From: a virus
Length of the DNA stretch: 43,882 nt
Direction: 5' to 3' (one strand)
Virus record (IMG/VR): IMGVR_UViG_3300033552_000019
Span: 1 to 43,882 of that record
Position 1 is the first letter of the stretch. Every line of letters begins with the position of its first letter. The position numbers and the translations under genes are program-made. The notes below the pieces were generated by a model. That model did no database searches. It had not been told where the DNA came from and saw nothing but the letters and a program-made list of their open reading frames with translations. Below, one piece after another: positions 1 to 43,882 of the stretch.

Positions 1-669
1 TAATGGTAATCTTGAATTACTGTTTAACGGTGCATATCCATTCGCTGCACCTTTTTCAGATGTAGACTGCAAACCACTAATTGCAACCTCTGCAAAAACA
101 ATATTCGTAGTACCTAAAGTAACAGCTGTATTGGTACACTTAAATGTTTTACCAGCCTGAGCACCGCCAGCAACTTCAACACGTGCCAATGGTATTTCTG
201 AATTCAAATTAAAATCAGCTGAACGAGTCCAACCCATAGTAACTTTTATATAAATACCATTCTCTTTTTGGTCGATTTGGTTTTTTACCAGTACTCGATC
301 TCCGTTAGCTAATACAACACCATCAATTGATTGATCACCCGCTAGTGTTATGTTTGTAGTTGTAGCAGCTGCTACAGGATTTTTATACTGCAATCCTTCA
401 ACCTTAGCATCGGTATACCCGTTTGCAGAAGTTAACACAGCATTATCGGCAGCAGCCTGCGCCGTGCTTACTGGTTTTGCAGCATCGGCAGTATTATCTA
501 CACTTGCTAAACCTACTTGAGCTTTTGTAACACCGTGCGGGTTGGCTGTGTTTGCTGCATGCGCTACTTGGGAGGTCTCATTTGTATTAACAACTGTTTT
601 AATTTCCGTTGCTTCTGCTGCCGTGAATGTATCGCCTGTGATTTTATTTGCGTATGTTATTTGACTCAT
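1..669 (-). CDS. Tail fibre protein, 5' part (runs off left edge)
   Basis: The frame is open from an ATG at 669 to base 1, giving 223 N-terminal residues; the C-terminal, probably receptor-binding, part is outside the window. Residues about 45-70 carry the tail-fibre motif NPHGVTKAQVGLASVDNTAD followed by AAKPVSTAQAAADNA. Residues about 88-150 hold the common fibre segment TNITLAGDQSIDGV, then DRVLVKNQ, NGIY and WTRSADFN. Both are familiar from phage fibres and collar-type proteins. The ATG lies one base after the TAA of the preceding gene. It is the most distal late gene visible. The fibre assignment is firm; exact attachment point and receptor are unknown. Confidence 0.85.
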   Translation of the reverse strand, partial: MSQITYANKITGDTFTAAEATEIKTVVNTNETSQVAHAANTANPHGVTKAQVGLASVDNTADAAKPVSTAQAAADNAVLTSANGYTDAKVEGLQYKNPVAAATTTNITLAGDQSIDGVVLANGDRVLVKNQIDQKENGIYIKVTMGWTRSADFNLNSEIPLARVEVAGGAQAGKTFKCTNTAVTLGTTNIVFAEVAISGLQSTSEKGAANGYAPLNSNSRLPL

Positions 670-670
670 C

Positions 671-1141
671 TTATGAAAGAGTTAAAGGGAATGTGTATGT
701 AAAACCTGTTGTTGGAGGTGTTGAATTGATGTAATAAATTCTTCTCGCAGTAAGAACACCTAGCCTTGTAAAGAATTTGTAATCGTGTGAATCGTTTATA
801 TACCAGTCTCCTGCAACCTGTCCTGTTATTGCTACTCCAATGTATTGGTTGTTCGTCCAGTTCGCATTGTTTTCGAGTAATGCTTTTGTTGCGGAATTGG
901 TAACTGCGGAAGGTCCAGAAACCCCAATCATATCCACCGTTGCAAATGCTCCTGCAGAACTTGGCCTGAAAGCGTCCTTGTATCCAACTTCTACTTCAAA
1001 TAACTTACCACCGTTTTTAAAGTTTGCATAACTATCGGCAATTTGATTTAGTATAGTTCGAATCGACAAGGCCATTGTCCTGCTTCCACCAGTCAATACC
1101 GTGTCAATAATGGCTTGTTTTATTTGATCTATATTTGCCAT
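671..1141 (-). CDS. Putative tail or baseplate structural protein
   Basis: 156 residues with no family I can name. The N-terminus (MANIDQIKQAIIDTV) looks helical, and the rest is rich in Gly, Ala, Thr and aromatic residues typical of beta-rich virion proteins (for example GDWYINDSHDYKF). It sits between a connector-like gene, 3 nt away, and the tail fibre gene, so it may be a fibre-attachment or minor tail protein. That role rests on position only. Confidence 0.6.
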   Translation of the reverse strand: MANIDQIKQAIIDTVLTGGSRTMALSIRTILNQIADSYANFKNGGKLFEVEVGYKDAFRPSSAGAFATVDMIGVSGPSAVTNSATKALLENNANWTNNQYIGVAITGQVAGDWYINDSHDYKFFTRLGVLTARRIYYINSTPPTTGFTYTFPLTLS

Positions 1142-1144
1142 TAC

Positions 1145-1756
1145 TTATAAAACAATTTCGTAGTAGTAGCCTTTGCCACTCGTATTTAATGTAAGCTTCG
1201 TTTGAAATTCTGTGAGTACTGTAGCTGTTAATAAATCAACTGTTTCGTCTGCCTGTACTTCAAACACAAGCCTACCCATTGCTGTATTATTTGCATCGAC
1301 TTTATTCTGTGCACGAAAATTAAAATCGTTTGACTTTACACGTTCAATAAATCCTTTCGCTGAATATCCAAGTGTTCTGTAAATTGGATTGTCTAATATT
1401 GCAAAACACAATCCTATTAATTTTTGACACTTTACTGAAGCTAAATAATCACCGGATTGAAGTTTATTATTTTTATCGTTGGTGTAAACATCTATTGAGA
1501 ATAGATAATTACCTTTAACTTTTCCGTCGTAAGATTTTCTTTCACCAAACGTTCCATTCATCAAGGAAACATTTACAACAGAAAGGTCTTGCTGATCCTC
1601 AGGTCCGCCACTTTCAATAAGAACTTTTGTATTTAAAAAGACCGTATCACTAGATAAAATTGCCTGGTTACTGATTTCATCCGTGAGTATTTCCGCTATC
1701 CGATTACGAATAACTTCAAACACACGAGGTCCTACAACTGTAAGTATTTTAGGCAT
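1145..1756 (-). CDS. Putative tail terminator or tail-completion protein
   Basis: 203 residues. The N-terminal helix (PRVFEVIRNRIAEILTDEI) followed by a beta-rich domain with GNYLFSIDVYTNDKNN fits the layout of phage tail terminator and joining proteins (lambda gpU-like or gp37-like), but no diagnostic motif is visible. Its start overlaps the stop of the gene upstream by one base, implying translational coupling. It follows capsid and connector-like genes, where neck proteins are usually encoded. Function is inferred from fold-like pattern and context. Confidence 0.5.
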   Translation of the reverse strand: MPKILTVVGPRVFEVIRNRIAEILTDEISNQAILSSDTVFLNTKVLIESGGPEDQQDLSVVNVSLMNGTFGERKSYDGKVKGNYLFSIDVYTNDKNNKLQSGDYLASVKCQKLIGLCFAILDNPIYRTLGYSAKGFIERVKSNDFNFRAQNKVDANNTAMGRLVFEVQADETVDLLTATVLTEFQTKLTLNTSGKGYYYEIVL

Positions 1757-2181
1757 TATATAACGGGGAATAAAATTGTGAAATTGATTACAACATCATC
1801 AATGGCTGGAGTGTAAACCTCAAGAAACATAGGTATGATGCCAGTTGCTTCATCGGGAGTCCAGCTAATTATTTTATATGCCTTAACAAGTTCTGTACTA
1901 TCCTTAACGTAGCATAAATGATTGGCTAAATAAACCTCACCATTAACTCCTCGAACTGGATACGCTATGTTGTTTAGTGTTTTCTCCGAAATTGAAACGT
2001 ATGATTGTCTACTGTTAACAATATTACCATCTGTATCAACTCCTAGGTTTATTTTTCTGTGAAGTCCTATAACTGCACCTATCACACCCGTTGGAGACAC
2101 GAGTACTATTTGTTGACCAAAGCCTTTAACGTCCTCTGTTATTCTCTGTATGTCCTTGCGTGCTTGTTCGATCAATCCCAT
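1756..2181 (-). CDS. Putative head-tail connector or neck protein
   Basis: 141 residues, beta-rich after a short N-terminal helix (MGLIEQARKDIQRITEDV). VSPTGVIGAVIGLHRKINLG and the SWTPDEATGIIPMFLEVY stretch recall the small stopper or neck proteins coded after capsid genes, but this is weak. A strong hairpin (2190-2218) lies between it and the gene upstream, so its expression may depend on read-through. It overlaps the next gene by one base. Confidence 0.5.
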   Translation of the reverse strand: MGLIEQARKDIQRITEDVKGFGQQIVLVSPTGVIGAVIGLHRKINLGVDTDGNIVNSRQSYVSISEKTLNNIAYPVRGVNGEVYLANHLCYVKDSTELVKAYKIISWTPDEATGIIPMFLEVYTPAIDDVVINFTILFPVI

Positions 2182-2189
2182 ACTGTAAA

Positions 2190-2218
2190 AAAATAGGGGT
2201 TATTTACACCCCTATTTT
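2190..2218 (-). terminator. Hairpin terminator or attenuator inside the late operon
   Basis: Perfect 11-bp stem AAAATAGGGGT / ACCCCTATTTT around a 7-nt loop. On the minus strand the stem runs straight into a T-run (complement of the A-run 2187-2193), the form of an intrinsic terminator. It lies between two co-oriented late genes, so it probably lowers rather than abolishes downstream expression. It could also act on plus-strand transcripts. Confidence 0.7.
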
Positions 2219-2243
2219 ATTTTAATCAACTAAACCAAACCTA

Positions 2244-2567
2244 TTACTTTGAATGCTTTCCAGAATTTTTACCTTGGTTTTTATTGCCAAGCAATTCGGA
2301 AGGATCAATAATTTCTTCTTCTTCCGTTTCTTCAACCTCTATTTCTAAAGGCTCAATCAACTTTTTTTCTTCGTGCTCAATTACAATTTCTTCAACAGGC
2401 AATTCGCTTGATTTATTAGCTTCTTCTTCCGTTTCTTCAATGAAGCCGCCTTTCAAAAGCTGAATTAAATCCTGCTCTGAAACGTCATGATTTTTAAATA
2501 TATCGCCTGCATAGAAAACTTTGTTTCCACCATAGCAAGAGCTTGATATTACTTTATAGTTTGACAT
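2244..2567 (-). CDS. Acidic small protein after the capsid gene
   Basis: 107 residues. The first 45 (MSNYKVISSSCYGGNKVFYAG) look like a small beta domain with a short helix (SEQDLIQLLKGGFIEE). The remainder is extremely acidic with runs of Glu and ends in a basic Lys/Gly/Asn tail. Similar small proteins occur beside capsid genes in phages, where they may be connectors or packaging accessories (lambda gpFI is also acidic), but I cannot assign a family. It lies between two strong hairpins, so its level may be set separately from its neighbours. Confidence 0.55.
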   Translation of the reverse strand: MSNYKVISSSCYGGNKVFYAGDIFKNHDVSEQDLIQLLKGGFIEETEEEANKSSELPVEEIVIEHEEKKLIEPLEIEVEETEEEEIIDPSELLGNKNQGKNSGKHSK

Positions 2568-2589
2568 AATAGTTTATGATTAAAATAAA

Positions 2590-2618
2590 TAGTCGGATGC
2601 TCAAATAGCATCCGACTA
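2590..2618 (-). terminator. Strong hairpin terminator after the major capsid gene
   Basis: Perfect 12-bp stem TAGTCGGATGCT / AGCATCCGACTA with loop CAAAT, 8 nt beyond the major capsid stop codon. On the minus strand it is followed by TTTATTTTAAT. It probably makes most capsid transcripts end here or protects their 3' ends. Confidence 0.75.
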
Positions 2619-2625
2619 AAATAAT

Positions 2626-3675
2626 TTATACCGCTTTAAATGTAACCACTTGGTCAATTGCAGTAGTGATTGGTACGCCTGCAGATTTCAAACCAATGCT
2701 ATGGATAGCTTTTCTTTGATCTGTAAATTCATACATTTTGTATTTACCAACGTATGGACCTGCTTGCGGATCCACCAATTGAGGAACTGCAGCATATGCC
2801 ATTTTGAAGTGCGGTTTTTCAGGTAATAAAATACCATATTCAGGTGTCATGTATGGAACCATTACGCCGGATGCATTTGTGTAAGATTCGGGATAAGACC
2901 AAAGTCTTACACGGTAAGGACCTGCTGTAATTTCACCATGATAAACAGAACCCTCTGTTGATACTTGCGGAGGCACTACAGAATCTAATCTCATAGAGAA
3001 CAAATTCTGACGTGCTTTAAACGCTGCGTTAGCATACAATGCTGCAATAGCAGAATCGCCTAATGTTAAATCATATACATGACCAGTTGCCTTTCCTTGA
3101 GTTCTCAAGAAATTAATCATTGTCTGAATTTGCGCAAACGGATCAACTGCTGCTGACCAGTAACCACCTGCTGTAGCTGCTAAGTCTACTAACGATGCAG
3201 CCTTACGACCGAAGTTAATATTATCACCGTTAACAAGTGTAACAACACCTGTTAATAATGCTTGAGCGCGCATCAATTCATACGAACGATCAATTTTGTT
3301 TTGAAGTGCTTTAACCTTTTCAGCAACATCTAAAACCAAACGGCCGTACATCGCTCCTGAAATTGATTGATATGTATAAAGCGCATCATACAAATCAAGC
3401 TCTGTTAAGTTGAAAAATTCATCAAACAAAGGAGGTGTAAATATTTTCTCTGTGCTTTTAGAGAATGTATTTAAATTTCCTTCCGTTCCACGAAGAACAT
3501 CTACGGCAATCTTTTCGGAGTTTCTTACAACTTCGATTGAAAGATTTTTTGTAGGGTGTATGCTTTCAGGAAAGTATGAACCGAAATATTTCGGGGCTTC
3601 TTTCATGTCGCTGTACACATCAACTAAATCTACTGTAAATAACGCTCTGGCGTCTACTGTTGCAATATCTGGCAT
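2626..3675 (-). CDS. Major capsid protein, lambda GpE-like (HK97 fold)
   Basis: 349 residues, the usual length for the GpE family. Typical features are the N-terminal entry (FTVDLVDVYSDMKEAP), the conserved middle (FTPPLFDEFFNLTELDLYDA), the long spine-like helix (AEKVKALQNKIDRSYELMRA) followed by DNINFGRKA, and the late PYMTPEYGILLPEKPHFKMA. It forms the icosahedral shell. It directly follows the decoration-protein gene, as E follows D in lambda, and is followed by a strong hairpin that fits very high expression. No delta domain is seen; scaffolding is probably supplied by the protease C-terminus. Confidence 0.9.
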   Translation of the reverse strand: MPDIATVDARALFTVDLVDVYSDMKEAPKYFGSYFPESIHPTKNLSIEVVRNSEKIAVDVLRGTEGNLNTFSKSTEKIFTPPLFDEFFNLTELDLYDALYTYQSISGAMYGRLVLDVAEKVKALQNKIDRSYELMRAQALLTGVVTLVNGDNINFGRKAASLVDLAATAGGYWSAAVDPFAQIQTMINFLRTQGKATGHVYDLTLGDSAIAALYANAAFKARQNLFSMRLDSVVPPQVSTEGSVYHGEITAGPYRVRLWSYPESYTNASGVMVPYMTPEYGILLPEKPHFKMAYAAVPQLVDPQAGPYVGKYKMYEFTDQRKAIHSIGLKSAGVPITTAIDQVVTFKAV

Positions 3676-3721
3676 TTCTTTATTATTTAAATGTTTTTAA
3701 GTTTTTTTAAACGAGCTAGAA

Positions 3722-4159
3722 TTAATTATCATACTCTGTTAATTCTGTTCTAGGCTTAGGATTTAAACCTGTGAAGCTTCTTATTCTGTCTCTGTTAGTT
3801 TGCAATGCAACTACAGTCGAAAGATTTTCTGCACCTTGGAACAAAATCATATCTTCTACTACATCGCCTGCAATACAGATACCCATGCTTACCGTACCGC
3901 CTGCAAGAACTGCGTAATCCTTAACAAGAATACCAACAGGTATTGCACTGCCATCAATTGCTGCTGCTGTCATTGGAACGATTTTACCCGTTGCTGCAAT
4001 TCTACCCATCACAGTGCCTGCTAATACGTTTACCGTAGCAGCAGTTCCGTTCGTATATTGTGCATATGTGTATCTATTGTCCCAAACGAACATTTTAGAT
4101 ACATCATAATTCACGGTCATTTGAGAACCGTTATTTAAAATTATAGTACTTGTAGGCAT
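3722..4159 (-). CDS. Head decoration protein, lambda GpD-like
   Basis: 145 residues, close to the family length. VNVLAGTVMGRIAATGKIVP followed by PVGILVKDYAVLAGGTVSM matches the GpD pattern (a G-x-V-hydrophobic entry, then a P-hGIL strand and a G-G-turn). The protein would bind trimerically on the outside of the expanded capsid and stabilise it. It sits between the maturation protease and the major capsid gene, exactly the C-D-E order of lambda. Confidence 0.8.
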   Translation of the reverse strand: MPTSTIILNNGSQMTVNYDVSKMFVWDNRYTYAQYTNGTAATVNVLAGTVMGRIAATGKIVPMTAAAIDGSAIPVGILVKDYAVLAGGTVSMGICIAGDVVEDMILFQGAENLSTVVALQTNRDRIRSFTGLNPKPRTELTEYDN

Positions 4160-4184
4160 ATACCTTTTTGTTTAAATTTTTTAA

Positions 4185-5186
4185 TTAAATGCTTAATTTG
4201 ACTCCTGCTTGGGCAGTCATCTTGCACGCTTCTGTTCTGAATGCTTTCAAGTTTGCATCTGCTGTTACCTTATCGGCTGCTTGTGCTTCCGGTGCTTTAA
4301 TATCGTTTGCTAGCGGAGTTGCAATAGATACTGCTGCTTGTGCTTCAATATTAGCAAGTGCAACGGGGCTTGATTTCTTAATTAGAAAATCTACCATTTG
4401 CGTTTGTGAAATTTGAGCACCGCTTGCAATGCCATCTGCTACTGCTTTGGGATCAATGTCTGAAAACTTCATCCATGCACCTGAACGATCTCTCTCTTGT
4501 GCAATAGCGTCTGTTTTGCCTAAAGCAATCACTTCATTATATAATGCAGGATGCTCAGCTCTTAATGTTGATAAGTCCATTTTGTCAATGTGTTTTTTGG
4601 GAATTAATATTTTTTCTGTTGGTGTTACTGGTTCTGAACTGGCAGCAACTCCATGTAATTTTTCGTTAAGAGCCGTAATTTCTTTTGGTGATAACTTTTT
4701 AATTTCATCAACCAACCCAATCGCTTTAGCTTGCTTAGCTGTTAATGAAATGTTAATTCTTTGTGAAGGATTAAACATATCATTTATTGTATAACCGGTA
4801 ACTTCTTTAAATTTACCGGCATCAACTTTTAGTAAAAATTTCGCTTTTAAATCCTTGTTTATGCCATCTAAAAAATCCTGTTCTTCTTTACAGGTTACTT
4901 CCATATCTGCACGATGCAGAACGAACTTAGAAACATCAAGGCATTCCACGCGTCTAGCGTAAGGCAGTAGGTTTGCAGCGGATGACATAGCGCATCCATC
5001 AACCTTAATGTCTACCCTACCATGTTCAATCATTTTAGCACAAATGCCATGTGTTGCAAACACAGAACCGCCCGGACTATTCTCTCTTAATACGATTTCT
5101 TCGGACATGTTTTCTTCTATCTGTGCAATTAATTCTTGCGCAGTAAAATCATAAATACCGGTGTATAGATATAGTTCCTTTGACAT
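4185..5186 (-). CDS. ClpP-type head maturation protease with scaffold-like tail
   Basis: 333 residues. The N-terminal about 170 are a ClpP/S49-type serine protease: NSPGGSVFA (residues 37-45), nucleophile Ser68 within GCAMSSA (64-70) and likely catalytic His91 in FVLHRAD. The C-terminal about 150 residues are Ala/Lys/Glu-rich and helical, like the scaffold region fused to such proteases in lambda gpC. It would assemble inside the prohead and cleave scaffold and portal. It lies between portal and decoration genes and faces the divergent ribbon-helix-helix gene across 77 bp that hold the regulator promoter. Confidence 0.88.
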   Translation of the reverse strand: MSKELYLYTGIYDFTAQELIAQIEENMSEEIVLRENSPGGSVFATHGICAKMIEHGRVDIKVDGCAMSSAANLLPYARRVECLDVSKFVLHRADMEVTCKEEQDFLDGINKDLKAKFLLKVDAGKFKEVTGYTINDMFNPSQRINISLTAKQAKAIGLVDEIKKLSPKEITALNEKLHGVAASSEPVTPTEKILIPKKHIDKMDLSTLRAEHPALYNEVIALGKTDAIAQERDRSGAWMKFSDIDPKAVADGIASGAQISQTQMVDFLIKKSSPVALANIEAQAAVSIATPLANDIKAPEAQAADKVTADANLKAFRTEACKMTAQAGVKLSI

Positions 5187-5252
5187 GTTGCACTAAAATA
5201 AAACATAAAAAAAAATAGTCAATGTATGCGTACGTACTCACCGTATATTAAT

Positions 5253-5260
5253 TATATTTG
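5253..5260 (+). promoter_or_regulatory. Bacteroidota -7 promoter box and GTACGTAC palindrome upstream
   Basis: TATATTTG matches the Bacteroidota -7 consensus TAnnTTTG exactly. The ATG of the regulator begins only 4 nt after it, so a start site 5-8 nt downstream would give a leaderless mRNA. The perfect palindrome GTACGTAC lies at 5230-5237, about where the -33 element would be; no clear TTG is seen there. The palindrome could be an operator for the encoded regulator. Confidence 0.6.
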
Positions 5261-5263
5261 CGC

Positions 5264-5464
5264 ATGGTAAAGACAAAGTCAAAAGAACAAATTTCAGAGG
5301 TTAGGGTCTATGGAGTTTCTACATCAGTAGCAACCGACCTTGAAAATATCGCAGGCCATTTGCGTGTAAACAGGTCCGACCTAATTAAAATTGAATTAAG
5401 AAAACTAAGGGATAGCTACCCTGAATATATGCGTGTGCCAAAAAAGAAAGAGCAAGACGATTAA
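5264..5464 (+). CDS. Ribbon-helix-helix DNA-binding regulator
   Basis: 66 residues, coded against the surrounding late genes. EVRVYGVSTSVATDLENIAG followed by HLRVNRSDLIKIELRKL is the pattern of a ribbon-helix-helix domain: a beta strand, helix A, then helix B starting at Ser. The lysine-rich C-terminus lies under the terminator stem. I chose ATG 5264 over an upstream TTG because the promoter box ends four bases before it. It likely represses itself and perhaps the head operon across the shared 77-bp intergenic region. It could also be a lysogen-expressed moron. Confidence 0.72.
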   Translation: MVKTKSKEQISEVRVYGVSTSVATDLENIAGHLRVNRSDLIKIELRKLRDSYPEYMRVPKKKEQDD

Positions 5465-5476
5465 GCCTTGCTCTTT
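5447..5476. terminator. Bidirectional terminator between regulator and portal genes
   Basis: Perfect 10-bp stem AAAGAGCAAG / CTTGCTCTTT. The TAA stop of the plus-strand regulator lies in the loop. On the plus strand the stem is followed by TTTTATATTTTTTT. On the minus strand, serving the portal transcript, it is followed by CTTTTTT. It separates the two convergent genes. Confidence 0.8.
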
Positions 5477-5498
5477 TATATTTTTTTAAATGTTTTAA

Positions 5499-7139
5499 CT
5501 ATTCTTTATTCGCATTCGTTTCCGCTGCAAGTTCGAGTGTTTCCGCAACAATCATTTTAGGATCTTCGATACCTAAGTTTATTGTCTTGTCTCGTTCGCT
5601 TGCGTACTGTTCAACATTAGAGTCAAAGTCCCCTCCATCTAACCTTTCAATAGAAGCCTCTACCGTCGTTAAGGGAATTGCAGATGCTGAGCTACCTAAC
5701 TTCAATCGCTCTGCCTGAACCTCTTTTAAAGGGTCGATATGCGGAACGTTTGCACCTACCCATCGAGCGGAACGGTATGCAGAAACAATAAAAATATCAT
5801 TGTTAAGTCTTGCGTACAAATATCCAGGTGCTTGTATTTTGTTTTGTAAGATTTGAATTTCTAAGAAGAAATTAAATATGTTTCTTTTAAAAGAAGTCTT
5901 ACCTCTTTTAACTTCAAGCGTATGCTCAAAGTCTTTAATTGCCGCACGGCTTGCGCTGTAACTTCCATTATACATAGACTTTGCAACGTCAGGCGGAATG
6001 CCCAAGGCCGAACACATACTGTCCACATTGATCGTATAGAAGTCCTTAAAGTATAGTTCGTTCTTGCTTTCCAAAGATTTCAATTCAGAATCAGGAGCCA
6101 TGTTATACGTCTGCTTTCCTGTAGTAGCCGCTATATTTTTAGCTAAAGAAACGCCTGAACTATCTGTTGGCAATAATGCAGAGTCCACATCATACGCATA
6201 CGTCATTTGACTGATTAACGGATTTTCACCCGTTGACGTTGGGCCGTGAACAACTTGATATGTTATCTTTTGCCTTTCCTCTGCACTGCCCACTGTAGCC
6301 TCTTTATACCTACCTATTAACGCAAGCGGCTCTAACATTACAGACATTAAAGGAACGCCTCTACAGTTATCAATTCTCAGCTTTAAACCATATTCCAACC
6401 ATGCAACAACAAGCCCTGTTGTTGTGCGTGCTGCAATTCTTTCTGTTTCAAAATTATTTATATCATGTGGATACAGTCCAGTCTTAGCTACGTAGTAAGC
6501 AACATGCTGTCCCTTTTTATTAAACTCCACACCGTCTAAAATTCTATTCCCATTAGCAAGCACTTCTGGAAACAATTCATTCCCATAATTCGGGGAACGC
6601 AAATGTTCTCCATCTATTAATTGGACCGTGTGCTTGCCGTTTTCAAATCTTTGAATTACCAACACGTCCCCACCAATGATTGAGTTTTTATAGCACTCGG
6701 ATTCCATTTCGTTAATATCCATCATGCCGGCATAGTCCGATTCTGTAGATGTGCAGAAGGCATTAAATCGAGCCTCTAAAGACTTGCTGAATTTTTCTTT
6801 ATTGATTGATATACCTTCCTGTTCGAGTAGCACTCTGTTAGGTTGAGATTGCAATTTCAAACCTGATCCAATAACCCACAATCCGAGTTTACTCAAAACC
6901 ATTTGTGCAATTTCTGACTCAAAGTATGCCTGCCATGAACGTAAGCGCAAGGCGGTGTATTGAGGCCTATAGTTTTTGATTGGACCTATTGTGCCAAGGT
7001 TCTTTTCCCCTGTGAATGGAGTTGATGTTAAGGTCCGATAAGAACCGCCACCGAACGCCACAGGATTAACAAGCACCACAGAATCCGGCAGCTTTTCTTT
7101 TATCCCCAATACAGAATTAAATATTTTCTTTACGTTCAT
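5499..7139 (-). CDS. Portal protein, lambda GpB family
   Basis: 546 residues, the normal length. The lambda-family portal pattern is clear: RSWQAYFESEIAQMVLSKLG then GLWVIGSGLKLQSQPNR near residues 50-90, DVLVIQRFENG with the QLIDGEHLRSP segment, a middle with LGIPPDVAKSMYNGSYSASR and AAIKDFEHTLEVKR, then NHVIDPLKE-like PHIDPLKEVQAERLKLG. It forms the dodecameric ring through which DNA is packaged and to which the tail joins. It is followed by the protease gene across the inverted regulator, and preceded by a GpW-like gene as in lambda (W-B-C). Confidence 0.92.
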   Translation of the reverse strand: MNVKKIFNSVLGIKEKLPDSVVLVNPVAFGGGSYRTLTSTPFTGEKNLGTIGPIKNYRPQYTALRLRSWQAYFESEIAQMVLSKLGLWVIGSGLKLQSQPNRVLLEQEGISINKEKFSKSLEARFNAFCTSTESDYAGMMDINEMESECYKNSIIGGDVLVIQRFENGKHTVQLIDGEHLRSPNYGNELFPEVLANGNRILDGVEFNKKGQHVAYYVAKTGLYPHDINNFETERIAARTTTGLVVAWLEYGLKLRIDNCRGVPLMSVMLEPLALIGRYKEATVGSAEERQKITYQVVHGPTSTGENPLISQMTYAYDVDSALLPTDSSGVSLAKNIAATTGKQTYNMAPDSELKSLESKNELYFKDFYTINVDSMCSALGIPPDVAKSMYNGSYSASRAAIKDFEHTLEVKRGKTSFKRNIFNFFLEIQILQNKIQAPGYLYARLNNDIFIVSAYRSARWVGANVPHIDPLKEVQAERLKLGSSASAIPLTTVEASIERLDGGDFDSNVEQYASERDKTINLGIEDPKMIVAETLELAAETNANKE

Positions 7140-7150
7140 TATTATAGTTA

Positions 7151-7456
7151 TTAAAATCTACGTCTAAAATTAGACTGGTCGGAAAGTTGAACCATACGAC
7201 CTGTTAACTTATTGATTATTCTTTCTCTTATTTTTTCATAAGCTGTTATTGATCTCTCAATTTCAGAAGGATTTCTATACACCTGACTGATTTTAGTTTG
7301 ACCGTCATCAAGAGTATACTCATTGATCTCGCCTGTTGCCGCAGCCTTTAGTGCGCTACCTTCCAAGGCTAATATGACAGCATCTATTCGCGCCAATCTC
7401 GCATGCAGGTCCGTTACTCCGTCTATGTATTCTTTTGCCGATGTGTATACAACCAT
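7151..7456 (-). CDS. Head-tail joining protein, GpW-like
   Basis: 101 residues with helix-rich sequence: YTSAKEYIDGVTDLHARLAR, then a central GEINEYTLDDGQTKISQVYR hairpin and a helix SEIERSITAYEKIRERIINK. The pattern and the place directly before the portal gene match lambda gpW, which binds below the portal before tail attachment. It is somewhat longer than gpW (68 residues), so a GpW/gp6-like relative is also possible. Confidence 0.65.
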   Translation of the reverse strand: MVVYTSAKEYIDGVTDLHARLARIDAVILALEGSALKAAATGEINEYTLDDGQTKISQVYRNPSEIERSITAYEKIRERIINKLTGRMVQLSDQSNFRRRF

Positions 7457-7463
7457 GATATAT

Positions 7464-7568
7464 TTATTTAATGTTAAATAATTTCATAAACAGATAAGCG
7501 CAAAAGTGATAACACCCTTTAATTAAGAATGCAAAACACTTGAATATTACTTTTATAAATTTAATCAT
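7464..7568 (-). CDS. Tiny hydrophobic, cysteine-containing peptide
   Basis: A 34-residue frame fills the only gap in this part of the operon. It begins at an ATG that overlaps the preceding stop by one base and ends 8 nt before the next start. The sequence is strongly hydrophobic and basic (MIKFIKVIFKCFAFLIKGCY), consistent with one membrane segment, and has three Cys. Coupling argues for a real gene, but a chance open frame in AT-rich DNA cannot be excluded. Confidence 0.4.
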   Translation of the reverse strand: MIKFIKVIFKCFAFLIKGCYHFCAYLFMKLFNIK

Positions 7569-8062
7569 TATACTTTTACTTTATCTACTTTTGAATTTGA
7601 AATGTTAATATTTAAAGTGCCGGGCGTATAGCTTCCGCCACCTGCTGAAATTCCTGCTGCAATAGCAATCAACTCTTGCTGTAATGCCAGTCTTAAATCT
7701 TGTAATCCATTATTCAAAGGTGTATACTTTACAAGGTTGTCAGAATCTCCACCCAATAAAATATCTCCATTATTTTTTAACCACACATACGTTTTCAATA
7801 CTCCGTTGCTATCTGTTGCATACAAACGTGCTTCGCCAGTTTGGCTCAACTGATCTACATTTAAGTATCCAACAATTACATTCTTTCCAGCTTCGGATGT
7901 TGCAGAATAAATAGCTTTCATTCCGGCAATAGGATTTGAATCCAAGCCAAAGGGATTAGACTGGTAAGGAGTTTGAATGTCTGATTTGCCAAATCTTCGA
8001 ACCTTTACAAGCAACCTTTTTGAGCTGTCGTATGCTGTCGTTATGATAGATGTTATTTGCAT
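7568..8062 (-). CDS. Baseplate spike protein, Mu gp45-like
   Basis: 164 residues. SKRLLVKVRRFGKSDIQTPY followed by NPFGLDSNP and KAIYSATSEAGKNVIVGYLN is the pattern of the Mu gp45 / P2 gpV OB-fold (membrane-piercing spike); VWLKNNGDILLGGDSDN is the turn into the beta helix. The trimer would sit at the tip of the tail and puncture the cell surface. It lies directly after the gpP-like hub gene, as in Mu. No iron-binding HxH tip is seen in the last residues. Confidence 0.82.
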   Translation of the reverse strand: MQITSIITTAYDSSKRLLVKVRRFGKSDIQTPYQSNPFGLDSNPIAGMKAIYSATSEAGKNVIVGYLNVDQLSQTGEARLYATDSNGVLKTYVWLKNNGDILLGGDSDNLVKYTPLNNGLQDLRLALQQELIAIAAGISAGGGSYTPGTLNINISNSKVDKVKV

Positions 8063-9144
8063 TATCCGTTATTGGTTATACCGCTGTTTTCATGCGCATC
8101 TACAAATATATTTACTGGTGTTGATCCATCATAACAGCATGGCAATACACATGTAAGCGTAGCACGTTGCCCTTCTGAATCGCCTTCATAAGAAATAGAT
8201 TCTATAAAAAACTTTGTTCTCTTATAGATATATAATTCTTTATTCAATACGCTTATTATTGAATTTGGTCTAATAAACTTTCCGTCAATTTCCCACCTGT
8301 CAATGCTAATAGTAAGAACAATGCTTTTTAGTTCTGCGGCCAATGCATTTTCTGCAGCTTCTTTTGTGTCGTTATCCGTGCCGGATGATTGAACAATAAC
8401 CTTTGGCCGATACGTATGAGCAACTGGAACAAACGGATTTCGTATCGTGTACTCTCCTGCATTACTGCTTTCTGAATCCGCCTGTTTCATTACGGTAATA
8501 TGCGAATGCATTGGTTGTCCGCCAAACGTTAAAGACATCTCATATCCAATCAAGCCTTCATCAACATGAAATATTGGAAGTTTCTTTGTATTTACTTTTG
8601 TGAATAATAAATTCCCATATTCATCATGACTGATAATAATATTACGCTGTGCAGCAAGTGAAGTTAAATATTCTTTAATTGTTGTTGTCGGCTCAACTGT
8701 GGTTTCAGAATAAGCAATATTCATTTTACTTTCAACCTCCGGATCTATTTTGACATCTAAACCAAAAGGCTTTAAAAGTTTTATTGCAATTTGCTTTAAC
8801 GATAACCCGTTATACTGCAATGGGTACAATTCAGGTGGTATCTGACAATCCTCTAAAACTCCCGATTTGGAATAACCTGAAAATTGAGATAGCTTTTTAG
8901 TTGAACTATCCGTGAATTTTTGAGACAAAATAAAACCTTGCAAAAGTTGTTGCCCCTCATGTTCGATTATTGCTTCATGAAAATGACTTACACAAGCAAG
9001 CTCTGCGTGGTCTTCGTTTTCTGGATCAAAATAAAAGTCAAATGAAAAAGCAGAAGCTATTGCATCATACGATAGATTCATTTGAACATTATTAAAATAT
9101 TCAATTGTCCTAACTTTTATTCTATCGTATATTTTTACTTTCAT
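8062..9144 (-). CDS. Baseplate hub protein, Mu gpP (gp44)-like
   Basis: 360 residues, typical of Mu gpP. The two-barrel hub pattern is visible: SFDFYFDPENEDHAELA near the N-terminus, EGQQLLQGFILSQKFTD, the LSLKQIAIKLLKPFGLDVKI segment (about 112-132), TIKEYLTSLAAQRNIIISHD and EYGNLLFTK. It is the central hub between tube and spike. It overlaps the genes on both sides by one base, so gpN-, gpP- and gp45-like proteins are translationally coupled. Confidence 0.88.
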   Translation of the reverse strand: MKVKIYDRIKVRTIEYFNNVQMNLSYDAIASAFSFDFYFDPENEDHAELACVSHFHEAIIEHEGQQLLQGFILSQKFTDSSTKKLSQFSGYSKSGVLEDCQIPPELYPLQYNGLSLKQIAIKLLKPFGLDVKIDPEVESKMNIAYSETTVEPTTTIKEYLTSLAAQRNIIISHDEYGNLLFTKVNTKKLPIFHVDEGLIGYEMSLTFGGQPMHSHITVMKQADSESSNAGEYTIRNPFVPVAHTYRPKVIVQSSGTDNDTKEAAENALAAELKSIVLTISIDRWEIDGKFIRPNSIISVLNKELYIYKRTKFFIESISYEGDSEGQRATLTCVLPCCYDGSTPVNIFVDAHENSGITNNG

Positions 9145-10379
9145 TATATAAAATAAAGTACGGTTGTATTTTTTCTAATTTGAATCAACTCATTTAAGCC
9201 CCACCCGTTATTAGCAATTAAGGCATTCATATTGTTATCATACTTATCAAGCCCATACAACATGTGAGTAAGTACTACTATGTTTGTATCGCTATCTAAT
9301 ATTATTGATCTCTGCTGCTTACTCGACAAGCCGATTACAAATAGGTTTGAAACCACATTGTTAAATAATAAATTTAAGTCTGTTAAACTTTGTGCATCCG
9401 GTATAAAGCTATCTGGACTTCCTCCGTTTGCAGACTGAATAGAATCTAAGTCCGCAAGGAATTGATTATACGCATTAATCAACACTTCAATAATATCAAA
9501 TACATCAAGTATTGAAACATAATTATTTGTAAGTGGTGTCGATGCAGCTACTGCCATTGCACTTATTATTGTCCCACCTTGTGCCTGGAATATTTGTTTT
9601 GTCGAAACGGGAATTATTGCATTCGGATCTTTTGGTTTTATGTTGGACCGCAAGTATTCAAATTGACTTGACAAAGAGGCTACTCTAGTTTTTGCATTTA
9701 CAGTAAACGATGCAGGAGCAGAAATAACGGATTGCGTTAATCTCATTGCTACAACAGGAGATTGTGCAGCATTATTTATAGCAGAATTTGCAACATTGAA
9801 TAAGTTAAAATATGCCTGCACCTCTTCCGGTATCTGAATAATTGGAACGGTTGTTTTATAAAGTCGATTGTTTGTATTCTTCATTCTTTCAACATCGGAA
9901 GACGTTGGAGTCTTTGAAACAGAAATAGCAAACGACTCATCCAGCGCCTCCTTTTGTAAGGCTATTTGATCAATAGGATTAACTGTGGTTAATGGATTCT
10001 CAATGGAAATTGTTTCGATTACCTGCCCTGTAATTTTAGTAACATTCATTTGTGAATTGTCAAATGAAAGACTAACAGGTTGCACTAATATATTCCCGTA
10101 CAAAGGGTGTTGAATAGTCCATGGCAATAATACATCTGCTGAAACTTCAAACTCTTGAGCTGCCTCTATGTTATTTTCACCCTGAAAGTAAATTTCTAAA
10201 TTGTACCTTCTGCCTTTTGGTTGCCCTCTATCTACCTTACTTCCTGCCAAGTCTGGAAACGTAAATTCAGCAATGAAATATTCTTTCATTTTTGTCGCAT
10301 TCATCCAATTAACCTTGTAGGATTTCTTATCCCCAGTTATAATTGTGAAGTCTGAATTTACTTTATCTACCCAGGACAT
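9144..10379 (-). CDS. Mu gpN-like tail/baseplate protein (DNA circularisation family)
   Basis: 411 residues. The N-terminal domain with GDKKSYKVNWMNATKMKEYF and the DRGQPKGRRYNLEIYFQGEN segment fits the DNA circularisation protein N-terminal family (Mu gpN), where the domain forms an adaptor around the hub. VSADVLLPWTIQHPLYGNIL is a good family-like segment (residues about 81-100). It precedes the gpP-like gene, as in Mu. Its 5' end overlaps the 40-residue Cys-rich frame by 13 nt. Confidence 0.75.
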   Translation of the reverse strand: MSWVDKVNSDFTIITGDKKSYKVNWMNATKMKEYFIAEFTFPDLAGSKVDRGQPKGRRYNLEIYFQGENNIEAAQEFEVSADVLLPWTIQHPLYGNILVQPVSLSFDNSQMNVTKITGQVIETISIENPLTTVNPIDQIALQKEALDESFAISVSKTPTSSDVERMKNTNNRLYKTTVPIIQIPEEVQAYFNLFNVANSAINNAAQSPVVAMRLTQSVISAPASFTVNAKTRVASLSSQFEYLRSNIKPKDPNAIIPVSTKQIFQAQGGTIISAMAVAASTPLTNNYVSILDVFDIIEVLINAYNQFLADLDSIQSANGGSPDSFIPDAQSLTDLNLLFNNVVSNLFVIGLSSKQQRSIILDSDTNIVVLTHMLYGLDKYDNNMNALIANNGWGLNELIQIRKNTTVLYFI

Positions 10380-10489
10380 TTATCTTTATTTTTGCAGTTA
10401 CAATTCTTCTTTAATATACAATGTTTATGCTCTTTGATAATGATTTTATTGCCATCAATATCAACAACATTTTGTCTTTTCTTTTTCAT
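10367..10489 (-). CDS. Small Cys-rich basic protein
   Basis: 40 residues between two larger genes, with an ATGA overlap onto the upstream stop and a 13-nt overlap into the next gene. After a basic start (MKKKRQNVVDIDGNKI) there are four cysteines spaced C-x6-C-x-C-x6-C in the last 17 residues, possibly a metal-binding knuckle. Such mini zinc proteins (for example Mu Com) can be RNA-binding regulators, but homology is not claimed. Coupling on both sides is the main evidence. Confidence 0.5.
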   Translation of the reverse strand: MKKKRQNVVDIDGNKIIIKEHKHCILKKNCNCKNKDKCPG

Positions 10490-11223
10490 CTAATTTTCTT
10501 AAACTGTTTTTCTGCATGCTTCAAAAACATATCATCAAGATTGTCTGCTGTTTTTAATGATGCCTCCTTCATGAAGTGTGTAGCCTTTACTTTCACGCTT
10601 CTGTTTTGCTTGTACGAATAGAGCGGAGTCAACTTGAAAGATCCACCTTTTGTTTTCTTAAGTGAGTTTACGCGCCACAGTATTTTTTTTCCGTTTGCGT
10701 CACCCATCACAAAGCCGCCTTTGCCTGCAAAATAGACAGACTTTACAAACCGTTGTTTTGCTGAACCTTTTCCGGCACCAACATTTCTAGGATCTATAAT
10801 ATTTCTAATTTTAGAAAGCCTTGCATTTGGCCGAACCAAAGATTTAACGCTTGCAGACTTACGTGCAGAAGCCATTGGTATGAATGACTTCTTTTCAATA
10901 CTTCCGCTTTCTTCCTGTTCTTCTAAATCTTTTACGGCTCTGTTATTTTGTCCCTTCAATCCTTTTTCAAGAAACCCAATTACAGATTTCATCGTAGAAA
11001 CGTTTGAGCCTTCCGCTTTATCGTAAGAAGAATTAGCTTTAAAGAAATTATCCTGCCTGTTTACAAAGTCTTTTTTTGATTGAAATGGCATTGTATTTGT
11101 TTTAACATCATAGGCCGCATCGTTAAGAGTATGCCTAACAGCAGCAGGAAACGCACTTTCACTAATTTCACTTAGCCTTTGTGCGTGTTTCTGCATGGAT
11201 GATGTATCAACTTTTATTTGCAT
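10486..11223 (-). CDS. Putative minor tail or virion morphogenesis protein
   Basis: 245 residues, very basic. The N-terminus (SSMQKHAQRLSEISESAFPA followed by VRHTLNDAAYDVKTNTMP) resembles lambda gpZ / phage virion-morphogenesis proteins, which join head to tail. GFVMGDANGKKILWRV and FMKEASLKTADNLDDMFLKH near the end fit the same type. It is placed between the inverted secreted gene and the gpN-like baseplate gene. The gpZ-like role is a guess from pattern and length. Confidence 0.5.
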   Translation of the reverse strand: MQIKVDTSSMQKHAQRLSEISESAFPAAVRHTLNDAAYDVKTNTMPFQSKKDFVNRQDNFFKANSSYDKAEGSNVSTMKSVIGFLEKGLKGQNNRAVKDLEEQEESGSIEKKSFIPMASARKSASVKSLVRPNARLSKIRNIIDPRNVGAGKGSAKQRFVKSVYFAGKGGFVMGDANGKKILWRVNSLKKTKGGSFKLTPLYSYKQNRSVKVKATHFMKEASLKTADNLDDMFLKHAEKQFKKIR

Positions 11224-11235
11224 ATATTAAATAAA

Positions 11236-11243
11236 TAGCTTTC
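11236..11243 (+). promoter_or_regulatory. Possible -7 box for the inverted secreted-protein gene
   Basis: TAGCTTTC matches 7 of 8 positions of TAnnTTTG, with TTTG at 11217-11220 upstream at a spacing shorter than usual. The ATG follows 25 nt after the box. The gene is isolated on the plus strand and needs its own promoter; this is the best candidate seen. Confidence 0.35.
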
Positions 11244-11268
11244 TTTTAAGAACCAAAACCAATAACCT

Positions 11269-11862
11269 ATGAAATCTCTTACTCTTTTTACTCTGTTTTT
11301 TATTACCCTTTTTGTTTCAAAATCGCAAAACTTAGAAATTATAAGATCTTCTTTTGATACTGCCGCAAATGTTCGTTCCGGATCAACACAATGGATTGAC
11401 GCGAAATATAAAATAGGCGGAACTGGACTTACTCATGTTTCATTATACATATGGAACAATCCAAATCAAGCCAACGTAAATAAGTTTAATTCTATAACAG
11501 CTCTCCAATTTAATAGCCTACCTTTAAACGATGACGGGTTAAGCAGAAGGATTTATTTTACAATGCCTTCTACTGTTTCCCCTGGTTCGTTTTCTGTCAA
11601 TATCAACCTTTACCTTTCTCATGCAGACGGAGTATTGCTTCCAGAAACTACAATCCCACCCGTTACACCACCAGTAACGCCTCCTGTTGATCCACCCGTT
11701 ACACCACCAGTAACAACATCTATCACACTACCGCAAGCTATTTCTCAAGGCCACAACATTAAATATTTTTCTTTAGAAGGATTAGAAATTGAACTTCCAG
11801 AATATGGTTTTTTTATATGGAGATCCGATTTAGGAGCTTCTGGTAAATGTTTCAGGCAATAG
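11269..11862 (+). CDS. Secreted protein with Pro/Thr repeat linker (moron candidate)
   Basis: 197 residues on the plus strand, opposite to the late operon. Residues 1-20 form a signal peptide (MKSLTLFTLFFITLFVSKSQ). A beta-rich domain follows (about 21-125), then a linker of PPVTPPVTPPVDPPVTPPVT (about 129-149). The C-terminal 40 residues (IKYFSLEGLEIELPEYGFFI then WRSDLGASGK) recall the C-terminal segments of Bacteroidota surface proteins that pass through the type IX system, though the key pattern is not exact. It probably acts outside the host cell in lysogens or during infection. It may instead be a virion-associated adhesin; function is unknown. Confidence 0.75.
   Translation: MKSLTLFTLFFITLFVSKSQNLEIIRSSFDTAANVRSGSTQWIDAKYKIGGTGLTHVSLYIWNNPNQANVNKFNSITALQFNSLPLNDDGLSRRIYFTMPSTVSPGSFSVNINLYLSHADGVLLPETTIPPVTPPVTPPVDPPVTPPVTTSITLPQAISQGHNIKYFSLEGLEIELPEYGFFIWRSDLGASGKCFRQ
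11656..11714 (+). repeat. Tandem-like 23-bp repeat coding the PPVTPPV linker
   Basis: A 23-bp sequence starting CCACCCGTTACACCACC occurs at 11656-11678 and again at 11692-11714. The 36-bp period keeps the reading frame (12 codons). Copy-number change would lengthen or shorten the Pro/Thr linker in frame. Confidence 0.85.
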
Positions 11863-11875
11863 TTTATTGTAGGCA

Positions 11876-12496
11876 TTATGACTTTATGTTATATTTTATG
11901 TCAATCCATACAATAATAGATGCCGGAGTGGCTCCGCCGCTGAAAGCGGAAACAATTCCTACCTCCCCGTTTGTACGAACTATTGGCCTGAATAAAAAGC
12001 GATTGCTCAAAGCAACACCATCAACCCCGTCAATTAACGCTCCATTAAATTCTTCAGATGGCAGATACTGAGAAGGAATTATAAATATAGTTGGCGAACC
12101 AGCGCCTGTAATTAAAACAGTTCCTGTTATGGTGACATTGCCTTGTAAATCTTTTCTAAATCGTAATCTTTTAGTGGCATCCTGATTACTATAAGATCCT
12201 TGAAATGCAGGCTCACCAGTTGCACCAACATAATGCCATGCATCTTGATTTCCTGAATTTGTGACTTTTTTTAACGCCTCAATATATTGAAATCCGTTTG
12301 TCTCATTGTCGGGAGTATTATTAGCTGCTATTCCTGCAATGCGCAGAAGCTTTGCAAAGAATTGGTGCACGTCCGCATATACCAATTTATTTACAGGTGT
12401 ACCGTTTGTTGCACCTGCTCTGTCTTTAATATTCCCGTTTGGATGTGCCGCATCTACGGCTGCAATGTTTGGGTAATTTTGTATACCGGTTGCCAT
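11876..12496 (-). CDS. Putative baseplate or short tail fibre protein
   Basis: 206 residues. The N-terminus (YPNIAAVDAAHPNGNIKDRA, then GTPVNKLVYADVHQFFAKLL) is the type seen in phage fibre or baseplate-attached proteins; the rest is beta-rich with Gly, Thr and Asn. It follows the gp48-like gene, where Mu encodes its fibre gene. Beyond it the plus-strand secreted gene breaks the operon. Fibre role is inferred from place and composition. Confidence 0.6.
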   Translation of the reverse strand: MATGIQNYPNIAAVDAAHPNGNIKDRAGATNGTPVNKLVYADVHQFFAKLLRIAGIAANNTPDNETNGFQYIEALKKVTNSGNQDAWHYVGATGEPAFQGSYSNQDATKRLRFRKDLQGNVTITGTVLITGAGSPTIFIIPSQYLPSEEFNGALIDGVDGVALSNRFLFRPIVRTNGEVGIVSAFSGGATPASIIVWIDIKYNIKS

Positions 12497-12498
12497 AA

Positions 12499-13206
12499 TT
12501 AAACGTAGTTTATAAGTAAAAAGCCTACTGTACTAGCAGGCTTTAATGTTAATAATAATTGTCTGAATTCGTCTTTTCTATTCGCTTCAACTGTTGCAAA
12601 GGATCCCAATGTTGGACCTCCAACAAAGAACGTTGCACTTAAATCGTTAGGTAAAACAAAATTATTATCTTCTGTTTCGTTAATTTTATTTGCAATAATA
12701 TTGCTCCAATAAATACCATGCTCGTGCGTACCATGCTCAAAGTCTCCATGCTGAAACTCCGTACCACCAAAACCGCCTGTTACTTCTAATGGCTGCTTAG
12801 AAATATACCCGCCCATACCATCGGAGAAAATATTCTCATAAATGAAAACATTAAAATCAGCCATCTGCAACTGAAACTGCATAAAGCTTTTATTTTGCCT
12901 TGCTGGTTGCCCTCCAGGGAAATTCATTTTTCTCCTTATCGCGGCCTTTCTGTCATCAAGCGATAAGGCTAGCTTTGCAATCATTCCTAATCTACGTTCC
13001 CAATCCGTTGCATCGTCAACTGTAAAACCAACATTATCCGGGAGTATGTTATTTAACACACTAATAGAATCTGTGTAAGCTTGCGCCTCGGTAATTCCCA
13101 ATGCTTTGTGTACTCCTTCTAAATATCCGTCAGCAGGCATTCTGTATGCTCTGCCTGTTGGGTATAGTTGACGTGCGAGTGAAAGTAATTTATCTGCAAG
13201 TGTCAT
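12499..13206 (-). CDS. Baseplate protein, Mu gp48-like (DUF2313 type)
   Basis: 235 residues. LLSLARQLYPTGRAYRMPAD near the N-terminus is the hallmark opening of the Mu gp48 / YmfQ family (LLPPG-A type), followed by DDATDWERRLGM and a MNFPGGQPARQN stretch. Mu gp48 lies after gp47 and links baseplate wedges to fibres; the same order is found here. It starts 3 nt after the previous stop. Confidence 0.75.
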   Translation of the reverse strand: MTLADKLLSLARQLYPTGRAYRMPADGYLEGVHKALGITEAQAYTDSISVLNNILPDNVGFTVDDATDWERRLGMIAKLALSLDDRKAAIRRKMNFPGGQPARQNKSFMQFQLQMADFNVFIYENIFSDGMGGYISKQPLEVTGGFGGTEFQHGDFEHGTHEHGIYWSNIIANKINETEDNNFVLPNDLSATFFVGGPTLGSFATVEANRKDEFRQLLLTLKPASTVGFLLINYV

Positions 13207-13209
13207 GGA

Positions 13210-14385
13210 TTACGGATAAGTTACAGAGTTCAAATAAGGGATATCACCAAACGTAAACTGGAATGTTGATACTATTACGCCATTAATTTTTAGCACAGGT
13301 GATGCAAACGCTGCACCTGGTTGTTGGCTTATGATTATACTAATTATTTTATTTATATCTAATACATCATTCTTTTCAGAAAGTGTATCATACCCATCAA
13401 TGAATGGTCTTATTTGTGCAATGGAAGTTTTAAGAGCGTTTAATATTCCTGCTACAATAGTCGTCGTAGGACCTGCGAAAGAAGGTATTTCAACATCAAC
13501 TGTTTTTATTGTAACTGGCAAATAATTTACAATTACAGTCAAAGGCTTGCGGCCTCGTTCTAATACTGGCACTGTTGTATCTGGATCGTTGTTCACAACC
13601 GATGCAACCTCATTTAGCATTAATAATGAAGGCGTACCTTTGCCGTCCGTTGAATCTACTGCATTTGCTTCTACGTATAGATTAACCTGATTTGGGAATC
13701 CTGATTTTGCATACGGATATATTTTTGATACACCCTGCACATCTTGCGACCAAAGAATGTAATCTGTTACTGCTCCGCCTTGTGGTTCTTTTCGGTATGA
13801 TGCTAAAACCTCTAGTCTGTATTCTTCAATTGATTCTGCACTTAATGGCTGCACAATAGTAGATGTAATGGATGCAGAACTATTTACTAATGCAATGGGA
13901 GAGGTAACAGTTAGTGTATCTCCAAAGTTTTGTTTACCTGCAATTCCTGCTGTTAATGCACGTACAGTTATATAATTGGTTGTAGCTGTTAATGTATGTG
14001 GATTATCAAGTATGTATAGTATGCCAGGACTTAATGAAGAGTCATCACTTTTAAACGTTACTTGCGATTTAATAATAGCTCCTATGCTTCCTTTAATTTC
14101 TATTTGGTATTGTGCAGCTTGTGCAGGGAATGGATTGCGGCCTAGTTTAATTCTACCAAATCTTTCAAGTGTGCCACCGATTGATTCAGACTCTGCCGTA
14201 TCGGGTGCAATATTCTTTTGAACGTTTGCTAAAACTAAATACAAAAGTTTTAATCTTGCGGCTTGAACTGCAGCAAGGATTCGTAAGAAAACTTTTCCTG
14301 TTGTTGATATGCTTACACCGTATTGAGCCTGTAGGTCTGCAATGATAGCATTATTTAACTGCTCAAATGTAGGGATTGTAGTCAT
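13210..14385 (-). CDS. Baseplate wedge protein J, Mu gp47-like
   Basis: 391 residues. This is a baseplate J-like protein: PTFEQLNNAIIADLQAQYGV at the start, then GRNPFPAQAAQYQIEIKGSI, the conserved LVNSSASITSTIVQPLSAES and EEYRLEVLASYRKEPQGGAV pair (about 167-205) and SKIYPYAKSGFPNQVNLYVE. It forms the outer wedge ring of the contractile baseplate. It lies between gp46- and gp48-like genes, the Mu order. Confidence 0.9.
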   Translation of the reverse strand: MTTIPTFEQLNNAIIADLQAQYGVSISTTGKVFLRILAAVQAARLKLLYLVLANVQKNIAPDTAESESIGGTLERFGRIKLGRNPFPAQAAQYQIEIKGSIGAIIKSQVTFKSDDSSLSPGILYILDNPHTLTATTNYITVRALTAGIAGKQNFGDTLTVTSPIALVNSSASITSTIVQPLSAESIEEYRLEVLASYRKEPQGGAVTDYILWSQDVQGVSKIYPYAKSGFPNQVNLYVEANAVDSTDGKGTPSLLMLNEVASVVNNDPDTTVPVLERGRKPLTVIVNYLPVTIKTVDVEIPSFAGPTTTIVAGILNALKTSIAQIRPFIDGYDTLSEKNDVLDINKIISIIISQQPGAAFASPVLKINGVIVSTFQFTFGDIPYLNSVTYP

Positions 14386-14395
14386 GCGTTAAGCT

Positions 14396-14893
14396 TTACA
14401 ATATTATGTTATAGAAGTCACCATTGAAATCGAATATAGAGAAATCGCCATCTGACTGTTTTTTGAATTTAATTACCGTAACCTTAGTTTCTTTTGAGTA
14501 AGTAACTTTTAACATCACATCAATTCTATCATCTGAAATAATGGACACAGAAACTTCTACTGCGGTACCAATGATCGGAGTTAGAAATGCTAAGTCGTAT
14601 TTGATTGCGTTTTCAATTAGCAGCCTTCCTGAACTTGTTAACGGAGTGTTGTTAAGCGTTCGCTCCACAGTTGAATTCATTTGAATAGAAGGGTTAGAAT
14701 TCATGAGTAATGAATTTCCCCACCAATCTTTTGAGAATTCAACAACCTGGTTGTCTACTGTAGATTGTTCTAAGTTCCCACCAAACATTCCAAGGTAAGG
14801 CATGTTTTCTATTCCAGTTACAACCGCTAAATCATTACCTAGAATTTGCAGGTCCCCACCATTTCCCGTTTCTACTATTGCCAAGTCAAGCAT
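14396..14893 (-). CDS. Baseplate protein, Mu gp46 / gp25-like
   Basis: 165 residues. NGGDLQILGNDLAVVTGIEN then SKDWWGNSLLMNSN follows the gp46 pattern (a GGD strand, then the W-WG motif), and PLTSSGRLLIENAIKYDLAF is the usual helix. gp25-type proteins start sheath assembly on the baseplate. It directly follows the tape measure with a one-base overlap. Confidence 0.75.
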   Translation of the reverse strand: MLDLAIVETGNGGDLQILGNDLAVVTGIENMPYLGMFGGNLEQSTVDNQVVEFSKDWWGNSLLMNSNPSIQMNSTVERTLNNTPLTSSGRLLIENAIKYDLAFLTPIIGTAVEVSVSIISDDRIDVMLKVTYSKETKVTVIKFKKQSDGDFSIFDFNGDFYNIIL

Positions 14894-16728
14894 TAGTTAC
14901 CAAATTTATGTGTTGAACTTAGCTTGATCGGAATAGGACCTGATCCCATTTTAGCGGTTGATCTTCCGGCCGGGTCATTAATATTTACATCAAGTTGTTG
15001 TCTTGAAATTTCTTCAAATCTATTAGATATTGCCTGCTCTTTTTCTTTGTTTGGATTGACAGCTTCAATCGGGATCGCTTCGCCTCCAACATTTAATCCT
15101 AGGTCTGCTCTAAATTCTTTAAGTCCATTAGCTGCACTTGCCGCCCAATCGGCACCTGTTATTTTTGCAATGACTTCTAATACTTGCTGAAGCGGAGAAA
15201 GTATAACATCTAATAAAACTTTCCCAATCGCTAGCAATCCGTCAAGTATGCCTCCATTACTAAAGGCGTCTACAATCATTTGCCAATTATTGTAAAATGA
15301 CATAACGAGTGAAATAATTAAAGCAATGCCAGGGGCAAATATTGCAAAGAAAGCCATAACCAAAGAACCCCATTCTTTCCAGTAAACAATGATTGCGACA
15401 ACAACAGCAATAAGGGCTACGATCCCTAAAACAATCCATGTCAAAGGACAAGTCCATAATGCCAATGAAAAGAAAGCGACCGCGGCCGTTACTACACCAA
15501 ATATTGTTGAAAGTGCAGAAAGCACAAACATAAATGCAGAAACCCCTATAGCTATTTTTATAAATGTTTTTGTTAACTCTTTATTATTTCTAACCCAATC
15601 AATAGCACCTTTAATTATCGGAGTTATTGATTTTAAAAGATCGTTTACCATTGGTATTAATTCAGTACCTATGGTAATTGACAATGCTTCAAAATTGTTT
15701 TTTGCAATTGCCATTTGCCCTGCTGCTGTGGCATTTTTAAGTGCTGCTTCCTGTGCAATACTGCTCCCTTCTGCAAATGCTTGATTGGATATTACTTGAA
15801 AGCCTGTTAATTCATCAATTGAATTTGATAGTGTACCAATAACTTTCAAAGATCCAGAATCGACAATTTTTAAATCTTTAGAAACCTTTGCAAAATCAAC
15901 AGCATTCATTCCTTGTAAGCCTTTTGAAAAGTCTTTTAAGAATTGAGTTGGATCTGTATTTAATAGGTGCTTAACGGAGTCCGCGCTTATATTCATCTGC
16001 TTTGCAAATGCAGCCGTATTTTGTGAGGCACCAATTAAAACATCACCCATTGCACGCGCTGAAATTTCAGCCGGCAATTTTCTGAATACTGCACCAAGTG
16101 CTGCAACATCCTGAATAGAAGGTTTGATTGCATCGGGCAACTGTCCTATTCTATTCATGAACTCAGATAACTCCGAAGCTCTTGCGCCTTTTGCTGTTAA
16201 TGCATTTATTGCCGAACCCGTTTTTGTAATTGAGTCTGCTATGCTTAATGCTCTTGATTCTTTGAACATTGTGTTGAGTCCACCAATTCCGCGCGCAGCT
16301 TCTTCTACTCCGCCAGAAAAATCTGATCCTAAAGCAATGTTGAATTTATCTACGCTGTTGGTAAATGCTAAAACGTTCGCCCTTCCGGTAACGCCCATTT
16401 CACCTGCTATCCTGGCAATGTCTTGCAATCCCTCTATTGGGGTTCGTGTCTTTGTTGCTAAATCTAAAATATCATCTCCGAGTCCTCGCAAGTCTGCGCC
16501 TGCAATTTGTGTAGTCTTAGCTACATCAGCCATTTTATCCTCAAACTTAACAGCAGAATTTGCAGCCAATACCATTGGAGCAAGTATTGCAGCACCTGCA
16601 ATAGCGGTATTTCTAGCAACCTTAAATGCAGAATCAGAAAAAGACTTCATTGTCTTATTCATTTTATTTACAGGAGATGTAAACTGATCTACTGCTGTGA
16701 AAATGGTTGGTAAGATAAATGCTTTCAC
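14893..16728 (-). CDS. Tail tape measure protein
   Basis: 611 residues starting at GTG 16728, which shares a base with the TAG of the frameshifted chaperone frame (TAGTG). The TP901-type tape measure core is seen: FEDKMADVAKTTQIAGADLR, DLATKTRTPIEGLQDIARIA, GEMGVTG and SEFMNRIGQLPDAIKPSIQD. A hydrophobic region with several membrane-like segments occupies about 385-485 and would insert during DNA ejection. As an extended helix it would span roughly 90 nm at most, implying a tail of that order. Length control and DNA delivery are its roles. Confidence 0.9.
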   Translation of the reverse strand: MKAFILPTIFTAVDQFTSPVNKMNKTMKSFSDSAFKVARNTAIAGAAILAPMVLAANSAVKFEDKMADVAKTTQIAGADLRGLGDDILDLATKTRTPIEGLQDIARIAGEMGVTGRANVLAFTNSVDKFNIALGSDFSGGVEEAARGIGGLNTMFKESRALSIADSITKTGSAINALTAKGARASELSEFMNRIGQLPDAIKPSIQDVAALGAVFRKLPAEISARAMGDVLIGASQNTAAFAKQMNISADSVKHLLNTDPTQFLKDFSKGLQGMNAVDFAKVSKDLKIVDSGSLKVIGTLSNSIDELTGFQVISNQAFAEGSSIAQEAALKNATAAGQMAIAKNNFEALSITIGTELIPMVNDLLKSITPIIKGAIDWVRNNKELTKTFIKIAIGVSAFMFVLSALSTIFGVVTAAVAFFSLALWTCPLTWIVLGIVALIAVVVAIIVYWKEWGSLVMAFFAIFAPGIALIISLVMSFYNNWQMIVDAFSNGGILDGLLAIGKVLLDVILSPLQQVLEVIAKITGADWAASAANGLKEFRADLGLNVGGEAIPIEAVNPNKEKEQAISNRFEEISRQQLDVNINDPAGRSTAKMGSGPIPIKLSSTHKFGN

Positions 16729-16934
16729 TAATTCTTTTCTTTTGGTTTATTTTTTTTATAAACTTCTCTCACATCGTTGGACCAATAAACTAGGCCGTTG
16801 TGATCTTGACTGTCAACAAAAAGGCCGCCAATTTTATCGGGCGGCCAATGATGTTCTCTAACAACATCTTTAATCATTATGTTAATTAATTCAAATGTTA
16901 GAGCAATGCTTTTGCCTTCGAGTCTTACTATAGA
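16728..16934 (-). CDS. Tail assembly chaperone, frameshifted T part (second half of G-T fusion)
   Basis: Open in the -1 frame relative to the chaperone upstream, from the slippery run to TAG at 16728-16730: 68 residues, ending two codons into a Lys-rich tail. It holds REHHWPPDKIGGLFVDSQD and HNGLVYWSNDVREVY, similar to the Trp/Pro-rich C-terminal parts of frameshifted chaperones. It has no start codon of its own near the junction (the first Met is residue 20), which argues that it is made only as an extension of the upstream protein. The fusion would bind tape measure and recruit tube subunits. Confidence 0.75.
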   Translation of the reverse strand, partial: SIVRLEGKSIALTFELINIMIKDVVREHHWPPDKIGGLFVDSQDHNGLVYWSNDVREVYKKNKPKEKN

Positions 16935-17362
16935 AAAAAAACCGCTACTGATCTAGCAATTTTTATATCCTCTTTATCTAATGCTGTTATGATTCCTTTT
17001 ACCTCACCAGACAATGCCTGAATATGAGCAAGCAAACGCCCGTCACCATCATCAGATTTAACCATTGATAGCTTATGAGAAAGTTCCTGCTCGCGTAAAC
17101 GAGCCTTATATGTAATCTCCAATACAGGGATTTTACCGTCTTCTCCTAGTGGAAATTTAAGAATGTGTTTGAATGTGTAATCTTCATTCAAAATTAAATT
17201 ACCATTAGTCACAAAAGAAATCATTGCTTCGATTTGGGCTTCTTGATCTTTTCTTTGAAGAGGATCAACTTGCTTGTAGTCTAACCAACTTGTTACCGCT
17301 TCTTCTGCAAGCTCTTTGCTTAACTTTGGCAAGGATTGAATATTAACTTTTCCCATAATCAA
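16928..17362 (-). CDS. Tail assembly chaperone, G part
   Basis: 144 residues. The opening (MIMGKVNIQSLPKLSKELAE) and the middle (SFVTNGNLILNEDYTFKHIL, then FPLGEDGKIPVLEITYKARL) fit the helical chaperones coded between tail tube and tape measure in contractile phages (P2 gpE / Mu gp41 position). The last residues VAVFFL are coded by the slippery run. Most ribosomes would stop here; a fraction shift to make the longer G-T protein. The start may be the second Met (17356). Confidence 0.75.
   Translation of the reverse strand: MIMGKVNIQSLPKLSKELAEEAVTSWLDYKQVDPLQRKDQEAQIEAMISFVTNGNLILNEDYTFKHILKFPLGEDGKIPVLEITYKARLREQELSHKLSMVKSDDGDGRLLAHIQALSGEVKGIITALDKEDIKIARSVAVFFL
16934..16941 (-). promoter_or_regulatory. 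Programmed -1 ribosomal frameshift site (run of eight T)
   Basis: Coding-strand sequence GCGGTTTTTTTTCTATAG: eight T just before the zero-frame stop TAG (16928-16930). T-TTT-TTT is a slippery heptamer of the X-XXY-YYZ form. Slipping back one base enters the T frame and bypasses the stop. No spacer structure was folded, but the coding context matches the usual G/GT arrangement. Confidence 0.75.
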
Positions 17363-17767
17363 TTAAACAATTTGAGTTGCGTTTCCGCCACCGGCTACTT
17401 TTAAATCGAACGTAGATGAATTCACATTTGCTTCAAGTGAACCTACCGGCTTACCTGTTACTTTATAAACAAATCCGTTTGCACATGAAAATGTCCATGT
17501 TGCAAGTGTTGGACTTCCTGACAATGCTTTTATTTTTTCGACTGTAGAAACTTCCATGTCGTTAACCGCAGTGCCTTTAAAATAAGAACGCTCGCGAGTT
17601 AATTTATCAATGAAATTACCGCCACCATCAACGCCTTGATCGTCATCATCTGAAATAAAACCACCAGTATTGTATGATGAATCTTCACCAGCTTTAAAGT
17701 AAACTACACCTTGACCTAACGTCGCGTGAGTCCATGAAGCATCTAATAAATCGCCACCTCTAGCCAT
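17363..17767 (-). CDS. Tail tube protein
   Basis: 134 residues, beta-rich. GQGVVYFKAGEDSSYNTGGF and DKLTRERSYFKGTAVNDMEV followed by LATWTFSCANGFVYKVTGKP suit a small tube protein of the Mu gpM type. It lies between sheath and chaperone genes, the fixed place of the tube gene in contractile phages. Stacked hexamers would form the inner tube. Confidence 0.78.
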   Translation of the reverse strand: MARGGDLLDASWTHATLGQGVVYFKAGEDSSYNTGGFISDDDDQGVDGGGNFIDKLTRERSYFKGTAVNDMEVSTVEKIKALSGSPTLATWTFSCANGFVYKVTGKPVGSLEANVNSSTFDLKVAGGGNATQIV

Positions 17768-17775
17768 ATTTATAA

Positions 17776-19332
17776 TTAATTAATTGATCCGAAATTAAAC
17801 CCTGCCTGAGCTGTAGTTGCAACAACTCTTGCTACACCGCTTCTTTTATACGGAAACTGTGTTTCAAAACGGTCTGGATTTGTTGGTGAAATATTTACAA
17901 TTGTTCCAGCCTTCATAAATGAAGCGTCTACAATAAGTCCACGACTTACCAATTCATCTGCAAGCGTACTAACTTCTGCTTTCCACGATTTAGGCTTGAT
18001 AACTCTTGATGAATTTACTATGTCACCATCGTTAGCAATAACAGCACCTACAACAAATTGTTGTTCCTTCAAGTAGTAAGAAAATCTAACGTTAAAGTCT
18101 AACATTAAATTTCTACAATATCTAAACTGTGCAGGCTCCTCACCTACTGGGTGGTATGTTGTAACAAAATCTTGTACAACGTAAACACCATTATTTAAAT
18201 CAACTGTAGAGCAGCCTTTTTTAACAATATCATTTCTGTTTGTAGCGTCGCCCATTACACCGATAGATAAAGGTGCTGGCATATCAGGATATGCTTGACC
18301 GCCAATATCCAATTCAGGAGAGTTTTGAGATTTTAAAGCAAACAATACCGTTGCATTTGCAGCGGCCTCCATTGGTAAGCCACTAGACAACGGAGCAGGA
18401 GCAATTGCAATTGTTACTTCTCCTTTTCTTGCATCTGTTAAAGAGCTTGGGTCTGCAATTGTGGATCCGGTAATTGCGATGAATGGCTTCATGATAATTC
18501 CTACAAACCTACCTGTTGGTATAGTATTGCTTGGTGTACCGTTATATGCTTCAAGTGCACTCATGATAGCTGTTTCAGCACCATAAGAATTCACTACTAT
18601 TGTGTGCCATGTGTTGCCAAATGCAAGAGCAGAACTAATAGAAGGTGTTCCAGATCCGACCGTTGTATTAACAACTCCGTATGTTACGCCTAATGTATCG
18701 TTATTATTGTTTATGGCAATTACAATATCATTTGAGGTTTTACCGCTCCATTTAGCTGTTAAAACAGCAGTAGCCAAAGAGACAGATCCAACTACAGGAG
18801 TGGACAATATCTTATTTACAGCGTCAGAAATTTTCTGAGAAATGATAGTTGGCGTATCACCTACAACTATATTAATATCATAAAACAATCCATCAAGCCC
18901 TGCACGTCCACCGATAATTACCGTATGTGTTCCGTTCTTTGTAGCCGTTCCCGTTGGGGTGAGTGTAATAACTTTAGCAACTGCTCCGGCTGCTTTAGCT
19001 TGCGGATAAAAAGTTACCGGTACACCTTGTACACCTCCGCCATTGATAGGAAATAATATCCTAGCTAAAATATGCATCGGTGAACCGTAGCCATATTTTG
19101 CACCTACTGATTGTGCGTTTGAAAATTGTGTTGGTGTTAAATCGGCCGTTTGATTGGCTTCATTGATCTCACCTAGAACAGCGATTGATTGAGGAAGGTT
19201 AGGGGAAACCGTTTGAAAATTAGCGAATCCGATTACGTATCCAACTATTCGAGAAATCCACCCTTGAACTACTGCATTAGATCCCATATTATTTATGTAT
19301 AATGGTGTTGTGTTATAGGCCACAATTACCAT
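17776..19332 (-). CDS. Contractile tail sheath protein, Mu gpL-like
   Basis: 518 residues. The N-terminal part has LPQSIAVLGEINEANQTADL and TPTQFSNAQSVGAKYGYGSP, the sheath pattern around a subtilisin-like insert; FVGIIMKPFIAITGSTIADP lies mid-protein. The conserved C-terminal sheath domain includes NGVYVVQDFVTTYHPVGEEP followed by QFRYCRNLMLDFNVRFSYYL. It establishes that the tail is contractile. It is the first gene after the terminase. Confidence 0.9.
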   Translation of the reverse strand: MVIVAYNTTPLYINNMGSNAVVQGWISRIVGYVIGFANFQTVSPNLPQSIAVLGEINEANQTADLTPTQFSNAQSVGAKYGYGSPMHILARILFPINGGGVQGVPVTFYPQAKAAGAVAKVITLTPTGTATKNGTHTVIIGGRAGLDGLFYDINIVVGDTPTIISQKISDAVNKILSTPVVGSVSLATAVLTAKWSGKTSNDIVIAINNNNDTLGVTYGVVNTTVGSGTPSISSALAFGNTWHTIVVNSYGAETAIMSALEAYNGTPSNTIPTGRFVGIIMKPFIAITGSTIADPSSLTDARKGEVTIAIAPAPLSSGLPMEAAANATVLFALKSQNSPELDIGGQAYPDMPAPLSIGVMGDATNRNDIVKKGCSTVDLNNGVYVVQDFVTTYHPVGEEPAQFRYCRNLMLDFNVRFSYYLKEQQFVVGAVIANDGDIVNSSRVIKPKSWKAEVSTLADELVSRGLIVDASFMKAGTIVNISPTNPDRFETQFPYKRSGVARVVATTAQAGFNFGSIN

Positions 19333-19388
19333 TATATATAAATAATAAACTAAAGCGAGTACGGTAACAACGTATAAATATTAAGTAA

Positions 19389-21422
19389 TCAATTGCTCTT
19401 TTTATTTGCCATAAACATTTTCACAAGGTCCGACCAAACAAAGGATTTTGTTTTTAACTCTTGCGAAATTTCAAACATTATTATTTCTCGCGTTGCATGA
19501 TTGTACACGCGCGTATCGAACATGTGATTTTGAACAGTTGAATTTAATTTAACCCATCTAAAGGATGGAATTTCTCCATCAACCCCTATTGTAATTCTGT
19601 GCTCTGCTGCGAAATGAGAAAAGAAATTTGATAATTGATATTTGCCATTTGAAGAGTTCGGAAAGTTCATGAAGCCTGCAGGTTGATTTGCTCCGTTTCT
19701 GTAATCCCATTTTAGTGCAGTCAATTCAGAAATATCATCTTTAATTAATCCGACCTGTACAATATATAGCTTAGGTCTTTCTCGGCCTTTCTTTACCAAG
19801 GGTATATCCATACCGTATTTTATATATTTATCTTCTTTGTCCCCTTTTACACCTCGAATAATTTTATTTGAATTATCAATGAATTGCCAAACCTCTTTAT
19901 CTCTGTAACCAACATCAACTGTTGTCATGAATATGTTAAGTCCCCGACCAATACCGTTAGCGTTTAGGGTATCGGTTCTGAATGTTTGCCCGATTATATT
20001 TTCAAATATCGGCCATATACTATTTGCAACCCCGTGTTCATAAGAAAGTTTTTCTCTGTCTTTTTTTACTCTTACTCCGCTTTCATTTGGAATAAATGTA
20101 CCTACTGATCCATGCGTAACGCTATATGTAGAACCACTTTCGGACCATGCAACTATTTCATAATCTAAACGCGCGTCATCAACCCTGCCGTTAACATCGG
20201 CGGAGCATGTAATCATAACTATATTTCCGTTACCGTCTGCAATGCTCATTTTTTCAGGTAGAGTTCCAACTTCGTAATCTCTAACATTGCTCTGTAATAT
20301 ATTCGATTCAATTATTTTGCCGGCTGGCTCATATGGCAAACCCAGGTTCAAATTTAAGAATGCTTGGTACTTTCCTTCTTTTCTCCCTCCGCCTTCTGGA
20401 TGGCATTCTAAAAACTTGTAAACGTAGTGCTTCCAGTCATCCATGAACGGGGGGGAATACAGAGAATTCATGTAATAGCTAGTAAATTCAGGCTTAACAG
20501 GCTTCTTTGTAGGCTTCCAATACCCTTTATTTGTAATTGATAGCTTGTCAGAGTCATCAAAAAAACCTCCGCAAGCCTGGCAAATGTAGCCTACAGAGCT
20601 TTCAATTAACGAACCATCATCATCCAATTTCCAAGTAATGCCGGCTTTTAGATTTTCCGAACTACTATAAGGCATAGTTTCCCAAAGCAATTCTATAAAT
20701 TCACCGCAGCAAGGACACGGGACCATGTACTTGCGTTGATCTCCCATGTTGTAAACTTCCAAAATATTTGAACCTGTCGCAAGTTCGGGAGAGCTTACAT
20801 AAAAAATCTTTTTGGTTTTTGAATATGCCGTGAATCGCTTCTCGATCAAATCACGAATATTACCTGCAATTTTTGTCGAACCCTTTACCGCTTCGTAATC
20901 ATCAATCAAACCGATTTTATAGTTTGCCTGTCTCCAAATCTTAGGGTTTGAAGCCGAAGAAATTTTAAAGTAACCACCAGGAAATTGTTTTACTGTATCC
21001 GTGTCCCCAGATTGAGAGGCTTTTGCCCTCATTGCAGACGGCTTAATCAACTTTCTAAGGCCAGTACTATCCAACATCTCGTCAATGTCGGCCATTGCCT
21101 CCTTGATAAGCCCCTCGTGTCCTACTGTCATTATGATATTTCCCGGATCATTTTCAATAAAATATCCAATTGCAGGTATAATTATTGATTTTGTTTTACC
21201 AAATTGAGCAGAACCCATTAATGCAATGTCTGTTACGGGGTCATCGGATGCAAATCTGTCAATAATTTCCTTCGTGTATGGCGTAGACTCAGCGTATCGC
21301 AACGGCCCAGCGTGCGGCTTAGGCATAACAATTCTATTTTCCGCCCATTCGCTAGGTTTTATGTCAGAAAGTAAATGTTTCCCACTTTCAAGAATATCGA
21401 ATAAGATTGATTCGCTAATCAT
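19389..21422 (-). CDS. Terminase large subunit, lambda GpA family
   Basis: 677 residues. The GpA opening (LSDIKPSEWAENRIVMPKPH followed by AGPLRYAESTPYTKEIID) is clear. Walker A is GSAQFGKT (70-77), Walker B is KIGLIDDYEA with Asp174 and Asp175. A zinc-ribbon CPCCG (236-240) pairs with CQACG (281-285). The C-terminal nuclease region includes ITCSADVNGRVDDARLDYEI (about 408-427) and MTTVDVGYRDKEVW. It pumps and cuts the genome; the family usually cuts at cos sites. It overlaps the small subunit gene by 8 nt. Confidence 0.94.
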   Translation of the reverse strand: MISESILFDILESGKHLLSDIKPSEWAENRIVMPKPHAGPLRYAESTPYTKEIIDRFASDDPVTDIALMGSAQFGKTKSIIIPAIGYFIENDPGNIIMTVGHEGLIKEAMADIDEMLDSTGLRKLIKPSAMRAKASQSGDTDTVKQFPGGYFKISSASNPKIWRQANYKIGLIDDYEAVKGSTKIAGNIRDLIEKRFTAYSKTKKIFYVSSPELATGSNILEVYNMGDQRKYMVPCPCCGEFIELLWETMPYSSSENLKAGITWKLDDDGSLIESSVGYICQACGGFFDDSDKLSITNKGYWKPTKKPVKPEFTSYYMNSLYSPPFMDDWKHYVYKFLECHPEGGGRKEGKYQAFLNLNLGLPYEPAGKIIESNILQSNVRDYEVGTLPEKMSIADGNGNIVMITCSADVNGRVDDARLDYEIVAWSESGSTYSVTHGSVGTFIPNESGVRVKKDREKLSYEHGVANSIWPIFENIIGQTFRTDTLNANGIGRGLNIFMTTVDVGYRDKEVWQFIDNSNKIIRGVKGDKEDKYIKYGMDIPLVKKGRERPKLYIVQVGLIKDDISELTALKWDYRNGANQPAGFMNFPNSSNGKYQLSNFFSHFAAEHRITIGVDGEIPSFRWVKLNSTVQNHMFDTRVYNHATREIIMFEISQELKTKSFVWSDLVKMFMANKKSN

Positions 21423-22062
21423 GCTCCCCTATACCTCTCGAAAGTGAATATTCTTTAATTATATTTCCGATTTGTTTTTTTGATTCTGCTTGAGCTTTAA
21501 TAACAATATCATTTAGCCCTTTAATCATTTGACCTCGCATTTCTGCCATTTCAGAACTGGACAAGCCCTTTAATTTAGAAAATTTAGTAAGCCAATTCTC
21601 CGAAAAGGACTGCTGAGCGTTCGTTATGCCCTTTCCGTATATTGAAAACAGGTTGCGGACCAGCTCCGTAGGGATGCTTTCCCCGTCCATTTTCATGTTT
21701 CGCTTTTTTAGAAGCTCAATTTCTTCGAGTAGCTTTTCATTTTTGAGTTCATTCATCTCAATTAGAATGCTGCCATAGTCAGAACCGCCCCCTTTTCGCT
21801 TATTTTTAACCTTATTTCTTGCCTCTGAAATTGTATTTTCCTGTGAATTATTGGAAGTTTCCACCGTGTTTTGTTCCGAATTGTTGGACTTTTTCAATAA
21901 TGTCTTAGCCCTGCACTTTTGAAGGAACATTTGATTCACGGCATTACCTTCGTCAATCTCTTTATCCTCAACAATTACCTGTCCAGATTTAATGTATGGA
22001 GGCAAAGAAGTTCGAGGAATTCCACACAGTTCAGCAAATTCAACCTGCTTATATTTAGCCAT
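21415..22062 (-). CDS. Terminase small subunit
   Basis: 215 residues. The N-terminus is a helix-turn-helix (QVEFAELCGIPRTSLPPYIK), then a Ser/Asn-rich linker, and a C-terminal helical region (SIYGKGITNAQQSFSENWLT, EMRGQMIKGLNDIVIKAQAE) suited to oligomerisation and GpA contact. Nu1-like proteins of this layout bind cos. First gene of the late operon, preceded by a sparse region with repeats. Confidence 0.8.
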   Translation of the reverse strand: MAKYKQVEFAELCGIPRTSLPPYIKSGQVIVEDKEIDEGNAVNQMFLQKCRAKTLLKKSNNSEQNTVETSNNSQENTISEARNKVKNKRKGGGSDYGSILIEMNELKNEKLLEEIELLKKRNMKMDGESIPTELVRNLFSIYGKGITNAQQSFSENWLTKFSKLKGLSSSEMAEMRGQMIKGLNDIVIKAQAESKKQIGNIIKEYSLSRGIGEHD

Positions 22063-22072
22063 TTATTGTTTT

Positions 22073-22122
22073 ATACAATTGTATTTAATGCAATTTATAC
22101 ATTTTCGGGCCTGATTGTATAA
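22073..22122 (-). promoter_or_regulatory. Cluster of TTATACA/TGTATAA half-sites upstream of the terminase genes
   Basis: A perfect 12-bp palindrome ATACAATTGTAT lies at 22073-22084 and a 7-bp inverted pair TTATACA (22095-22101) / TGTATAA (22116-22122) just beyond. This gives four related half-sites within 50 bp, directly upstream of the first late gene. TATACTTG on the minus strand (22125-22132) is a 7-of-8 match to the -7 box. They look like binding sites of a late activator or of the small terminase. Confidence 0.5.
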
Positions 22123-22272
22123 ACCAAGTATAAAAAAATGAAAGGTACCGGTGTTAATAATTTTACGGGGTTCGCATTCCTTGTGAAGATCGTAGATATT
22201 GTCAGGAGGACCCATTGATTTTCAATTAGTTACAACACAGTATTAACGTCTGAAACAACAGATAAAACCCAT
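22123..22272. other. Sparse region upstream of terminase; possible cos region
   Basis: No convincing gene is present on either strand between the half-site cluster and the tiny frame at 22273-22410. GpA-type terminases usually act at a cos site just upstream of the small-subunit gene, which would be here, but no cos half-sites can be identified by eye. Confidence 0.3.
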
Positions 22273-22410
22273 TTACAGAACCTTTTCGTTATCTTTCTTC
22301 ACCATAATCTCTGTACAGCTATGACAACTACGATCTCTTTGCACATTATTCGATAATGATTTCATTGCAGCTTGCCATTGTGATACACTAATACAAACAG
22401 CCTCCTGCAT
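22273..22410 (-). CDS. Small protein, possible CxxC peptide
   Basis: A 45-residue frame in the sparse region before the terminase genes. MQEAVCISVSQWQAAMKSLS looks like a coherent helical segment, followed by RSCHSCTEIM with a CxxC pair. There is no overlap with neighbours to support it and the upstream 110 nt are empty. It is a plausible but unproven gene. Confidence 0.4.
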   Translation of the reverse strand: MQEAVCISVSQWQAAMKSLSNNVQRDRSCHSCTEIMVKKDNEKVL

Positions 22411-22520
22411 CTATATAAGTACCCCTGTAGCAGGACTTGACGTGCAAGTCTTTGTCTATACCTCTATTCATGATTCAATTGCTTAGATGCACTCTTGTGG
22501 CTGAAATTTTTGTATTCATG
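22411..22520. other. Intergenic stretch with a 6-bp hairpin
   Basis: Contains GACTTG-ACGTG-CAAGTC (22436-22452), a 6-bp inverted repeat followed on the plus strand by TTTG. No gene longer than 27 codons is seen. It may end early transcripts or belong to the late control region. Confidence 0.35.
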
Positions 22521-22832
22521 TTATACCTTGTAAGCGTTCAGAATGGAGTTTTTATTTACAATATAATCTGATTCTTCAAGTCCGTTTTCTTCATCAGGAT
22601 GCTCCATGCTACAATAAGCTTTTTCACTCGCTGCTTCCAATGCTTTCAATACATGGTATTTAGCTACTATTTGAGCGTAGTTTTCAATAACAGCCTCGTA
22701 ATGGGCAAATAGAATAGGTTTTGGGCAGCCTAAAGCAAAGTCTATCCACCTATCATATTTAGGGAATAATGGTTGGTTTTCTAAATACGTCATCATGTAT
22801 TCCTGTATTGCCGGCAGTTCTTTATTTTCCAT
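22521..22832 (-). CDS. Hypothetical acidic protein, distal early gene
   Basis: 103 residues with no recognised family. It is helix-rich (YDRWIDFALGCPKPILFAHY, then AQIVAKYHVLKALEAASEKA) and has an acidic C-terminal part. It is the last clear gene of the leftward early operon, 6 nt after the previous stop. Confidence 0.65.
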   Translation of the reverse strand: MENKELPAIQEYMMTYLENQPLFPKYDRWIDFALGCPKPILFAHYEAVIENYAQIVAKYHVLKALEAASEKAYCSMEHPDEENGLEESDYIVNKNSILNAYKV

Positions 22833-22838
22833 GATTGA

Positions 22839-23462
22839 TTAAAATTTTCCGTGTCGTTTCCCACATTGATTACAGCACCACAATTTTGTTGATCCTATTC
22901 TTTCGTTACCACATTTGCACATTTCATTTTCTTTCTCACAATCTTTTTGTTTTTGCTCTACGCACGCATCCTTATATTCATTCATGCACTCAATAATCCA
23001 TTTTCTATCCAATTCGTGAAAATGGAACTCGTGGCTGTCTTCGTACTTTTTAAGTATTAAACCCGCTACGCTTTGTGAACTCAGATTACCTAGCATGTTT
23101 TCTAAATTCTCAGTCATTTTGTCTTTATTTAATTCTCCTGCTCTGTTTTTTAACGGCTTATCCCTCATGTTTTCTAAAACGGCTTCATGAAGAACTTTTT
23201 GAAAGTCGGGTTCTATTTGTATTTGTTTGCCATCTTTTTTATATCCCTCCATTGCCTGTTTCAACCAATAAACGTTATGCGACTCTTTTAAAGCAGGTAT
23301 TCGGGCTTGCAACCACCCTATCCAGTTGTTATCATCTGGCTTACCTTCTAAATCCTCCAGCAAACTCTTTAAAATATTTATTGGTGCTCCTAATCCGGCT
23401 GTATTTACTCTTGCATCATTAAGATGTGTAAGTGCTAGTTTTATTTGTTCTTCTGTGCTCAT
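22839..23462 (-). CDS. Hypothetical protein with C-terminal zinc ribbon
   Basis: 207 residues from ATG 23462, which overlaps the preceding stop as ATGA; an upstream ATG at 23489 would overlap more and is less likely. The N-terminal part is helical (EEQIKLALTHLNDARVNTAG). The last 30 residues contain CKCGNE and WCCNQCGKRHGKF, a zinc-ribbon with two CxC/CxxC-like knuckles that may bind nucleic acid or protein. No family recognised. Confidence 0.65.
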   Translation of the reverse strand: MSTEEQIKLALTHLNDARVNTAGLGAPINILKSLLEDLEGKPDDNNWIGWLQARIPALKESHNVYWLKQAMEGYKKDGKQIQIEPDFQKVLHEAVLENMRDKPLKNRAGELNKDKMTENLENMLGNLSSQSVAGLILKKYEDSHEFHFHELDRKWIIECMNEYKDACVEQKQKDCEKENEMCKCGNERIGSTKLWCCNQCGKRHGKF

Positions 23463-23935
23463 TTCTGTAGGGTGTGATCTAAAATCCATTCTTTAACTTG
23501 GTAATCTCTAATGTAAGGGCTAAATGTATCATTCAAATATCTTAGTTTATCATAATTTGGCTCTACTTTAAAATTGTGTCCAAAATTTAGTTTTCGTATT
23601 TGTGCCTTAATTTCTTCATCCTTTCTATCTTCTTTCCAAATAGATTTATAATATGTAGAAGCCCAAGGCGTACCGTTTGGTGAAAAATATATATGACAAC
23701 CCCAATATTTACCGAAACATCTTATCGGAAGGGTGAAAACTATTGTTCCATACTTTTTTGTACGAATACAAACAGCCCAATGCATTGCATTTTCTCCATA
23801 AATTGTGATACTCTTACCAATATCTAAGTCCCCGCCCATAAAGTTTTCAAACCATCCTAGTCCTTTGTACTTTTTGTGAACGCCCCAAATTCTGAATTTA
23901 GGCTTTTCTTTTGTTAGTTGTTCTGTGTTATCCAT
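23459..23935 (-). CDS. Hypothetical protein rich in aromatic residues
   Basis: 158 residues, unrecognised. The sequence looks like a compact beta domain (PKFRIWGVHKKYKGLGWFEN; KYWGCHIYFSPNGTPWASTY) followed by a helical end. Possibly a conserved host-takeover or replication accessory gene, but nothing visible supports a role. Linked to the next gene by ATGA overlap. Confidence 0.65.
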   Translation of the reverse strand: MDNTEQLTKEKPKFRIWGVHKKYKGLGWFENFMGGDLDIGKSITIYGENAMHWAVCIRTKKYGTIVFTLPIRCFGKYWGCHIYFSPNGTPWASTYYKSIWKEDRKDEEIKAQIRKLNFGHNFKVEPNYDKLRYLNDTFSPYIRDYQVKEWILDHTLQK

Positions 23936-23936
23936 T

Positions 23937-24086
23937 TTATGATATTTGAGAAATGAATTGATACCTATTTGATTCTTGATTAATTAGCCAATAATAACTC
24001 TTTACTTTTAAATCAAACTTTTCTTGCAATTCATTAAATGTTAAATACTCTATCCTGTATCTAGGCTTTGGTGCATCTGTGTTCAT
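23937..24086 (-). CDS. Small hypothetical protein (49 aa)
   Basis: Fills a gap between two larger genes. Its ATG overlaps the upstream stop (ATGA) and its TAA lies one base before the next start. The sequence (RYRIEYLTFNELQEKFDLKV then KSYYWLINQES) looks like a normal folded protein, perhaps a small helix-turn-helix-like unit. Unrecognised. Confidence 0.6.
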   Translation of the reverse strand: MNTDAPKPRYRIEYLTFNELQEKFDLKVKSYYWLINQESNRYQFISQIS

Positions 24087-24346
24087 GCTTTCTTGTTAGA
24101 TATTATAAAACCAGCAATTAATTTATTAAACGTGTCAACCTTAATGGCATAAACAGATTCGACTACTGTATACCTTTCTGTTGCCCTTATAACTACACCG
24201 CCTGATGAAAGGCCTGCTATAGTATTAGGCATAAAGAAACCAACTGATCGAAACGTGATTATATCGAACCCCTTTGCCTTTACTATTTTAGAATAGGTTT
24301 TAGACTTCATCCCATTAATGTTAGTACTTTTAATTGTTGAATGCAT
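24083..24346 (-). CDS. Hypothetical protein
   Basis: 87 residues when started at ATG 24346, one base after the previous stop; a longer start at 24385 would overlap by 38 nt and is disfavoured. Beta-rich (KGFDIITFRSVGFFMPNTIA, GGVVIRATERYTVVESVYAI). Unrecognised; part of the early operon. Confidence 0.6.
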   Translation of the reverse strand: MHSTIKSTNINGMKSKTYSKIVKAKGFDIITFRSVGFFMPNTIAGLSSGGVVIRATERYTVVESVYAIKVDTFNKLIAGFIISNKKA

Positions 24347-24347
24347 G

Positions 24348-24728
24348 TTATTTTCTGTCTTTAAGTTCTGTACTTTTTTTCTCACTTGCCTTTATAGCTT
24401 TATGTAAAGCCTTTAGCAGTTTACCGGATAGTGGTTTTGGTGTTATCTCTGTTATCTCTACGGGTACGCAACGGTATCCTTGACTTTTAAGTATTTGCCA
24501 CGTTATGCAAATTAAAAAAGAATCTAGAAAGCAATCAATACATTCGTCTTCAAAATCTTTAATGTCTTGTATTTTAACTTTTCCTTTTGGGTCTTTTATT
24601 GCGTATGCTTTCAACCCCCCTTCACTCGCTTTCTCATTAAGAAGTTCTACCGCCTTTTCTTCTGATATATCACCAATACATAATTGTGTGAATATTTTTC
24701 GAAGGTATTCTACTGTTATCTTAGCCAT
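24348..24728 (-). CDS. Hypothetical protein
   Basis: 126 residues, unrecognised. N-terminal helices (TVEYLRKIFTQLCIGDISEE), a central acidic/Cys segment (FEDECIDCFLDSFLICI) and a basic Lys-rich C-terminus (LLKALHKAIKASEKKSTELK). Lies 3 nt after a 56-codon gene. Confidence 0.6.
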   Translation of the reverse strand: MAKITVEYLRKIFTQLCIGDISEEKAVELLNEKASEGGLKAYAIKDPKGKVKIQDIKDFEDECIDCFLDSFLICITWQILKSQGYRCVPVEITEITPKPLSGKLLKALHKAIKASEKKSTELKDRK

Positions 24729-24731
24729 GTG

Positions 24732-24902
24732 TTATTCGTTTAAATGGGTGCGGAGTTCTTCAATGGAATTGAAATCTTTAATGGTCTCGTCCCAACCAAA
24801 TCCTTGACCGTACTTCATTATAGAAATACTTTTGTCCTTATGAGCATAAATAAAATCTGCTTCCTGGTATTTTTCAAAAACCTTTTCTATCATCTCTTCC
24901 AT
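24732..24902 (-). CDS. Small hypothetical protein (56 aa)
   Basis: Open frame filling the gap between two larger genes. MEEMIEKVFEKYQEADFIYA and DKSISIMKYGQGFGWDETIK followed by SIEELRTHLNE read as a coherent alpha/beta mini-domain. Same direction and tight spacing (3 nt to the next gene) support it. Function unknown. Confidence 0.6.
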   Translation of the reverse strand: MEEMIEKVFEKYQEADFIYAHKDKSISIMKYGQGFGWDETIKDFNSIEELRTHLNE

Positions 24903-24934
24903 TACGTTATTCGTTTATGTGTTTACCTTGTTTA

Positions 24935-25123
24935 TTAATCGTCATAATCAGTATTGCTATCACACGATTTGCAACAGTTGTAATCTATTTGACTGAATTG
25001 TGTATATGCAGCCTGGCAACAATCACCTATTTCTATGCCACACCTTTCGCACTCAAACTTTTCAGAGACAATGCTATTGCAACGGTCGCACTCTAGTTCT
25101 TTGTTTCCTTCTATTGTGTCCAT
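24935..25123 (-). CDS. Small double zinc-finger-like protein
   Basis: 62 residues with eleven-odd Cys in pairs: CDRC (12-15), CERC (25-28), CC and CCKSC near the end, ending in an acidic tail. It probably binds two zinc ions. Such proteins often act as regulators or modifiers in phage early regions; the partner is unknown. Confidence 0.65.
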   Translation of the reverse strand: MDTIEGNKELECDRCNSIVSEKFECERCGIEIGDCCQAAYTQFSQIDYNCCKSCDSNTDYDD

Positions 25124-25127
25124 ATTG

Positions 25128-25232
25128 TTACTTTTGGATTATGACTATAAATAAAGCTATGAAGTAATGCAGAATAATAACACACCCTGCAAAGTGCCAA
25201 AATGATTGAAATATAAATTCTAATAGTCCCAT
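25128..25232 (-). CDS. Small membrane peptide (34 aa)
   Basis: Frame between the zinc-finger and the secreted-protein genes, starting 2 nt after the previous stop and ending 4 nt before the next start. One membrane segment is obvious (FAGCVIILHYFIALFIVIIQ). It may affect the host membrane or exclusion of other phages; unproven. Confidence 0.5.
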   Translation of the reverse strand: MGLLEFIFQSFWHFAGCVIILHYFIALFIVIIQK

Positions 25233-25234
25233 AA

Positions 25235-25540
25235 TTAAATTGAATAAATCCGTTTATATCTTTTTCTAGTAACCGTTACCGTAAAATGATTTGACCAAAC
25301 ACTTAACACACCACCCCGTCTTAATTCCTGCGCTTTGCCGCCATTTATCGAAAACATCATTTTGCGAGGGTATATGCTATGCAACTGTGACATGTTACGA
25401 ATTGTATCGACAAGTACGTATAAGTGTGGGTAATCAAGCGTGTACCCTATTGGTGTACGTGTAGTATCTTGGGCTTTGGTTATGTAGGCAATAAATAACA
25501 GGAAAGCCAAAAGAATTGATAGTTTGATAAACGTTTTCAT
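25235..25540 (-). CDS. Small secreted protein in the early operon
   Basis: 101 residues. A signal peptide is clear at the N-terminus (MKTFIKLSILLAFLLFIAYI, cleavage after TKAQ). The mature part is a small basic beta-rich domain (MMFSINGGKAQELRRGGVLS then HFTVTVTRKRYKR). One-base overlap with the gene upstream. A periplasmic product in an early operon suggests a role at the cell envelope, for example superinfection exclusion; this is inference. Confidence 0.65.
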   Translation of the reverse strand: MKTFIKLSILLAFLLFIAYITKAQDTTRTPIGYTLDYPHLYVLVDTIRNMSQLHSIYPRKMMFSINGGKAQELRRGGVLSVWSNHFTVTVTRKRYKRIYSI

Positions 25541-25806
25541 TATCTCTTTAGAATCTGTTTCGCTTTCACAACTATTGTATCAAAGTCCTCTAAAATTGAA
25601 GCTGGCTCAAAGTGGTCTTTGTCTGTATAAAATACAACACAGTCCTTGTACTCCGAATTGCAGTATTTAAAAGAACAATCAATTGTCCAATAATCTTTAC
25701 CTGAATGAAATTCTAGTGATACATTTGAGGTTATTAGGCCCATATTGTAGGTTCCTGTTATTCTTTTAAGCAATTCGCCTAAAAACTCTATATTTTCTTT
25801 AGTCAT
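25540..25806 (-). CDS. Hypothetical protein
   Basis: 88 residues, alpha/beta, unrecognised (EFLGELLKRITGTYNMGLIT; VVFYTDKDHFEPASILEDFD). First gene after the tRNA-like element and translationally coupled by one base to the secreted-protein gene. Confidence 0.6.
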   Translation of the reverse strand: MTKENIEFLGELLKRITGTYNMGLITSNVSLEFHSGKDYWTIDCSFKYCNSEYKDCVVFYTDKDHFEPASILEDFDTIVVKAKQILKR

Positions 25807-25951
25807 AATTTATCTTGTTTGTTCCCGTTCGCTACCTAAAATTAAATATGCCGCTACTTTCCCGGCTGTTCATCGGTTAATCTGTGTTTTTAGCTCTATT
25901 AAACCTACTTCCTTTCAAGTAGTGGAACCTGCACCGAAATTAAACCACGGG

Positions 25952-26028
25952 TGGGGTTGCAAGGATTCAAACCTTGATTTGTCGAGTGTTTTACGCCCGA
26001 CTTGCTTATTCATTTAGACGACAACCCC
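25952..26028 (-). tRNA. Degenerate tRNA-like gene, anticodon unclear
   Basis: 77 nt on the minus strand. A perfect 7-bp acceptor stem GGGGTTG / CAACCCC, discriminator A, and a perfect 5-bp T stem CAAGG / CCTTG with loop TTTGAAT (normally TTCRANY) are present. The D stem is poor (GTCT opposite AAGC) and lacks G18G19. The anticodon stem TCGGG / CTCGA leaves a 9-nt loop CGTAAAACA instead of 7. CCA is not encoded. It may be a decayed phage tRNA, a tRNA with an expanded anticodon loop, or a structural RNA. Confidence 0.5.
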
Positions 26029-26047
26029 ATATTTTCAGTTCGGGTAC

Positions 26048-26284
26048 TTAGATACTGCCTTTCCCCAAACTTTTATTTATAAAATTAAATAGCCTTACCT
26101 TTGAATAATACCTTTTGTCCTCATAGGCATCCCAAACCTGCTTAAATTCATCGCCTACCCATTTACAAAGGTCCGATTTAATTGGAGGTCCTTGGTAACC
26201 AATAAATACTTTAACCTCTTTAGATTCTTTATGAATGAGAAAATATTTAAAAGGTTTTTCTATCTGCACCGTTATATTTTTCAT
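26048..26284 (-). CDS. Hypothetical protein
   Basis: 78 residues, unrecognised (KPFKYFLIHKESKEVKVFIG; DLCKWVGDEFKQVWDAYEDK). Basic at the C-terminus. It is the last gene before the tRNA-like element; 4 nt from its upstream neighbour. Confidence 0.6.
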   Translation of the reverse strand: MKNITVQIEKPFKYFLIHKESKEVKVFIGYQGPPIKSDLCKWVGDEFKQVWDAYEDKRYYSKVRLFNFINKSLGKGSI

Positions 26285-26288
26285 TGCT

Positions 26289-26492
26289 TTAAAATAATAT
26301 TACTAAATTAATCTCTTCCGAATACCGCACTAAAAACTCTTTGAATGATTCGTTAACTCGCTGTTGACATATTACGTCATCCATGTCATCTGACCGAACC
26401 TGCCATAGTCCAGAGTCTTTATATAATGGCATATTTTCTGGCAACCAATCAACTATTTCATTAAGAGGCAAATCCATATTTATAAATCCCAT
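26289..26492 (-). CDS. Hypothetical acidic small protein
   Basis: 67 residues, unrecognised. MDLPLNEIVDWLPENMPLYK looks like a small helical domain. Tightly linked to the next gene. A start at Met6 is equally possible. Confidence 0.55.
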   Translation of the reverse strand: MGFINMDLPLNEIVDWLPENMPLYKDSGLWQVRSDDMDDVICQQRVNESFKEFLVRYSEEINLVILF

Positions 26493-26545
26493 ATCTACTT
26501 TTGTTTAAAATTTTTTTATTTAAATCGTTTTTTTGAATGAGATGA

Positions 26546-26785
26546 TTATTTATGACCTAAACTTTCCCTTACAGACGAATCGCTCAATAGTTCTTGAAGC
26601 GTTATCTCAAGTCTGGTATTGGCATATTTGAGAAGTGAGCTTTGTTCGTTAAGTAATTTATTTTTAAGTGTTATATCTTTTATTTTTTCCATCATTTGAT
26701 CGTTAAGGATTCTTAGCTCTCTATTAGAATACATTAATTCTAAATTTGACAAGTTCTTAGATCTTACTGGTCGCTCAATTGCCAT
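26546..26785 (-). CDS. Small coiled-coil protein
   Basis: 79 residues with a long helical, leucine/asparagine-rich region (MYSNRELRILNDQMMEKIKD, then TLKNKLLNEQSSLLKYANTR) typical of a short coiled coil. It overlaps the end of ninG by 22 nt. Function unknown. Confidence 0.6.
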   Translation of the reverse strand: MAIERPVRSKNLSNLELMYSNRELRILNDQMMEKIKDITLKNKLLNEQSSLLKYANTRLEITLQELLSDSSVRESLGHK

Positions 26786-27429
26786 TTGTCAATTATTTTT
26801 TGTTGAGCCTTGGTAGGCGTATGATTTAATCGGGTGCATTGAATCAAAAACTTTTCGATGTATTCCTGCAGCATGATTTGATATTCAAATGCCCCTTTAT
26901 TGCTTTTTTTTTGCCCTAATGCGTTTAATTTATCGTAAACGTCATCACCGTATTGCAGTTTCATCGCTTCTAAATATGGTAGCTCATTACCCTTTAAAAT
27001 AATGTTACAGTAGTATGTCTGGGGCTTTGTGTTTTGCCTGCAGAATATTAAGGCTGGATGTGTTGATCGTTTCAGAAAGTGTCCGTTTTGTATTTTACTC
27101 CAATGCTCAAACCTATGCCTGCAGCAAAAACACTTTACTATCCCTTTTTCATCTGCAGGTTCCATTCTTACCACAAGCGAGTACATGATATCCAATTCCT
27201 TTTTAATTAAAGAAACAAGGGTTGTTTTTGGTTTTTCGTACTGCAGCTTCTTTTCTTTCTTAACCTCCCTCAAAGCTTGCTTCAATTGCTCCACTGTCCA
27301 GGTCTTCCTGTTTTCCATTTCGGCTTTTTTCTTTTCGCTCATTTTACGGATAGGCATAGGAGGCTTTTTAAGTTTAATTTCACGTGCAGCATGATAAGTT
27401 GAATCGGATTTTGAGTATGGTCTAGGCAT
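26764..27429 (-). CDS. ninG: NinG-like recombination protein
   Basis: 221 residues from ATG 27429; an upstream start (27441) is possible but overlaps more. It has the lambda NinG/Rap pattern: KCFCCRHRFEHWSKIQNGHF (about 99-118), RSTHPALIFC, TYYCNIILKGNELPYLEAMK and a YG (QYGDDVYDKLNAL) segment. Zinc-binding cysteines C100, C102/103, C130 and C141 are kept. Rap proteins bind and cut branched DNA and assist phage recombination. The basic N-terminal 80 residues are an extension. It belongs with the recombination cassette at 34-37 kb. Confidence 0.85.
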   Translation of the reverse strand: MPRPYSKSDSTYHAAREIKLKKPPMPIRKMSEKKKAEMENRKTWTVEQLKQALREVKKEKKLQYEKPKTTLVSLIKKELDIMYSLVVRMEPADEKGIVKCFCCRHRFEHWSKIQNGHFLKRSTHPALIFCRQNTKPQTYYCNIILKGNELPYLEAMKLQYGDDVYDKLNALGQKKSNKGAFEYQIMLQEYIEKFLIQCTRLNHTPTKAQQKIIDKWQLSDQ

Positions 27430-27748
27430 TATTTTTCCCATTTAATCCACGACCTATATACACAATGTTGTCACTATTCAGGTCTGTATTTTTTATGTTC
27501 AATTCTTTTGAAACTATTGGCCACACACGCCAACATGCGCTGTATCCTTGATGGGGTTCTCCCTTCTTATTTAATACATTAAACAAGAAGTCGGTAACAC
27601 TACATATAGCTGATAGTAGATATAGTTCTCCAACTTTGTGTATTGCGTGGGCATAGTAGATATCTTTTTGTTTTCTGCCTTGATTAAGCGCATCAATGAT
27701 TTTGTTGGCTCCAATTAAAACATCGTCAAACATTTCTAGCTGACTCAT
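27422..27748 (-). CDS. Hypothetical protein upstream of ninG
   Basis: 108 residues, mostly helical, unrecognised (DDVLIGANKIIDALNQGRKQ; YLLSAICSVTDFLFNVLNKK). It overlaps ninG by 8 nt, so the two are probably co-translated. Confidence 0.6.
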   Translation of the reverse strand: MSQLEMFDDVLIGANKIIDALNQGRKQKDIYYAHAIHKVGELYLLSAICSVTDFLFNVLNKKGEPHQGYSACWRVWPIVSKELNIKNTDLNSDNIVYIGRGLNGKNNA

Positions 27749-27769
27749 TTCCTTACCATGTTAATATTT

Positions 27770-27937
27770 TCATACAACCTCGTTTTCTACTGTTAAATAC
27801 CTTCTGTGAACCGATAACCATTGGCCATTTATCACAATAGCGTATACGCCTGCTCCGTAATGGTCCACGATTGTGGCTTTTTGTTGTTGGTATATTACCG
27901 GATCGCCTACGTTTAAATCGTCTATACTGTCGCTCAT
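27770..27937 (-). CDS. Small beta-rich protein (55 aa)
   Basis: Starts at an ATG overlapping the upstream TGA (ATGA). MSDSIDDLNVGDPVIYQQQK and VDHYGAGVYAIVINGQWLSV followed by HRRYLTVE read like a small SH3-type or KOW-like barrel (GDxVxY opening, later V-hydrophobic strands). It fills the gap otherwise left in the operon. Confidence 0.6.
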   Translation of the reverse strand: MSDSIDDLNVGDPVIYQQQKATIVDHYGAGVYAIVINGQWLSVHRRYLTVENEVV

Positions 27938-28131
27938 TTGTTTTCTCTCCTTAATATTTCAATCGCTAATTCATAAGAATAAATGTCTGCTTCGGATATT
28001 GCTAAGTATTTGTTTCTATCCGCTATTTGATCGTCAGAAAGTGCTCTATTTTTAAGCGAACACCTCCAATTGTTGGCATTTATAATCTCGTGCCTTATAC
28101 AGTCCTCTAGTGCCTTTATTGCTCGTGTCAT
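27934..28131 (-). CDS. Small helical protein
   Basis: 65 residues, helical (RAIKALEDCIRHEIINANNW; AISEADIYSYELAIEILRRE). Unrecognised. Coupled to the next gene by ATGA overlap. Confidence 0.6.
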   Translation of the reverse strand: MTRAIKALEDCIRHEIINANNWRCSLKNRALSDDQIADRNKYLAISEADIYSYELAIEILRRENK

Positions 28132-28133
28132 GT

Positions 28134-28490
28134 TTAAAATGGATGGTCCGTTTGTGTGTCTAAATTTAGAGTAAGCTGCTTTACTCTTTGAATTGTGTAG
28201 TTGCGCTCAATTTCAACTCTTATCATTTCAGAGTGCTTAAATATTGATCTTAATTTTGGAAATCCCACAAGAGAACTAAGGTCAACGTTTCCTTTAAAAA
28301 ACTCGTAATAAAGATCAGAATCGGTATAATCTTTTCCATGTTTTTTATTATATTTTTGAAGCTCCTTTGATTCTTGCTCACAATATTTATCGAATTCTCT
28401 TTGAGATGAACACGGTAAACATTCTTCATTTTTAAAGTCATCTTTAAAGATGTCAGAGTATTTATCTTTACAATTTTTACACGTAATCAT
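28134..28490 (-). CDS. Hypothetical protein with N-terminal CxxC knuckles
   Basis: 118 residues. CKNCKDKYSDIF and ECLPCSSQREFDKYCE form two CxxC pairs (residues 4-7 and 24-27), a small zinc knuckle, followed by a helical basic region. Lies 6 nt after the methyltransferase gene. Unrecognised. Confidence 0.6.
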   Translation of the reverse strand: MITCKNCKDKYSDIFKDDFKNEECLPCSSQREFDKYCEQESKELQKYNKKHGKDYTDSDLYYEFFKGNVDLSSLVGFPKLRSIFKHSEMIRVEIERNYTIQRVKQLTLNLDTQTDHPF

Positions 28491-28496
28491 ATTATA

Positions 28497-29966
28497 CTAT
28501 CTTTTGCTTTCATGTAATACAAAACCTTTTAATTTGCCGACTGCCATGTTGAATTTATTCCAAAGTTTTTCGTCAATAAATTCAAAGTGAACTGTGCCTT
28601 TTTTGAAGCCTTTGATTCTGAAATATTCCCAGTTGTACCAAGTACCCCACTCCCTATTTATTTTATCTGAACTTGAATTGTAATTATAAAACTCTTCGGG
28701 ATTACCTTCTTTATCTTCGCCCACCCATGCATTGTTTACAAATTGTGTGAGCTTGCTTTTCTTGTCAAAATTGTCTCCATTAAGCAAACACAGGACACGC
28801 ATCAAGTCTTCGATAATATCAATATTAGAATTGCCATATGAATGTCTCATATGCATTCGTCCACTTCCTGCGTAGTCTGTATCAGTCATGTATGGAAATA
28901 TAAACTTGCGATTAACCAGGTAATGTCCGTTTGTTTTCCATCCTTCCAAATTCATTCTATTGTCGTCATGGTGAGCAGTAAGTCTATCGAACACATCAAG
29001 TATAGCTTTGTCCATTCTGCTTCCTTGTGTGCCAACAATGACGTCAAGCATCTTGTATATGTTTGGCATTGAGAAGGGTATTTTTTCTTGAGTCTCGACA
29101 AACTTATTTATGTCATCCTTTACAGATTTAGTCATGTACTTATCCATGTTCATTTTTTTGAACACGAAATTCCATGCGCTTTTTTGAAGATCCTTTTTGA
29201 AATCGGCCCGGGTTACAGGGGCTTCTTCGCTTGTCATTATCATTGACAATTTTGAATTGAAGAAGCTCTTTGTTAAATCATTCATTTTAACAGCCAATTC
29301 AAGTTGATGATCGAACAATTTGACTGCACCTACATATCGGTTAACAACATCACGAACGAAGTTATAAGGCATAACTCCTATGTATTGATCTTCTTCGACT
29401 TCTTCGGTAAAGAATCCTTCCCATTCGTTTTCATTACTACCCGTTTTTGGCTTGGTGAATTTTATTAAACCAATCTCACACATGGTTTTGCGCTCTGCAT
29501 CTTCAAATGAACTGCCTATATTTACGAATGTTCCTAGGTTTTTAATGTGTGAAAGTATTTGCAATCTCTTGCGACTATAAGCATTCATTCCCATCTCTGC
29601 GTTGCATAGCGAAACGATTACACAACCTTCCGGTGCTATTTCCAGAGCGTGTAAAATGTGGTCTTCTTCATTACTGAACGGTGGGTTCATGAAGATAAAA
29701 TCAACGTGCGAAATTTGATCGGACGAAATTTGTAAGAAGTCAGAACCGATTAGCTTATGCCCTTTGGATTTTAAAATTGACTGTAATTCGTCTTCAATTT
29801 CAGAGGCTAACGTTTTGCCACATAGTAAATTTCCACAGTAATCAAGTATTGCACCACTGCCTGCTGAAGGGTCATAAATTATTTTACTTTCAATATTATA
29901 ATCCTCAACCATCATTTGAATTACATGTGGCGGTGTTGGAAAGAAATCTTTTCCGAATAATCCCAT
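28497..29966 (-). CDS. Adenine-specific DNA methyltransferase with DUF4942-like C-terminus
   Basis: 489 residues. SAM-binding motif I is YDPSAGSGAI (31-40), and the catalytic motif IV is NPPF (94-97), which marks an N6-adenine methyltransferase. The remaining region with FDHQLELAVKMNDLTKSFFN, AWNFVFKKMNMDKYMTKSV and NSGNIDIIEDLM-like YGNSNIDIIEDLMRVLCLL plus FKKGTVHFEFIDEKLWNKFN resembles the DUF4942 tail. No restriction enzyme gene is nearby, so it is an orphan enzyme, probably protecting phage DNA or affecting regulation. Confidence 0.88.
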   Translation of the reverse strand: MGLFGKDFFPTPPHVIQMMVEDYNIESKIIYDPSAGSGAILDYCGNLLCGKTLASEIEDELQSILKSKGHKLIGSDFLQISSDQISHVDFIFMNPPFSNEEDHILHALEIAPEGCVIVSLCNAEMGMNAYSRKRLQILSHIKNLGTFVNIGSSFEDAERKTMCEIGLIKFTKPKTGSNENEWEGFFTEEVEEDQYIGVMPYNFVRDVVNRYVGAVKLFDHQLELAVKMNDLTKSFFNSKLSMIMTSEEAPVTRADFKKDLQKSAWNFVFKKMNMDKYMTKSVKDDINKFVETQEKIPFSMPNIYKMLDVIVGTQGSRMDKAILDVFDRLTAHHDDNRMNLEGWKTNGHYLVNRKFIFPYMTDTDYAGSGRMHMRHSYGNSNIDIIEDLMRVLCLLNGDNFDKKSKLTQFVNNAWVGEDKEGNPEEFYNYNSSSDKINREWGTWYNWEYFRIKGFKKGTVHFEFIDEKLWNKFNMAVGKLKGFVLHESKR

Positions 29967-29970
29967 TTCG

Positions 29971-30330
29971 TTAAATCTTTTTACCTAAGTGAATTCTAAA
30001 TACATTTCCAGGCCAGTTGTCGCTCCATTCAGGAACCGCGGTGCCGATGTCGATATTTGCTATTTCGAAAGTCATTATCTTGCGGTTTTTGTCGTACGCA
30101 CGAGCAAACTCAACTTTGTCAAATGACTTACTAAAATGTTTTATTAGAGGACAACCATTAGTATGGTCTATTAAGCTTTTAGTGAAAATATCATTTGAAA
30201 CTTCTGAATGTTTTACATAAAATAGTTTAGAAACAATACTTCCTTTTATAGTTCGATACTCCTGTTTCTTCACACCTGATTCGATCATATCGTACCAGTG
30301 ATGAGTTAATACCAATTTAAGAGTGCTCAT
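29971..30330 (-). CDS. ASCH/PUA-like domain protein
   Basis: 119 residues from ATG 30330, just after the previous stop; the longer start at 30381 overlaps the upstream gene. MSTLKLVLTHHWYDMIESGV then KKQEYRTIKG is the opening of ASCH-domain proteins (H-WYD-I-SG-K--E-R), and KIMTFEIANIDIGTAVPEW follows the family strand pattern. ASCH proteins bind RNA or modified nucleosides. It could serve in modified-base or RNA metabolism. Confidence 0.72.
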   Translation of the reverse strand: MSTLKLVLTHHWYDMIESGVKKQEYRTIKGSIVSKLFYVKHSEVSNDIFTKSLIDHTNGCPLIKHFSKSFDKVEFARAYDKNRKIMTFEIANIDIGTAVPEWSDNWPGNVFRIHLGKKI

Positions 30331-30332
30331 TT

Positions 30333-31172
30333 TTACTTTTGAATTGAAAATGTTCTTTTGTCTGGTGCATCCATCGGACACTCAATTATGTTAGTCATTT
30401 CAGCTATTCTGCTTATCACTCTGGCACCGTAAAGCGTTTCAAGGTCTTTCAGCTCACAGTTAGAAGTAAAGTGTGTTGTATTGAAGTTTTGAAGGTGCTG
30501 GTCACGGTTGTATATACCCATAATCAATTCACTCATTACACTTATCTTGTTTCCGTAATTGGATGCTAAATTTTCAACCCCTATATCATCAAAGCACCTG
30601 CCCAACTTTTCCTGACCGAAATACAAGTCCCTGTTGGAAGGAGAAAGAAGTTTAAAATATTTCTCAATGGCCTCCTGACCTCCTGCGGTGTATTCTGCCG
30701 ATACTTCAATTGCTCGGTTAAGAATATAGCTCTGATGCTGGTTTCGTCTGAACAGAGTCATTGCAGTACTCTTTCCGCAACCTATATTCCCAAACAGGTA
30801 AATACCCTTTCTAAATGAGAAGTCGTTCCCCTCGTCTAAGAATCTTGCATCATTGGTGAAATACAGAGCAAGGATCCTATAAAGCCTTTTATCGTAATTG
30901 GACATTTTGAATCCTGGTATTTCTTTTTTTGCAGAATCCCAAACGACCTTGTAAAGTTGCTCTGCTGTGAATTTTGGATACTCTCTGGTCTTATACACAC
31001 TGTCCCAATATTCAGACTGCTTTCTGTTCGCTTCTTTTTTTAAATAGAAAGCATTAACAACCTCAAAGATCTCCTGAGGCGTTAGGCTTTCGATCGCCAA
31101 AGAAAGATCGTCCTGTTGCTGCTGGTTTAATTGTGGGATTATTGCCTGTATTTGATTTTTGATTGAATCCAT
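30333..31172 (-). CDS. DnaC-like helicase loader (AAA+ ATPase)
   Basis: 279 residues from ATG 31172. Walker A GNIGCGKS (128-135) and Walker B RCFDDIG (Asp195, Asp196) are clear; HFTSNC and ARVISRIAEMTNIIEC are sensor and arginine-finger-like parts. The N-terminal 90 residues are an additional helical domain that would bind the helicase or the initiator. It would load the host helicase at the phage origin. The first 110 nt overlap the initiator gene in another frame. Confidence 0.85.
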   Translation of the reverse strand: MDSIKNQIQAIIPQLNQQQQDDLSLAIESLTPQEIFEVVNAFYLKKEANRKQSEYWDSVYKTREYPKFTAEQLYKVVWDSAKKEIPGFKMSNYDKRLYRILALYFTNDARFLDEGNDFSFRKGIYLFGNIGCGKSTAMTLFRRNQHQSYILNRAIEVSAEYTAGGQEAIEKYFKLLSPSNRDLYFGQEKLGRCFDDIGVENLASNYGNKISVMSELIMGIYNRDQHLQNFNTTHFTSNCELKDLETLYGARVISRIAEMTNIIECPMDAPDKRTFSIQK

Positions 31173-31899
31173 TTTTATTTTCTTTAAATTCCTTTTCTTT
31201 ATTTTTCCAAGTCGCAAGTCTTTTTGGTATTTCAAACACAACTTGTTTTTCAAATCTCATTTTTCGCGCGCCGGAACTTTTTTCTGTCCAGTAATCAAAA
31301 AAAGCCTGGACGGTTTCTTTTGAAAATTCTTGAACAAATGGTCTAAGCAATTCTTTGAAATCTCTTTCTCTTTCTTCGATATTTTTTTGAGTTGGCGATT
31401 TATCGCCCCCTTCTTCTACTTTACTTTTATATACTTTAGTATACTCTACTTTACTTTGTGTATTACCGGATACTTCACTACTACTTTTACTTGGTTTAAG
31501 CACCCCTAAACCGGTTAAAAGTATCCGTAAACTCGGTAAAGTGATACATTTATTATTTCGCTTTTTGTATGCATCGTGAATGTGTTCTATAAATTTGTCT
31601 GACCAAACAACTTTACAACTGTTCCACAACTCCTTATTTATCTCTTCCAAATCGGACAAATCTGTTAAAATGTTTTCCAAAATATCAGTACTCACATTGC
31701 ATTTTGAAGACAAATACATAAGGTCAACTTGTTGACCGAGTTGAAGAAAATGATTGTTTGTAACGGCTAATTCTCTTAAAATTCTTACCCATGTTGCATA
31801 CCCATCATTACCATATTTTTTGTCTATGAAGTACATTGCTTTTCCTTCTTTGCACAGGAATGGGAAATAGTCAACATTATTTCTTTCAGGTCTAGCCAT
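31063..31899 (-). CDS. Replication initiator-like protein (DUF4373-like N-terminus)
   Basis: 278 residues. The N-terminal winged-helix segment DYFPFLCKEGKAMYFIDKKY and GNDGYATWVRILRELAVTNN matches the DUF4373/Lin1244-type replisome organiser opening. The C-terminal region has FFDYWTEKSSGARKMRFEKQ, VVFEIPKRLATWKNKEKEF, the segment typical in Bacteroidota phages for loading the next replication protein. The tail (RSFFGDRKPN) overlaps the loader gene. It would bind the phage origin, possibly within or beside this gene. Confidence 0.8.
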   Translation of the reverse strand: MARPERNNVDYFPFLCKEGKAMYFIDKKYGNDGYATWVRILRELAVTNNHFLQLGQQVDLMYLSSKCNVSTDILENILTDLSDLEEINKELWNSCKVVWSDKFIEHIHDAYKKRNNKCITLPSLRILLTGLGVLKPSKSSSEVSGNTQSKVEYTKVYKSKVEEGGDKSPTQKNIEERERDFKELLRPFVQEFSKETVQAFFDYWTEKSSGARKMRFEKQVVFEIPKRLATWKNKEKEFKENKNGFNQKSNTGNNPTIKPAATGRSFFGDRKPNASGDL

Positions 31900-31987
31900 A
31901 CTTAAAACCTTTCTATTCTTTGATTTAAAATCATAATCTGGGAGTTTTGATTTTGAATATATTTCTTCATTTCTATTAGATTGTCAA

Positions 31988-32034
31988 TTTCTCCGGGACA
32001 TGTAAACTAATAAAGGCATGCATGCCCGGAGAAA
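31988..32034. repeat. Inverted repeat and palindrome upstream of the replication initiator
   Basis: Perfect 10-bp inverted repeat TTTCTCCGGG (31988-31997) / CCCGGAGAAA (32025-32034), with the 12-bp palindrome GGCATGCATGCC at 32015-32026 overlapping the right arm. No gene is present in the 153-nt gap except a weak 22-codon frame. It could be a terminator, a leader structure or part of an origin. Confidence 0.7.
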
Positions 32035-32052
32035 GAAAGAGTGGACTTACTC

Positions 32053-32757
32053 TTATTTTGTAATTATTGCACACCCGAACTCTTCAAACAATTCAATTTC
32101 ATTTTGAAGAATTTTGCGCTTTGTTTCTTCTTCCAACCGGAACAAATCAACCGACTCCAAGTAGAAACTGCAACCTACTGTTGTGGCTTCGCAAAGAATG
32201 GCTACTTCAAAATGAACGTCCGGATAACCATTGAACATTGGACAAACCATGATGAACGTTTTATCAACTGAATGCTCAACTGTTTGCTCGAACAATTCTT
32301 TTTTATTGCCGTTTCTATCATCGTTCTTTTCAATTACCTTTTCAACTTTTGCAGAGAACTTGCTCAACTGTAAACAGATTTGCTTGTTCACGTCTTGATC
32401 TGCAAAGTAGAATGCATTTTGTCTAAACAGCCTTGCAAGCTCTTTGTCAGAATACTTCTTACTTTCAGAGTTGATTCCAAATGATTCAATCACTTTTGAT
32501 TTAACTAGCTTTCCGGTTATAATATCCTTGAACTCGTCTCTGTGATCGATAATGAATGCTAATGTTCCAGCATCTTCATTAACTTCAACATGACAAACGT
32601 TTTTGTCTAACAAGCCAAGGGAATTTTTATTCTTCATCCAGGCGGACGGTGCGTGTAGATGCCCATCGAATTTTAAAGGAGTGGGATGCTTCAGATCAAG
32701 AAGCTTACCTTCTCTTAAATCTAATTTTTCACCGAGGGCGTTTACTTGGTATTCCAT
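32053..32757 (-). CDS. Hypothetical protein, DUF2303-like context
   Basis: 234 residues. N-terminal LDLREGKLLDLKHPTPLKFD and the segment HLHAPSAWMKNKNSLGLL look like an ssDNA-interacting or DUF2303-type protein often coded in recombination cassettes, but the match is weak. Later parts are mixed alpha/beta with acidic C-terminal helix. It lies with a coiled-coil protein and the recombination cassette; function unknown. Confidence 0.6.
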   Translation of the reverse strand: MEYQVNALGEKLDLREGKLLDLKHPTPLKFDGHLHAPSAWMKNKNSLGLLDKNVCHVEVNEDAGTLAFIIDHRDEFKDIITGKLVKSKVIESFGINSESKKYSDKELARLFRQNAFYFADQDVNKQICLQLSKFSAKVEKVIEKNDDRNGNKKELFEQTVEHSVDKTFIMVCPMFNGYPDVHFEVAILCEATTVGCSFYLESVDLFRLEEETKRKILQNEIELFEEFGCAIITK

Positions 32758-32760
32758 TTG

Positions 32761-33204
32761 TTAAGCCTCCTTTTGGTTTAGATGAATTGTTTTGTGAGAG
32801 TTCATTGAAAGCTGTCTTTCTTTTTGAGTGAAACTTCTTGTATCTACAAGTGTTCCGGTTGAATCGTAGATTCCCATTAGCTTTGCTTCATAGTCAGGGA
32901 ACAGCCATACTTTACCTGTAACTTCGACACCACCTTTGTTCAATGAGTGTAGCAATGCTTTACGCTCTGCATCTGCTTCTTTCATTTGCGCCTTAATTGG
33001 ATCGGCAACATCTTTTAATTTAAGGCCGAGATCATTTACTTTTTTAGACTCAATAAAGAACATCTCTTTGCGTTCAGTGACTTCATCATCTGAGAATTGT
33101 TTGACGTACTTAAATCCATCTTCAATTTCATGACAGTCTGCATCCATTGCATCGACAATCTCACGTTCTGAATGTAATCCTTCTTCGAATAGTTTACTTT
33201 TCAT
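32761..33204 (-). CDS. Hypothetical protein
   Basis: 147 residues, mostly helical (DEVTERKEMFFIESKKVNDL; DPIKAQMKEADAERKALLHS), then a short beta part (GGVEVTGKVWLFPDYEAKLM). It resembles proteins that accompany phage recombination genes; a clamp or accessory role would be a guess. 3 nt spacing to its neighbour. Confidence 0.6.
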   Translation of the reverse strand: MKSKLFEEGLHSEREIVDAMDADCHEIEDGFKYVKQFSDDEVTERKEMFFIESKKVNDLGLKLKDVADPIKAQMKEADAERKALLHSLNKGGVEVTGKVWLFPDYEAKLMGIYDSTGTLVDTRSFTQKERQLSMNSHKTIHLNQKEA

Positions 33205-33242
33205 GGTACTTATTTTGATTATTAATTGATTACTTGAAAATT

Positions 33243-33359
33243 TTATTGACTTAATAGGTAGTTAACAAAGGCATTCAGAATAAAGGCAGCAGCTAGGCCA
33301 ATGCAAATACCTATGTAAATTTTATTTTTTGGATCTTCTGTTTTTGATTGTTTCAGCAT
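33243..33359 (-). CDS. Small membrane peptide (38 aa)
   Basis: A short frame in the gap before the 147-aa gene. MLKQSKTEDPKNKIYIGICI then GLAAAFILNAFVNYLLSQ has a basic start and one clear membrane segment. Good co-direction; no overlap. Possibly a membrane anchor or exclusion factor. Confidence 0.5.
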   Translation of the reverse strand: MLKQSKTEDPKNKIYIGICIGLAAAFILNAFVNYLLSQ

Positions 33360-33366
33360 AATAGTT

Positions 33367-33561
33367 TTATTTGTCTTTGATGTCGAAATATCCAATTATG
33401 CATCCTGCTCCCGTAAATGTTCCAACCGTGTAGAATATTTCTGATTTGCCGATTGGATCCCAATTACATTTACACATCTTGTATATGCACATTACTTCAC
33501 CAACGATTAAACTTATTACAAATGCTACTGATACGAGTATTACTAAAAGTCCACTTTTCAT
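33367..33561 (-). CDS. Small two-segment membrane protein
   Basis: 64 residues with two hydrophobic segments (MKSGLLVILVSVAFVISLIV; YTVGTFTGAGCIIGYFDI) and three Cys between them. It is followed by the 38-aa membrane peptide, forming a pair of tiny membrane genes. Function unknown. Confidence 0.6.
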   Translation of the reverse strand: MKSGLLVILVSVAFVISLIVGEVMCIYKMCKCNWDPIGKSEIFYTVGTFTGAGCIIGYFDIKDK

Positions 33562-33641
33562 ATTATTTTACTTTTTTGATTTAATTTTTTCTTTTTATTT
33601 GAGTAGTCGATTTTTATGTAAATCGAAGTTAAATCTCACAC

Positions 33642-33812
33642 TTACTGTATTTCATAAATTTTTACCCTTACCACCCTGTATCCGTCCATGTATAACTTAT
33701 ACCATGTCGACCTCCTTGTGTCTTGAATTTTTACTTTTGCGCTCAAGGGGTTGCTAGATACGGTGAATCCTAAAATAATATCTTTAGAGTTTTTTATTGC
33801 GAAGTGATACAT
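33642..33812 (-). CDS. Small basic protein (56 aa)
   Basis: Open frame in the gap downstream of the coiled-coil gene. MYHFAIKNSKDIILGFTVSS followed by VKIQDTRRSTWYKLYMDGYR and VVRVKIYEIQ reads as a small beta-rich basic domain. Supported by position and coherent sequence only. Confidence 0.55.
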   Translation of the reverse strand: MYHFAIKNSKDIILGFTVSSNPLSAKVKIQDTRRSTWYKLYMDGYRVVRVKIYEIQ

Positions 33813-33913
33813 ATTTTTAATTAATCAAGAGGGTGGTAAATCTTTCATCAACAGCTATGTTTTTTTTAATCTACATACAGACCATCTGTTTGTACTTCCC
33901 TCTTGAATGGGGT

Positions 33914-34990
33914 TTACATTTTTTCGATTTGTTCTTTTGCCCAAATCTGAAACTTTGTGAATTTATCTTTGATGTCCGCCTTGATTTTTAATGATTCATC
34001 CGACAATCCTGTTTCGCTTACTTCTGGAAAACTCATGGTTGAAACCATGTTGTTTAATCGAACCTTATCGCTTGCTTTCAAAAGGTCTTTTGCTTTTTTT
34101 GCCTCTGCCTTTTCTTGCTCTTTGCGTTCAGTTTCGGCTTTCAATTCAGCATCTTTTTTATACTGCAATTGTTTTTCAAGCTCTGCTTTTTCTGCTTGCT
34201 GTTTTTTTAATTCAGAATCCTTTTGAGCTTGAATTTCAGCCTGTTTTTTAGCCTCTGCCTTGCGTTCGGTTTCGGCTTTTAAACGTTCTTCTGTAAGTTG
34301 TTTTTCCTTAGCTTCGTTTTCTTCTTTAAGTTTAATATTCTCCAAACGTTGCGCTTCGGCCTGCTCGTCTGCAATTCTTTTTGTTTCGATACGGTCAAGG
34401 TCGGCTTGCTTTTCTGCTTTAATTCTGTCATTTTCAGCCTTGATTTGGGCGTCTCTTTTTGCTTGATCTGCTAATCTTAAGCCTTCATAAAGGTCGTTGT
34501 AGTACTTTTCTTCCAAGTCTCCAAGTGGGTATATAGTTGGGTTTTCACATACGGACGACAAAGAAGCAACACGCTCATTGAATAGTTTTTGTTTGCGCTC
34601 TTTTTCTTTATTCTCAGCAAACTTCTCAATTGATGCGTATTCTAATTCTGTCAGCTCGCAAGTCTTTTTAACTACTTTAAATAAATCATCAATAAGGCCC
34701 CCTTCAATTAAAATCATTGATTTTAATTCTACTTTTTTTTCTTCTGCACGCTTGCGAACATCAACTAAATCTAAACGCATCCTTTTTGCAATCTTAGAAT
34801 CCGAATCGGTTGGATTTGACTTATCCATTATTGTTAAAGCCTTTGAAAGTTCATGTACCTTTATCATTGCTGGAGCAAATGCCATCGCATGTGCTTGCGC
34901 TTTCGTAGGTTCGATTTGCGTGTTTTGAATTACAACCGCTTCAAGCTCTGCGCTTACTACTACTGTTATTTCTGTTGTTTGGGCTACCAT
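33914..34990 (-). CDS. Long coiled-coil protein of the recombination cassette
   Basis: 358 residues. A short N-terminal part with VHELSKALTIMDKSNPTDSD is followed by a very long charged helix (about 160-320) of Lys/Glu/Ala/Gln repeats such as RIETKRIADEQAEAQRLENI and KAEAKKQAEIQAQKDSELKK. DUF1351-like proteins of this form are coded beside YqaJ-type nucleases in phages. It probably binds nuclease or DNA. One-base overlap with the nuclease gene. Confidence 0.7.
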   Translation of the reverse strand: MVAQTTEITVVVSAELEAVVIQNTQIEPTKAQAHAMAFAPAMIKVHELSKALTIMDKSNPTDSDSKIAKRMRLDLVDVRKRAEEKKVELKSMILIEGGLIDDLFKVVKKTCELTELEYASIEKFAENKEKERKQKLFNERVASLSSVCENPTIYPLGDLEEKYYNDLYEGLRLADQAKRDAQIKAENDRIKAEKQADLDRIETKRIADEQAEAQRLENIKLKEENEAKEKQLTEERLKAETERKAEAKKQAEIQAQKDSELKKQQAEKAELEKQLQYKKDAELKAETERKEQEKAEAKKAKDLLKASDKVRLNNMVSTMSFPEVSETGLSDESLKIKADIKDKFTKFQIWAKEQIEKM

Positions 34991-35781
34991 TATAATAAGT
35001 TGTTTTTAATGTAAATTCTTGAGTGCATTATCTTTGCTTTCAACCGTTCTAAATCCGATTCGTTACGATCAAATTCAAAGTTGAAGTGTCTGTCTTTTAA
35101 AGGTATTTCTACGAAGCCATTTAAAACTGTAATAACATTTTCTCCTGTGCATATCCCCTTAAAATCACAGTACTCCATAAATGTTTTTTTGTCGTAAACA
35201 TGATTAGCGATTATTTGCGCTTCAATCCATGCAGGAGTATCGTTCTCTAAGTGATTGTATGATTCTTTCCTTAGCTCAGACTCTATAAGCCCCCAAGGTG
35301 TATTGTTAAGCACGTAATCTATTGAGCAATACTTTGCACCTGTAAGCCACATATAGCCCTGTCCCTGCCAGTAGTAATTCTTTTCTAACTCTTTATTTTT
35401 TGCACGAAAGAACGAATACGCATCCCAAGAGCTTTTTGTATCTCTAATGTGTGTTGCACTATAAATGCTTTCTCCTTCGAATAAATCGGGAGTGCCTTTT
35501 ATAAAATCGTTTGCTAAACTCGTTTCGTTTTTCTTGAAAAACTTTTTTGTAATACGACTTAAAACGGTAATAGAATCTTCTTCTGTTTCGTTGCCCTTAT
35601 CTAATTGTTTAGCATGAATTTCACGGTGTCTATTGTACTTTGCAGAAACAACTACATCAACTAAGTGTGTTTTTAATCCTTCGCTTAAAATTTCGTTTTT
35701 GTTTTTTGGCTCAACCACTAAATAACCTAATGAAGAACACCTGAATAAAATATCATTAACGTCTATACTACTTGGCTCCAT
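34990..35781 (-). CDS. YqaJ-like PD-(D/E)XK exonuclease
   Basis: 263 residues from ATG 35781 (an upstream start at 35817 would overlap the previous gene further). The nuclease motif is clear: GTPDLF with Asp99, then DTKSSWD with Asp114 and Lys116, followed by YYWQGQGYMWLTGAKYCSID. Such exonucleases resect DNA and work with a single-strand annealing protein. The gene follows the annealing-protein candidate, as exo and bet pairs do. Confidence 0.82.
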   Translation of the reverse strand: MEPSSIDVNDILFRCSSLGYLVVEPKNKNEILSEGLKTHLVDVVVSAKYNRHREIHAKQLDKGNETEEDSITVLSRITKKFFKKNETSLANDFIKGTPDLFEGESIYSATHIRDTKSSWDAYSFFRAKNKELEKNYYWQGQGYMWLTGAKYCSIDYVLNNTPWGLIESELRKESYNHLENDTPAWIEAQIIANHVYDKKTFMEYCDFKGICTGENVITVLNGFVEIPLKDRHFNFEFDRNESDLERLKAKIMHSRIYIKNNLL

Positions 35782-36685
35782 TTTCAATTTCCCCTTTTCT
35801 AGTTTCGAATAGTTCAACTGGAATTTCCGAGCCGATTGTTTCTTTAAGCAACTCTAAATCTTCAATTGTTTTGCAGTCAGAAACCATTAGTTTCAATCGT
35901 TCCGACTCTGTTTCTTCTGATGTCTTTACGGGCGGTGTTTCTCTTTTTTGTCTGAAAGCACTTTCAACGGTAGTGTCTCCATCTTTAATAGAAGTTCCTA
36001 CGCCAATCAATACGAGCAAGTCTTCTGCTGTTATATGGTCTACGGAGGCCTTTCCAACCGCTGATAGTATTTCTTTTTCAGTAACAGTATATGTGGATTG
36101 TAGTGCTTCGAAAACCTGCTTTCTACGGGTTAATAATTTTGTTGCCGTTGACAAATCGCCTGTTATAGCCTGCTTTGCAGAATTATAAACCTTATCTACT
36201 ACGGCTCTAGGAATAACAGAAAGGATTGCATTACGTAAAGCGATAGAATTTGCAGCATTGCCCGTAACGGTAATCATGTCATCATTGAAACGGCCGTTCT
36301 TACCAACGATTGATCTTTTAACCTGAGTTTTAATTGCAATGTTTTTTTCTAGGTCAAAACAAATAGCTTCACTTGTAATTTGCTTTGCATCTACCGAAAC
36401 AACCTTTGCTTCAATTCTCATATTGCCCCACACCTGAGCCAGTATTTTAGCGAGGTGAACACTTGGTCCAGTTATAGCCTTTCCGCTTCTTGGAACAGAG
36501 TAAGTGCATGTTGAAGCTGTCTCCTTGTCCATTGTTACAATAGCTATTGCGTCTTCAATTGCTCGCTTCATAACTCTTGGATAAGCCTTTGCTGTACTGA
36601 TCTGCACATCAATCTGTGCTTTGTCTTGCTGGTACACTATTTCAGTGCTTACAATTTCTATGTTTTCAAAATCTGTGTTTTCCAT
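35768..36685 (-). CDS. Single-strand annealing (RecT/Bet-type) protein candidate
   Basis: 305 residues. QQDKAQIDVQISTAKAYPRV and MDKETASTCTYSVPRSGKAI, then TGPSVHLAKILAQVWGNMRI and GNAANSIALRNAILSVIPRA form a pattern common in Bacteroidota phage recombination regions beside YqaJ-like nucleases. I do not recognise a classical RecT, Erf or Rad52 motif, so the class is inferred mainly from the neighbour. The C-terminal part is a charged extension, possibly the partner-binding tail. Confidence 0.6.
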   Translation of the reverse strand: MENTDFENIEIVSTEIVYQQDKAQIDVQISTAKAYPRVMKRAIEDAIAIVTMDKETASTCTYSVPRSGKAITGPSVHLAKILAQVWGNMRIEAKVVSVDAKQITSEAICFDLEKNIAIKTQVKRSIVGKNGRFNDDMITVTGNAANSIALRNAILSVIPRAVVDKVYNSAKQAITGDLSTATKLLTRRKQVFEALQSTYTVTEKEILSAVGKASVDHITAEDLLVLIGVGTSIKDGDTTVESAFRQKRETPPVKTSEETESERLKLMVSDCKTIEDLELLKETIGSEIPVELFETRKGEIENGAK

Positions 36686-36843
36686 AATTGTCCTTGTTCA
36701 AATTCTTTAGGTTCTGTATCTAAGTGTGCGATGTGTGGCAGTTCATCGATTAAGTATCGGTCTTCGGTTTCATCAATTTCAGAGTATAGTAAATATTCTA
36801 AGAAAGCAGGATCATCATGTCCAGGCGGTATGTTACTTGCCAT
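36658..36843 (-). CDS. Small acidic protein
   Basis: 61 residues, strongly acidic (SEIDETEDRYLIDELPHIAH then LDTEPKEFEQGQLW). It overlaps the annealing-protein candidate by 28 nt and the gene upstream by 11 nt. Acidic mini-proteins can mimic DNA, but nothing more is visible. Confidence 0.55.
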   Translation of the reverse strand: MASNIPPGHDDPAFLEYLLYSEIDETEDRYLIDELPHIAHLDTEPKEFEQGQLWKTQILKT

Positions 36844-36979
36844 CTTTATTATTTTTAATTTGATGTGCTAGCTCAGTAGCGATATGCCTCCATGTAACAT
36901 CGTGTTCATCGCACTTTTTTTCAAGTGCAATTTTTGATATAGCATCTGTAATTATTTCTGTTATTGATTTAGATGCCAT
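36833..36979 (-). CDS. Small helical protein (48 aa)
   Basis: Open frame between the acidic protein and its upstream neighbour. MASKSITEIITDAISKIALE followed by HDVTWRHIATELAHQIKNNK looks like a two-helix domain. It starts 3 nt after the preceding stop and ends inside the next gene with an 11-nt overlap, consistent with tight packing. Confidence 0.6.
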   Translation of the reverse strand: MASKSITEIITDAISKIALEKKCDEHDVTWRHIATELAHQIKNNKDGK

Positions 36980-36982
36980 ATA

Positions 36983-37186
36983 TTACTTGTACTCAAAGCT
37001 TCTTATAACTCTCCTTTTTTTGTTGCGCTCTGCCAGTTCATCGAATGATTTTAAACCATCTTCAATAGTGTCGCACGTTTTAACGTCTGTAAAGAATCCT
37101 GCTAAATCACCTCTGCTGAATGAGGTTCCTGCTGAATAACTTTGAGATTTAATAATACCTATATGCGTAACGTTATTTATTTTCAT
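36983..37186 (-). CDS. Hypothetical small basic protein
   Basis: 67 residues from ATG 37186, which overlaps the end of the 57-aa gene by 14 nt; the longer start at 37249 lies inside that gene. MKINNVTHIGIIKSQSYSAG then TSFSRGDLAGFFTDVKTCDT suits a small beta-rich domain. Unrecognised. Confidence 0.6.
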   Translation of the reverse strand: MKINNVTHIGIIKSQSYSAGTSFSRGDLAGFFTDVKTCDTIEDGLKSFDELAERNKKRRVIRSFEYK

Positions 37187-37346
37187 CTTTCTTAGATTTT
37201 TCAAAATTGAGGGCTTCGTTGTAATCGTTAAGGAGCTTGTTGTGCTCAAGGATTAATTCGTTTGGGACTAACTTTTCATTAAAAATCAGCATATCTATTT
37301 TTTTGTTTAAGACAAAGACCGATTTCAAAATTTCAAATGCTTTCAT
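37173..37346 (-). CDS. Small helical protein (57 aa)
   Basis: Begins at an ATG that overlaps the upstream TGA (ATGA). MKAFEILKSVFVLNKKIDML then KLVPNELILEHNKLLNDYNE is a coherent helical hairpin. It replaces the longer start of the next gene. Confidence 0.6.
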   Translation of the reverse strand: MKAFEILKSVFVLNKKIDMLIFNEKLVPNELILEHNKLLNDYNEALNFEKSKKDENK

Positions 37347-37621
37347 AAATCGCAGTTATCCTTTCTTCGTTCGAATACTTCACGATCGCACGTGATCGAA
37401 TCCGTTTTAATTCCTGAAATACCGCAGTGTTCACCTATATACATGCGTACTTCGAGTTGCTTATACATAGGCCATTCAAGAGATGCTGTTAATTCCTCTC
37501 TTAGTAGTTCAGCGATCGTTGCCTGATTAGTGTACACTTCATAGTTGAACTTAGATTGACGTTCGATTCTTTCCGCTATGTCTGCATCAAAGTTTCTTTC
37601 TTGTAGTTTGTCGTTTTCCAT
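37343..37621 (-). CDS. Hypothetical protein
   Basis: 92 residues, helical N-terminal half (ADIAERIERQSKFNYEVYTN), then a segment WPMYKQLEVRMYIGEHCGIS. Unrecognised. Preceded by 15 nt after the previous gene. Confidence 0.6.
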   Translation of the reverse strand: MENDKLQERNFDADIAERIERQSKFNYEVYTNQATIAELLREELTASLEWPMYKQLEVRMYIGEHCGISGIKTDSITCDREVFERRKDNCDL

Positions 37622-37636
37622 AAAAAGTGTGTTGTT

Positions 37637-37807
37637 TTAAACTTTATTTGAAGGATTATAAATCGGCTCGTATGTTTCATCAACCGTATGAAGTCGAACC
37701 GCTATGCATTGTTTTATTCCTTTCCATATCTTTTTCCAATTGGTCATTTTAATTATTATGCCGACTGGAATAGCTAATGAAAGCATCGGAGCAATTGCTG
37801 TTAACAT
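37637..37807 (-). CDS. Small membrane protein
   Basis: 56 residues from ATG 37807, which lies 4-7 nt inside the end of the helix-turn-helix gene; the longer frame from 37900 would overlap it by 100 nt. MLTAIAPMLSLAIPVGIIIK is one membrane segment, followed by a basic part with Trp (MTNWKKIWKGIKQCIAVRLH). Function unknown. Confidence 0.55.
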   Translation of the reverse strand: MLTAIAPMLSLAIPVGIIIKMTNWKKIWKGIKQCIAVRLHTVDETYEPIYNPSNKV

Positions 37808-38073
37808 ATAGTACTGCGTTGATTGTAAGCGATAATTGATCTGTAGGAAACTTCCATCTTGCGAGCATCCTTCTTGTAATGAAGCGTACCAGCCTTGCAC
37901 ATCTTTGATACTGTCTGCTTCGCTTTCAGATTAAGAAGCTTCGCAGCCTGCTCAAGCGTTACCCATTCGAGGTACAGAGGTGAGACAGACATTTTTTTTA
38001 CCAAAGCTTCCAATGCTGAAACCCTAGCTTCAATCGCATTAAATTCCTCTATAGTTGACGTTTGAAAAGGCAT
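37801..38073 (-). CDS. Helix-turn-helix (HTH_17-like) DNA-binding protein
   Basis: 90 residues. LEWVTLEQAAKLLNLKAKQT then VSKMCKAGTLHYKKDARKME is the excisionase-type winged helix (residues about 35-75), preceded by a helix with ALEALVKKM. Such proteins act as excisionases or early regulators. It follows the antirepressor gene by 3 nt; an excisionase role is possible because no other candidate is present. Confidence 0.75.
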   Translation of the reverse strand: MPFQTSTIEEFNAIEARVSALEALVKKMSVSPLYLEWVTLEQAAKLLNLKAKQTVSKMCKAGTLHYKKDARKMEVSYRSIIAYNQRSTIC

Positions 38074-38076
38074 GAC

Positions 38077-38787
38077 TTATTTATTCAAAAGATGATTTAT
38101 GTATGCAATTCCTTTTTGATGAACTAATATTTTTGTGTTCACCCTGTCTTTCCCGTTTTTATCAATAAATACATTTTCGACAATTCTGAAATATCCTGCA
38201 TTGAGGTATTTTTGATAAGGCAAACTTTCATTCGTGAGTATATTTTTTTCTCGTAAAAATTTAAACAGATTATTTCTACCTATTTTTTTGTTGTTCAAAA
38301 CCTTCGCAGTCTCTTCCATCGTAATGCCTTCTTGGCAATCCTTAACAGAGTCATAGAAAGAAGCTTTTGGAATAAGCGCATTAATTTGTTGTTGCTTTTC
38401 TTCAATCTGTTTAGCTTGATTTGCTGCCAGTAATAAAGCGTCTGAAAATGATTGTGGGATTGAATGAATAGGTTGCAATCTTCTTTCGCACTCTATAAAG
38501 TATAGGCGCGCCTGTTTGCCTTTTTCGGTTCTTTGTAGCATCGCTATCTCTTTTGCACAATCAATTGTTAATGCAAAGTCGGATTTGTTTGTGCCTCCAA
38601 TTCCGTTGTGCGCTTTAACGAATTCGTGAACCGCCTTAAAGTCAACACCTTCCGAAAATCCGTATTCGAACATTCTTTTTGCCCATTGCGAAAAGTGATC
38701 ATCCGTATGAAGCCATTCGTGCAGTTCTCTAGCGGAAACAACTTGTTTCCCTCCGTTAGATGTTCTTATCTTTATTAATTCGTCCAT
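38077..38787 (-). CDS. Phage antirepressor (AntA-like N-terminus, KilAC C-terminus)
   Basis: 236 residues. VVSARELHEWLHTDDHFSQW followed by GFSEGVDF and DFALTIDCAKEIAMLQRTEK and GKQARLYFIECERRL is the AntA/BRO-type N-terminal domain (1-100). The C-terminal part (about 120-236), with SFYDSVKDCQEGITMEETAK and KKIGRNNLFKFLREKNILTN then SLPYQKYLNAGYFRIVENVF, is a KilAC domain. Antirepressors bind and disable repressors during induction. It is one of the first genes of the early operon, beside the repressor. Confidence 0.9.
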   Translation of the reverse strand: MDELIKIRTSNGGKQVVSARELHEWLHTDDHFSQWAKRMFEYGFSEGVDFKAVHEFVKAHNGIGGTNKSDFALTIDCAKEIAMLQRTEKGKQARLYFIECERRLQPIHSIPQSFSDALLLAANQAKQIEEKQQQINALIPKASFYDSVKDCQEGITMEETAKVLNNKKIGRNNLFKFLREKNILTNESLPYQKYLNAGYFRIVENVFIDKNGKDRVNTKILVHQKGIAYINHLLNK

Positions 38788-38788
38788 A

Positions 38789-38968
38789 CTACTTTACGTT
38801 TAGTAAGCCTATTTCAAGAAGTTCTATAGCAACAGAAGTCTTAGTAACGATAGACTTCTTCTTTTTAGAAAGCTTCCATGCCCTTTCTTTTATTGCTTTT
38901 TCAAGATGTTCTGGTATTTTATAGTTAACCTTCACCTTTAATTCCGTTTTTATATTGCCAATTGACAT
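38789..38968 (-). CDS. Small basic DNA-binding protein (RHH-like), first early gene
   Basis: 59 residues from ATG 38968 (a start at 39019 would extend into the operator region). KVKVNYKIPEHLEKAIKERA then WKLSKKKKSIVTKTSVAIEL fits a ribbon-helix-helix or ParG-like fold with a long lysine-rich linker. As the first gene of the leftward operon it likely controls it together with the antirepressor. Confidence 0.6.
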   Translation of the reverse strand: MSIGNIKTELKVKVNYKIPEHLEKAIKERAWKLSKKKKSIVTKTSVAIELLEIGLLNVK

Positions 38969-38995
38969 TTTATATATAGTTTCGTGATACAGTGA

Positions 38996-39062
38996 TATTG
39001 TAATACAACAATACGCCAATGTTTATTTAAAATCAACACTTGTTTACTAAATGTGCACAAGT
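38996..39062. promoter_or_regulatory. Divergent operator region between early operon and repressor
   Basis: Two inverted repeats are present: TATTGT (38996-39001) / ACAATA (39008-39013), and ACTTGT (39038-39043) / ACAAGT (39057-39062), the latter overlapping the palindrome TGTGCACA (39052-39059). Both sit between the divergent starts at 38968 and 39077, where repressor operators and both promoters must be. TAAATGTG (39048-39055) is a weak -7 match for the plus direction. Confidence 0.55.
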
Positions 39063-39076
39063 ATTTATTCATAACT

Positions 39077-39391
39077 ATGTATATGTCTGAAGGTGAAATA
39101 TTAAAAAAAGCTGTTCGAGTTCAATTTGATAATATGGATGAAGCGTCGAGCTTTTTAAAAATAAGCAAAACTACACTTCATAAGTATTTTAACAAGGAAA
39201 AGCTTCCTACTGACTTTGTGGATTTCGTAAATGATAAAATGGGATTAAGTATCCGCAAAGACCAGAAGAGATATGCGATACAGGCCGTTTTGGCTCATGA
39301 AAACAAGGATGATGAAATTGCTATATTAAAAAAGCAAATTGAAGCAATGGAAGCAAAGATTGACTTATTAATAAAACTATACAAAAAATAA
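39077..39391 (+). CDS. Lysogeny repressor candidate
   Basis: 104 residues from ATG 39077; earlier codons (GTG 39053) fall inside the operator. SEGEILKKAVRVQFDNMDEA, then SSFLKISKTTLHKYFNKEKL is a helix-turn-helix (about 20-45). The C-terminal 30 residues (IAILKKQIEAMEAKIDLLIK) form a coiled coil for dimerisation. It lacks a LexA/CI-type self-cleaving peptidase domain, so induction probably depends on the antirepressor. It reads away from the early operon, as a CI-like gene should. Confidence 0.72.
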   Translation: MYMSEGEILKKAVRVQFDNMDEASSFLKISKTTLHKYFNKEKLPTDFVDFVNDKMGLSIRKDQKRYAIQAVLAHENKDDEIAILKKQIEAMEAKIDLLIKLYKK

Positions 39392-39576
39392 ACATAGCTG
39401 GTTGTTTTTCTAAAGCCTTTTAATGCATAATCTTAATTTAAAATAGAAAAGAATTGAATAACAAAAAGCTAATTTAAAAAGGACTGTAATTTTCATGTAA
39501 CAATTTTTATAAAAGTGAAAAATCCTTAACGCATCATATAAAATATTGTTCAATCACGTAAAGTAATTTTAATTTA

Positions 39577-40029
39577 ATGATCGGAATATTAGTAATCATA
39601 GTGATGCTCATTTTGCTAGCAATTGCAATACCAATAATTACAGTTTTATATTATAATTCTAAAATATCCGGCAGGTGTTCAGTTTGTAATGAAGAAATAA
39701 ATTATTCAAATAGCAAAAACAATGTATGTTCAAAGTGTTGGGCTGAATTAAAGAAACGAGTTGTCGTAAACAAAGAAATATATCATGTTAACATAAATGC
39801 AAAAATAATTTATACAGACAGGGATGGTGAAATTACTGAAAGGAAGGTTAGGATGATTTCGTTTTTCCAAACAACACACGACTATTCAATAAAGTGTTAT
39901 TGCTATTCTAAAAAAGCAGGAAGGACATTTCATCTATCTAAAATATCAAACATGATAGACACGGATACCGGAGAAGAAGTTAAATTAATAAAAGATTATC
40001 TTTTTGAAAAGGCAAGAACTAACATATAA
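39577..40029 (+). CDS. Membrane-anchored zinc-ribbon and WYL-like protein
   Basis: 150 residues. One membrane segment (residues 2-26, VMLILLAIAIPIITVLYY), then a zinc ribbon with CSVC (34-37) and CSKC (51-54). The C-terminal domain (about 74-136) has YTDRDGEITERKVRM, SIKCYCYSKKAGRTFHLSKI and NMIDTDTGEEV, the shape of a WYL sensor domain (the conserved RTF-hxxI and DxxTGE pattern). WYL domains bind nucleic-acid ligands and control defence or stress regulators. Located between repressor and integrase, it is probably made in lysogens and could serve in phage exclusion or signalling. Confidence 0.6.
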   Translation: MIGILVIIVMLILLAIAIPIITVLYYNSKISGRCSVCNEEINYSNSKNNVCSKCWAELKKRVVVNKEIYHVNINAKIIYTDRDGEITERKVRMISFFQTTHDYSIKCYCYSKKAGRTFHLSKISNMIDTDTGEEVKLIKDYLFEKARTNI

Positions 40030-40032
40030 AAT

Positions 40033-41238
40033 ATGCCAGTAACCCTTAAAGCAATTATCAAAGGTCGTGCGAATGCAGATAACACACATACGGTGTTTGT
40101 CCGCATTACGAAGGACCGCGACTATATCGTTCATTCCGCAGGGGTACGCATTGATAAGAAGCACTGGAACGAAAAGGGAAACTACGAGAAGCGGAACTGG
40201 ATACGCGCAACGCTAGGCAATTCGGAACAACAGAATGTTACTATAAAGAAGATCATTGATAAGGTTACAGATATCACTTCTAAGGATCCAGATGTAACAC
40301 TTGCGCAAATAGGTATTAAGATTTCCGGAAAGTCGGATTACGACTTTATTCAGTTTTGGAAAGATGATATGATTCAAAGAAATTTGCGCTTATCTCCTAC
40401 TTCAAGGGACAAGTATAAAAGTCAAATTAATAATTTCATTGCCTTCACAAAAAACAAACCAGTACCATTCTCAGATTTAACTTACCAATTCATTCAAAAA
40501 TATTATGCATGGATGTTAACGGAAAACAAAGCGGAATCAACGGCTCTTAAGGCAATGGCATTTTTAAGGACCATTGTTATAGAATCTGTTAAGTCGGGAT
40601 ATATCAAGCATGCAGAAAACCCATTTTTATACTTCAAAATAAAAGAATATAAAGTAAACAAGGTTCGACTGAATTCTGATGAAATATTGATTTTTGAAAC
40701 CAAAGAAGCGAAAACAATAACAATGCAGGCGTCCGTTCACTTATTCTTAATGCAATACTACAATGCAGGTGCACGTGTCTCAGATGTCATTCAAATGCGT
40801 TGGGAGGATGTAATTAATGACAGGTGGTTTTATACAATGGGAAAAACCGACCGAATGAAAAATATTAAACTTAGCACCAAGGCTCTTGAAATACTTAAGA
40901 TATATGGATACGGCATAAAGAAAACAGGGTACGTATTCCCATTTTTAACAGCCGAAAATGTGAAGGCTGCTGGGGATCGGTTTCATAAGAAGATTCAATC
41001 CGTTACCGCACAGGTCAATTTTAACATAAAGGAGTTCGCCTTGATCAACGAAATAAATAAAACGATATCCACACACACCGCACGCCATTCATTCGCTGAT
41101 GCAGCTCGCAAGATATCAGGCGATGTATATGCAATATCAAAAGCTTTAGGACACTCAAAAATATCTACTACAGAAAAGTACCTCGCTAGTCTTGATGATG
41201 GATCTGTTGACGAGTTAATGGATAAGATAAATTTATAA
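40033..41238 (+). CDS. int: Tyrosine recombinase / phage integrase
   Basis: 401 residues. A beta-rich arm-binding N-terminal region (to about 60) is followed by a SAM-like core-binding domain (about 100-200; FIQFWKDDMIQRNLRLSPTS) and a C-terminal catalytic domain. The catalytic residues are all visible: Arg248 (NAGARVSD), Lys271, His348 and Arg351 (HTARHSF), His374 (LGHS) and the nucleophile Tyr383. It starts 3 nt after the preceding gene, which suggests joint expression, and is followed by repeat-rich DNA expected of attP. Confidence 0.95.
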   Translation: MPVTLKAIIKGRANADNTHTVFVRITKDRDYIVHSAGVRIDKKHWNEKGNYEKRNWIRATLGNSEQQNVTIKKIIDKVTDITSKDPDVTLAQIGIKISGKSDYDFIQFWKDDMIQRNLRLSPTSRDKYKSQINNFIAFTKNKPVPFSDLTYQFIQKYYAWMLTENKAESTALKAMAFLRTIVIESVKSGYIKHAENPFLYFKIKEYKVNKVRLNSDEILIFETKEAKTITMQASVHLFLMQYYNAGARVSDVIQMRWEDVINDRWFYTMGKTDRMKNIKLSTKALEILKIYGYGIKKTGYVFPFLTAENVKAAGDRFHKKIQSVTAQVNFNIKEFALINEINKTISTHTARHSFADAARKISGDVYAISKALGHSKISTTEKYLASLDDGSVDELMDKINL

Positions 41239-41239
41239 T

Positions 41240-41442
41240 TGTTGGAACAATGTTGGAACAAAAAAATATAGCGTACTGATAATCAATACGCTATATGCTT
41301 AAATGTAGAGAGGAAGACTCTATGAATAACATTACTCAATTAAGCATTACGATTAAAATACAGGCATTTAGCAGTATTTTACATATTATATTAACCATAA
41401 TGCTTAATCATATTTAAAGAAATGTTGGAACAATGTTGGAAC
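41240..41442. repeat. attP candidate: direct and inverted repeats after the integrase
   Basis: TGTTGGAACAATGTTGGAAC occurs exactly at 41240-41259 and 41423-41442; each is a tandem of an 11-bp unit TGTTGGAACAA. Inside lies an 11-bp inverted pair ATTAAGCATTA (41339-41349) / TAATGCTTAAT (41398-41408), and a related AATGCTTAAT is found at 41574-41583. This arrangement resembles arm-type integrase and accessory sites flanking a core. The core site itself cannot be named without the bacterial partner. Confidence 0.6.
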
Positions 41443-41452
41443 CATTAATAAA

Positions 41453-41566
41453 TCAAATGCTATACATTATATACACCTGTTCATTTATTGTCATCCCTTT
41501 TGCGGATTTGAATTTAGAACGTAGCCTTGCTCGCTCATTAATTCTTTCGTGAGTATATTTTTTCAT
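41453..41566 (-). CDS. Small basic protein (37 aa)
   Basis: Open frame downstream of the XRE gene in the same direction. MKKYTHERINERARLRSKFK followed by SAKGMTINEQVYIMYSI is strongly basic and helical. It overlaps the edge of the repeat region. It is likely the last gene of this small operon. Confidence 0.5.
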   Translation of the reverse strand: MKKYTHERINERARLRSKFKSAKGMTINEQVYIMYSI

Positions 41567-41578
41567 AAACTAAAATGC

Positions 41579-41860
41579 TTAATTATCCGAACGTTTCCCC
41601 CACTTTTCACTCATCATTTGAGCGTTGTCGGTTGGCGAATCTTTTGATTCAATAAAAAAATAGCAGTCTAGGGCTTGCGTTATGGATAGAAATACGTCAA
41701 TAGAAGGCGAATACCTACCTTCTTCAATGCGCCAAACTGTAGAACGTGTGAGGCCTATTTTATCAGCAAGTTGTTCGCATGATATATTCAATTCTTCCCG
41801 TCTGTTTTTTAAGAAGGTCGCAATTAACTTGCGACCTTCGGATTGTGGTGTGATGCTCAT
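41579..41860 (-). CDS. XRE-family transcriptional regulator
   Basis: 93 residues. FLKNRREELNISCEQLADKI then GLTRSTVWRIEEGRYSPSID is an HTH_3 (Cro/CI-type) domain, residues 15-69. It follows a 76-aa gene by 1 nt. The palindrome at 42163-42187 upstream of the operon is a likely binding site. It could be a second repressor, a lysis regulator or an antitoxin-like protein. Confidence 0.82.
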   Translation of the reverse strand: MSITPQSEGRKLIATFLKNRREELNISCEQLADKIGLTRSTVWRIEEGRYSPSIDVFLSITQALDCYFFIESKDSPTDNAQMMSEKWGKRSDN

Positions 41861-41861
41861 T

Positions 41862-42092
41862 TTAAATGTTGGTTATTCCGTAGATATGCTCTGTCTCTGA
41901 AAGTATTTCATCGTTAAGTGTTGAAACTCTTAATCCGTAGCCGATACAGTCAATAGCAGGGTAATTTCTATTGTCTTTTACAAATTCATCTGCCTCTTCC
42001 AATGTTGCGAATTCTTCTTGAAGAAAAACCTCTCTGTCAGTCCATTCGCCGTTCTTAAAAATCTTATCAATTGTTGCTGTGAAAGTTGTCAT
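41862..42092 (-). CDS. Hypothetical protein paired with XRE regulator
   Basis: 76 residues, alpha/beta, unrecognised (FTATIDKIFKNGEWTDREVF; FATLEEADEFVKDNRNYPAI). The pairing with an XRE gene of 93 residues superficially looks like a toxin-antitoxin pair, but no toxin motif is present. Its 5' leader is about 50 nt from the predicted promoter. Confidence 0.6.
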   Translation of the reverse strand: MTTFTATIDKIFKNGEWTDREVFLQEEFATLEEADEFVKDNRNYPAIDCIGYGLRVSTLNDEILSETEHIYGITNI

Positions 42093-42151
42093 AATGATTT
42101 TGCAGAGTTTAGCGACCTGCTCCGGTCTCTTTTAGTTTGTAATTGATGAAT

Positions 42152-42187
42152 CAAAGGTATACATTTGTTGCATCACATGCAACAAAT
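42152..42187 (-). promoter_or_regulatory. Promoter overlapped by an 11-bp palindromic operator
   Basis: On the minus strand TACCTTTG (42152-42159) matches TAnnTTTG exactly, and TTG (42180-42182) lies 20 nt upstream. The perfect inverted repeat ATTTGTTGCAT-CAC-ATGCAACAAAT (42163-42187) covers the -33 element and the spacer. The site would let a dimeric regulator, probably the XRE protein of this operon, shut its own promoter. Confidence 0.75.
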
Positions 42188-42250
42188 AAGCAAAGTATTT
42201 TTAATTTATTTTTAAAAGGTTCGAAATTGGGGTGTAAACGCAATAAAAAA

Positions 42251-42276
42251 AACACCCTCAAATTAATGAAGGTGTT
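42251..42276 (-). terminator. Intrinsic terminator of the lysis/late transcript
   Basis: Stem AACACCCTCA / TGAAGGTGTT (10 bp with a G-T pair, loop AATTAA), followed on the minus strand by eight T (A-run 42245-42252). It stands after the spanin-like gene and before the XRE operon promoter, so it ends late transcription. Confidence 0.85.
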
Positions 42277-42384
42277 CGGCAAATGAATCAAACTGGTACG
42301 CTCGCAGTTAAAACCTATGTCGCGCTCTGACTACTATTATTTTAAAGTACACCACTTACGCAAATGGCAAATGGGACACTGATT

Positions 42385-42412
42385 ATCTCCCCGTTGCTAT
42401 CAACAGGGAGAT
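42385..42412 (-). terminator. Long hairpin directly after the spanin-like gene
   Basis: Stem ATCTCCC-C-GTTG / CAAC-A-GGGAGAT around loop CTAT; on the minus strand the middle becomes a T-G pair, giving 12 bp. It ends 2 nt before the stop of the gene. There is no T-run on the minus strand, so it may stabilise the mRNA end or act with the next terminator. Confidence 0.6.
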
Positions 42413-42413
42413 A

Positions 42414-43031
42414 TTATTTTAATGCAAAGATAGCTAATATAAAGCCCAATCCTGCCGCGATTCCTGCAATTAAAGGTATCTTTTTATTGAGTGATTTGGC
42501 GTGTTTTAACTTCTTACCTTTCTTTTCATCAAGCGCAATTAAATCCTGAATGGCTTGTTCTTTGGCTTCAATTTCTTTGTTGTTATTTCCGATCTGAATT
42601 TCACGCATTGATATAATCGAGTCTTTCCGGTTCAATGATTCATCTTTATCAGCAAGTAATTCATCACACATTACACCGCTATTCATTGCTGCGTTATAGG
42701 CTTCAATAGGAATGCCGTTAACGTACTTTGTTGTTGAATCTATAGTAATAGGGCTAAACCGCTTTACGATTAATCTTAGTGCGTTGTATTTACTTTGAAG
42801 AACTGAAATGTTCACCTTTTGGATTGAGTCGGTTTTCTTTTTTAAATAAATAATAGAATCTAAAACAGCGTTATGCTTTCTAGTTTGCTCTGAAATAATT
42901 GAATCAATAACTAAAGATTTATCTTTCCTATATTCTAAATTATCAATTTTATTATCACATGACCTGGGGAATGATAAGAGAATTAACAGCACTGCAATGA
43001 TAGTCAATAGTGCGTATGCAAGTGTTTTCAT
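42414..43031 (-). CDS. Spanin-like lysis protein with two membrane segments
   Basis: 205 residues. An N-terminal membrane segment (LAYALLTIIAVLLILLSF), a long coiled coil (about 30-170, for example DSIISEQTRKHNAVLDSIIY) and, unusually, a C-terminal membrane segment (IPLIAGIAAGLGFILAIFAL). The first two fit an Rz-type inner membrane spanin; the second segment would instead allow bridging within the inner membrane or be a holin part. It overlaps its neighbour by ATGA. Lysis role inferred from place. Confidence 0.6.
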   Translation of the reverse strand: MKTLAYALLTIIAVLLILLSFPRSCDNKIDNLEYRKDKSLVIDSIISEQTRKHNAVLDSIIYLKKKTDSIQKVNISVLQSKYNALRLIVKRFSPITIDSTTKYVNGIPIEAYNAAMNSGVMCDELLADKDESLNRKDSIISMREIQIGNNNKEIEAKEQAIQDLIALDEKKGKKLKHAKSLNKKIPLIAGIAAGLGFILAIFALK

Positions 43032-43432
43032 AATATATATTTATAAACAAGTAAGATAATCAACGCAAGAATAAACATATTGCCACGAACGAACCAAGGA
43101 ATTTCAATCTTCGCTGTTGATGTTTTTGAATTGCTGTTAAATCTGTAATCGGGTCTATTTATCCGCCTTGCTACTTCATAGTAAATGCCATCGTGCCAGA
43201 ACGGGTAAGACAAACTACATGTAGCTGCATACACTAAAGACTCTGTAAAATTCATGTGTGCAAAAGTTGCAGCGTATGATATACCAAACACAAAAAAGAA
43301 AGATGCAAATACGATAAATATGTGTTCATTTATTTTCTTAAACGCTTCCGCACCTGTCCTGGAATACATGATTGCTTCTATAGTTGCAGCCATAGAAACA
43401 TAGCCTAGAGATATTAATAATAATTCAAGCAT
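43028..43432 (-). CDS. Membrane protein, holin candidate
   Basis: 134 residues with about three to four membrane segments (LLISLGYVSMAATIEAIMYS, IFIVFASFFFVFGISYAATF, SLVYAATCSLSYPFW, FILALIILLVYKYIL). A holin role fits its place next to the endolysin, but it is long for a typical holin and has no family pattern I know. One base separates its start from the endolysin stop. Confidence 0.6.
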   Translation of the reverse strand: MLELLLISLGYVSMAATIEAIMYSRTGAEAFKKINEHIFIVFASFFFVFGISYAATFAHMNFTESLVYAATCSLSYPFWHDGIYYEVARRINRPDYRFNSNSKTSTAKIEIPWFVRGNMFILALIILLVYKYIL

Positions 43433-43433
43433 A

Positions 43434-43882
43434 TTATCTTCCTTTCGGATATTTTAGTTGTAACAATTTTAAATTCATTCCAACAGGTATTTTTTGAAAG
43501 TGAGGTAGATCATAATGTTTACCTTTTTTATCAATCAACCCCCACTGCCATCCGTATTTTTTAAATATCGCTACTACTTCCATCCAATCGGCTTTTCCGT
43601 CACCATCAAAATCCACATTAGTTTCCCAAGATGCCGTTTCAAATGTACCATCTTTATTAGTATCTTTCAATAGAACTATATCAGTAGCATATCTATAATT
43701 ATGTATAGATTGTCCTGCTTTAGCATTAGTTACTATTAAACCTGGTCTTGTACGTCCTTGAGCATATATAAATGTTTGTTCTATAAAAGATCTAAATACA
43801 TAAGCTAATCTAAGAATAGCTCTACCTGTTAAAGCTTTGTTAGATTCTTTTATAATTAGACTAAGCTCTGAATATAATTCAG
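43434..43882 (-). CDS. Endolysin, M15-type peptidase (runs off right edge)
   Basis: The open frame continues through the right edge; a TTG at 43670 is not the start. The M15 zinc motif is present: GQSIHNYRYATD (first His and Asp), followed further on by WQWGLIDKKGKHYDLPHFQK, whose last His is the third ligand. D-alanyl-D-alanine peptidases of this type cut cell-wall crosslinks and serve as phage endolysins. The usual Gly before the Ala-Asp is replaced (NYRYATD). The 43671-43882 part uses AGA and TTA/CTA codons heavily. Confidence 0.85.
   Translation of the reverse strand, partial: ELYSELSLIIKESNKALTGRAILRLAYVFRSFIEQTFIYAQGRTRPGLIVTNAKAGQSIHNYRYATDIVLLKDTNKDGTFETASWETNVDFDGDGKADWMEVVAIFKKYGWQWGLIDKKGKHYDLPHFQKIPVGMNLKLLQLKYPKGR

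What the first reader, a model, noticed from the sequence alone, without database searches (positions are those of the whole stretch)
39577..40029. Membrane, zinc-ribbon and WYL-like protein in the lysogeny module
A single membrane segment, a CxxC-CxxC zinc ribbon and a C-terminal domain with an RTF-hxxI and DxxTGE pattern typical of WYL domains are joined in 150 residues. WYL domains usually sit in transcription regulators that sense single-stranded DNA or nucleotides. A membrane-bound version between repressor and integrase could act in exclusion of other phages or report on incoming DNA. I know of no described example of this fusion.
Basis: partly seen in the sequence, partly recalled or inferred. 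Interest (0 to 1): 0.6.

Follow-up and report, generated by a model that had tools for sequence, protein, structure and literature searches.

The report
Membrane-anchored WYL protein beside phage repressor
A small gene between the repressor and integrase of this temperate phage encodes a nucleic-acid-sensing (WYL) domain tethered to the inner membrane; similar genes sit beside the repressors of many unrelated phages, which suggests an undescribed way for a prophage to sense or block other infecting phages.

Summary
ORF 39577-40029 (150 aa) has an N-terminal membrane helix, a CxxC-x13-CxxC knuckle pair and a C-terminal WYL domain. AlphaFold2 gives the WYL barrel pLDDT about 95, and the 17 best PDB fold matches are all WYL proteins (PafBC, BrxR, CapW). 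A profile built from membrane-WYL relatives, window left out, scores the window at 70 bits, against 35 bits for HTH-WYL regulators.

Membrane-anchored, cytosol-facing WYL proteins, often extended by TerB or BRCT, recur in temperate phages and often lie directly downstream of the repressor. In 186/P2-like Yersinia phages the gene is a clean 581-bp insertion between cI and int, absent from a same-genus phage. In the P2-like family the WYL part evolves under strong purifying selection and the membrane part drifts. I found this architecture described nowhere in the papers I could search. The central zinc knuckle is so far seen only in the window.

Best reading: a lysogeny-operon cargo gene whose WYL domain senses nucleic acid at the membrane, most likely to exclude or abort other phages. 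Fold, architecture and cargo behaviour are shown; ligand and function are inferred. A role in prophage induction is the main rival.

The parts
39577..40029 (+). Gene for the 150-aa membrane / CxxC-CxxC / WYL protein
   Evidence: ORF; fold and family
39580..39660 (+). Codons of the N-terminal membrane helix (residues 2-28); positive residues follow it, so the rest is predicted cytosolic
39676..39738 (+). Codons of the CxxC-x13-CxxC zinc-knuckle-like segment (residues 34-54)
   Evidence: 0.17% of shuffles; low pLDDT
39778..39981 (+). Codons of the WYL (Sm-like) barrel, residues 68-135, with R89, C109, K112, R116, H119, K122 and the DTGE signature
39988..40020 (+). Codons of the C-terminal helix after the DTGE strand (residues 138-148), also present in the P2-like relative's model
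39053..39391 (+). Small HTH plus coiled-coil protein, likely the repressor (plausible ATG at 39077)
   Evidence: HTH_17 about 18 bits, below cut-off 27; role inferred from position
40033..41238 (+). Tyrosine integrase, starts 3 nt after the WYL gene stop
   Evidence: Phage_integrase 66.4 bits
38077..38787 (-). AntA/KilAC antirepressor on the opposite strand
   Evidence: ANT 86 bits, AntA 78.5 bits
39535..39568 (+). Upstream copy of an imperfect 34-nt direct repeat that flanks the gene (possible insertion scar)
   Evidence: 24/34 identical, 12 nt exact; 0.1% of shuffles and 0 of 2869 real-window controls reach it
40023..40056 (+). Downstream copy of that repeat, covering the WYL stop codon and the integrase start

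Best explanation
The gene is an accessory cargo gene (moron) of the lysogeny operon of a temperate tailed phage, probably of a Bacteroidota host. Its product is anchored in the inner membrane by one helix and presents a cytosolic zinc-knuckle-like linker and a WYL domain that keeps the basic pocket used by other WYL domains to bind single-stranded nucleic acid. Expressed with the repressor in the lysogen, it most likely binds nucleic acid (or a nucleotide signal) produced by an incoming phage at the membrane and blocks that infection, by superinfection exclusion or by arresting the infected cell. Shown: coding sequence, membrane segment, WYL fold, membership in a phage-borne membrane-WYL subfamily, repeated linkage of that subfamily to repressors, and insertion/absence behaviour in close relatives of one branch. 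Inferred: topology, metal binding, co-expression in the lysogen, ligand, anti-phage outcome.
For: WYL fold. Pocket: PafB ssDNA-binding residues R181, R204, R208, R211, R214 (PMC11804915) map by constant offset 92 to R89, K112, R116, H119, K122 (inferred from spacing; an ungapped 42-residue alignment to PafBC of Arthrobacter supports the register). Membrane anchoring recurs with a positive cytosolic flank in eight relatives. Repressor linkage: P2-like CI-29 nt-gene-9 nt-int, L027 CI with S24 domain 3 nt upstream, L098 CI with S24 1 nt upstream, L082 HTH_3 0 nt, L089 15 nt. Soluble WYL-BRCT genes follow CI in PV94 and PHL101. Cargo behaviour: Yersinia phages 201.16 and 56.17, same genus, are 94.8% identical up to one point and resume after a 581-bp insert that is the gene; in phage 186 cI and int overlap; vB_YenM_324 has another ORF there. 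Purifying selection on WYL (dN about 0.04-0.10, dS 0.6-1.2) with a faster membrane/linker part (dN 0.28-0.46) in the more diverged pairs. Precedents: the cI-int gap of K139-like P2 phages is an antiviral hotspot (PMC9122126); membrane Sie proteins lie between integrase and repressor in lactococcal phages (PMC7693887).
Against: No phenotype or expression data. Position can reflect co-expression for any purpose. No known defence partner next to it in the window. The window gene has no close relative, so presence/absence could be shown only in the P2-like branch. The HTH ORF is a weak repressor call. No relative has the central zinc knuckle.
Confidence: 0.45

Rival explanations
1. It is a lysogeny/induction regulator: the WYL domain senses single-stranded DNA from host DNA damage, or another stress signal, and through contact with the repressor or integrase tunes induction or excision.
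For: Tight downstream linkage to repressors in many phages. WYL regulators DriD and PafBC sense ssDNA in DNA-damage responses.
Against: Phages 201.16 and 56.17 have nearly identical cI and int and only one carries the gene, so the switch does not need it. The linked regulators belong to different types (CI with Phage_CI_C, CI with S24, HTH_3, Rha), which argues against one protein partner. A membrane anchor is an odd place to control a DNA-bound repressor.
Confidence: 0.22
2. It is a Cam1-like membrane effector: ligand binding to the WYL domain assembles the membrane helix into a pore that depolarises the infected cell.
For: Similar size and layout to Cam1 (206 aa, one N-terminal helix, linker, cytosolic sensor; PMC10808066). 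CARF and WYL play parallel sensing roles (PMC4012209).
Against: The window helix has no charged residue of the kind that lines the Cam1 pore (D17). The membrane part of the P2-like family drifts in sequence and the helix number varies from 1 to 3, which suits a tether better than a pore.
Confidence: 0.13
3. It is a lysogenic-conversion gene unrelated to other phages, for example linked to a Ter-like envelope or stress response of the host.
For: Several relatives carry a TerB domain after the WYL domain. One relative (G152) lies on a chromosomal stretch with no phage genes nearby.
Against: The window copy has no TerB domain, and most relatives lie in viral contigs, many next to phage regulators.
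Confidence: 0.12
4. Decaying or non-functional ORF.
For: AT-rich (29% GC against 36% for the window); no close relative found.
Against: Intact frame, all pocket positions basic, high-confidence fold, 70-bit match to the membrane-WYL subfamily, whose P2-like branch is under purifying selection.
Confidence: 0.05

Closest known systems
WYL-domain transcription factors (PafBC, DriD, BrxR, CapW)
   Same: WYL Sm-like barrel with the same basic pocket positions; best fold matches in the PDB
   Different: They have N-terminal HTH DNA-binding domains and, in PafBC, a WCX domain; the window protein has a membrane helix and neither
3TM-WYL proteins between cI and int of 186/P2-like phages (Yersinia phage vB_YenM_201.16, 'hypothetical protein')
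   Same: Membrane anchor, cytosolic WYL, DTGE strand and C-terminal helix, location between repressor and integrase
   Different: Three membrane helices, disordered linker, no zinc knuckle
TM-WYL-TerB and TM-WYL-BRCT proteins of phages (L006/L017, L082, L085, L089, L098, L027)
   Same: Single or double membrane helix followed by the same WYL subfamily, often beside a repressor
   Different: Carry TerB or BRCT after the WYL domain; L098 has a CxxC-CxxC segment at its C-terminus instead of before the WYL domain
Sie2009-type superinfection exclusion proteins
   Same: Small membrane proteins encoded between integrase and repressor (PMC7693887)
   Different: Homology was not tested; no WYL domain reported; DNA-injection block not tested here
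Cam1 (CARF-membrane effector of type III CRISPR)
   Same: Analogous layout of one N-terminal membrane helix plus cytosolic nucleotide sensor (PMC10808066)
   Different: CARF (Rossmann) not WYL; CRISPR signalling; conserved pore-lining Asp missing in the window helix

Membership tests
WYL domain superfamily | Sm-like SH3 beta-barrel similar to solved WYL domains | tested here: met
   pLDDT 94-96; 17 best PDB hits all WYL proteins, probability 0.93-1.00; best E 1.3e-3
WYL domain superfamily | Conserved basic residues and a cysteine in the ligand groove | tested here: met
   R89, C109, K112, R116, K122 in the alignment; R89, C109, R116 invariant across A5; pattern described in PMC4012209
WYL domain superfamily | Pfam PF13280 above the curated cut-off (a detection threshold, not a structural feature) | tested here: not met
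   13.3 bits against 21.8 for the window; several relatives of the same subfamily pass it
WYL transcription factors (PafBC/BrxR/CapW type) | N-terminal HTH DNA-binding domain | tested here: not met
   N-terminus is a membrane helix; no HTH hit
Phage membrane-WYL subfamily (defined here) | N-terminal membrane segment, then WYL with DTGE strand and a final D-Y/W-L helix | tested here: met
   (70.0 bits with a profile that leaves the window out; 35.1 bits with an HTH-WYL profile); for the same elements in the P2-like relative
Phage membrane-WYL subfamily (defined here) | Gene next to the lysogeny regulator or integrase | tested here: met
   integrase 3 nt downstream; upstream HTH gene 185 nt away and only weakly supported
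Zinc ribbon | Two CxxC knuckles that bind zinc | tested here: inconclusive
   Knuckles present; best Pfam hit DZR_2 18 bits against cut-off 27; low pLDDT; metal not testable
Superinfection exclusion / anti-phage system | Blocks other phages in a lysogen or from a plasmid | not testable with these tools
   needs plating assays
Cam1-like membrane effector | CARF sensor and a conserved acidic pore-lining residue in the membrane helix | tested here: not met
   window helix IGILVIIVMLILLAIAIPIITVLYY has no acidic residue; sensor is WYL, not CARF

The most novel reading that the evidence does not exclude
Membrane-tethered WYL proteins linked to repressors form a widespread, undescribed class of prophage-encoded infection sensors, a WYL counterpart of CARF-membrane effectors, and the window protein is a compact version with an added zinc knuckle.
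Probability: 0.35. Interest if true: 0.75.

Novelty: new variant of a known kind. Interest (0 to 1): 0.55.

Why it matters
WYL domains are known mainly as sensors inside transcription factors that control DNA-damage responses and defence systems. A membrane-anchored form carried by many unrelated temperate phages next to their repressors would be a new deployment of that sensor. It gives a defined, testable set of genes for prophage-mediated exclusion, including a P2-like pair of phages that differ there by the presence or absence of the gene.

Tried and rejected
Relatives of a virus record cannot be drawn and no Bacteroidota genome handle could be obtained. Alignment A6 found nothing in IMG/VR. 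The P2-like gene is absent from the E. coli genome set at blastn sensitivity. MT835503 hit H5 is an ordinary HTH-WYL-WCX regulator. PHROG 2561 is labelled 'DNA ligase', but its phage members seen here are WYL-BRCT proteins, so a ligase role was rejected. Weak Pfam hits to Prominin, LNS2, Ly49 and ADK lid are taken as chance or composition. Among 369 gammaproteobacterial genomes only two clear membrane-WYL proteins were identified (including the query's own genome); the readable remainder were mostly soluble HTH-WYL regulators. A pore model was considered and ranked low for lack of polar helix residues and drift of the membrane part.

Full report
1. Observation. The ORF at 39577-40029 is intact and 150 aa long. 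Residues 2-20 are strongly hydrophobic, modelled as one helix 2-28, with positive residues on the C-terminal side, so the remainder is predicted cytosolic. Two CxxC knuckles lie at 34-37 and 51-54; the arrangement appears in 330 of 200,000 residue shuffles. The segment is modelled poorly (pLDDT about 50-62), so zinc binding is inferred only. The gene is AT-rich, 29% GC against 36% for the window. The Bacteroidota host is inferred from the integrase similarity to Bacteroides phage and gut phage records and the lack of a Shine-Dalgarno-like stretch before the gene.

2. The C-terminal domain is a WYL domain. Pfam WYL is only 13.3 bits, but AlphaFold2 on 11 related rows gives residues 71-140 a pLDDT of 94-96 and the 17 best PDB fold matches are PafBC, BrxR and CapW chains, with DriD further down. 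A sequence profile of relatives finds PafBC in the PDB at 6.6e-6. A profile of 21 membrane-WYL domains that leaves the window out scores it 70.0 bits; one of 10 HTH-WYL regulators gives 35.1 bits. One row of the first profile (L090) was cut at the wrong place and is misaligned. The family therefore has a subfamily marked by the WYL barrel, a DTGE strand and a final helix.

3. The pocket looks functional. In mycobacterial PafB, R181, R204, R208, R211 and R214 are needed for ssDNA binding (PMC11804915). With a constant offset of 92 they fall on R89, K112, R116, H119 and K122, all basic. This register is inferred from spacing and is supported by an ungapped alignment to Arthrobacter PafBC.

4. 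Relatives and context. The P2-like Yersinia phage vB_YenM_201.16 carries a 3TM-WYL protein between cI and int. IMG/VR and one sequenced genome give further members at the same place. A pattern scan of IMG/VR gave 23 contigs, most of them with membrane-WYL proteins, many with TerB. A recognisable regulator lies just upstream in several: CI with S24 in L098 (1 nt) and L027 (3 nt), HTH_3 in L082 (0 nt), CI in the P2-like group (29 nt in L011), a near-cut-off CI in L079 (77 nt), HTH_3 two genes upstream in L095, Rha in L086 (96 nt). L089 has an unassigned HTH-like ORF 15 nt upstream. Others (L081, L087, L090, L092, L093) show no such neighbour, and L017 does not. The survey is not an unbiased count, and some loci are duplicates (L079/L080; L006/L017/L024/L083; L013/L022). 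Soluble WYL-BRCT genes follow CI in Vibrio phage PV94 and Mannheimia phage PHL101.

5. Cargo behaviour. Phages 201.16 and 56.17 belong to one genus. Their DNA is 94.8% identical up to L003:2622 / L039:1991 and resumes at L003:3204 / L039:1991, so a single 581-bp insert carries the gene. In phage 186 cI and int overlap by a base, and vB_YenM_324 has a different ORF in the gap. In the P2-like gene the WYL part has dN 0.04-0.10 against dS 0.6-1.2 between the diverged pairs, and the membrane/linker part dN 0.28-0.46. In the window an imperfect 34-nt repeat flanks the gene (24/34, 12 nt exact); shuffles reach it in 0.1% and none of 2869 real-window controls did. The test was made after seeing the repeat.

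6. Mechanism. Shown: fold, membrane segment, subfamily, recurrent linkage, insertion/absence in one branch. Established elsewhere: WYL domains bind ssDNA in PafBC and DriD; the cI-int gap of K139-like phages holds antiviral systems (PMC9122126); membrane exclusion proteins lie between integrase and repressor in lactococcal phages (PMC7693887). Inferred: expression in the lysogen, a nucleic-acid ligand near the membrane, and exclusion or arrest of competing phages. The main rival is a role in induction; near-identical phages with and without the gene speak against it but do not exclude it.

7. Known or new. Makarova and colleagues list WYL fusions to HTH, nucleases, helicases, BRCT and TerB and mention a membrane-associated CARF, but the passages I read name no membrane-associated WYL (PMC4012209). 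Searches for WYL with membrane, exclusion, BRCT or TerB found no description. The 2012 Ter paper that they cite was not available to me and may mention such proteins. I class the finding as a new variant of a known kind.

Noticed in passing
window 41237-41259 and 41420-41442: Near-identical 23-nt direct repeats, each made of two TTGGAAC units, on both sides of an inverted repeat (41339-41408) just after the integrase; possible attP arm-type sites.
   Followed up: no
window 41266-41296: Strong hairpin right after the integrase gene (15-nt arms, 93% complementary); scored as a terminator-like site on the - strand.
   Followed up: no
window 38077-38787: AntA/KilAC antirepressor on the - strand, facing away from the lysogeny genes.
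   Followed up: no
window 28497-29966: N6-methyltransferase-like protein with a DUF4942 C-terminus.
   Followed up: no
L098 113-1135 (- strand): TM-WYL-TerB protein with a C-terminal CPHC...CQNC zinc-ribbon-like tail, the only other CxxC pair seen with a membrane-WYL protein.
   Followed up: partly
L031 3465-3983, L032 3573-4055 (phage genomes): Phage WYL-BRCT proteins annotated 'DNA ligase' appear misannotated through the BRCT domain; no ligase domain was found in L031.
   Followed up: partly
L100 8378-9870: HTH-repressor-like gene overlapped by 4 nt by a WYL-TerB-like gene without a clear membrane helix, another repressor-WYL pair.
   Followed up: no
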